Positions 1 to 37,603 of a stretch of DNA of 37,603 bases are shown one piece after another. Below the pieces are notes generated by a model that searched no databases, was not told where the DNA came from, and was given only the letters and a program-made list of their open reading frames with translations. Source of the stretch: an uncultured Pelagibacteraceae bacterium. Lineage in GTDB: Bacteria; Pseudomonadota; Alphaproteobacteria; Pelagibacterales; Pelagibacteraceae. Position 1 is the stretch's first letter; each line of letters starts with the position of its first letter. The translations under genes were made by a program, and so were the position numbers. The stretch is from NCBI GenBank assembly GCA_902539195.1, contig CACBHZ010000008.1, positions 1 to 37,603 on the forward strand, given 5' to 3'.

Positions 1-980
1 TTTATCTCCTCTTTGCTCCAATTTGGTCTATCTGCTATTGGAATCGTTAACAAATTATCAATATAATTTACTTTATTACTTTTTAAGTCTTTATGTTGTT
101 CAAAAATGTCTACTTTATGATAGTGCATTGCATGCAAAGAAGCTGCAGTAGGAGATGGCACCCAAGCACAATTTGCACCAGCTTCAAGGTGTGATATTTT
201 TTGATCTATCATGTCTTTCATTTTATCTGGCATAGCCCACATACCTTTACCTATTTGAGCAATACCTGAAAATCCACATTTTAAACCTACATCAACGTTG
301 TTATTTTCATATGCTGCTATCCATTTTGATTTTTTCATATCACCTTTTTTAATCATTGGACCTGCTTCCATGGATGTATGCATTTCATCTCCCTCAGATC
401 CAATAAACAAATTAGTTAAGTTATATCCCGCAGAAGTTTTTTTAGTTCTTGCGCCGGTTTTAATTATGTCTCCATTTGGTAAAACAACTGTTAAACCAGA
501 AATAACGGTTCTCATTGTTCCATATTTAACTGCCATTGTTCCTGAAGCTGAAGTAGATGCCATTCCACCGAGTGCAGCATCCGCACCAGGATCTATTGGA
601 AAAAATACTCCATCTTCTCTTAAATATTCATTTAATTGCTTTCTTGTTACATTTGCTTGCACTCTGCAGTCAAAATCCTCAGCATTTACACTTAAAACTT
701 TATTCATTTTTTCTAGAGAAATCGTAATACCATTTTGATTTCCAACAACATGGCCTTCAAGAGATGTGCCGGTTCCAAATGGAACCACTGGAATTTTATG
801 CTCGTTACAAATTTTTAGAATTTTTGAAACTTCTTCATTAGTTTCTGGAAATACAACTGCCTTCGATAATATTGGGTTATAGGTATCTTCCCCTCTTGCA
901 TAATTTGCACGAGTAGACTCCGAGGTAGAAAATCTTCCGTTAAATATCTTTTTTAATTCTGCTTGGACAGTTTCGTTCAT
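1..980 (-). CDS. Partial chimeric ORF: D-lactate dehydrogenase-like FAD domain joined to malate synthase G C-terminal half
   Basis: The ORF starts at ATG 978-980, reads leftward without a stop and leaves the window. Residues 1-197 resemble FAD-linked D-lactate dehydrogenase (cytochrome) or glycolate oxidase: [11 protein letters not shown] near residue 64, then [21 protein letters not shown] and [15 protein letters not shown]. The family should continue TLGIITEA. At about base 390 it becomes [12 protein letters not shown], then [16 protein letters not shown] and [21 protein letters not shown], which is malate synthase G sequence. I translated all 326 visible codons by hand and found one open frame. 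The lactate half fits the adjacent lldD-like genes; the malate synthase half does not. The substrate and cap domains of the oxidase and the N-terminal barrel part of malate synthase, with several active-site residues, would be missing. It is a real gene fusion, an in-frame deletion product or an assembly chimera; sequence alone cannot decide. Confidence 0.85.
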
Positions 981-1017
981 TCTTTAATAATACAAAAATA
1001 TTAATTAAAAATACAGT

Positions 1018-2187
1018 TTATTTAGAAAGCATCTTGCCTATATTTTCTAAGGCTTGCATTATATTATCTCTAGATGCGGCAAAACTAAATCTAACGTAAT
1101 CATTACAAGTTTTACCAAACGCAGTGCCAGGAACAATCGCAACTCCAGCTTCATGCATAGCTTTTTTGCAAAACTCAGATCCGTTCATGCCAGTCCCTTT
1201 TATATTAGGAAAAGCATAAAAAGCTCCTCCCGGCAAACTACACTCAACTCCTGGTAAATCATTTAATCCTTTATGAATTAAATTTCTTCTTAATGTAAAT
1301 TTATCTAACATATCTTTAATTGAGTCTTCAGGACCATCTAATGCAGCTATACCAGCATATTGAGCTGCAGCGTTTACACATGATACACTATTAATCAAAA
1401 GTTTGTTTACATGTTCAACCAAATGCTCTGGCCAGTAACTCCAACCAAGTCTCCATCCAGTCATAGAATATGCTTTACTCCAACCCTCAAGAACAATTAA
1501 TCTGTCTCTTAAATTAGGATAGTTAAAGAAAGTTGGCATTTCCTTATAATCAAAAATTTGTCTACTATAAATTTCATCACTTAAAATTGTGACTTGAGGA
1601 TGTTTTTCTAATTCTTTTGCTAAGTAATCAATTGCAGGCTTTTCAACAAAACTTCCAGTTGGGTTATTTGGATTAATCAAGATTAAAAGTCTAGTTTTGT
1701 CAGTTATTAAAGATAGAATTTTGTCTGGGTCAAATTTTAAATCTTTATCCTCAGTTAAGTCGTATGGCACAGCTTTTGCTCCAGAGTAGTTAATCATTGA
1801 TTCATAGATTGGAAAAGCTGGAGTAGGATGAATTATCTCAACACCTGGTTCACCATAACAAGTAATTGCATAATACATTGTAGGTTTACCACCTGGCATT
1901 ATTAAAACTCTATTTGGATCAATATCAGCTTTATAAAGTCTCTTGACCCATCTCGCGACAGCTTCTCGACATTCTGGAATTCCATTTGATAAAACATAAC
2001 CATGATGACCATCATCTAGAGCTTTTTTTGCAGCTTCAACTACATGTTTTGGAGTTTTAAAGTCAGGTTGTCCTAGACCTAAATGAATCATAGGTTTGCC
2101 TTGTGCTTCTAATTTTTTTGCTTCTGCTAAAACAGAAAATGCACTTTCAGTTCCTAAACGATCTAATGCTTTTGCTAATTCAATCAT
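1018..2187 (-). CDS. PLP-dependent class I/II aminotransferase
   Basis: A 389-residue fold-type I aminotransferase of the aspartate/aromatic/alanine group. The cofactor-site signatures are visible: NPNNPTG at 172-178, DEIYS at 204-208 and the Schiff-base lysine K238 in EGWSKAYSMTGWRLGW, followed by R246. YVRFSFA near the C-terminus carries the arginine expected to hold the substrate carboxylate. It transfers amino groups between an amino acid and a 2-oxo acid in the cytoplasm; the exact substrate cannot be read from sequence. It lies 37 bases upstream of the dld-like ORF and 89 bases downstream of the lldD-like pair, so it could interconvert 2-oxo acids made by those enzymes (inference). Full family length; ATG start. 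Confidence 0.93.
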   Translation of the reverse strand: MIELAKALDRLGTESAFSVLAEAKKLEAQGKPMIHLGLGQPDFKTPKHVVEAAKKALDDGHHGYVLSNGIPECREAVARWVKRLYKADIDPNRVLIMPGGKPTMYYAITCYGEPGVEIIHPTPAFPIYESMINYSGAKAVPYDLTEDKDLKFDPDKILSLITDKTRLLILINPNNPTGSFVEKPAIDYLAKELEKHPQVTILSDEIYSRQIFDYKEMPTFFNYPNLRDRLIVLEGWSKAYSMTGWRLGWSYWPEHLVEHVNKLLINSVSCVNAAAQYAGIAALDGPEDSIKDMLDKFTLRRNLIHKGLNDLPGVECSLPGGAFYAFPNIKGTGMNGSEFCKKAMHEAGVAIVPGTAFGKTCNDYVRFSFAASRDNIMQALENIGKMLSK

Positions 2188-2276
2188 AATTTTTCGTCGA
2201 CAAACTAACTGAAAAGCAACTTCATGTCTATTTATTTAAAGTGAAAATAATAATAAAAATTATTTATAAAAAATAT

Positions 2277-3428
2277 TTAATTTCGGTAAATTATCTTTGA
2301 TCTATCTAACTCTTTTACACTTTTGCAGCCCATAAGGATCATATTTCTTCTAATTTCATCGTGCATATTTTGAAGCAGCCTCTCTACTCCTTGCTGTCCA
2401 CCCGCTCCTAAACTGAACAAAAAAGCTTTACCAAAACTACAAGCAGTTGCACCTGCAGCTAAAGCCTTGAGAACATGAGTTCCCCGTCTAACACCTCCAT
2501 CTAAAATTATCTCAAGTTTATCACCCACAGCATCTGAAATAGCCTTTAGTTGATCAAAAGGAGTTCTAGATCCGTCAAGTTGTCTACCTCCATGATTTGA
2601 TATTATTATCGCTGTACAACCAATATCAACTGCTCTCTTTGCATCCTCTACAGACATCACACCCTTTAATGCAAAAGGTCCGTCCCATTTTTTTATACAG
2701 TATTCTGCATCTTCCCAATTCATTTGTGGATCGTACTGTTCATTAACATAGTCTATTACGGATTTTGTAATGTTAGTTCCCTTGTCAGTTTTGTGTTTAA
2801 TATTTGCAAGTTCAAATTTCTTATTCGTAAAATATCTGAATAACCATCCTGGTCTCATTGCGAAATTCATTATACTTTCTAATGTGAATTTAGGAGGGGT
2901 TGTAAAACCAGTTCTGTGATCTCTTTCTCTATTTCCTGCAACCAAAGTATCAACTGTTAAGCATAATCCGTCAAAGTTTGCTCTTTTACACCTATCAATC
3001 AAATCATCAGTAAATGATTTATCTTTATGGATATAAAGTTGAAATAATTTTGGTCCACTTGATATGTTAGCAATTTCTTCAATCGAAAATGATGCCATTG
3101 TCGACATGCTATACATTGTACCAAATTTTTCTGCAGCTCTAGCTGAAGCTTTATCTCCATCGGGATGATATAAACTTTGCATAGCAGTAGGTGATAAAAA
3201 AATTGGCATATCTATTTTTCTACCAAAAACTGTGGTTGATAAATCTGGTTCTCCTACGCTTCTAAGAATATTAGGGATTAAGTCACAATCATCAAATGAA
3301 TTTGTATTTCTTTTTAAAGTGGTTTCATCATCTGCACCACCATCAATGTAATGAAAAATTGGAGCTGGAAGTTTTTTTTTGGCTAACTTTCTAAAATCTT
3401 CAAAATTATAACAATTCTTTAAGCTCAT
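2277..3428 (-). CDS. lldD: FMN-dependent alpha-hydroxy-acid dehydrogenase, L-lactate dehydrogenase type (copy 1)
   Basis: A 383-residue TIM-barrel flavoprotein of the glycolate oxidase / L-lactate dehydrogenase family, which oxidises L-2-hydroxy acids to 2-oxo acids. Family residues are present: Y27 in HYIDGGADDE, Y132 in QLYIHKD, K255 in ALKGVMS, and H279 and R282 in SNHGGRQLDGSR. The FMN-phosphate loop DGGVRRG at 310-316 is canonical. The usual Arg of the later GRAF-type motif is Lys here (FGKAF, K334). The start ATG overlaps the stop of the upstream paralogue as ATGA (3425-3428), implying translational coupling. No cytochrome domain or leader is visible, so the electron acceptor is probably quinone or another carrier (inference). 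The substrate may be lactate or another short hydroxy acid. Confidence 0.9.
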   Translation of the reverse strand: MSLKNCYNFEDFRKLAKKKLPAPIFHYIDGGADDETTLKRNTNSFDDCDLIPNILRSVGEPDLSTTVFGRKIDMPIFLSPTAMQSLYHPDGDKASARAAEKFGTMYSMSTMASFSIEEIANISSGPKLFQLYIHKDKSFTDDLIDRCKRANFDGLCLTVDTLVAGNRERDHRTGFTTPPKFTLESIMNFAMRPGWLFRYFTNKKFELANIKHKTDKGTNITKSVIDYVNEQYDPQMNWEDAEYCIKKWDGPFALKGVMSVEDAKRAVDIGCTAIIISNHGGRQLDGSRTPFDQLKAISDAVGDKLEIILDGGVRRGTHVLKALAAGATACSFGKAFLFSLGAGGQQGVERLLQNMHDEIRRNMILMGCKSVKELDRSKIIYRN

Positions 3429-4579
3429 GCATTTCGGAATCTTAAATTATTTCGATTAAGATCACTGATCTTTGTGCAGCCCATTAATTTCATGTCTCTT
3501 ACTAATTCAGTTTTATATAAGTTAAGTGCTCTCTCAACGCCTTCTTGACCTGCTGCAGCTAAAGCATAAAGATATAATCTTCCACCAGCACATGCTTTTG
3601 CACCCATAGATAAAGCTTTTAACATATGAGTACCTCTTTGAAATCCACCTTCACAAATAACATCTAACTTATCACCAACTGCATCAACAATTTCAGCTAA
3701 TTGATCGAATGGTGATCTAGATCCATCAAGTTGTCTTCCTCCATGATTTGATACCATTATACCAGTGCATCCGATATCAACTGCTCTTTTAGCATCTTCA
3801 ACACTCATAACTCCCTTAAGCGCAAAATGGCCACCCCACTGAGAGCACAATTTTTCAGCATCGTCCCAGTTCATAGATTGATCCAACATAGTAGAAAAAT
3901 AATTACCAATTGAAGTATTTGTGTCAGTTCCTTCTTTAACGAAATCTTGAAGATGTGGTAGTTCAAATTTTCCTTTGGTTAAATAATTTATTCCCCACAT
4001 TGGTTTTGTGGCAAAACTAAACAAACTGGAAAGTGTTAATTTTGGAGGTGATGTAAATCCAGTTCTTAAATCTCTTTCACGATTTCCTCCTGTTATCGTA
4101 TCAACAGTTAAAGCCATCACATCAAATTTTGCTGCTTTTGCTCGTTCTAAACAAGAGTCATTTAATCCTCTGTCTTTATGGAAATAAAATTGAAACATTT
4201 TTGGTGTGTCTATTAAAGATGAAATTTCCTCAACGCTAACTGTAGCCAATGCCGAAACACCAAACATCGTATTAAACTTCTTTGCAGCTTTTCCAACTGC
4301 TCTTTCTCCTTCATAGTGAAATAACCTTTGCAAAGCTGTTGGAGAACAATAAAAAGGTAAATCTAGTTTTTTTCCAAAAATAGTTGTCGACAAATCCACA
4401 TTTTCAACACCTCTTAAGACATTTGGAACTAAGTCAACGTCATTAAATGCACTACTATTTCTTGCATAAGTTATTTCATCATCTGCAGCCCCATCGATAT
4501 AATGAAATATTGGGGATGGAAGCTTTTGTTTTGCAAGTTTTCTAAAGTCATAAAAGTTATGACAATCTTTTAATCTCAT
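3425..4579 (-). CDS. FMN-dependent alpha-hydroxy-acid dehydrogenase paralogue (copy 2)
   Basis: A 384-residue paralogue of the gene downstream of it, alignable over its length with few gaps. Y27, Y132, K255, H279 and R282 are all kept. The FMN-binding loop differs: EGGFQRG at 310-316 where the family and the neighbour have DGG(V/I)RRG, so the loop Asp is Glu and the first Arg is Gln. The later GGRLYLY keeps the Arg that copy 1 changed to Lys. It starts 8 bases after the pagL-like gene and overlaps copy 1 by 4 bases. It probably oxidises a related 2-hydroxy acid, possibly as part of a hetero-oligomer with copy 1 (inference). Confidence 0.85.
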   Translation of the reverse strand: MRLKDCHNFYDFRKLAKQKLPSPIFHYIDGAADDEITYARNSSAFNDVDLVPNVLRGVENVDLSTTIFGKKLDLPFYCSPTALQRLFHYEGERAVGKAAKKFNTMFGVSALATVSVEEISSLIDTPKMFQFYFHKDRGLNDSCLERAKAAKFDVMALTVDTITGGNRERDLRTGFTSPPKLTLSSLFSFATKPMWGINYLTKGKFELPHLQDFVKEGTDTNTSIGNYFSTMLDQSMNWDDAEKLCSQWGGHFALKGVMSVEDAKRAVDIGCTGIMVSNHGGRQLDGSRSPFDQLAEIVDAVGDKLDVICEGGFQRGTHMLKALSMGAKACAGGRLYLYALAAAGQEGVERALNLYKTELVRDMKLMGCTKISDLNRNNLRFRNA

Positions 4580-4587
4580 ATCTTAAG

Positions 4588-5073
4588 TTAAAATTTTTTT
4601 GTAAAATTAAACATATAACTATTTGCCCCAGGATTTTTACTTCCTAAACTTGCATTAGAAATATGATTATAAGAAATACCTAATTCAGAATTGGATGAAA
4701 TATCAAATAATATCTGTAATTGTGTCTTAAATTCAATTTCGTGACCTAAGTCCTTGCCATCACCTTCATCGTAATATCCAACTGCAAAACTAGGAGAAAA
4801 GGTAGTTGAATTAGATTTTTGAGTTAATTGATAACCTGTATAAATATATACTGCATCATCAGCTGTTATCATAGCACCTGTCACAGGCTGAACATTTCCT
4901 AAGAAAATATCTTTGCTAGCATTAAAATTTATATACTCAGCACCGAAAAGATTTGCTCTCTTACCATCATCGCTGAAATCAAACATACCAGTGTAAAGGC
5001 TCCATTTATTATCTGCATTAGAAATTGAGATTGTAAAGAATGAAATTATTAAAGTTTTAATTAAAATTTTCAT
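4588..5073 (-). CDS. PagL-like lipid A 3-O-deacylase (outer-membrane beta barrel)
   Basis: I chose ATG 5071-5073 because it begins MKILIKTLIISFFTISISNA, a clear signal peptide, and avoids overlap with ccmH; an in-frame extension upstream reads unlikely leader sequence. The mature protein has alternating hydrophobic/polar stretches and ends in Phe, as outer-membrane barrels do. The motif YNHISNASLG followed by NPGANSY matches the PagL/acyloxyacyl hydrolase His-x-Ser-Asn active-site region. The position 14 after the His, Glu140 in Pseudomonas PagL by my memory of the family, is Asn here. PagL removes the 3-O acyl chain of lipid A in the outer membrane. Gaps of 14 bases to ccmH and 8 bases to the lldD pair suggest cotranscription without an obvious functional link. 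Confidence 0.7.
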   Translation of the reverse strand: MKILIKTLIISFFTISISNADNKWSLYTGMFDFSDDGKRANLFGAEYINFNASKDIFLGNVQPVTGAMITADDAVYIYTGYQLTQKSNSTTFSPSFAVGYYDEGDGKDLGHEIEFKTQLQILFDISSNSELGISYNHISNASLGSKNPGANSYMFNFTKKF

Positions 5074-5087
5074 ATTAAAATTTTTTG

Positions 5088-5447
5088 TTACTTTATAGAT
5101 ACTTTTCTGATAATTAAAAGACCACCAAAAGCGAACAAAATCAAAGGTATTGACCAAAGTAAAAATGTATTTTGGTTTAATTCTGGTTCATATACAATCC
5201 ATTCTCCATATTTATTTTTTAAATAATCATATATTTCTTCTTCTTCTTTACCTTCATCAATCTTATTTTTTACAACAAGCTTCATACTTATAGCAAAATC
5301 GGACTGAGAGTCGTAAACAGATTGACCTTGGCATATCAAACACCTTAAGTTTTTTGTAATTTGATCTACTTTGGTATTTATTTCATTAGCATAGGAAAAA
5401 TTAAAACTAAAATATAGCAGCAATATTAACTTTAAAATTTTAAGCAT
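5088..5447 (-). CDS. ccmH: Cytochrome c maturation protein CcmH (N-terminal thiol domain only)
   Basis: A 119-residue protein with a signal peptide (about 1-20), the RCLICQGQSV thiol motif at about 35-44, the conserved region NKIDEGKEEEEIYDYLKNKY and EWIVYEP, then a C-terminal membrane segment. This is the CcmH/CycL/NrfF fold, which reduces the apocytochrome c CxxCH cysteines in the periplasm for heme ligation. There is no CcmI-like TPR extension, as in alphaproteobacterial short CcmH; no ccmI is in the window. Its start overlaps the end of ccmG by 8 bases. Confidence 0.93.
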   Translation of the reverse strand: MLKILKLILLLYFSFNFSYANEINTKVDQITKNLRCLICQGQSVYDSQSDFAISMKLVVKNKIDEGKEEEEIYDYLKNKYGEWIVYEPELNQNTFLLWSIPLILFAFGGLLIIRKVSIK

Positions 5448-5970
5448 TTTTTTTTAATAAATTTTTTATTTCTATTAAATTTTCGCTTGTCAATGGACCA
5501 ATATACTTTTTTATTATCTCATTTGTTTTACCACTTATAATAAAAGTTTCAGGAACACCAATAGCTCCAAATTCTATTGATTTTGTTCCATCATTATCGG
5601 TAATAACTTCTGAATATGGATTTCCAAGTGAGCTTAAAAAATTTTTTGCATTTTTAGGATTGTCTTTATAATTAATTCCAATTATATTTATGTTCATATC
5701 TCTTAATTTCATTAAAAACTGATGCTCTTCTCTACATGGTGCACACCAAGATGCCCAAATATTTACTACTGAAGGACTATTTTTATCAAATAGGTCTGAG
5801 ATATTTATTATTTCATCAGAAAATAATTTTTTCGCATTAAGTGAAAAATCTATTTTACTTTTTAATTTCTCGTTAGAGTAATCTTTCGATACGTTCAATC
5901 CCTTTAGCAAGATTATAAAAATTATTATTAAAGTTAGTAGTAATCCTAAAAATTTAATATTTTTGATCAT
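5440..5970 (-). CDS. ccmG: Thiol:disulfide interchange protein CcmG/DsbE
   Basis: A membrane-anchored periplasmic thioredoxin-like protein: an N-terminal membrane segment (about 7-24), the active site WASWCAPCREEH, then GVPETF with the cis-proline preceding the substrate site. It supplies reductant to CcmH/apocytochrome c during heme attachment. ATG 5968-5970 is preferred; a GTG at 5983-5985 in the same frame would add five residues (MLLEK when read as Met) and lengthen the overlap with ccmF. Even from the ATG the gene overlaps the ccmF end by 17 bases, so translation is likely coupled. Confidence 0.92.
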   Translation of the reverse strand: MIKNIKFLGLLLTLIIIFIILLKGLNVSKDYSNEKLKSKIDFSLNAKKLFSDEIINISDLFDKNSPSVVNIWASWCAPCREEHQFLMKLRDMNINIIGINYKDNPKNAKNFLSSLGNPYSEVITDNDGTKSIEFGAIGVPETFIISGKTNEIIKKYIGPLTSENLIEIKNLLKKNA

Positions 5971-7834
5971 TTTTTCTAATAACACTTAATATACCACCAA
6001 GACTAATTAATATAGTTGAGATCCATATCCAAATCATTAAGGGTTTATATTGATATCTTACGTTATAATAACCATCGTCTTTGAGAATATTAAATACTAA
6101 AAAGTTATCTGAAAATAATGTTGTCTTAATATCTGCTTCACTCGTAATAGTTAAAGGCTGTTGGTAAATCCTAACTTCTGGGTATAAAATAAAAGCAGAT
6201 TTTTTATTTGTAACTTCAAAACTAGCTTTAAGAGATTTATAATTGTCCACATCTGTAACATTAACTTCTTTTAATTTTACAACTTTTTCATTGAATATTC
6301 TTTCATCTCCTACTTTCATATTTGAATTGAATTCATTTGAAAAAAGACCATTCAATAAGATACTAGTAATTAATAAACTAAAACCAAAATGTGAAATTTT
6401 TTGGCTGATCGAGGATTTGCTAACAAAAAAATCTTTAATTGTTACTAATAAGAGATAGATACACAAAATTATCAGAGGAATAGATAACAAAAATGAATTT
6501 TCTGTTTTTATTAAAATCACATATGAAATAAGCAATGAAACTAAAAAAATAATTAAAATATTATAGTTAAATTTTTTTAATTTATCTTTAATCCATTTCA
6601 AACTTGGGCCAAAGCTCATGAATATTAAAAAAGGAATTAAGAAAGGTATTAAAAGATTATGATAAAAAGGTGGACCAACAGAAATTTTTGTACCGTTTAA
6701 AACTTCAAGAAAGATTGGATAAATAGTACCAACAAGAACAACAGATAAAAAAAACATCATAAACCAGTTATTCACTAATATTGCAGTCTCTTTACTTAAA
6801 ATAAAATTCTCTTTGGTTGTGTTTGATATTTTATTCTGATTAAAAAAGAAAATTAATATAGACATCAATATTAGGATAAAGAGGAAACTTAATATGTATA
6901 GACCTCTTGATGGATCGTTTGCAAAAGTGTGAATTGAATTTAAAATTCCAGATCTAACAAGAAAAGTGCCACTCATACTCAGTGAAAAAGTTGTAATTGA
7001 CAAAATAATAGTCCACTCTTTAAACGAATTTCTTTTCTGTAATACAATTACAGTATGCAGTAGCGCTGTTAAGCAAAACCATGGCATTAATGAAACATTT
7101 TCTACAGGATCCCAAAACCAAAAACCTCCCCAGCCCAGCTCATAATATGCCCATATAGATCCAAGCAAAATACCAATTGTTAAAAATATCCAAGACACCA
7201 AAACCCATTTTTTAATATGACTTGCCCACTTATCTCCAATATTTCCGCTAATCATTGAGGCAAGTGAAGCTGAAAAGATAATAGATGTTCCAACATAACC
7301 TAAATATAAAATTGGAGGATGAATAGCTAAAGCAGGGTCTTGTAAAATAGGGTTTAAACCTAATCCCTCACTAGGAATTGGATATAGCGTTTTGAATGGG
7401 TTGGAAGTTAATAAAATAAAAACTAGAAAACCTAAAATTATAACTTGTTGAAATAGTATAGTTAGAAGTTTGTATTTAATATCTTGTGATCTTGAATTTA
7501 ATAAAAAAATAAATAGAAAAATTGAAAGAACTAATAACCACAATAATAAACTTCCCTCGTGATTTCCCCATGTGCCTGAAACTTTATAAAATAAAGGTTT
7601 TAAAGTATGAGAATTATTGAAAACAGTTTCATTACTAAAATCTGAAATTACAAAAGCAGCAACTAGACTAAAAAAACTTACCGTAATCATTATAGTTTGT
7701 ATTGAAGTAATTAAAATAAAGTTTTTATCTAAATATTTATTTTCTGAATTTACATCCAAGTATGACTTAAAAATTAAATAAACAGATGCTATTAAAGCAA
7801 TATATAAAGAATAATTTCCTAAATAATTAGACAT
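5954..7834 (-). CDS. ccmF: Heme lyase CcmF (cytochrome c-type biogenesis)
   Basis: A 626-residue polytopic membrane protein. The heme-handling WWD domain is at about 232-250 (ELGWGGFWFWDPVENVSLMP), and GTWGNHEGS near 87-95 is another CcmF signature. His residues near 172 and 260 sit where family heme-ligand histidines occur. CcmF ligates heme from CcmE to apocytochrome c together with CcmH/CcmG. Length agrees with the family (about 630-660). It begins 5 bases after ccmE and overlaps ccmG, within the ccmC-to-ccmH transcription unit. Confidence 0.96.
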   Translation of the reverse strand: MSNYLGNYSLYIALIASVYLIFKSYLDVNSENKYLDKNFILITSIQTIMITVSFFSLVAAFVISDFSNETVFNNSHTLKPLFYKVSGTWGNHEGSLLLWLLVLSIFLFIFLLNSRSQDIKYKLLTILFQQVIILGFLVFILLTSNPFKTLYPIPSEGLGLNPILQDPALAIHPPILYLGYVGTSIIFSASLASMISGNIGDKWASHIKKWVLVSWIFLTIGILLGSIWAYYELGWGGFWFWDPVENVSLMPWFCLTALLHTVIVLQKRNSFKEWTIILSITTFSLSMSGTFLVRSGILNSIHTFANDPSRGLYILSFLFILILMSILIFFFNQNKISNTTKENFILSKETAILVNNWFMMFFLSVVLVGTIYPIFLEVLNGTKISVGPPFYHNLLIPFLIPFLIFMSFGPSLKWIKDKLKKFNYNILIIFLVSLLISYVILIKTENSFLLSIPLIILCIYLLLVTIKDFFVSKSSISQKISHFGFSLLITSILLNGLFSNEFNSNMKVGDERIFNEKVVKLKEVNVTDVDNYKSLKASFEVTNKKSAFILYPEVRIYQQPLTITSEADIKTTLFSDNFLVFNILKDDGYYNVRYQYKPLMIWIWISTILISLGGILSVIRKNDQKY

Positions 7835-7839
7835 ACAAA

Positions 7840-8262
7840 TTAATTGTTTTTCATAGCTTCGCTGACTTCAGGAGGCATATAATTTTCATCATGTTTTGCT
7901 AAAATCTTGTCAGCATTTAGAAAACTTTTATCCTTTAAGAAACCTTCAGCAACTACACCCTTACCCTCTTCAAACAAATTAGGTACAGATCCATTAAAGT
8001 TGACTAATAATTCATTTTTGAAATCCGTAATTACGAAAAAAATTTCTTTATCGTTTATTTTAATAGAATTTTTTTTCACCATTCCACCAACTCTAATTTT
8101 TTGAGCATTTTTGATTTCATTTAGGTTTTTAATGTCTGTTGGAGACTTAAAATATACTACGTTTTCCTCAAGAGATTTAACCACCAAAAAAATTGTAAGA
8201 ACTAATGAAATTAAAATTAAAAAAATAAAAAGGGCTCTAAATTTAACTTTTTTTCCGTACAT
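7840..8262 (-). CDS. ccmE: Heme chaperone CcmE
   Basis: A 140-residue single-span membrane protein (segment about 9-28) with a periplasmic OB-fold. The covalent heme site is H124 in [12 protein letters not shown] with Y128 four residues later, the HxxxY pattern of Ccm[12 protein letters not shown] and the VVAEGF segment are typical of the fold. It accepts heme delivered through CcmC and hands it to CcmF. It follows ccmD after 11 bases and precedes ccmF by 5 bases. Confidence 0.95.
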
Positions 8263-8273
8263 GTGAATTTTAG

Positions 8274-8507
8274 TTAAACTTTAGATGTAGAAGTGTTTGC
8301 TAATATCTCTCTGTACGTTTTTTGCTTAGCTACTGATGCAAGTTTCTTTTCATCTAGTGATTTATAATTTTCCTCAAATTTCTTTTTCTCTTTAATTAAA
8401 TTTAATTTTACTACCGCGTACAAGAAGCTAAAAGAAAATAGAGTAAATATAAATGATGACCAAACGTATGCACCGTATCCATTCATATTTAGTAATTCAC
8501 TAATCAT
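8274..8507 (-). CDS. ccmD: Heme exporter protein CcmD
   Basis: A 77-residue small membrane protein: one hydrophobic span (about 16-36) and a lysine/glutamate-rich tail. The N-terminal [16 protein letters not shown] matches the CcmD signature (aromatic AYVW before the span). CcmD is an adaptor needed to release holo-CcmE from CcmABC. Its start codon overlaps the ccmC stop as ATGA (8504-8507). The tail is somewhat longer than many CcmD proteins. Confidence 0.82.
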
Positions 8508-9211
8508 AATCTATTAAGACCTTTATTTTTAATCTTTAACAGTTCTGTATTATATTTCATTAAAAATATCAAAAGTGAAAATAGAGCAAATGCCGCAGTC
8601 ATTATAGCTAATGGTGTCAACATTGAAGAATGAATTGTTGTTTCTTCCAAAATTTTTACTGACGCAGGTTGGTGTAAAGTATTCCACCATTCTACTGAGA
8701 ATTTTATAACTGGAATATTTATAAGACCAATAATTGCTATTATTGAGCTAATTTTTTCTGCTTTACTAGTATCTGTCGTAATCTTCCAAGAAGTAATGAA
8801 CAATAAATAAAAAATTGAAAGTAAGAGCATTGAAGTTATTCTTGCATCCCAAACCCACCAAGTTCCCCAGGTTGGTTTTCCCCAAATTGATCCTGTAACT
8901 AAAGCAATTATGCTAAAAACAAAACCAGAAGGTGCTAAACTTTTTGTTATTAAAGAGAAATTTTTATTTTTAAAAACAAAAACTCCAAAAGAAAGAATGG
9001 AAATAACAGAAAATATTCCAAGTGATATCCATGCCGATGGAACATGAACATACATAATCCTAACTGAGTCGCTCTGCTTATAATCCTCGGGAGAAAGAAC
9101 TAAAGCTTCAACTAATCCAAGTAACAATACAATTACAAATAGCGCAAATACAAACTTTTGTATTTTATTAATTATCTTTAAAGTATTATTTGGATTGAAA
9201 TAATTAATCAT
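8504..9211 (-). CDS. ccmC: Heme ABC transporter permease CcmC
   Basis: A 235-residue protein with six predicted membrane spans. The WWD motif is visible as GKPTWGTWWVWDARITSML, and the conserved VHVPSAW and HQPASVK segments flank it. CcmC presents heme to CcmE on the periplasmic face. It is the first gene of the ccm block here; ccmA and ccmB are not in the window and must lie elsewhere if the pathway is complete. The 167-base gap upstream may hold its promoter and the hairpin noted separately. Confidence 0.95.
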   Translation of the reverse strand: MINYFNPNNTLKIINKIQKFVFALFVIVLLLGLVEALVLSPEDYKQSDSVRIMYVHVPSAWISLGIFSVISILSFGVFVFKNKNFSLITKSLAPSGFVFSIIALVTGSIWGKPTWGTWWVWDARITSMLLLSIFYLLFITSWKITTDTSKAEKISSIIAIIGLINIPVIKFSVEWWNTLHQPASVKILEETTIHSSMLTPLAIMTAAFALFSLLIFLMKYNTELLKIKNKGLNRL

Positions 9212-9256
9212 AATTTTTTATAACACATAAATTTTAGATTAAAATTGTTCAAAATT

Positions 9257-9310
9257 TTCTGACCAAGAATACAGAGGGAGATAGAGGAAAAACAGTACTC
9301 TTGATCAGAA
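9257..9310. other. Imperfect 16-bp inverted repeat with 22-nt loop (candidate structured RNA)
   Basis: Arms 9257-9272 and 9295-9310 are complementary at 14 of 16 positions. They enclose a loop that is purine-rich on the plus strand (GAGGGAG and AGAGGA) and C/U-rich on the minus strand. A further weak pairing between AATTGTTC near 9243-9250 and GGACAATT near 9349-9356 could close an outer stem. It lies between hspQ and ccmC. It is too long-looped and lacks a strong U tract for a simple terminator on either strand. It may be an sRNA, a 5' leader of ccmC or an operator; I do not recognise a known family. Confidence 0.4.
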
Positions 9311-9378
9311 TTAAATATTTTATAACAAACAGATATGACAGAGATTTGGGACAATTGTGTTTAAATATTGGCTATTAG

Positions 9379-9699
9379 TTAATTTGAAGGCTTGAAGTAG
9401 CTTGATCCACGCTTACCTGAAAAAATTTCATTAATTAGAGGGTGTTTTATAGGCTCTTCAGAGTCATCAAACAATAGATTTTGCTCAGACACATAAGCCT
9501 CGTAGGTAATTTCGTCATTCTCTGCTAGTAAATGATAAAATGGCTGATCCTTTCTAGGTCTCACGTTTTTTGGAATCGATTGATACCACTCCTCTGAGTT
9601 ATTAAATTCAAAGTCAACATCGTAAATCACACCTCTAAAATCGAAGTGTCTATGTTTTACAACGTCTCCAATTGAAAATTTAGCTTTTTGAGTACTCAC
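9379..9699 (-). CDS. hspQ: HspQ / hemimethylated-DNA-binding YccV family protein
   Basis: A 106-residue protein with the family core: KFSIGDVVKHRHFDFRGVIYDVDFEF, then PFYHLLAENDEITYEAYVSEQNLL and a final KHPLINEIF segment. In E. coli HspQ is a heat-shock protein that modulates Lon proteolysis and binds hemimethylated DNA. The family length of about 105 residues matches. It is divergent from yciB with 78 bases between the starts and upstream of ccmC on the same strand. Confidence 0.9.
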   Translation of the reverse strand: MSTQKAKFSIGDVVKHRHFDFRGVIYDVDFEFNNSEEWYQSIPKNVRPRKDQPFYHLLAENDEITYEAYVSEQNLLFDDSEEPIKHPLINEIFSGKRGSSYFKPSN

Positions 9700-9777
9700 G
9701 ATATTAAATATGGATATTTGATGAAAAAAATCAATAAAAAAAATATAAATGTTTTATTAATCTGTTAATATGTAGCA

Positions 9778-10329
9778 GTGAATAAATCACTTCTAAAATT
9801 CATTACAGACGTTGGGCCTTTAGCTATTTTTTTCTTCTTTTATTATAACAGTGATAAAAATTTAAAAGTTGCAATACCACCTCTAATTGTCGCAACAATA
9901 ATTTCTGTTCTCTTGGTTTGGATACTGGAAAAAAAAGTTCCGATGGTTCCTTTGTTAGGAGGAATTTTAATTACTCTATTTGGAGGTTTAACAATTTATT
10001 TTGATAATCCAATTTTTATTTATATGAAACCCACTATTATAAATATTTTATTTGCCTTAGCTTTATTCTTTGGCAAATACTTCACCAATGAACCAGTTTT
10101 AAAATTAATGCTTGGAAAAACACTGCCAATGTCTGATGAAGGTTGGAAAATTTTGAATAACAGATGGACTTATTTTTTTATTTTTTTAGCTATATTAAAT
10201 GAAATTGTTTGGAGAACTCAAACAGAAGAATTTTGGGTTAACTTTAAAGTTTGGGGAATGTTACCAATTACATTCATCTTTACAGCATCACAAGTTAGGT
10301 TGATTAATAAACACAAATTAAATGAGTAA
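9778..10329 (+). CDS. yciB: Inner-membrane septation protein YciB (IspZ family)
   Basis: A 183-residue polytopic membrane protein with about five spans. It begins at GTG 9778-9780 with the family-typical start KFITDVGPLAIFFFFYY, followed by KPTIIN and FGKYF and later LNNRWTYFFIFLAILNEIVWR, which is characteristic of YciB/IspA. These proteins affect cell-envelope integrity and septation. No good Shine-Dalgarno is visible before the GTG. It overlaps the DUF2794 gene by 8 bases. Confidence 0.92.
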   Translation: MNKSLLKFITDVGPLAIFFFFYYNSDKNLKVAIPPLIVATIISVLLVWILEKKVPMVPLLGGILITLFGGLTIYFDNPIFIYMKPTIINILFALALFFGKYFTNEPVLKLMLGKTLPMSDEGWKILNNRWTYFFIFLAILNEIVWRTQTEEFWVNFKVWGMLPITFIFTASQVRLINKHKLNE

Positions 10330-10657
10330 TTTAAAATTAGTAATAAATAATTCAAATAAAGAACAAAACCAAAGGTATTTTTTTGAAAAAAAAGAACTAA
10401 AAATTATATTAGACCTATATGCTAAAATGGTATCTGAAGGATCGTGGAAAGACTATGGCCTCTCAATATCAAGTAAAAGAGTAAGTTTTAGTATTTTTAA
10501 AAATGCAGCAGAAAAAGCTATCTACAACATTAGTAAAAATTTTAAACCTTCTAATAAGAATTTGAAATATTTAATAACTGATAGAAATGGTAAAATTTTA
10601 AATAATGCTTATGATTTAGAAATACTTCTAAAAAAGACAAATTGGAAAAAACTATAG
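10322..10657 (+). CDS. DUF2794 family protein
   Basis: A 111-residue soluble protein. FEKKELKIILDLYAKMVSEGSWKDYGL and VSFSIFKNAAEKAIYNISK match the alphaproteobacterial DUF2794 pattern (LYG-MV--G-WRDYA then FS-FR-A-E-PLY). Its role is unknown. It overlaps yciB by 8 bases, so the two are likely coexpressed, and it is convergent with the Bax inhibitor-1-like gene with 7 bases between. Confidence 0.8.
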   Translation: MSNLKLVINNSNKEQNQRYFFEKKELKIILDLYAKMVSEGSWKDYGLSISSKRVSFSIFKNAAEKAIYNISKNFKPSNKNLKYLITDRNGKILNNAYDLEILLKKTNWKKL

Positions 10658-10664
10658 TTTTTGA

Positions 10665-11423
10665 TTATCTTCTTTGACCGAACAATCTTAAAAGCATTAT
10701 AAATAAATTTATAAAATCTAAGTATAATGTTAAAGCTCCCATAACAGCTTTCTTACCAATTACTTCACCTGAATCTGATGCTGCGTACATATTCTTAATT
10801 TTTTGTGTATCGTATGCAGTTAATCCAACAAATATAAGAACTCCAATGATTGAAATAGCAAAGTACATCATTGAAGATTTTAAGAAAATATTTACTAAAG
10901 ATGCGATTATAATGCCGATCAAACCCATCATTAAGAATGATCCAAATTTTGTGAGGTCTCTTTTAGTTGTGTAACCATATATACTCATAGCTCCAAATGT
11001 TGCTGAAGATATGAAAAATACTCTCGTCACACTAAGTCCTGTGTAAACTAATAAAATTGATGATAGTGATAAACCCATCAAGGCTGCAAAAATCCAAAAA
11101 GTAGTTTGAGCTTTTGAAGAACTCATTTTATTTATTCCAAAACTCATATAAAAAACAATTCCGAGAGGAGCTAACATAACCACCCATTTCAATCCTGATA
11201 GATAAATTGCATTTCCGAACTCAGTTAAAGCAACTATTGATCCACTTGCATCTGTAACTACTGACATTTTAAAAGATAGCAATGCGATGATTCCAGTTAG
11301 CAAAACTCCAGTTGCCATGTAGTTGTAAACTTTAAGCATGTAGGCTCTAAGGCCTTCATCCATCACAACAGCTTTTTTTGCTGTAGTTGATCTATTTAGA
11401 ATATTGTCTCTATTGAATTCCAT
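10665..11423 (-). CDS. Bax inhibitor-1 / YccA family membrane protein
   Basis: A 252-residue protein with seven predicted membrane spans. I start it at ATG 11421-11423 (MEFNRDNILNRSTTAKK), because the longer reading begins with TTG at 11459 and adds non-family residues. The final helix region carries GLTAYDTQKIKNMY, the conserved acidic motif of the BI-1 pH sensor, and LYLDFINLFIMLLRLFGQRR at the C-terminus is a strong family signature. Bacterial members act as ion or calcium leak channels or modulate the FtsH protease. Confidence 0.93.
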   Translation of the reverse strand: MEFNRDNILNRSTTAKKAVVMDEGLRAYMLKVYNYMATGVLLTGIIALLSFKMSVVTDASGSIVALTEFGNAIYLSGLKWVVMLAPLGIVFYMSFGINKMSSSKAQTTFWIFAALMGLSLSSILLVYTGLSVTRVFFISSATFGAMSIYGYTTKRDLTKFGSFLMMGLIGIIIASLVNIFLKSSMMYFAISIIGVLIFVGLTAYDTQKIKNMYAASDSGEVIGKKAVMGALTLYLDFINLFIMLLRLFGQRR

Positions 11424-11495
11424 AATTAAATATATAGTAATAAATTTTAAATTTTTCAAGCAGTCAAAATATAGGTAACAAATACTTAATATTTA

Positions 11496-12530
11496 ATGAA
11501 TTATAAAAAATTAGGAACAACTGATATAGATATTAGCACAATTTGTCTCGGCACCATGACTTGGGGTGAACAAAATAGCCAAGAGGAGGCTTTTAAACAA
11601 ATGGATTTCTCCCTAGAAAATGGGGTTAATTTTTGGGATACAGCAGAGCTTTATGCGGTACCTCCTAAAGCTGAAACTTTTGGTCATACAGAGACGATCA
11701 TTGGAAATTGGTTTGAAAAAACAAAAAAAAGAAAAGATGTAATACTTGCAACAAAAGTTTGTGGTCCTGCAAGAGATTATATTAGAAATGGTGAAAATAG
11801 TTTTGTAGGGAAGAATCTCGAAACTGCACTTCATAACAGTCTTAAAAGACTTAAAACTGATTATATAGATTTATATCAGCTTCACTGGCCAGAAAGAAAT
11901 GTAAACAATTTTGGAAGGCTTGGTTATGTGCATAAAGAAAATGAATGGAATAAATTCGAAGACGTGTTGATTGAATTACAAAAGTATATTGAGCAAGGTA
12001 AAATTAGACATGTAGGTTTATCTAATGAAACTCCTTGGGGTGTTATGAATTATCTCAAACTCTCAAAGGAAAAGAGTTTGCCAAGAATGATGTCCATACA
12101 AAATCCCTATAGTTTATTAAATAGGTCATATGAAGTTGGATTAGCTGAGGTGTCTATAAGAGAAAACATTGGCTGCTTATCTTATTCTCCTTTAGCCAGT
12201 GGTTATTTAAGTGGTAAATATAGAAATAAGCAATTTCCAAAAGGATCTAGGATGGAAAGAGATTGGGATTTTTGGACAAGATATCGAAAACCAAATACTA
12301 ACGAAGCTGTTGATGAGTATTTTAATATTAGTGAAAAACACAACATTGATATGAGTCAAATGTGTATAAAATTTTGTGAGATACAGGATTTCATGTCTAG
12401 CGTTATTATTGGTGCAACAACAATGGAGCAGTTGAAAACAAATATAGAAAGTGTAAAAGTGAAACTTGATAAAGAAATAATTAATGAAATTAATGAAATT
12501 CAAAAAAAATATCCAAACCCATGTCCATAA
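11496..12530 (+). CDS. tas: Aldo/keto reductase, Tas type
   Basis: A 344-residue NADP(H)-dependent aldo/keto reductase. Catalytic elements are visible: WDTAELY (Asp and Tyr), ATK (Lys) and LHW (His). Long stretches match E. coli Tas, such as GTMTWGEQNS, SLKRLKTDYIDLYQLHWPER, SNETPWGVMNYL, QNPYSLLNRSYEVGLAEVS and GATTMEQLKTNIES. The length is nearly identical to Tas (346). The physiological substrate is unclear. Its last 10 bases overlap the IalB-like gene, first of a tight series ending in argG and the photolyase-like gene. Confidence 0.93.
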   Translation: MNYKKLGTTDIDISTICLGTMTWGEQNSQEEAFKQMDFSLENGVNFWDTAELYAVPPKAETFGHTETIIGNWFEKTKKRKDVILATKVCGPARDYIRNGENSFVGKNLETALHNSLKRLKTDYIDLYQLHWPERNVNNFGRLGYVHKENEWNKFEDVLIELQKYIEQGKIRHVGLSNETPWGVMNYLKLSKEKSLPRMMSIQNPYSLLNRSYEVGLAEVSIRENIGCLSYSPLASGYLSGKYRNKQFPKGSRMERDWDFWTRYRKPNTNEAVDEYFNISEKHNIDMSQMCIKFCEIQDFMSSVIIGATTMEQLKTNIESVKVKLDKEIINEINEIQKKYPNPCP

Positions 12531-13021
12531 TTTTTAAAATAATTTTTTTTATTCTCTTATTAGGATCAACTTCTTATTCAGAAGAATTAAATAAAGTAGG
12601 AACATTTAAAGACTGGGATGCAATTGTTGTTACTAGTGGGGATAGTAAAGTATGTTTTGCTCAATCTAAACCTGTTCTTCAATCTCCTAAAAAAAATGAT
12701 AGAGATGCAAGATTATTTGTAACTTTCAGACCATCTGAAAAAATTAAAGACGAAGTAAGCACAACCTCGGGCTATGAATACAACAGTCAAAATTCAATTA
12801 TAGCTAGCTCTGGTAAATCAAAATATAAATTTGATATAGCTCAAGATAATTTTGCATGGATTTCAAGTAATAAAATTGAAAAAAAAGTTGTTAGCAGAAT
12901 GAAAAAGGCCTCAAGATTAATGGTTACTGGATATAATAAATCTGGTTCTCAAACAATTGATCATTATTCTTTGATGGGCTTCACTAAAGCATATAACGCA
13001 GCTAAAAAAAGCTGCAGTTAA
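12521..13021 (+). CDS. Invasion-associated locus B (IalB)-like periplasmic protein
   Basis: A 166-residue exported protein with a signal peptide (about 1-20, ending SYSEE). The motif DWDAIVVTSGDSKVCFAQSKP, RDARLFVTFRP and EVSTTSGYEY match the IalB family pattern found widely in Alphaproteobacteria, and a C-terminal Cys probably pairs with the internal Cys. The biochemical role of free-living members is unknown. It overlaps tas by 10 bases and precedes argG by 3 bases. Confidence 0.82.
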   Translation: MSIIFKIIFFILLLGSTSYSEELNKVGTFKDWDAIVVTSGDSKVCFAQSKPVLQSPKKNDRDARLFVTFRPSEKIKDEVSTTSGYEYNSQNSIIASSGKSKYKFDIAQDNFAWISSNKIEKKVVSRMKKASRLMVTGYNKSGSQTIDHYSLMGFTKAYNAAKKSCS

Positions 13022-13024
13022 ATA

Positions 13025-14209
13025 ATGAAATCAAAGAAAAAGATAGTTCTTGCCTATTCTGGCGGTTTGGACACATCAATCATATTAAAATGGTTACAGG
13101 AAAATTATGATGCAGAAGTAATTTGTTATACTGCAGACATTGGTCAAGAAATAAATAAAAATAAAATTTTCAGAAACGCAAAAAAACTTGGCGTAAAAAA
13201 TATTATTATTCAAGATCTAAAAGATATTTTTGTAAAAGATTATGTTTATCCAATGATTAGGGGCCATGCAATATATGAGGGTGTTTATTTACTTGGAACC
13301 TCAATTGCTAGACCTTTAATAGCCAAAGATCAAATTAGAATTGCTAAAAAATTTAATGCTTATGCTGTGTCTCATGGATCAACAGGAAAAGGGAATGATC
13401 AAGTAAGATTTGAGTTAGGTTATCATTATTTTGGTCCTAAAATAAAAATTATCGCGCCTTGGAGAATTTGGAAGCTGAAATCTAGATCAGATCTAATTAA
13501 TTATGCAAAAAAAAATAAAATTGAAATACCTAAAGACAAGAAAGGAGCGCCACCTTTTTCAGTAGACGATAATATTTTTCATACATCAACAGAAGGAAAG
13601 TTGTTAGAAAATCCAAAAAACTCTGCACCTGACTTTATCTTTCAAAGAACGTTATCTCCAGAAAAAGCACCTAATAAATCTTCAATTGTAAAAATAGACT
13701 TTAAAAGTGGAGATCCGATTGCAGTGAATGGGAAAAAATTATCTCCATGTAAATTGCTTGGAAAATTAAACGACATAGCTGGAAAAAATGCTGTTGGAAG
13801 AGTTGATCTAGTAGAAAATAGATTTATCGGTATAAAATCAAGAGGTGTATACGAAACACCAGGCGGAACTTTATTAATGCACGCTCATAGGGCTATAGAG
13901 TCTGTTACACTTGATAAAGATACAATGCATAAGAAAGAAAAAATTATGCCTAGATATGCGGAACTGATTTACAATGGATATTGGTTTTCTAAAGAGAGAT
14001 TTAAATTACAAAGAATTGTAGATCTTAAGAGAAATAAAGTTAATGGATCAGTTAAATTGAGGTTATATAAAGGGAATGTTATTATTCATTCAAGAATAAC
14101 TAAAAGTTCAGCTTATTCTATGAAAAAAGTTTCATTTGAGGAAAATAAAACTTTTAATAAATCAAATGTTGAAAGATTTATTAATTTTCATAAGAAAAAA
14201 TTAAAATAA
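13025..14209 (+). CDS. argG: Argininosuccinate synthase
   Basis: A 394-residue enzyme condensing citrulline and aspartate with ATP, the penultimate step of arginine synthesis. The ATP pyrophosphatase P-loop AYSGGLDTSIILKWL is at the N-terminus. HGSTGKGNDQVRFEL and GRVDLVENRFIGIKSRGVYETPGG are strict family signatures. The length is typical (about 400). It sits 3 bases after the IalB-like gene and 6 bases before the photolyase-like gene. Confidence 0.98.
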   Translation: MKSKKKIVLAYSGGLDTSIILKWLQENYDAEVICYTADIGQEINKNKIFRNAKKLGVKNIIIQDLKDIFVKDYVYPMIRGHAIYEGVYLLGTSIARPLIAKDQIRIAKKFNAYAVSHGSTGKGNDQVRFELGYHYFGPKIKIIAPWRIWKLKSRSDLINYAKKNKIEIPKDKKGAPPFSVDDNIFHTSTEGKLLENPKNSAPDFIFQRTLSPEKAPNKSSIVKIDFKSGDPIAVNGKKLSPCKLLGKLNDIAGKNAVGRVDLVENRFIGIKSRGVYETPGGTLLMHAHRAIESVTLDKDTMHKKEKIMPRYAELIYNGYWFSKERFKLQRIVDLKRNKVNGSVKLRLYKGNVIIHSRITKSSAYSMKKVSFEENKTFNKSNVERFINFHKKKLK

Positions 14210-14215
14210 AATATC

Positions 14216-15358
14216 ATGAATTTTGAACCAAGTCGGGCGCAAGCCACTAATAAACTAGATAATTTTGTTGAAAATAATCTTTCTGAATATTCAAGATTGA
14301 GAAATTTTGATTTTGGTCCAGACAAAAGATCAAATATATCTTGTATTTCTCCATATATATCTCATGGAATATTAAATGAGTTAGAAGTTATAGATAAAGC
14401 TTTAAAGAAATTTTCATTTTCTAAAAATGAAAAATTTATTCAGGAGGTTTTGTGGCGTAATTATTGGAAAGGATGGTTAGAATTAAGACCCAATGTATGG
14501 ACAGATTACATAATAGAACTAAAAATTAAAAGAGAAAAATACAAAGATAATAAAGATTATTTAAATGCCATTGATGGAAATACAAATATAGAATGTTTTA
14601 ATGAATGGGTTAAAGAATTAAAAGAATTTAATTACCTTCATAATCATACAAGAATGTGGTTTGCCAGTATCTGGATTTTTACTTTAAATTTACCTTGGCA
14701 ATTAGGAGCTGAATTTTTTATGAAGCATCTCTATGATGGAGATGCAGCATCTAATACATTGGGATGGAGATGGGTTGCTGGGATACAAACACAAGGTAAG
14801 CATTATTTAGCAAGTGAATGGAATATAAAAAAATTTACTAATAACAGATTTAATAACATTAATTTAAATGAAAATGCACCACCTAAAGTTAGCGAGAAAA
14901 TATACAAGGCTGTCTTAAAAGATTTTAGTAATCCAGTAAGTTTGGATGAGCAAAATTTAATTATTTTTGATAATAATCTTTCCTTTGAGTTGACTGATTT
15001 CAAAGACCATAAATTTAAAAAGATTTATTTAGTTAATAATAATAACGACAGTAGAAATATTAAACTTAGTGAAAAAACAGTGAAATTTAAGACTAATTTA
15101 ATTCAGGATCAAAAAAGAAGGTTGGATGAAAAATCTTTGGATTGTGAAATTATTGATATTGGTAACCTTAAAACAATTGAGAATAGTTATTTTTTATATC
15201 CTTGTGTTGGAGAAAACTTAGATTTTTTAACTTCTCAAGAAATAAATAATATAAAATTTCTTTATCGTAATTTAGACCGAAGTTCTTGGAAATATTGCAA
15301 TAAAGGTTTTTTTAATTTCAAAAAGTATATACCAACTATAATTAAAGAATTTTTTTAA
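14216..15358 (+). CDS. Photolyase/cryptochrome-type FAD-binding protein with N-terminal FAD domain
   Basis: A 380-residue protein whose first 220 residues resemble the helical FAD domain of DNA photolyases: CISPYISHGILNELEV, EVLWRNYWKGWLE, NYLHNHTRMWFASIWIF and DGDAASNTLGWRWVAGIQT. The usual N-terminal alpha/beta antenna domain is absent. Instead residues about 240-345 (LIIFDNN..., KKIYLVNN..., FLYPCVG) alternate beta and helix like a Rossmann-type domain, so the order looks inverted. I recall an alphaproteobacterial family with the same opening and FAD motifs. A light-driven DNA repair or sensing role is plausible but unproven; the stretch between the FAD-site motifs is short. It follows argG by 6 bases. 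Confidence 0.8.
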   Translation: MNFEPSRAQATNKLDNFVENNLSEYSRLRNFDFGPDKRSNISCISPYISHGILNELEVIDKALKKFSFSKNEKFIQEVLWRNYWKGWLELRPNVWTDYIIELKIKREKYKDNKDYLNAIDGNTNIECFNEWVKELKEFNYLHNHTRMWFASIWIFTLNLPWQLGAEFFMKHLYDGDAASNTLGWRWVAGIQTQGKHYLASEWNIKKFTNNRFNNINLNENAPPKVSEKIYKAVLKDFSNPVSLDEQNLIIFDNNLSFELTDFKDHKFKKIYLVNNNNDSRNIKLSEKTVKFKTNLIQDQKRRLDEKSLDCEIIDIGNLKTIENSYFLYPCVGENLDFLTSQEINNIKFLYRNLDRSSWKYCNKGFFNFKKYIPTIIKEFF

Positions 15359-15399
15359 AGAACTATTGTAAATTATCAAAATTATGAGATAACAATAGT

Positions 15400-15630
15400 A
15401 TGAATAACCATCAAATTCTTGAAATTATTGAAAATCTTAAAGGCAGAAGGAATTACGAAGAAAAGAAAGCTTCAAAATTAGGTTTCAACTCTCTTTACGC
15501 ATACATTGAAAATAAAATATTAAAAGCGAAAGAAGCTGAAGCAGCAAAAATTCTTGAACAATCAGCCCCTAAAGAAGAAGTGATTGAAGAAAAAAAACCA
15601 GAGAAAAAGAAAAGCTGCTCTTGTTGTTAA
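15400..15630 (+). CDS. Small Lys/Glu-rich protein with C-terminal Cys cluster
   Basis: A 76-residue ORF, not recognised. Residues 1-45 look helical and basic (LKGRRNYEEKKASKLGFNSLYAYIENKILKAKEAEAA, split here for reading). A Pro/Glu/Lys-rich linker follows and the chain ends KKKSCSCC, which could bind metal or be redox active. The start ATG is preceded by AGATAACAATAGT, with no strong Shine-Dalgarno. It lies 41 bases after the photolyase-like gene and converges with the DUF2256 gene, with stop codons directly abutting (15630/15631). Compositional coherence and context support coding. Confidence 0.65.
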   Translation: MNNHQILEIIENLKGRRNYEEKKASKLGFNSLYAYIENKILKAKEAEAAKILEQSAPKEEVIEEKKPEKKKSCSCC

Positions 15631-15759
15631 TTAGTTATTTTTTGAACATTTCTTAGAACAATATTTCACTTTTTCCCAGTTTAATTTCCATTTTTTTCTC
15701 CAAGTAAAAGGTCTCTTACATACAGGGCAAATTTTTGTGGGTAAATTTTCTTTTCTCAC
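15631..15759 (-). CDS. DUF2256 small zinc-ribbon-like protein
   Basis: A 42-residue ORF from GTG 15757-15759 to a stop at 15631-15633. It has two Cys pairs, ICPVCKRPFTWRKKW and VKYCSKKCSK, the DUF2256 signature. The GTG shares one base with the stop of the upstream cryptochrome-like gene (TAGTG), strongly suggesting coupled translation. DUF2256 genes commonly sit beside photolyase/cryptochrome genes; the function is unknown. The four Cys suggest Zn binding and the basic aromatic centre suggests nucleic-acid contact (inference). Confidence 0.88.
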   Translation of the reverse strand: MRKENLPTKICPVCKRPFTWRKKWKLNWEKVKYCSKKCSKNN

Positions 15760-17249
15760 TATGCAGTATTTTGTTTAATAAATTTTTCTGCCTCAGCTAA
15801 AATTAATTTTTTTCTATCAGGTTTCATTTTATCGAAAATTCTAACCATCATAGAAAGTCTAGGATTTTTTAAAAAGAAGGCTCTATTTCTATTTATGAAT
15901 CTCCAATAAAGACCATCCATGGTATTGCACCATTCTCCTTTTTTAAAATCCATCATTTTCATGAAATAAGCGGAGCCGCAAATATATGGTTTTGTTGCAA
16001 ATATTCCTCCATCACTGAAAAGCCCCATTCCATAAACATTCGGGACCATTACCCAGTCAGAGGAATCCACAAACATTTCCATAAACCATTTGTAAACATA
16101 CGTTGGCTTAACTTCACATAAATTCATTATGTTTGATAAAATCATTAACCTTTCAATATGATGTGACCAACCATAATTCACTGCATTTTTAATAGCATAA
16201 TCTAGAGGTGGTAATCCCGTTGTTCCTTCATACCATGAATTTTTCATTTTTCTATTTTGTTTAAAAAAATTTCTAGTTTCCATTTCTTTTGAATAACTTT
16301 GATATATTCCCCTCATAAATTCTCTCCATCCGATTACTTGACGTATATAACCCTCTAAGGAATTTAATCTTATTTTATTTTTGTTGTGAAAATCTAAAAC
16401 TTTTTTAATTATAAATTCTGGAGTGATAAGACCTAAATTGATGTAAGGACTTAAAGCACTATGAAATAATATATTGTCTTTCTGATCAACTGCATCTTCA
16501 TAATCCCCAAATAAATTTGATTTCTCTTTAATAAAAAAATTTAATAATTTAATTACATCATCATATTCCGTAGCAAACCAAAAGTCTTTCGTATTACCTG
16601 GGTGACTTTTAAAATTTTTATCAATTAAAATTTTAAGTTTTTTCGTATGAATAGTCTCAGTAATTTTAGGAAATTTGGGTATAGATATATTTTTTGGAAG
16701 TTTATTTCGATTTTCTTCATCAAAACTCCATTTACCTCCTTCTGGATTACCATCTTTTTTCATGAGTATATCCAAATCTCTTCTAGTCTCTTTATAAAAA
16801 ACTGCCATAAAAGGTTTTTTTGATTTCGATAAATAGTTTTTAAATTTTTCTCTAGAATTTAAAAACATTGGTGTTTGAATAATATTCCATTTAATTTTTT
16901 CCTTTTTTAAAAAATTAGTAATTTTATTTTCAAAAAACTTATCCTCGATTTCGAAACTTGAAATTTCTTTAATTTTTTTTGCTTTAATTATTTTTTTTAA
17001 TTTTTCTGTGTAATCCAGCTTGAAAGATTTATCCTCGATCGAAGAATATTCTAATTTAAATTTATTTTTTTTTAATCTGTCTGCGTGAGATCGCATGCAA
17101 GATAAGAACAATAATATCTTTTGTTTATGATGCTTTTCGTACGTACAAAGCTGATAATCTTCAGCCATAAAGAAAAAGTGGTCTTTTCTGTACTTTTCTA
17201 GATATTTTTCTGAGAAAAGCTGATTTCCAAGTAGAAAAAATAATTTCAT
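15759..17249 (-). CDS. Cryptochrome / (6-4) photolyase-like (FeS-BCP-related) protein
   Basis: A 496-residue flavoprotein of the PhrB/CryB-related class: an N-terminal alpha/beta antenna domain (about 1-135), then the helical FAD domain with LFHSALSPYINLGLITP, YIRQVIGWREFMRGIYQ, WSHHIERLMILSNIMNLC, KWFMEMFVDSSDWVMVPN and FSDGGIFATKPY. The His pair at 363-364 matches that of bacterial (6-4) photolyases. Of the expected cluster cysteines, C378 and C441 lie in plausible places, but the CxxC of the YCxGC region is absent (MMDFKKGEW at 432-440, about ten residues shorter), so a [4Fe-4S] cluster is doubtful. It is divergent from the SDR gene by 27 bases and coupled to DUF2256. Confidence 0.88.
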   Translation of the reverse strand: MKLFFLLGNQLFSEKYLEKYRKDHFFFMAEDYQLCTYEKHHKQKILLFLSCMRSHADRLKKNKFKLEYSSIEDKSFKLDYTEKLKKIIKAKKIKEISSFEIEDKFFENKITNFLKKEKIKWNIIQTPMFLNSREKFKNYLSKSKKPFMAVFYKETRRDLDILMKKDGNPEGGKWSFDEENRNKLPKNISIPKFPKITETIHTKKLKILIDKNFKSHPGNTKDFWFATEYDDVIKLLNFFIKEKSNLFGDYEDAVDQKDNILFHSALSPYINLGLITPEFIIKKVLDFHNKNKIRLNSLEGYIRQVIGWREFMRGIYQSYSKEMETRNFFKQNRKMKNSWYEGTTGLPPLDYAIKNAVNYGWSHHIERLMILSNIMNLCEVKPTYVYKWFMEMFVDSSDWVMVPNVYGMGLFSDGGIFATKPYICGSAYFMKMMDFKKGEWCNTMDGLYWRFINRNRAFFLKNPRLSMMVRIFDKMKPDRKKLILAEAEKFIKQNTA

Positions 17250-17276
17250 TAACTATATATAACTCTTTAAAAATTT

Positions 17277-17987
17277 ATGTCAGAAAAATATTTAGTAGTA
17301 GGTGCGACAGGATCTATCGGATCTAATTTAGCCGAACAGTTATACGCAGCCGGCAAAGAAGTGCATTTAATTGGTAGGGATGAAGAGAGAACAAAATCTT
17401 TGTCTGAAAAACTAAATTGTAAATATACAGTCTCTGATGTTTTAGAAAATGGTTTTGTTGAAAAGATTAAGTCCGAAATAGATGATATCAAAGGTATAGC
17501 TTATTGTGTTGGTTCAATTGATTTAAAACCTTTGAGAATGGTTTCAGAACAAGATTTTACAAAATGTATGAAACTAAATTTATATTCTGCAGTAGATTTA
17601 ATTAAAGGTTATCAAGAAAGTTTAAAAAAAAATAAAGGGTCGATTGTTTTGTTTTCAACTGTTGCTGCTCAAAGGGGTTTTACAAATCATGCAATTATAG
17701 CTTCAACTAAAGCAGCTGTTGAAGGATTAACTGTTTCTTTAGCAGCAGAATTCGCTCCTAATATTAGAGTAAATTGCATTGCTCCAAGTTTAACTAATTC
17801 AAAAATTGCAGAGCCAATGCTAAAAAATAAAGTTTTAGCTGATGGTATAGCAAAAGCCCATCCATTAAAAAGACTTGGAGAAGGAAAAGACTCAGCTTCG
17901 CTTGCAAAATTTCTAATAACTGAAGACAGTTCTTGGGTTACAGGACAAATTATTGCTGTCGATGGTGGTAGATCAAAACTTTCATAG
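17277..17987 (+). CDS. SDR-family oxidoreductase lacking the catalytic Tyr
   Basis: A 236-residue Rossmann-fold protein. The nucleotide-binding site is VVGATGSIG (7-15). The active-site Ser is S127 in LFSTVA and Lys is K145 in IIASTKAAVEG, but the position four before Lys, normally Tyr (YxxxK), is I141. The C-terminus has RVNCIAPSLTNSKIAEPM and WVTGQIIAVDGG, typical of classical SDRs. The fold is certain; dehydrogenase activity is doubtful without the Tyr, and it may be a binding or regulatory protein. It is divergent from the cryptochrome gene and lies 1 base before the PQQ dehydrogenase-like gene. Confidence 0.9.
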   Translation: MSEKYLVVGATGSIGSNLAEQLYAAGKEVHLIGRDEERTKSLSEKLNCKYTVSDVLENGFVEKIKSEIDDIKGIAYCVGSIDLKPLRMVSEQDFTKCMKLNLYSAVDLIKGYQESLKKNKGSIVLFSTVAAQRGFTNHAIIASTKAAVEGLTVSLAAEFAPNIRVNCIAPSLTNSKIAEPMLKNKVLADGIAKAHPLKRLGEGKDSASLAKFLITEDSSWVTGQIIAVDGGRSKLS

Positions 17988-17988
17988 A

Positions 17989-19053
17989 GTGAAGAAATTA
18001 TTATTTCTTTTATCATTAATACTATTATCAACTAATTCATTTAGTAAAAATTTTAATTTTAATAAAATTATTGAATTAGAAGCACCTTGGGGTTCGTCGT
18101 TCGTTAATGATAATGAAATGATTGTTACCGAGAAAGGTGGCAAAATAAAACTTGTTAATATTTCAACAAGAGAGATGAGTGAAATTGGTCATAACTTAAA
18201 TTTTGTAGAATATGGACAGGGAGGATTATTGGATATTCTGTATAATGAAGATTACATATATATCTCATACACAGAAAATAGAAATAATTGGAAGACTAGT
18301 ACTTCAATTGCACGTGCAAAATTTAATAAAAACAAATTAAATTTTAAAAATATTTTTCAAGCCAATCCACCAATTGACTCGCCTTATCATTTTGGTTCAA
18401 GACTGGTAATTAAAGGCAATTATTTATTTGCTTCTGCAGGTGAAAGAGGTGGGGGAATGATTGCTCAAGATGGAAATAAACATCCAGGAAGTATAATTAG
18501 AATTTATCTAGATGGTGGCATTCCAAAAGACAATCCTCGTTTTGAGGGGAAATCAGACTGGCTACCTGAAATATATCAAATTGGTGTAAGAAATCCTCAA
18601 GGTTTAGCTCTATCACCTTTTGATGGAAAAATTTATATGAGCAATCATGGTGCAAAAGGAGGCGATTGGTTTGGTGAAGCAAAGAAAGGTGAAAATTATG
18701 GTTGGAAAATTCTTGGATGGGGTGGCACAAATTATTCAGGTATACCAATAGGGCCAAAATGGAAACCTGGCTTTACAAAAGCCATTCAATATTGGGTTCC
18801 ATCTATAGCCACAAGTGCAATCACAATTTATAAAGGTAATGAATTTAAAGAATGGAATGGTCATGCATTAATTACTTCTCTTAAAGATAAGTCTTTAAGA
18901 AAATTAGAGTTTAATGATTTATCAAACGTAAAAGAAGAAATAATATTTAAAGATAAAATTGGAAGAATCAGAGACATACAAATTCATCCTATAAATGGTA
19001 AACTATATTTTTTAAATCAAGATGGATTGTGGTTGATGAAAAAATCTAGTTAG
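17989..19053 (+). CDS. PQQ-dependent aldose sugar dehydrogenase (YliI-like), exported
   Basis: A GTG start at 17989-17991 gives 354 residues and a clean signal peptide (KKLLFLLSLILLSTNSFS); the longer frame upstream overlaps the SDR gene and puts 12 non-signal residues before it. The beta-propeller signatures are GSSFVNDNEMIVTEKGG, SPYHFGSRLV, RNPQGLALSPFDGKIYMSNHG and YGWKILGWGG. Family members oxidise sugars in the periplasm using PQQ. No PQQ synthesis gene is in the window, so cofactor supply is unknown. It follows the SDR stop by 1 base; the 3' end overlaps the convergent MBL gene by 8 bases. Confidence 0.88.
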   Translation: MKKLLFLLSLILLSTNSFSKNFNFNKIIELEAPWGSSFVNDNEMIVTEKGGKIKLVNISTREMSEIGHNLNFVEYGQGGLLDILYNEDYIYISYTENRNNWKTSTSIARAKFNKNKLNFKNIFQANPPIDSPYHFGSRLVIKGNYLFASAGERGGGMIAQDGNKHPGSIIRIYLDGGIPKDNPRFEGKSDWLPEIYQIGVRNPQGLALSPFDGKIYMSNHGAKGGDWFGEAKKGENYGWKILGWGGTNYSGIPIGPKWKPGFTKAIQYWVPSIATSAITIYKGNEFKEWNGHALITSLKDKSLRKLEFNDLSNVKEEIIFKDKIGRIRDIQIHPINGKLYFLNQDGLWLMKKSS

Positions 19054-20047
19054 TATCAAAAAGCTCTTTAAATAATTTAAATTCACCAATTTTAAAAATA
19101 ATTGCATCATCTTTTTTAAATCCAAATTTTTCTGCATTTTGCTTAAACCTTAAAGGTGGCTCTAATATTGGTTCAAGTGATAAGACAAAAGTTCCCCAAT
19201 GCATTCCAATTACTTTTTTACTTTTTAAATCTTTAGCAAGTCCAAGGGCCTCTTCAGGGTTAGTGTGGTAAGCAGAAGAATCTTTAATTGAAGCCATAGG
19301 ATAAAAATTATATGCGCCAATGTTAATAAATGTTAAATCAATTGGACCATACTTATCTCCCAATTCTTTATATATTTTTCCAACACCAGTATCACATGAA
19401 AATAATATTTTTTTTCCTTTGTATTCAATCAAATAGCTGCCCCATAAAGTTTTGTTAGTATCCGTTAAACTCCTTTTTGACCAGTGGACTGATGGCAAAA
19501 AAGTAATATTTAAATTCTGATTTATTTTTATTTGATCATACCAATCCATTTCATTTACATCTTTAAATCTATTAATTTTAAAATATTTTTTTAGTCCTAA
19601 AGGTACCAGGACTTTAGATTCTTTATAAGGAAATCTCATTATTGTTTTCATGTCTTGATGATCGTAGTGATTGTGAGTTAGTAGAAAAATATCTGTTCTT
19701 GGTATCTCATTAAGTTTTAATGCTGGTTCGGTAAATCTCTTTGGCCCAAAAAATAAAGGTCCTGCATTTTTTGAAAAAACTGGATCTGTTATTATTGTTA
19801 TTTCACCTAATTTTATTAAAAATGTTGCATGACCTATCCACGCTACATAATCTTCTTTTTGGAAATTATTTAAATCCAATAAAACTTTTTCTTTTTTAAT
19901 GATATTACTTTCAGGAAAAGTCATATCTAATTTTTTTTTTTCTTGGTTAAAGACCTTAAACGACCAATTGAAATTCATATCAATCTCCTTTGATCCTTCA
20001 GGATTACGAAATGTGCCATTTGCTAAATGATGATATTTTTTTTTCAT
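19046..20047 (-). CDS. MBL-fold metal-dependent hydrolase (NAPE-PLD/UlaG-like)
   Basis: A 333-residue protein. The metal site is THNHYDHQD (H125, H127, D129, H130), with SCDTGVG and GMHWGTF supplying further ligands. WIGHATFLIKLG, FFGPKRFTEPA and NWS-type N-terminal features match the N-acyl-phosphatidylethanolamine phospholipase D-like branch. A phosphodiesterase role on lipids or a related ester is likely; no signal peptide is clear. It follows the esterase gene after 6 bases on the same strand. Confidence 0.87.
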   Translation of the reverse strand: MKKKYHHLANGTFRNPEGSKEIDMNFNWSFKVFNQEKKKLDMTFPESNIIKKEKVLLDLNNFQKEDYVAWIGHATFLIKLGEITIITDPVFSKNAGPLFFGPKRFTEPALKLNEIPRTDIFLLTHNHYDHQDMKTIMRFPYKESKVLVPLGLKKYFKINRFKDVNEMDWYDQIKINQNLNITFLPSVHWSKRSLTDTNKTLWGSYLIEYKGKKILFSCDTGVGKIYKELGDKYGPIDLTFINIGAYNFYPMASIKDSSAYHTNPEEALGLAKDLKSKKVIGMHWGTFVLSLEPILEPPLRFKQNAEKFGFKKDDAIIFKIGEFKLFKELFDTN

Positions 20048-20053
20048 ATCCGA

Positions 20054-20662
20054 TTAATAATTTTTTGAAATAATATCTTGAATTGTATTACTTATAACTA
20101 TTGTTCCAGCTTTGTTAGGGTGTATGCCATCTTGTTGATTTAGATTTGGATCAAGAGCAACACCCTCTAGCAAAAATGGAATTAAAGGTAAATTATATTT
20201 TTTTGATAATTTAGGATAAATAGCATCAAAATTTTTCTTATATTTAGTTCCATGGGTTGTTGGCGCAACCATCCCAGCTATTATAATTTTTATTTTTTTA
20301 CTGTTAGCGATTTTAATTATTTCTTCTAAATTTCTCTCAGTTTCATCTGGTTGAATTCCTCTAAGCATATCATTTGCCCCAAGACCAAGGATGATTAGAT
20401 CAATACCGGGTTCTGATAAACTCCATTCTGCTCTATTCAATCCACCAGACGAAGTACTTCCTGACACACTTCCATTTATTACCTTAATATTTAAACCACT
20501 CCTAACGAGATTACTTTCTAAAACCAAAGATAAGTGTTGTTCTTTAGGTAGACCATAACCCGCCATTAAACTATCGCCGAATAATATAACCTTTTCTATT
20601 GCACTTGCATTTATGTGCACTAGAAAGAATAACAATATTTTTATAAATAAACTTTTATTCAT
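20054..20662 (-). CDS. tesA: GDSL/SGNH arylesterase, TesA-type (thioesterase I/lysophospholipase)
   Basis: ATG 20660-20662 gives 202 residues with signal peptide MNKSLFIKILLFFLVHINA; an in-frame extension upstream adds residues lacking family similarity. SGNH blocks are visible: FGDSLMAGYG (Ser31), the glycine block NGSVSGSTSSGG, GANDMLRG and the C-terminal DGIHPN with the Asp/His pair. It hydrolyses short acyl esters or thioesters in the periplasm. AAGAAGAG 6-13 bases before the start could act as ribosome site. It is divergent from ybbA, as in many Proteobacteria, and the two start codons share one CATG. Confidence 0.93.
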   Translation of the reverse strand: MNKSLFIKILLFFLVHINASAIEKVILFGDSLMAGYGLPKEQHLSLVLESNLVRSGLNIKVINGSVSGSTSSGGLNRAEWSLSEPGIDLIILGLGANDMLRGIQPDETERNLEEIIKIANSKKIKIIIAGMVAPTTHGTKYKKNFDAIYPKLSKKYNLPLIPFLLEGVALDPNLNQQDGIHPNKAGTIVISNTIQDIISKNY

Positions 20663-21326
20663 GAACACTCTTCTTAAATTAAAAAAAATAAATCTCAAAT
20701 ACCAAACTGGGAAGGACAATATCAATGTTTTAAAAAATATTGATTTAACTATAAAAAAAAAAGAAACTGTATCTGTGGTTGGAGAAAGTGGATCAGGAAA
20801 AACAAGCTTGATTATGCTTATTGGTGGACTAGAACGTCCAACCTCAGGGAAAATTATATTTCAAGACAGGGAAATAACAAATCTTAATGAAGACGAAGTA
20901 TCTGAAATTAGAAAGCAAAATATAGGAATTATATTTCAATCTTTCTATTTAATTCCAAATTATACAGCTGTCGAAAATGTAGCTTTAACACTTGAACTTA
21001 ATGAATTTAAAAATCCAGAGAAAGAAGCAAAAAGTTTATTAGATCGATTTGGTCTAAAACATAGATTCAATAATCTTCCAAGTCAATTATCTGGCGGAGA
21101 GCAACAACGTGTGGCGATTGCAAGAGCTATTGCAATGAAACCAGATTTGATTTTAGCTGATGAACCAACTGGTAATCTAGATACCGAAAACTCAATAATG
21201 ATCTCTGAAATTTTATTTAAATACGTCAAAGAAGAAGGATCTTCTTTAATAATGGTCACACATGATCCAAAATTAGCAGACAAAGCAAAACGAAAAATTA
21301 AAATTAAAGATGGAAAAATTAAATAA
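20661..21326 (+). CDS. ybbA: ABC transporter ATP-binding protein YbbA
   Basis: ATG 20661-20663 gives 221 residues. The Walker A motif is GESGSGKTS (41-49), the ABC signature LSGGEQQRVAIARA and Walker B LILADEPTGNLD. This LolD/MacB-like class partners with FtsX-type permeases, here the overlapping ybbP. A further in-frame ATG at 20613 would extend the protein into the antisense of the tesA signal peptide and is unlikely. The tesA-ybbA-ybbP arrangement matches E. coli. No Shine-Dalgarno is visible before the chosen start. Confidence 0.93.
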   Translation: MNTLLKLKKINLKYQTGKDNINVLKNIDLTIKKKETVSVVGESGSGKTSLIMLIGGLERPTSGKIIFQDREITNLNEDEVSEIRKQNIGIIFQSFYLIPNYTAVENVALTLELNEFKNPEKEAKSLLDRFGLKHRFNNLPSQLSGGEQQRVAIARAIAMKPDLILADEPTGNLDTENSIMISEILFKYVKEEGSSLIMVTHDPKLADKAKRKIKIKDGKIK

Positions 21327-23847
21327 TTCTTCGGAGTTAAGTTTAATATTCAAGTATGCTTTAAAAGATTTAAGCAGAAATTATAAAAAAATTTCAAGCA
21401 TTATTGTAACGCTGTTTATCAGTCTTTTTATTTTAAGTGCCATCTTTACAATCGAAGATAGTTTAAAAAAAGAGCTTAATGATAATGCAAAAGTTCTTTT
21501 GGGTGGAGATCTCGAAATCGATTATAACCGTAATCAGGGGAATCTTAATTTAGTCAATAAAGTAAAGGAATTTTCAACTGTCTCACAAATGATAGAGTTC
21601 AGTACAATGCTCTCTACGACAGGCAGAGAAAAAAATAAATCATTATTTACGAGAATTAAAACAGTTGATGAAAAATATCCACTTTACGGTGAAGTTATTT
21701 ATGAGCCAGAAGATGCTTATGAAAGAATGCAAAAGGAACCGAAGACAATTTTGATTAATGAAAGTTTATCAAAAACTTTAAAGATAAAAATAAATGACAA
21801 AGTTAAGGTACAAGATCAAATTTTCATAGTTGTTGGAATTATAAAATCTGTACCTGATGTCAGCGGGTTTGTAGCTTTTGGAGATTGGGCATTAGCAGGA
21901 AAACAAACTTTGGAGATACTAAAATTAAATGGAATAGGTAGTTTTTTAAATTATGAATATAAAGTAAAATTTAAACCAAGTGATGATCCAGAAAAAATAG
22001 AAAGTAAGATCAAAGATATTTTTAAAGATGACCAAAAAGTAAAACTTAGATTTCCAGAAAATTCAGCAAGTGGCTTAAAAAGGATAATTAATAATTTTTC
22101 CCAATTTCTCTCTTTAGTTTCAATTAGTGCAATGTTAATTGCTGGAATAGGTATCGCTAATACATTGTTATCATTTATAAACCAGAACAATATGTCTATA
22201 GCTGTAAGAAAAGCTGTAGGATTTTATTCAGGAAATATAAAAACACTTTATTATCTTCAATTATTAATTTTATTATTTATTATTACTGTAATTTCTTATG
22301 GCTCAAGTTTTTTAATTGTACCAATTGCAGATAAATATTTATCTGATGGGTTGGGATTAAATGTTTATCCAAAATTCTCTTTAATTAATTTTATAAAAAT
22401 ATTTGTTGTAGGTTTGTTAGTTCTTATAATTTTTTCAATACCAACAATAAGTTCAATTGATCAAGTTAAAGCATCAAACCTATTTAGAAATGTATTCCAA
22501 AACCTGCAATTTTATTACTCAAAAAAGTCAGTTGTTTTGAGTTTTATCTTGTTATCATTTTTAGTTTTATTGTTTACACTAGGATCTGAAAGTCCCTCTT
22601 ATAGCTTGGGTTATTTTGTGGCTTTTTTTGTATGTCTAATTGTATTTTTTTTACTTTCGAAAATTATAATTTATTTACTGAAAAAGTTTAATTTTATTTC
22701 AAATATCTCTTTAAAAGTATCGATAAAAAATATAACTCAAACAAAAAGTATCACACCTATCACTATTATGTCTTTAGGCTTAGGTGTAACATTATTATTA
22801 ACTTTAGCTTTAGTTGGAACAAATTTTAAAAGAGAAATTTCAAGATCTATTCCGGATATTGCACCTGATTATTTTTTTGTTGGAATTCAAAAAGGTGAAA
22901 AGAAAAAATTTGAACAAGGTGTTTACAAAATGAACCCTGATGCAAACATCGAAATAGTGCCTATGGTTTCTTCTGGGATAGTAAAAATTAATGGGGTGAA
23001 TCCAAATAGCTATATTAAACCAGAGAATGATAGTTATTGGGTAATTGGAAGTGAAAGAAGATCTTCTTGGGTTGAAAATATACCTAAAGATAACCCAATT
23101 TTAAAAGGGAAATGGTGGGATTTATCTAAACCTAACCAACTTCAGATATCGCTTGATGCAAAAGTGGCTAAAGATTTTAATATTGAGTTGGGAGATATTT
23201 TTACTTTAAACATTTATGGTCGAGAAATTGATGGAGAAATAGTTAATTTTAGAGAAGTTGATTATCGTGATCTAAGTATTAATTTTGCAATGTTATTTAA
23301 TCCACAATTTGCAAAAAAAATTCCTCATGAATATTTAGCAACTGCTAAGTTTAAAAATCCAGATAATTTCGACGAAACCAAAATGTTAGAAGTATTACCT
23401 AGTTTATCTATGATAAAAATTGCTGATTACCTGAATAAAGTAACATCAGTTTTAAATAAAGTTTTCATAGCTGTAACCCTAATTTCTGGTGTAACAATTG
23501 TCATTGGATTGATTGTTATCTCAAGTGCTATAATGGTCCAAGGAAAAGTAAAAGAGTACCAAAATCTTGTATTTAAAATTTTAGGTTTTTCAAAAAAAGA
23601 AATTATATTTTCATCTTTGATAGAATTTATAATTATTTTTATGTCAGTAATATTAATTGCAATTTTTTTTGCAGTAATTGGATCAAAATTTATTATGGAG
23701 AATATTTTTGAATTAGTTTGGCAATTTGATTTTAAAGTTTTAATTTACCTTGGTGCCTCTATAGGAATTGTAACCTTAATTTTAATTATGCTAACCAATC
23801 TTAAATACTTAAGTCCTAAAGTCTATCCATTAATAAGAAATCAATAG
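21310..23847 (+). CDS. ybbP: FtsX-like ABC permease YbbP
   Basis: An 845-residue membrane protein with the YbbP architecture: one N-terminal span (about 28-48), a large periplasmic domain (ELNDNAKVLLGGDLEIDY...), two FtsX-type membrane blocks (about 270-440 and 470-550) and a second periplasmic domain, then a final three-span FtsX block. SIAVRKAVGFYSGNI matches the FtsX coupling region. It overlaps ybbA by 17 bases. The pair is thought to move lipids or lipoproteins rather than export small solutes; the substrate is unknown. Confidence 0.9.
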   Translation: MEKLNNSSELSLIFKYALKDLSRNYKKISSIIVTLFISLFILSAIFTIEDSLKKELNDNAKVLLGGDLEIDYNRNQGNLNLVNKVKEFSTVSQMIEFSTMLSTTGREKNKSLFTRIKTVDEKYPLYGEVIYEPEDAYERMQKEPKTILINESLSKTLKIKINDKVKVQDQIFIVVGIIKSVPDVSGFVAFGDWALAGKQTLEILKLNGIGSFLNYEYKVKFKPSDDPEKIESKIKDIFKDDQKVKLRFPENSASGLKRIINNFSQFLSLVSISAMLIAGIGIANTLLSFINQNNMSIAVRKAVGFYSGNIKTLYYLQLLILLFIITVISYGSSFLIVPIADKYLSDGLGLNVYPKFSLINFIKIFVVGLLVLIIFSIPTISSIDQVKASNLFRNVFQNLQFYYSKKSVVLSFILLSFLVLLFTLGSESPSYSLGYFVAFFVCLIVFFLLSKIIIYLLKKFNFISNISLKVSIKNITQTKSITPITIMSLGLGVTLLLTLALVGTNFKREISRSIPDIAPDYFFVGIQKGEKKKFEQGVYKMNPDANIEIVPMVSSGIVKINGVNPNSYIKPENDSYWVIGSERRSSWVENIPKDNPILKGKWWDLSKPNQLQISLDAKVAKDFNIELGDIFTLNIYGREIDGEIVNFREVDYRDLSINFAMLFNPQFAKKIPHEYLATAKFKNPDNFDETKMLEVLPSLSMIKIADYLNKVTSVLNKVFIAVTLISGVTIVIGLIVISSAIMVQGKVKEYQNLVFKILGFSKKEIIFSSLIEFIIIFMSVILIAIFFAVIGSKFIMENIFELVWQFDFKVLIYLGASIGIVTLILIMLTNLKYLSPKVYPLIRNQ

Positions 23848-23852
23848 TAAAT

Positions 23853-24698
23853 TTATTTATTCGCTCTTTTAAAACATTCGATTGTATTTTTAAGTAAACA
23901 TGCAATAGTCATAGGTCCAACTCCACCTGGAACTGGAGTTAAAGCTTTTGCAACTTTTGATACTTCATCAAATGCAACATCGCCAACTAGGCCGTTTTCA
24001 GTTTTATTAATTCCAACATCAATAACAATTGCATCTTTTTTAACCCAATCACCTTTTACAAGCTCAGGGATCCCAACAGCAGCAACTATGATGTCTCCTT
24101 TTAAACATTCACCTTTAAGATCATGTGTTTTTGAATGAGTAATTGTAACTGTGCAATTTTCTTTCAACAACAATTGTGTCATTGGCTTGCCATTTAAATT
24201 TGATCTTCCAACAATTACAGCCTTTTTTCCATTAAGGTTTGGTTCAATTTTTTTTATTAATAAATAACAACCTAAAGGAGTGCATGGAATAGAACTTTCA
24301 TAACCTGACGACAGATTACCAACATTCATGGGATGAAATCCATCTACATCTTTCTCTGGCATAATTGCCTCTATAACTTTTTGTTTATCAATATGTTTTG
24401 GAAGTGGGAGCTGAACTAAAATTCCTGAGACAGAATCGTCATTATTAAGTTCATCGATTTTTTTTAAAACTTCACTTTCTTCAATACTGTCAGGGTATCT
24501 AATCACCTCTGATTTAAGGCCTACTTCATTGGCAGATTTCTCTTTATTTCTAACATAAATTTGACTAGGTGCTAAATCACCAATCAATATGACTGTTAAA
24601 CCTGGTACTTTGTTGTGCTTATCTTTTAAGGATAAGACTTCTTTCTTGAGCTCTTCTCTTAAATCAGCAGCAGCTTTTTTTCCATCAATTAAAATCAT
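23853..24698 (-). CDS. folD: Bifunctional methylenetetrahydrofolate dehydrogenase/cyclohydrolase
   Basis: A 281-residue enzyme interconverting 5,10-methylene-THF and 10-formyl-THF. Y48 and K52 in IYVRNKEKSANEVG match the active-site pair. VQLPLPKHID, DVDGFHPMNVG, the NADP-site GRSNLNGKPMTQLL and the C-terminal TPVPGGVGPMTIA are diagnostic. Last gene of the hemC-hemD-mscS-yggT-folD run, 3 bases after yggT and convergent with ybbP with 5 bases between. Confidence 0.97.
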   Translation of the reverse strand: MILIDGKKAAADLREELKKEVLSLKDKHNKVPGLTVILIGDLAPSQIYVRNKEKSANEVGLKSEVIRYPDSIEESEVLKKIDELNNDDSVSGILVQLPLPKHIDKQKVIEAIMPEKDVDGFHPMNVGNLSSGYESSIPCTPLGCYLLIKKIEPNLNGKKAVIVGRSNLNGKPMTQLLLKENCTVTITHSKTHDLKGECLKGDIIVAAVGIPELVKGDWVKKDAIVIDVGINKTENGLVGDVAFDEVSKVAKALTPVPGGVGPMTIACLLKNTIECFKRANK

Positions 24699-24701
24699 TT
24701 A

Positions 24702-24992
24702 TTAAAATATTAGTGGTGCAATATAGAGTTTCATACACATTTCTATGAACCATATCAACAAAAGAAGTACGATAGGAGAAATATCAAAAGCTCCAAGGTT
24801 GGGTAAAAATCTTCTAATTCTAATTAAAATCGGTTCTGTCATTTTATAAGTGAAATCTAATATTAAATATACAAACCGATTGCTTGTATTTATTACATTA
24901 AAAGCGACCAACCAACTTATAACGACATTAGCAATTACAACATATGAATAAAGTTTTAAAATTTGAAGTGCTAAATAAAATATAGCAATCAT
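24702..24992 (-). CDS. yggT: YggT family membrane protein
   Basis: A 96-residue protein with two to three spans. ANVVISWLVAFNVIN and YKMTEPILIRIRRFLPNLGAFDISPIVLLLL are the YggT signature. The function is unsettled; members are linked to osmotic stress and cell division. The start overlaps mscS as ATGA (24989-24992), which fits an osmotic context. Confidence 0.9.
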   Translation of the reverse strand: MIAIFYLALQILKLYSYVVIANVVISWLVAFNVINTSNRFVYLILDFTYKMTEPILIRIRRFLPNLGAFDISPIVLLLLIWFIEMCMKLYIAPLIF

Positions 24993-26074
24993 TTTTTTTC
25001 AACATAAATAGACTGACTTGGAAATGCAAAAGCAGCTCCCTTACCTTCAACAATTTTTTTTATTTCAAGTGCCAAATTTTCTTTTACTTGTAAATAATTA
25101 GTCCAACTATTTGTTTTTGTAAAACATCTAACATACATATCAATCGAGCTATCTGAAAACTTATCAATTCTTACAGCGACTCCTACAGATTGGTCATAAT
25201 CATCACCTTTATTTATGTGATCTTCAATTTCGTCTCTTATTGTTTTCAATTGATCAATTGTAGTGTCATATTGAAGAGTTATTATCCAACTAATGGCCCA
25301 GTTAGTCTTTCTTGTGTTATTAATCACTGCATTTTCTGCAAATTGAAAATTTGGAATAATTGCCAGTGATTTATCAAATTTTCTTATAACAGTTGATCTA
25401 AATCCAATGTTCTCAACAACCCCTTCAATAACTCCCTCAACTTTAATCCAATCTCCAATTCTAAATCTTTTTTCAACTAATACTAAAATTCCAGATATTA
25501 AATTTTTAAATAAGTCCTGTGCGCCTAATGCTACTGCTACTCCAAATAAACCTAATCCTGCAATTATTGGTCCAATTTTGATTCCCCATAACTCAAGAAC
25601 AGCAGCTGCGCCTAAAATAAAAATTAAAATTTTAAGAGACTTTATAATCCAGCCTATTAATTCTTTTGTCAGTACTTTGTCTAATCCACTTAAAATATAT
25701 GATATAGGCTCAATTATCTGATGTATTATCCAAAATATTAAAATTGTTATTAAAGTTCTGTTAACGTTATCAATGAAACCCCTAGTCTCATTATCAAATG
25801 ACATATAGTAACTAGCAAAAAAGACACCAAGAACAATTGGAAGAAACCTAGCAGGACCCTCCATGGATTTTACAAACGTATCATCTAATTTATTGGTTGT
25901 TCTTTTCGAAATTAATTCTAATTTTTTTATTACAATTTTGCTAATTAGACCTCTAAATATTAAAAATAATACAAATATTCCAAGACCTACTATTATCTGA
26001 AAGAAATCTACACCAAGAATTCCCTGCTTCCATACAGATAAAAATAACTCATTTAGTTTATTTAAAACGTCCAT
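24989..26074 (-). CDS. MscS-family mechanosensitive ion channel
   Basis: A 361-residue channel with about five spans. The pore helix region GLGLFGVAVALGAQDLFKNLISGILVLVE and the following beta domain (RFRIGDWIKVEGVIEGVVENIGFRSTVIR, IPNFQFAENAVINNTR) are characteristic of MscS. It opens under membrane tension to release solutes during hypo-osmotic shock. It is longer than E. coli MscS (286) with extra N-terminal spans, as in YnaI-like proteins. It starts 2 bases after hemD and overlaps yggT by 4 bases. Confidence 0.93.
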   Translation of the reverse strand: MDVLNKLNELFLSVWKQGILGVDFFQIIVGLGIFVLFLIFRGLISKIVIKKLELISKRTTNKLDDTFVKSMEGPARFLPIVLGVFFASYYMSFDNETRGFIDNVNRTLITILIFWIIHQIIEPISYILSGLDKVLTKELIGWIIKSLKILIFILGAAAVLELWGIKIGPIIAGLGLFGVAVALGAQDLFKNLISGILVLVEKRFRIGDWIKVEGVIEGVVENIGFRSTVIRKFDKSLAIIPNFQFAENAVINNTRKTNWAISWIITLQYDTTIDQLKTIRDEIEDHINKGDDYDQSVGVAVRIDKFSDSSIDMYVRCFTKTNSWTNYLQVKENLALEIKKIVEGKGAAFAFPSQSIYVEKK

Positions 26075-26076
26075 TT

Positions 26077-26775
26077 TTAAATTTTATATAGCAAAAACTC
26101 TTCTTCACCAGGGTTAAAAAGGAAAATTTTTTTCCATTTTATATCATTCAATGCTGATGATGCTTTTTCGCCCATACACATTAGGTTAGTTTCCATCCAA
26201 ATATTATCTAAATTATATTTTTTTATTAAGGTAAAAAATGTCTTTGCACTATTTTCAGAGTATATGTAAACAATTTCTGGCACAGAAGATTTGATATCTC
26301 TTAAAAAATCGTCACTTAAATTTTCATTGGGTATTGCAGTATAATTTATAATTCTTTTGATGACATAGTTTTCTGAAATTAAGTCTTGATCAAGATTATA
26401 AGAAATAATTTCTCCACTAATGTAGGCCATTGGTCCAATCTTTGGGTCAAAGTTTTGTAAAATTAATTCTTTAAGATTATTTACATTACCTTCAGCGCAG
26501 AAAATATTTTGAAAGCCTAATTCTTTTGCCTTTCTTTCTGTTGCAAGACCAACACAAAAACAAATAATTTTTTTATCTATTTTTGAAATATTTAAATTTT
26601 TTAAAGAATTAGCACTCGTGAAAATGACACCTTTGAATTGGCTAAAATCTATTTCTTGTGTTTCTATTTTTTTTATTTGTAATAAGGGTAAATGAGAAAC
26701 TTTGTGTTTCATCGAAGTAAATTTTAAAATTAATTCTTTGCTATCATCTAATGGTCTGGTTAATAAAATATGCAT
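26077..26775 (-). CDS. hemD: Uroporphyrinogen-III synthase
   Basis: A 232-residue, poorly conserved two-lobed protein. The N-terminus ILLTRPLDDSKELILKF, GVIFTSANSLKN, VGLATERKAKELGF and YIYSENSAKTFF match HemD landmarks. It cyclises hydroxymethylbilane to uroporphyrinogen III in heme synthesis. Position 1 base after hemC makes the call strong despite low motif density. Confidence 0.88.
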   Translation of the reverse strand: MHILLTRPLDDSKELILKFTSMKHKVSHLPLLQIKKIETQEIDFSQFKGVIFTSANSLKNLNISKIDKKIICFCVGLATERKAKELGFQNIFCAEGNVNNLKELILQNFDPKIGPMAYISGEIISYNLDQDLISENYVIKRIINYTAIPNENLSDDFLRDIKSSVPEIVYIYSENSAKTFFTLIKKYNLDNIWMETNLMCMGEKASSALNDIKWKKIFLFNPGEEEFLLYKI

Positions 26776-26776
26776 T

Positions 26777-27688
26777 TTAATTTTTGTAAGAACCTTTTGA
26801 TTTTAATTTAAGCTCTTCTCCCACCATTCTACTAGTAGACTCAATATCATCTTTTTGAAGACTTTTTTTTATGAAGTATCTATTTTTTCCATCGACAGAA
26901 AACAATTCGGTCAATAAGTCTACTTTTTTACCATTTGATTTTGCAAAAACACCAACTGCAGTATCACAATCTCCTTCAAGAACTTTTAAGACCTCTCTTT
27001 CTGCTTTTGCAACAGTTCTTGTTTCTTGATCATTAATGTTTTCAAGTAATTTTTTAATTTCATTATCATCTTCTCTACATTGAATTGCTATAATTCCTTG
27101 GCCTGCACAAGGTATAAGTTCATCAACACTGAATTCTTGTGAAATTTTATGTTGTAAATTTAAAGCATCTACTCCTGCTTTTGAGAGAATTATTGCATCA
27201 TATTCGCCTTTTTCTAACTTTTGAACTCTAGTATCAACATTTCCTCTGATAAGTTTATATTTTAAATTTGGTCTTTTTTTCTTAAGTTGATATTCTCGTC
27301 GATATGATGATGTACCAATAATTGAGTTTGGCTCTAAATCTTCAAATTTTATATTATTTTTACTTATTAAAATTTCATTAGGAGAATTTCTTTTTAAAAA
27401 ATAATTAGTTAAAAGATTTTCAGTTTCATCAGTAGGCATATCTTTGAAGGCATGTACTGCTATATCTATATTTTTATTTAATAAATCTTTTTCAATTTGT
27501 TTTGAAAATAATCCTTTGCCTCCTATTTCAGATAACCTCTCATCTTGCTTTTGATCTCCTGTTGTTGTTATTTTTTTTAATTCAATCTCTTTAGAAAAAT
27601 ATTTTTTTAGTTCTTTTTTCACATTTTCTGCGTAAATCATTGCTAACTTACTTCCACGTGTTCCAATTACAAGATTAGCTCTTTTCAT
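26777..27688 (-). CDS. hemC: Porphobilinogen deaminase (hydroxymethylbilane synthase)
   Basis: A 303-residue enzyme polymerising four porphobilinogens. GTRGSKLAMIYAE, TTTGDQKQDERLSEIGGKGLFSKQIEKDLL, HAFKDMPTD with the catalytic Asp, and IGTSSYRREYQLKKKRP are diagnostic. The cofactor cysteine lies in LEGDCDTAVG, where many homologues have LEGGCQVP(I/V)G. First gene of a five-gene minus-strand operon; divergent from tsaD with 58 bases between. Confidence 0.96.
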   Translation of the reverse strand: MKRANLVIGTRGSKLAMIYAENVKKELKKYFSKEIELKKITTTGDQKQDERLSEIGGKGLFSKQIEKDLLNKNIDIAVHAFKDMPTDETENLLTNYFLKRNSPNEILISKNNIKFEDLEPNSIIGTSSYRREYQLKKKRPNLKYKLIRGNVDTRVQKLEKGEYDAIILSKAGVDALNLQHKISQEFSVDELIPCAGQGIIAIQCREDDNEIKKLLENINDQETRTVAKAEREVLKVLEGDCDTAVGVFAKSNGKKVDLLTELFSVDGKNRYFIKKSLQKDDIESTSRMVGEELKLKSKGSYKN

Positions 27689-27746
27689 AAAAGTTATTTT
27701 TATTACATTCTTATAGATTAATTGTATTAATTATAAAAAATAATTT

Positions 27747-28817
27747 ATGAATAAAAGACCAATAATATTAGGAATTGAGACAAGTTGCGATGAAACAGCG
27801 GTTTCAATTATTCAAGATCACGAAAGTGGTATACCAAAAATTTTATCAAATATAGTTTCCAGTCAATTTGACATTCATAAAGAATTTGGGGGAGTTGTTC
27901 CAGAATTAGCTGCAAGGTCACATATTGAAAAAATTAATTTAATTGCAAAAAAAGCTTTGGATGAAAGTGGTGTAACTCTTGATAAAATATCTGCTGTTGC
28001 CACAACATCTGGACCTGGTTTAATAATTTGTCTTAGTGTTGGTTTAAATTTTGCAAAATCACTCGCATCGTCCTTAAGGGTTCCATTTATTGGAGTTAAT
28101 CATCTAGAGGGTCATGCTTTAAGTCCAAGACTTCAAACTAGTATTAATTATCCTTATTTACTTCTGTTGATTTCGGGTGGACACAGTCAATTTTTAAGTG
28201 TGAATGGATTAGGTAGTTACACAAGATTAGGAACTACTATTGATGATGCTTTAGGAGAAGCATTTGACAAAACTGCAAAACTTTTAGGAATAGAATTTCC
28301 AGGTGGTCCAAAGTTAGAAAAATTTGCAGAAAAGGGTGATCCAAATAAATATAAATTACCCAAACCAATAATTAATAAAGGTGGATGCAATTTATCTTTT
28401 GCAGGACTTAAAACTGCGATACTAAGAATAACAAAATATATAAATTCAGAACAAGAAAAATATGATTTAGCAGCGTCTTTTCAAAAAACTATCGAAGAAA
28501 TATTGTATATTAAATCTAGAATTGCTTTTAAGGAATTTTTAAAAAACTCATTTAAAGAAAAATCTTTTATCGTTGCGGGAGGAGTTGCAGCAAACAAAGG
28601 TATACGAAAAAAACTAATCGAAGTAAGCAATGAGAATGGCTTTAAAGCAATTTTTCCAGATATTAAACTATGTGGAGACAACGCAGCAATGATCGCATTG
28701 GTAGGTCTAGAAAAATATAAAATAAAGAAATTTGATAATATGGATTTAGAAGCTAGTCCAAGATTAGCTTTGGATGCAAGTGCTAAATTTTTAAAAGGAG
28801 CTGGCGTAGTTTTGTAA
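27747..28817 (+). CDS. tsaD: tRNA N6-threonylcarbamoyladenosine transferase
   Basis: A 356-residue ASKHA-fold enzyme that, with TsaB/C/E, makes t6A37 in ANN-decoding tRNAs. ILGIETSCDETAVSII, GGVVPELAARSH and the metal-binding HLEGH (H119, H123) are visible, as are LLISGGHSQFL, TIDDALGEAFDKTAKLLG and CGDNAAMIA. Its stop overlaps the next start as TAATG (28815-28819). Confidence 0.97.
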   Translation: MNKRPIILGIETSCDETAVSIIQDHESGIPKILSNIVSSQFDIHKEFGGVVPELAARSHIEKINLIAKKALDESGVTLDKISAVATTSGPGLIICLSVGLNFAKSLASSLRVPFIGVNHLEGHALSPRLQTSINYPYLLLLISGGHSQFLSVNGLGSYTRLGTTIDDALGEAFDKTAKLLGIEFPGGPKLEKFAEKGDPNKYKLPKPIINKGGCNLSFAGLKTAILRITKYINSEQEKYDLAASFQKTIEEILYIKSRIAFKEFLKNSFKEKSFIVAGGVAANKGIRKKLIEVSNENGFKAIFPDIKLCGDNAAMIALVGLEKYKIKKFDNMDLEASPRLALDASAKFLKGAGVVL

Positions 28818-29230
28818 TGAATTATTGGTTGTTAAAATCAGAGCCAAATGTTTGGTCGATAGAACAACAATTAAAGGTTGGTGCAAAAGGTACCGACTGG
28901 GATGGTGTAAGAAATTATCAAGCAGCTAATAATTTAAAAAAAATGAAGAAGGGTGATCTATGTTTTTTTTATCATTCAAATATTGGTAAAGAAATCGTTG
29001 GAATTGTTGAGGTAATTAAAACAGCATTTATCGACCCAACAGATAAAGAGAAGCGATTTGTAGCAGTAAAAGTTAAGTATAAAAGTAAACTAAAAACACC
29101 AGTTTCTCTTGAAAATATTAAAAAAAATAAAGATTTAAAAGATATTGCACTAATAAAACAAAGCAGACTGTCTGTAATGCCAATCGACACTAAATGCTGG
29201 AAAATTATTTTGAAGATGAGTAGTATCTGA
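28817..29230 (+). CDS. EVE domain-containing protein
   Basis: A 137-residue protein of the ASCH-PUA-like EVE family. MNYWLLKSEPNVWSIEQ, TDWDGVRNYQAANNLKKMKKGD and CFFYHSN with IVGIVEV are signatures. EVE domains are thought to read modified bases in RNA or DNA. The family is commonly seen near tsaD in Alphaproteobacteria by my recollection. One-base coupling to tsaD; ends 14 bases before acs. Confidence 0.92.
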   Translation: MNYWLLKSEPNVWSIEQQLKVGAKGTDWDGVRNYQAANNLKKMKKGDLCFFYHSNIGKEIVGIVEVIKTAFIDPTDKEKRFVAVKVKYKSKLKTPVSLENIKKNKDLKDIALIKQSRLSVMPIDTKCWKIILKMSSI

Positions 29231-29244
29231 AAAATTTATAATCG

Positions 29245-31266
29245 ATGCCAAAAAAAAAAGTTAAAAAAAGAAAAAAAAAAATAATCACTAAAAGAAAAAC
29301 TAAGGCAAAGTCTTTAGCTCCAAAGCAAGAAAAAGAACTTATATATAGAACAAAGAAAGACTGGATTAGCAAAGCCTTAGTAAATAAATCTCAGTACGAA
29401 AAAAAATATAAATCTTCAATAAAAGATAATGATGGCTTCTGGAAAAAAGAAGGAAAGAGAATTAATTGGATAAAACCGTATACAAAAATTAAAGATGTTA
29501 AATATAGTAAATCAGATGTTAAGATAAAATGGTTTTACGACGGTACTCTTAATGCATCGGCAAATTGTATTGATAGACATTTAAAAAAAAATAAAGACAA
29601 AACTGCAATTATATGGGTTGGAGATGATCCAAAAGTTCAAAAGAAAATTTCCTACAAAGAATTACACAAAGAAGTTTCTAAAGCCGCAAATGGTCTTAAA
29701 GAATTAGGGGTTAAGAAAGGTGATAGAGTAACAATCTATTTAACTATGATACCAGAACTTGCATATACTATGTTAGCATGTGCGAGGATAGGGGCGGTGC
29801 ATTCAATAATCTTTGGAGGATTTTCTCCAGATAGTATTTCTGGAAGAATAAACGATTGCGATTCTGATTATCTAATTACAGCTGATGAAGGTGTAAGAGG
29901 TGGAAAAATAATCCCTTTAAAATCAATAGCTGATGAGGCTTTAGTAAATTGCCCAAACGTAAAAAAATGTGTTGTTGTAAAAAGAACAGGCAATAGAATA
30001 AATTGGGATGAACGTAGAGATGTTTGGTACCACGAGTTAACAAAAAAAGTTTCAAATAAATGTGAACCAGAAGAAATGAATGCAGAAGATCCCTTATTTA
30101 TTTTATATACTTCAGGATCAACAGGTAAACCAAAAGGTGTAATGCATACAACTGGAGGGTATATGGTTTACGCATCAATGACTCATCAGTATATATTCAA
30201 TTATAAACCTAAAGATATTTATTGGTGTACAGCTGACATTGGTTGGGTAACTGGTCATAGCTATATTATTTATGGACCATTATCAAATGGAGCAACAACA
30301 ATAATGTTTGAGGGAATTCCAACTTATCCTGATAGTTCAAGATGGTGGCAGATCGTTGATAAATATAAAGTAAATATTTTTTATACAGCACCAACAGCAA
30401 TAAGAGCTTTAATGAGAGAAGGTGATAAGCCTGTAAAAAAAACATCAAGAAAATCACTGAAATTATTAGGAACCGTGGGCGAACCAATCAATCCAGAAGC
30501 TTGGGAATGGTATTATAAAACTGTTGGAGATTCGAACTGCCCAATTGTTGATACTTGGTGGCAAACGGAAACGGGTGGAATATTAATCAGTCCTCAAACA
30601 GGTGCTATAAATTTAAAACCAGGTTCAGCAACAAAACCATTTTATGGAATTAAACCTGTAATAGTTAGTAAAGATGGAAAAGTTTTAAAAGGAGAAGCTG
30701 AAGGTCGATTATGTATTGCACAATCTTGGCCTGGTCAAATGCGGACGGTTTACGGAGATCATCAAAGGTTTATTGATACTTATTTTTCTCAATTTGATGG
30801 AAAATATTTTACAGGAGATGGATGTAGAAGAGATAAAGATGGATACTATTGGATAACAGGAAGAGTAGACGATGTGATAATAGTATCAGGACATAATCTT
30901 GGAACTGCAGAGATAGAAAGTGCTTTCGTTGCTCATCCAAAAGTTGCTGAGGCTGCTGTTGTTGGATATCCTCATGATATTAAAGGTAATGGCTTGTATT
31001 GTTATGTAACATTAAATGTGGGAGAAAAATCGACTTTAGATTTAGAGAGAGATTTAAAGCTTTGGGTTAGAAAACAAATTGGTCCAATAGCTACACCAGA
31101 TCTAATTCAATTTTCGCCTGGACTTCCTAAAACTAGATCGGGTAAGATTATGAGAAGAATACTTAGAAAAATAGCAGCTAATGAACATGATCAATTAGGT
31201 GATACAACAACTTTGGCAGATCCAAGTGTTGTAAAAAGTTTGGTTGAAAATAGAAAAAATACCTAA
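29245..31266 (+). CDS. acs: Acetyl-CoA synthetase with Lys-rich N-terminal tail
   Basis: A 673-residue AMP-forming ligase making acetyl-CoA from acetate, ATP and CoA. The ATP loop [41 protein letters not shown] and the catalytic, acetylatable K634 in TRSGKIMRR are diagnostic. The core begins about residue 38 ([18 protein letters not shown]). Before it, 14 of the first 22 residues are Lys or Arg, encoded by A runs of 10, 7 and 11 bases (29250-29281). No internal start near the core is apparent, so the tail seems real. The stop overlaps the convergent unknown gene by 4 bases. Confidence 0.97.
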
Positions 31267-31892
31267 AAATTTATTAATTCTATAAATTCCTTTTTAACAT
31301 TATCCCATTTCAGGATCATAGAATTTAAAACTATTTTTTTGTCTAAAGATTTTAACTCTTCAGCTATTGGAGACCATTCATATAAAGATAAAGCACTAGT
31401 ATTAAATGGTAATGACTCATGGTACTCATTCCAATTAATGTTTTGATATCTCTCAAGAAATTTTTTTTTTGCATTTTCATATATTTCATTTGGCATTTTA
31501 TTTTTTTGAAGTTCATTATCCAAAATCTGAAAATATATTTCATTTGCTTTTTCAGTATCATGTTGATTTCTAATATTATTTAAAAAAGAAATCGCATAAA
31601 ATGTAAGATCTTGTAATGCAACTGAGTAGATGTTCCATTTAGCTTTGTTAATAGATCCTAAAAATATCTCATCTTCAAACATCAATACATATTTTGCTCC
31701 CATTCTTGTTTTAAGATATCCATATAGAGTAACTTGGCTTACCCATGCAGATTTTTTTTGAATGAATTCTTTTAAATCAGAATAATTTTCGATTTTTTTT
31801 GTTTTTTTAAAATATTTTAAGAATGGAATGAAATATTCCTTTAAATACTCAAATTTCAAATCTTTGAGCTTTAATTTGTATTTAATGCCCAT
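31263..31892 (-). CDS. Hypothetical protein, 209 aa
   Basis: Not recognised with confidence. A soluble, Lys- and aromatic-rich protein without signal peptide or membrane span. The central block [39 protein letters not shown] looks strongly constrained and resembles uncharacterised alphaproteobacterial proteins I have seen (given here as its composition, not as a match). The C-terminus has [33 protein letters not shown]. It is divergent from the symporter genes with 111 bases between the starts and convergent with acs (4-base overlap), so it may relate to acetate or carboxylate use; that is only context. Confidence 0.75.
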
Positions 31893-31987
31893 TTAGAACC
31901 GATATTACTACTTTTACTATAAATATATGCCATTTTTTACCCTTTAATTATCACATTAAATGAGTATGAATTATATCTTTAACCTAT

Positions 31988-31994
31988 AGGGAGG
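31988..31994 (+). promoter_or_regulatory. Strong Shine-Dalgarno for the symporter operon
   Basis: AGGGAGG ends 9 bases before ATG 32004. Most genes in this window have weak or no visible Shine-Dalgarno, so this near-consensus site suggests high translation of the DUF4212/symporter pair and fixes its start. Confidence 0.85.
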
Positions 31995-32003
31995 ATTAAA
32001 ATA

Positions 32004-32261
32004 ATGTCAAACAAAGAAAAGCACTGGGAAAAAACCAAAGGATTAATGATAATTACATTAATTATTTGGTTTGTTTTCGGTTATCTGATCTTCATGTTTG
32101 GTTCTGACCTAAACACTTCAAGTTTTATGGGATATCCATTAGCGTATTACATGTGTGCGCAAGGTTCCATCATTGCATTTGTAGTCCTAATTTTTTGGTT
32201 TGCAAATAGACAGGAAAAAATCGATGAAGAGTTTGGTTTTACCGAAAAGGAGGATGATTAA
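32004..32261 (+). CDS. DUF4212 small membrane subunit of Na+/solute symporter
   Basis: An 85-residue protein with two spans (about 14-34 and 46-68). WEKTKGLMIITLIIWFVFGY, LAYYMCAQGSIIAFVVLIFWFANRQE and a charged tail match DUF4212, the small partner of the VC_2705-type sodium:solute symporters. Its stop and the next start overlap as TAATG (32259-32263). It is needed with the large subunit for carboxylate uptake in studied systems, by my memory of the family. Confidence 0.92.
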   Translation: MSNKEKHWEKTKGLMIITLIIWFVFGYLIFMFGSDLNTSSFMGYPLAYYMCAQGSIIAFVVLIFWFANRQEKIDEEFGFTEKEDD

Positions 32262-34099
32262 TGTTTAAAGGCAATTTTATTGACAACCTACCAAAAATTT
32301 ACGGAACATATACTGGGGGCTTCTTTATATTCATCATTTTGATGGCAATAGCAGAGCAAGCAGGTATGACCGCAAAAACGATTGGTATTTTGTTTGTCGC
32401 CTTTACAGTTTGTATATATGCCATAATTGGATATCTATCTAGAACTGTACAGGTCGACGCTTATTATGTTGCTGGAAGACAGGTACCAACAGTATTTAAC
32501 GGAATGGCAACTGCAGCTGACTGGATGTCAGGTGCTTCATTCGTTGCAATGGCTGGTGGTATTTACTTTGGTGGTTATACTTATATGGCTTTCTTAGTCG
32601 GATGGACTGGGGGATACGTTTTAGTATCATCACTTTTAGCACCATACTTAAGAAAATTTGGATGTTATACTGTGCCAGATTTCATTGGAACAAGATATGG
32701 CGGAAACTTCGCAAGGTTCTGTGCCGTAGTTGTTTTAACATTGGCATCTTTCACTTATGTAACAGCTCAAATTAACGCAACAGGAACAATAGCATCAAGA
32801 GCACTAAGTATTCCATTTGAATTAGGAGTTTGGGTTGGACTAGTAAGTATTTTACTTTGTTCAATGCTAGGCGGAATGAGAGCGGTAACTTGGACACAGG
32901 TTGCTCAATACATAGTATTGATTATTGCTTATCTAATTCCAGTATTCTGGATTAGTAACAAATCAGGATTTGGTTTCTTTCCACACTTTATGTTAGGTGA
33001 GGAAGTAGCTAGATTAGGTGCACTTGAATCGCAATTTGGATTAGTTAAAAATGCTGCTGCAGATATTAAAGCTGCAGGTGTACCAGGTGGTCTAAAATCT
33101 ATCGCTGTGTCACACGCAGGTGTGCCAGAAGGTGGAATGGCTGCATGGAAATTTATTTCATTAGCACTATGTATGATGGTAGGAACAGCTTCTTTACCGC
33201 ACATTTTAATGAGATACTTCACTACTCCAAGTGTTAAAGCTGCAAGAAAATCAGTGGCATGGTCACTATTCTTTATTGCATTGCTTTATACTTCAGCGCC
33301 AATGCTTGCAACATTATCCAAGATCTCACTAATAGATCCAAACTTACCAACAGGTATTATTGGAAAACCAATTGCTGAAATTATGCAAATTGAGTGGGTA
33401 AATGCTTGGATTAATGTAAAACAAGCCTTCATAGCAGACTTTAACGGAGATGGTATTCTTCAGTTAAATGAATGGTTTATGAGAGGTGACGTAGTTGTAC
33501 TAGCAACTCCTGAAGTTGCTGGATTACCATACGTAATCTCTGGACTAGTTGCTGCAGGAGGAATGGCTGCTGCGATGTCAACTGCTGATGGTCTAATTCT
33601 TGCTATAGCAAACGCTTTATCACATGATATTTATTACAAAATCATTGATCCAAAAGCGGATGTAAGAAAAAGATTGTTAGTTGCTAGAGCACTTCTAATC
33701 GTTATTGGTGCCGCTGGGGCATACATTGCATCGATGAGGATCACTAGTATTCTTGGTGCAGTTGCTTGGGCATTTGACTTTGCAATGTCAGGATTGTTCT
33801 TCCCATTAATACTTGGTGTATGGTGGAAGAGAGCAACAAGACAAGGCGCAATAGCAGGTATGATAGCAGGTCTTGCATCTGGAACAGCTTATCTAATTTA
33901 TGTGTATCCTAAGTTTATGGGTAATGCACCTTGGTTAGGTATTGACCATTTACGTTTTGGTATAATCGGAGCGTCGGTCTGTTTAGTTGTAATGGTTGTA
34001 GTAAGTTTAATGACTGAAGAACCAGATAAAGCTACACAGCAAATGGTAGACGAAGTTCGTATACCATCAGGTAAGACAATACTTGGTAAGCAACACTAA
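32261..34099 (+). CDS. Sodium:solute symporter, VC_2705/ActP-like, with EF-hand-type loop
   Basis: A 612-residue SSS-family transporter with about 13 spans. AYYVAGRQVPTVFNGMATAADWMSGASF and VPDFIGTRYGG are family hallmarks, followed by a late core segment LVAAGGMAAAMSTADGLILAIANALSHDIYY. Between spans, residues 393-404 read DFNGDGILQLNE, a complete 12-residue EF-hand calcium loop pattern. The likely substrate is acetate or another short carboxylate, supported by the acs gene 1 kb upstream. It is followed by a strong intrinsic terminator. Confidence 0.92.
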   Translation: MFKGNFIDNLPKIYGTYTGGFFIFIILMAIAEQAGMTAKTIGILFVAFTVCIYAIIGYLSRTVQVDAYYVAGRQVPTVFNGMATAADWMSGASFVAMAGGIYFGGYTYMAFLVGWTGGYVLVSSLLAPYLRKFGCYTVPDFIGTRYGGNFARFCAVVVLTLASFTYVTAQINATGTIASRALSIPFELGVWVGLVSILLCSMLGGMRAVTWTQVAQYIVLIIAYLIPVFWISNKSGFGFFPHFMLGEEVARLGALESQFGLVKNAAADIKAAGVPGGLKSIAVSHAGVPEGGMAAWKFISLALCMMVGTASLPHILMRYFTTPSVKAARKSVAWSLFFIALLYTSAPMLATLSKISLIDPNLPTGIIGKPIAEIMQIEWVNAWINVKQAFIADFNGDGILQLNEWFMRGDVVVLATPEVAGLPYVISGLVAAGGMAAAMSTADGLILAIANALSHDIYYKIIDPKADVRKRLLVARALLIVIGAAGAYIASMRITSILGAVAWAFDFAMSGLFFPLILGVWWKRATRQGAIAGMIAGLASGTAYLIYVYPKFMGNAPWLGIDHLRFGIIGASVCLVVMVVVSLMTEEPDKATQQMVDEVRIPSGKTILGKQH

Positions 34100-34111
34100 A
34101 TTAAACTTTTT

Positions 34112-34138
34112 GGGGGCGATATTCGCCCCCTTTTTTTT
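34112..34138 (+). terminator. Rho-independent terminator after the symporter
   Basis: An 8-bp perfect stem, GGGGGCGA (34112-34119) with TCGCCCCC (34123-34130), a 3-base loop and eight T's (34131-34138). It begins 12 bases after the symporter stop. It is the only clear GC-rich intrinsic terminator I see in the window. Confidence 0.95.
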
Positions 34139-34145
34139 CAAATAA

Positions 34146-34481
34146 ATGCCGCTATATATTTTAGTAATAGACTACATTTTAGGTATCATCATGTGGACTT
34201 TAATTGGAAGATCCGCGATGAATATTTTTCAGAAAGAAGATTCTGAATTCTTTTTTATGAAAGTATTTGTGAAATACACAAATCCTATTATTAAAATTTT
34301 TAAGTTTATTACTCCCAGTTTCATTATAGGACCATTAGTTCCACTTTATGTTGCTTGGTTTTTTTATATGTTTAGATTTTATTTAATGCCTTATTTAATG
34401 GGTTATTCTGTAATGGGAATGTTATCGTTTCCATTAGAAAGTGAAATAGCTGCAGAAATTTATAAAATATTTGGTAAATAA
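34146..34481 (+). CDS. Small membrane protein, possibly YggT-like
   Basis: A 111-residue protein with two or three hydrophobic segments (about 1-22, 54-85). Between them lies FVKYTNPIIKIFKFITPSFI, a layout like YggT (span, amphipathic Pro-rich stretch, span), but I do not see the full YggT signature. Function unknown. It starts 8 bases after the terminator T-run, so it needs its own promoter or read-through. Confidence 0.7.
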   Translation: MPLYILVIDYILGIIMWTLIGRSAMNIFQKEDSEFFFMKVFVKYTNPIIKIFKFITPSFIIGPLVPLYVAWFFYMFRFYLMPYLMGYSVMGMLSFPLESEIAAEIYKIFGK

Positions 34482-34528
34482 TAATTCAAATATATTTAAA
34501 AATTGATAGTACTAGTTTTTATTTATTA

Positions 34529-35188
34529 ATGAAAAATATACAAATTTCACCTTCAATACTCTCTGCAGATTTTAGCCAATTGGGTAAGGAGATTAAAAGA
34601 TTAGAAGAAGGTGGCGCAGATTTAATTCACGTTGATGTAATGGACGGACATTTTGTTCCCAATATTACGATAGGACCCCCTGTAATAAAAACACTAAGAA
34701 ATTATACCAAATTACCTTTTGATGTACATTTAATGATCTCACCAGTACATAAATATATTAAAAATTTCGCTGAAGCTGGATCTGATATAATAACAATTCA
34801 CCCTGAGGCAACAGATAATTTAATTGAGTCAATACAACTGATAAAGAAATTAAAGAAGAAAGTAGGTATATCTTTAAATCCAAATACTGAAATAGTTGTT
34901 ATAGAAAAAATTTTAAAAGAAATTGATTTAGTATTAATTATGAGCGTATTTCCAGGCTTTGGTGGTCAAAAGTTTATTCCAGAAGTCATTGAAAAAATCA
35001 AAAAACTTCACCAAATAAAAAAAAATAATAATTTAAGATTTGATATTGAAGTTGATGGAGGAATAAATTTCTCTAATTCAAAAGAGGTTATATTGGCAGG
35101 AGCAAATATATTAGTTTCTGGAACCACAATATTCAAAGAAAACAAGGGTGATATAAAAAAAAATATAGAAACTCTAAGATCAATGTAA
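34529..35188 (+). CDS. rpe: Ribulose-phosphate 3-epimerase
   Basis: A 219-residue TIM-barrel enzyme interconverting ribulose-5-P and xylulose-5-P. ISPSILSADFSQLG, HVDVMDGHFVPNITIGP, DVHLMI and VDGGIN are family motifs with the metal-binding His and Asp. The usual MSVNPGFGGQ loop is MSVFPGFGGQ here. It precedes the heparinase-like gene by 1 base. Confidence 0.96.
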   Translation: MKNIQISPSILSADFSQLGKEIKRLEEGGADLIHVDVMDGHFVPNITIGPPVIKTLRNYTKLPFDVHLMISPVHKYIKNFAEAGSDIITIHPEATDNLIESIQLIKKLKKKVGISLNPNTEIVVIEKILKEIDLVLIMSVFPGFGGQKFIPEVIEKIKKLHQIKKNNNLRFDIEVDGGINFSNSKEVILAGANILVSGTTIFKENKGDIKKNIETLRSM

Positions 35189-35189
35189 G

Positions 35190-36821
35190 ATGTATTTAAA
35201 AAATTCTTTAATTTCACTAAATGAATTTTTTTACTCATCTAAAAGTCAAATTAGAAAATTTTATTTAAAATCATCAATCTATAATAAAAAAATTTCTAAA
35301 ATTGAAATTAGCAATATTGGATATAAACCAAGTTTAAATATTTTAAGCTGCTTGGTTAAATACGACAAAAAAAAATTGAAAATTGAAGAACTAGACAAAG
35401 AAAACATTTGGGATAATAAATTATTGAAAGAAAAAAATCATAAAAAATTAAATAATTTTTACTGGCTGTTTAGTATCGATTTAAAATCGTCCAAATCTAT
35501 TACTCAATCGATTATTGAAAGATGGATAGAGAAGAATAATAACTATAATGCTTTTAGTTGGCAAATTGATACTTTGTCAAAGAGAGTAATATCGTGGATT
35601 GCAAATACAAAGTTATCTTATGATGATGGTGAAATGGAATATAAAAATAAATTTAATCTATCAATAAATAAACAGATTAATCATTTAATAAATGAAATTA
35701 CTAAATCAAATTCTGTTGATGATAAACTTATAGGATGTACAGCTATTATAATTACTGGATTAGCTTATAAAAATGAGAAATTTCTCAATTATGGTTTAGA
35801 GTTATTAAAAAAAATAATTCTTAATTCTTTTGATGACGAATATTTTCCAAAGTCAAGAAGTATAAGACAATTAAATTTCTACCTAAAATATTTCGTTCTT
35901 GTAAGAGAACTATTAAAAGAGTCTTTCAATGAAATTCCAGAATATCTTAACGAAATAATTTTCTATCTTGGTAAATCATATTCATCATTTGCCACGATTA
36001 ATAAAAGTTTATTATTCAATGGCAATCACCAGAATGATTTGAGTGAGTTCAATAACTATTTAAAATTACATAATTATAAATTTGAAAATTCAAAGATAAT
36101 TACTGGTGGATATGCAATATTGAAAAATAAAAATTCAATTTTGGCTATGGATATCGGTTCTTCTCCTTCAAAAAAGTTTTCTAATAATTATCAAGGTGGA
36201 GCTTTGTCTTTTGAATTCTTTTATAAAGGAGAAAAATTAATTTCCAATTGTGGTTACTTTCAAGAATTTAAGAATAAATTTAATATTATATCTAAATCAA
36301 CTGCCACACATTCAACTCTAGTCATAGACAACCATTCTAATTGCTCATTTAGAAATAATACTTTGTATAAAACTATAGATCATGGGTTAAAAACAAATAA
36401 TTATGATATTATTAATGAAGATAATTATTGGTTAATAAAATCATCACACAATGGATATTTAAAAAAATTTGGTATTATACACGAAAGGTCATTAGAATTT
36501 TTTGTTGAGAACGACAGATTAGTAGGAAGCGACAAGATTATTTCTAAAAAACATTTGCTGACAAAAAAATTTGATATTAGATTTCATATGTTGCCAGGTG
36601 TTAAATTAACTAAAACTCTAGACAATAAAACAGTACTAATTGAAATTGAAAATTCAGGTTGGAAATTCTCAGCAAATTGTGAAACTATTAATATTGAAAG
36701 CGGTATATATTTCGGTAATAAAAACCTTTCTCAAGAAAATCAAAATATATGTATTTCTGGGATTATAAAACAATTAGAACACAACATTAAATGGAAATTC
36801 GAAAAGATAAAATTAAGATAA
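35190..36821 (+). CDS. Heparinase II/III family protein
   Basis: A 543-residue protein: an N-terminal alpha-helical toroid-like region (about 1-290, Asn/Lys-rich) and a C-terminal beta-rich domain (about 300-540). In the latter, GGYAILKNKNSILAMDIGS, GALSFEFFYKGEKLISNCG, THSTLVIDNHSN and HERSLEFF match heparinase II/III homologues. It has no signal peptide, so it probably acts in the cytoplasm and a lyase role on glycosaminoglycans is unlikely. Placement directly before purH is common in Alphaproteobacteria. The end overlaps purH by 31 bases. Confidence 0.87.
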   Translation: MYLKNSLISLNEFFYSSKSQIRKFYLKSSIYNKKISKIEISNIGYKPSLNILSCLVKYDKKKLKIEELDKENIWDNKLLKEKNHKKLNNFYWLFSIDLKSSKSITQSIIERWIEKNNNYNAFSWQIDTLSKRVISWIANTKLSYDDGEMEYKNKFNLSINKQINHLINEITKSNSVDDKLIGCTAIIITGLAYKNEKFLNYGLELLKKIILNSFDDEYFPKSRSIRQLNFYLKYFVLVRELLKESFNEIPEYLNEIIFYLGKSYSSFATINKSLLFNGNHQNDLSEFNNYLKLHNYKFENSKIITGGYAILKNKNSILAMDIGSSPSKKFSNNYQGGALSFEFFYKGEKLISNCGYFQEFKNKFNIISKSTATHSTLVIDNHSNCSFRNNTLYKTIDHGLKTNNYDIINEDNYWLIKSSHNGYLKKFGIIHERSLEFFVENDRLVGSDKIISKKHLLTKKFDIRFHMLPGVKLTKTLDNKTVLIEIENSGWKFSANCETINIESGIYFGNKNLSQENQNICISGIIKQLEHNIKWKFEKIKLR

Positions 36822-37603
36822 GGACTGCATTAATATCATTATCAGATAAATCGGGCATATCTAAATTATTACATTTGTTAGATAAGAATAAAATTAAAAT
36901 CATAAGCTCTGGTGGAACTTATAAAAAAATAAAAAGAATGGGCTTTAAATGTCTAGAGGTGTCAAAATTCACAAATGCTGAGGAGGTTTTAGATGGCAGA
37001 GTCAAAACTTTACATCCAAAAATTCATTCAGGGATATTAAATGTTAGAAAAAATAAAAGACACCAAAAACAGATGAAAATTAACAAATATGAAAATATTG
37101 ACTTAGTAATTGTAAATTTTTATCCTTTTGAGGAAGTTTTATTAAAAAAAAATAATCATGATAAAATAATAGAGAATATTGATATAGGTGGTCCAACAAT
37201 GGTAAGAGCTGCCGCTAAGAATTACAAAGATGTAACAGTTGTTAGTAATATAAATCAGTATGAAAATTTTATAAACGAATTGAGTAAAAATAAAGGTTCA
37301 ACAAGTCTTAAATTTAGGAAAAAGCTAGCTGGAGAGGCTTTTATGGAAACGGCATATTATGAGTCTAAAATTTTTAAATATTTTAACGATAAAATAGATA
37401 ATATTTTTCCAGATAAAAATATAATATCTGGTAAGCTAGTCGAAAAAGCAAGATATGGTGAAAATCCTCACCAAAAAGCAGCAATTTATAGTCAAAATTC
37501 TAATCAAGAAATTATTCAAATTAGCGGTAAGCAATTAAGTTATAACAATTATAATGATATATATTCTGCATTAAGTATCACAAAATCATTACCAAATAAA
37601 AAA
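36791..37603 (+). CDS. purH: Bifunctional AICAR transformylase/IMP cyclohydrolase (3' truncated by window)
   Basis: The first 271 codons of purH, open to the window edge. RTALISLSDKSGI, SSGGTYKKIKRMG, RVKTLHPKIHSGIL, NFYPF, IDIGGPTMVRAAAKNYKDV and RYGENPHQKAA are diagnostic. The start ATG lies inside the end of the heparinase-like gene (31-base overlap); ribosome coupling is likely. It catalyses the last two steps of IMP synthesis using 10-formyl-THF, the FolD product. The AICAR transformylase domain is mostly outside the window. Confidence 0.96.
   Translation, partial: MEIRKDKIKIRTALISLSDKSGISKLLHLLDKNKIKIISSGGTYKKIKRMGFKCLEVSKFTNAEEVLDGRVKTLHPKIHSGILNVRKNKRHQKQMKINKYENIDLVIVNFYPFEEVLLKKNNHDKIIENIDIGGPTMVRAAAKNYKDVTVVSNINQYENFINELSKNKGSTSLKFRKKLAGEAFMETAYYESKIFKYFNDKIDNIFPDKNIISGKLVEKARYGENPHQKAAIYSQNSNQEIIQISGKQLSYNNYNDIYSALSITKSLPNKK

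Follow-up and report, generated by a model that had tools for sequence, protein, structure and literature searches.

The isocitrate lyase–malate synthase fusion is among the known gene fusions named in the available part of PMC4921024. A literature search for a fusion of malate synthase with glycolate oxidase, conducted at the level of titles and the first part of abstracts, returned no example; this result describes those fields and is not a claim about the printed record.

A second class of comparable joins is formed by the chimeras of multiple displacement amplification (MDA). In the available part of a study of single-cell Escherichia coli MDA, 475 chimeras were mapped; 85% of MDA chimeras were inverted, whereas 69 of those mapped were direct. 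The distance between the joined segments exceeded 10 kb in 58 of the 69, and the segments stood in reversed order in about half the cases (Lasken and Stockwell 2007; PMC1855051). Complementarity of at least 2 bp was reported there for only 27.6% of the direct chimeras joining segments more than 10 kb apart. The accessible text of PMC4595205 gives chimera distances mostly of up to about 5,000 nt and overlaps peaking at 6 nt, and describes direct chimeras as harder to form. Additionally, a benchmark of the workflow behind a large marine single-cell collection, which may not be the one used for the genome considered here, reports in its accessible part a mean of 1.5 misassemblies per 100 kb, and rates single amplified genomes as less prone to chimerism, in the sense of a mixing of organisms, than metagenome-assembled ones (PMC11247762).

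The window analyzed here is a 37,603 bp stretch of DNA comprising an entire contig (C8) of a draft Pelagibacteraceae genome of 880,559 bp, 43 contigs, and 63% estimated completeness; window base 1 is thus contig base 1. At this end of the contig, one open reading frame joins the first part of an FAD-dependent oxidoreductase to an internal part of malate synthase G (GlcB). We consider it very likely that the joined frame is an artefact, a chimera of either amplification (MDA) or assembly, at a contig end that was presumably poorly covered.

Structure of the joined reading frame

The frame runs on the minus strand from base 980 to base 3, comprises 326 codons without a stop, and exits past the contig start. 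Pfam profiles place FAD_binding_4 (PF01565) at residues 40–176 (E 5.7e-39) and MS_TIM-barrel (PF01274) at residues 195–310 (E 1.2e-19); both lie above curated cut-offs, though the latter match covers only profile positions 118–245 of 248. Among NCBIfam models, residues 42–197 match the start of glcD (TIGR00387), and residues 192–326 correspond to positions 458–593 of the 726 in the malate synthase G profile (TIGR01345). Both NCBIfam scores fall under the whole-protein cut-offs, as is expected because the halves are fragments. Searches against solved structures returned a probable mitochondrial D-lactate dehydrogenase as the best match to residues 12–198 (1e-49) and malate synthase G for residues 191–326 (best 1.4e-52). 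The frame and its neighbors, all on the minus strand, are as follows:

1..392, minus strand: malate synthase G fragment, approximately residues 458–587 of 716 in the numbering of relative G431, misplaced at the contig tip (MS_TIM-barrel)
390..392, minus strand: junction codon GGA, three bases common to both parents (separate genes of G431 and G273)
390..980, minus strand: 5′ part of an FAD oxidoreductase of the GlcD/D-lactate dehydrogenase type, codons 1–197, in its normal place (FAD_binding_4, DNA identity, collinearity with G431 contig C1)
1018..2187, minus strand: PLP-dependent aminotransferase, a normal neighbor of the FAD gene (beside the intact FAD gene in locus L137)
2277..3428, minus strand: FMN-dependent dehydrogenase, L-lactate dehydrogenase-like (PF01070, E 6.4e-134; under NCBIfam cut-offs)
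3425..4579, minus strand: second FMN-dependent dehydrogenase, L-lactate dehydrogenase-like (PF01070, E 1.5e-127; under NCBIfam cut-offs)

The initial annotation described an uninterrupted frame that changes near base 390 from a flavin domain to malate synthase G, and comparison with relatives confirms this, placing the switch at window bases 390–392, the GGA codon of residue 197. DNA matches to relatives end at base 390 on the FAD side and at base 392 on the malate synthase side; with a 180-base query around the junction, the match boundaries were 1–91 and 89–180. The FAD gene continues from GGA into TLGIITE, and the malate synthase of G431 and G273 reaches GGA from FLDRTG. The corresponding codon in G186 is GGG, so that the 3-base overlap rests on G431 and G273. 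Random joins within the window show an overlap of three bases or more in 8.3% of cases; given this chance rate, the overlap is weak support, and no proof, for priming by short complementarity.

Both proteins are broken mid-domain at the junction, as had also been recognized from the sequence at the outset. The intact FAD gene of G431 encodes 457 amino acids, carries on as TLGIITE, and contains FAD-oxidase_C (PF02913), a domain for which Pfam gives no match in the joined frame; the intact protein itself scores below the GlcD cut-off (340 vs. 567.9 bits). Open frames of the FAD gene in relatives measure 408–471 aa in a search of 101 genomes and 457–495 aa in a search of 30. The malate synthase of G431 is 716 aa long, and by coordinates 457 of its residues, missing from the joined frame, precede the junction point. 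The G431 gene contains all four domains of malate synthase G (PF20656, PF20658, PF01274, and PF20659), a full set that Pfam does not recover in the joined frame, though the C-terminal domain could lie past the contig end.

The two halves also differ in their nearest relatives, which are G186 and G010 for malate synthase and G431 for the FAD part. The malate synthase piece has 95.2% DNA identity to G186 (locus L139) and 94.1% to G010 (L033), and the FAD part, up to base 390, reaches at most 99.7% to L073 and L049, which are probably from the same genome.

The FMN dehydrogenase genes are collinear with the FAD locus of a relative, which broadly bears out the earlier remark that the flanking lactate genes match the first half of the frame but not the second. 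Since both score under the NCBIfam lactate dehydrogenase cut-offs, lactate is only a possible substrate. DNA identity across the tandem copies at 2277–4579, comparing the window with a relative, is approximately 67%.

Distribution of the junction among relatives

When the junction peptide was searched as a degenerate DNA pattern, with no mismatches allowed, it was found in 1 of 399 genomes of the same genus, namely the source genome itself, and in 0 of the 398 others. The recurrence in related genomes that the initial annotation had named as a check is therefore not seen with this pattern, and the reading of the frame as a natural fusion is not supported.

Searches with the joined protein give a consistent picture. 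Matches were recovered in 62 of 101 genomes, the source genome included. Among 60 other genomes of the genus from this search (G001–G060), 39 have a strong match to the FAD half ending at residue 198, in frames of 408–471 aa, and 54 have the malate synthase half, in frames of 753 aa at most and 273 aa at least, the shortest lying near a contig start. Frames of other FAD oxidases (27–35% identity) gave weak matches that extend 3–59 residues beyond residue 198 over the searches of 101 and 30 genomes, and 3–31 residues in the former; all of them stop short of the malate synthase end and were left uncounted. Among the protein matches listed for the 101 genomes and for the 30, one that covers both the FAD domain and the malate synthase part occurs in the source genome alone.

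At the DNA level, the 180 bases around the junction matched 365 of the 399 genomes, and among the matches listed, all those outside the source genome cover one side of the junction, with a few bases beyond at most. None of 131 fetched loci, several of which come from the same genomes, crosses the junction. The best 80 of 588 related loci all match the FAD half (residues 1–197 or 1–208) and are titled Pelagibacteraceae, Pelagibacterales, or Pelagibacter.

A second discontinuity in the window provides a control for these searches. At window positions 28808–28817, between an EVE-domain gene and a 356-aa gene that we take to be tsaD-like, G431 has approximately 4.3 kb of extra DNA, comprising four frames, one of them a carbamoyltransferase-family gene, that are missing in the source genome. 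DNA identity to G431 is 95–98% before this point and 88% after it. In 8 of the 60 other genomes a single match extends across the point, which is for this reason taken as a natural island difference; its recovery in relatives indicates that a natural junction does turn up again in searches of this kind.

The gene order of the two parents was surveyed, with the joined protein as query, in 30 hand-picked genomes, most of them chosen by completeness, with G431, G186, and G273 included as close relatives or from earlier comparisons, and G046 and G042 on account of the shared contig that the search of 101 genomes had revealed. The FAD gene was found in 28 of the 30, malate synthase in 29, and both, as separate matches, in 27. 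In 10 of these genomes the two genes share a contig. Eight of the 10 (G273, G195, G338, G428, G208, G046, G245, and G425), whose assemblies measure approximately 1.0–1.5 Mb, carry both genes on the same strand, malate synthase preceding the FAD gene by 214–234 kb; G293 and G042 have them on opposite strands at distances of 132 and 108 kb.

Context of the junction in the source assembly

Because the window begins at the contig end, the malate synthase piece is merely a 392-base contig tip. Only these first 389–392 bases are out of place: the remainder, from base 390 to base 37,602, lines up with contig C1 of G431 and shows no rearrangement, except for the single 4.3-kb island difference. Separate intact copies of dld and glcB, which the initial annotation had suggested seeking in this genome, were found for neither gene. 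The assembly contains no second match to the malate synthase barrel and no intact second FAD gene, the sole FAD-oxidase_C match being a 970-aa frame on contig C5.

The normal surroundings of glcB are nonetheless partly assembled. Contig C26 (bases 1–2078) matches bases 1–2078 of the G431 glcB locus (L138), and contig C22 (bases 1–1770) matches bases 17232–19000 of the same locus, so that the starts of the two contigs flank the position that glcB normally occupies. Between their counterparts on L138, only the 392 bases of C8 match, plus a short weak hit. The usual neighbors of glcB are therefore present in the source genome, with approximately 15 kb between them missing from the assembly. Similarly, the 25.9 kb of G431 past the break in the FAD gene has only short weak matches in the source assembly, and the genes beyond this break may be unassembled or truly absent.

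Identity to G431 is 84% for C26 and 78% for C22, versus 97% around the FAD locus, which indicates that relatedness varies strongly along the source genome.

Origin of the junction

We interpret the in-frame fusion as most likely not a real feature but an ordinary accidental join of two distant genes; in the living cell, the FAD gene and glcB are most likely two whole, separate genes lying far from each other. A strand copied within the FAD gene would have been joined to an unrelated site inside glcB, perhaps via the 3-base match; approximately 390 bases of the chimeric molecule would then have been assembled before the contig ended, in a region presumably too thinly covered for correct reads to outvote the chimera. 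Most likely, phi29 polymerase would have produced it during MDA of a single cell, as a chimera of direct orientation and long distance, though a misjoin in the library or the assembly graph would look no different. The observations themselves are the junction, its place at the contig end, its absence from the examined relatives, their gene order, and the contig starts that flank glcB; the single amplified genome source, the phi29 mechanism, and the low coverage are what we infer. The AG- and AH- isolate codes of many relatives are presumably single-cell (single amplified genome) codes; the AG-/AH- titles themselves carry no single-cell statement, and 23 of the best 80 titles are prefixed “MAG:”. 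An inverted-repeat search of the window returned one A/T-rich pair only, and no inverted near-copy of the kind typical of MDA.

At face value, the lack of an intact copy of either gene in the source assembly speaks against an artefact. However, both gene places fall in stretches missing from an assembly of only 63% completeness. The malate synthase piece may possibly have come from a second cell or a contaminant, since the two halves differ in their nearest relatives; in this donor comparison, C26 is approximately 84% identical to each of G431, G186, and G273, alike for all three.

A real rearrangement in one cell or lineage is improbable. It could be a translocation, or the ~220 kb that separate glcB from the FAD gene could have been tandemly duplicated or excised as a circle. 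With glcB upstream on the same strand in 8 of 10 informative genomes, the orientation of the FAD 5′ part to the glcB 3′ part is the seam expected from a tandem duplication or circle, and the absence of intact copies from a 63%-complete assembly is compatible with their existence; under such a rearrangement the joined frame would probably be non-functional, with intact copies possibly still present elsewhere. Against this, the junction occurs in none of the 398 other genomes of the genus, and the contig stops 392 bases past it without running into the remainder of glcB and its neighbors. Additionally, the 15 kb around glcB is missing, whereas by our reasoning a duplication should raise coverage there. 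If true, the seam of a ~220-kb duplication or circle would mark a structural event that is unusual in streamlined bacteria of the sea.

A natural, selected fusion of an FAD-dependent 2-hydroxy-acid oxidase with malate synthase is much less likely than a real duplication or circle junction, and we give it negligible weight. Glycolate oxidation yields glyoxylate, the substrate of malate synthase; this link would permit a channeling story, a single open frame does cross the junction, and the isocitrate lyase–malate synthase case offers a precedent. If true, such a fusion would suggest 2-hydroxy-acid oxidation coupled to glyoxylate use; the evidence speaks against it. The joined frame lacks FAD-oxidase_C and approximately 457 malate synthase residues, including the start of the barrel, and by reasoning, chance would put two genes of the same direction in frame at about 1 of 6 joins in a nearly fully coding genome. 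The natural fusion is rejected on its absence from the relatives examined and on the breakage of both proteins mid-domain.

An in vivo deletion that fused the two loci is equally hard to credit: the genes do share a direction in 8 of the 10 informative genomes, but in those eight glcB comes first and the FAD gene follows 214–234 kb later, so that a deletion yielding FAD 5′–glcB 3′ must remove the rest of the circular chromosome; the opposite strands in the other two preclude a deletion join without inversion; and both glcB flanks are kept in the source assembly, at the starts of C26 and C22. Deletion is thus contradicted by gene order and the retained flanks, unless the source genome is rearranged relative to all ten. 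Of the two origins that the initial annotation had offered as at least as likely as a fusion, the assembly chimera, taken to include an amplification chimera, is supported and the deletion is not.

The artefactual reading serves mainly as a warning: where a draft contig ends in a chimera, the frame can pass for an in-frame fusion protein with two recognized domains, and gene-fusion surveys or protein databases could accept it as genuine.

Comparison with known systems

The first half of the frame resembles FAD oxidases of the GlcD/D-lactate dehydrogenase type (PF01565 plus PF02913) in its FAD-binding domain, up to residue 197, but those enzymes have a C-terminal FAD-oxidase_C domain that is not present here. 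The second half shares approximately 130 barrel residues with malate synthase G, at 95% DNA identity to the G186 gene; it differs in that the N-terminal 457 residues are missing and the C-terminal part exits the contig. Isocitrate lyase–malate synthase fusions consist of complete enzymes placed end to end, in contrast to the two proteins broken mid-domain in the joined frame. As in this frame, malate synthase is involved in those fusions, though the fusion is real there (PMC4921024, accessible part).

A further likeness is to the MDA chimeras, as characterized in the available part of PMC1855051. There, as here, two distant segments are joined, the direct chimeras being mostly long-distance, with a reversed order in about half of cases. 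Most of the chimeras described there are inverted and lie within 10 kb, whereas the present join is known from an assembled contig alone. Being direct, very distant, and reversed in order, the junction would fit the minority class of MDA chimeras rather than the inverted, short-range majority.
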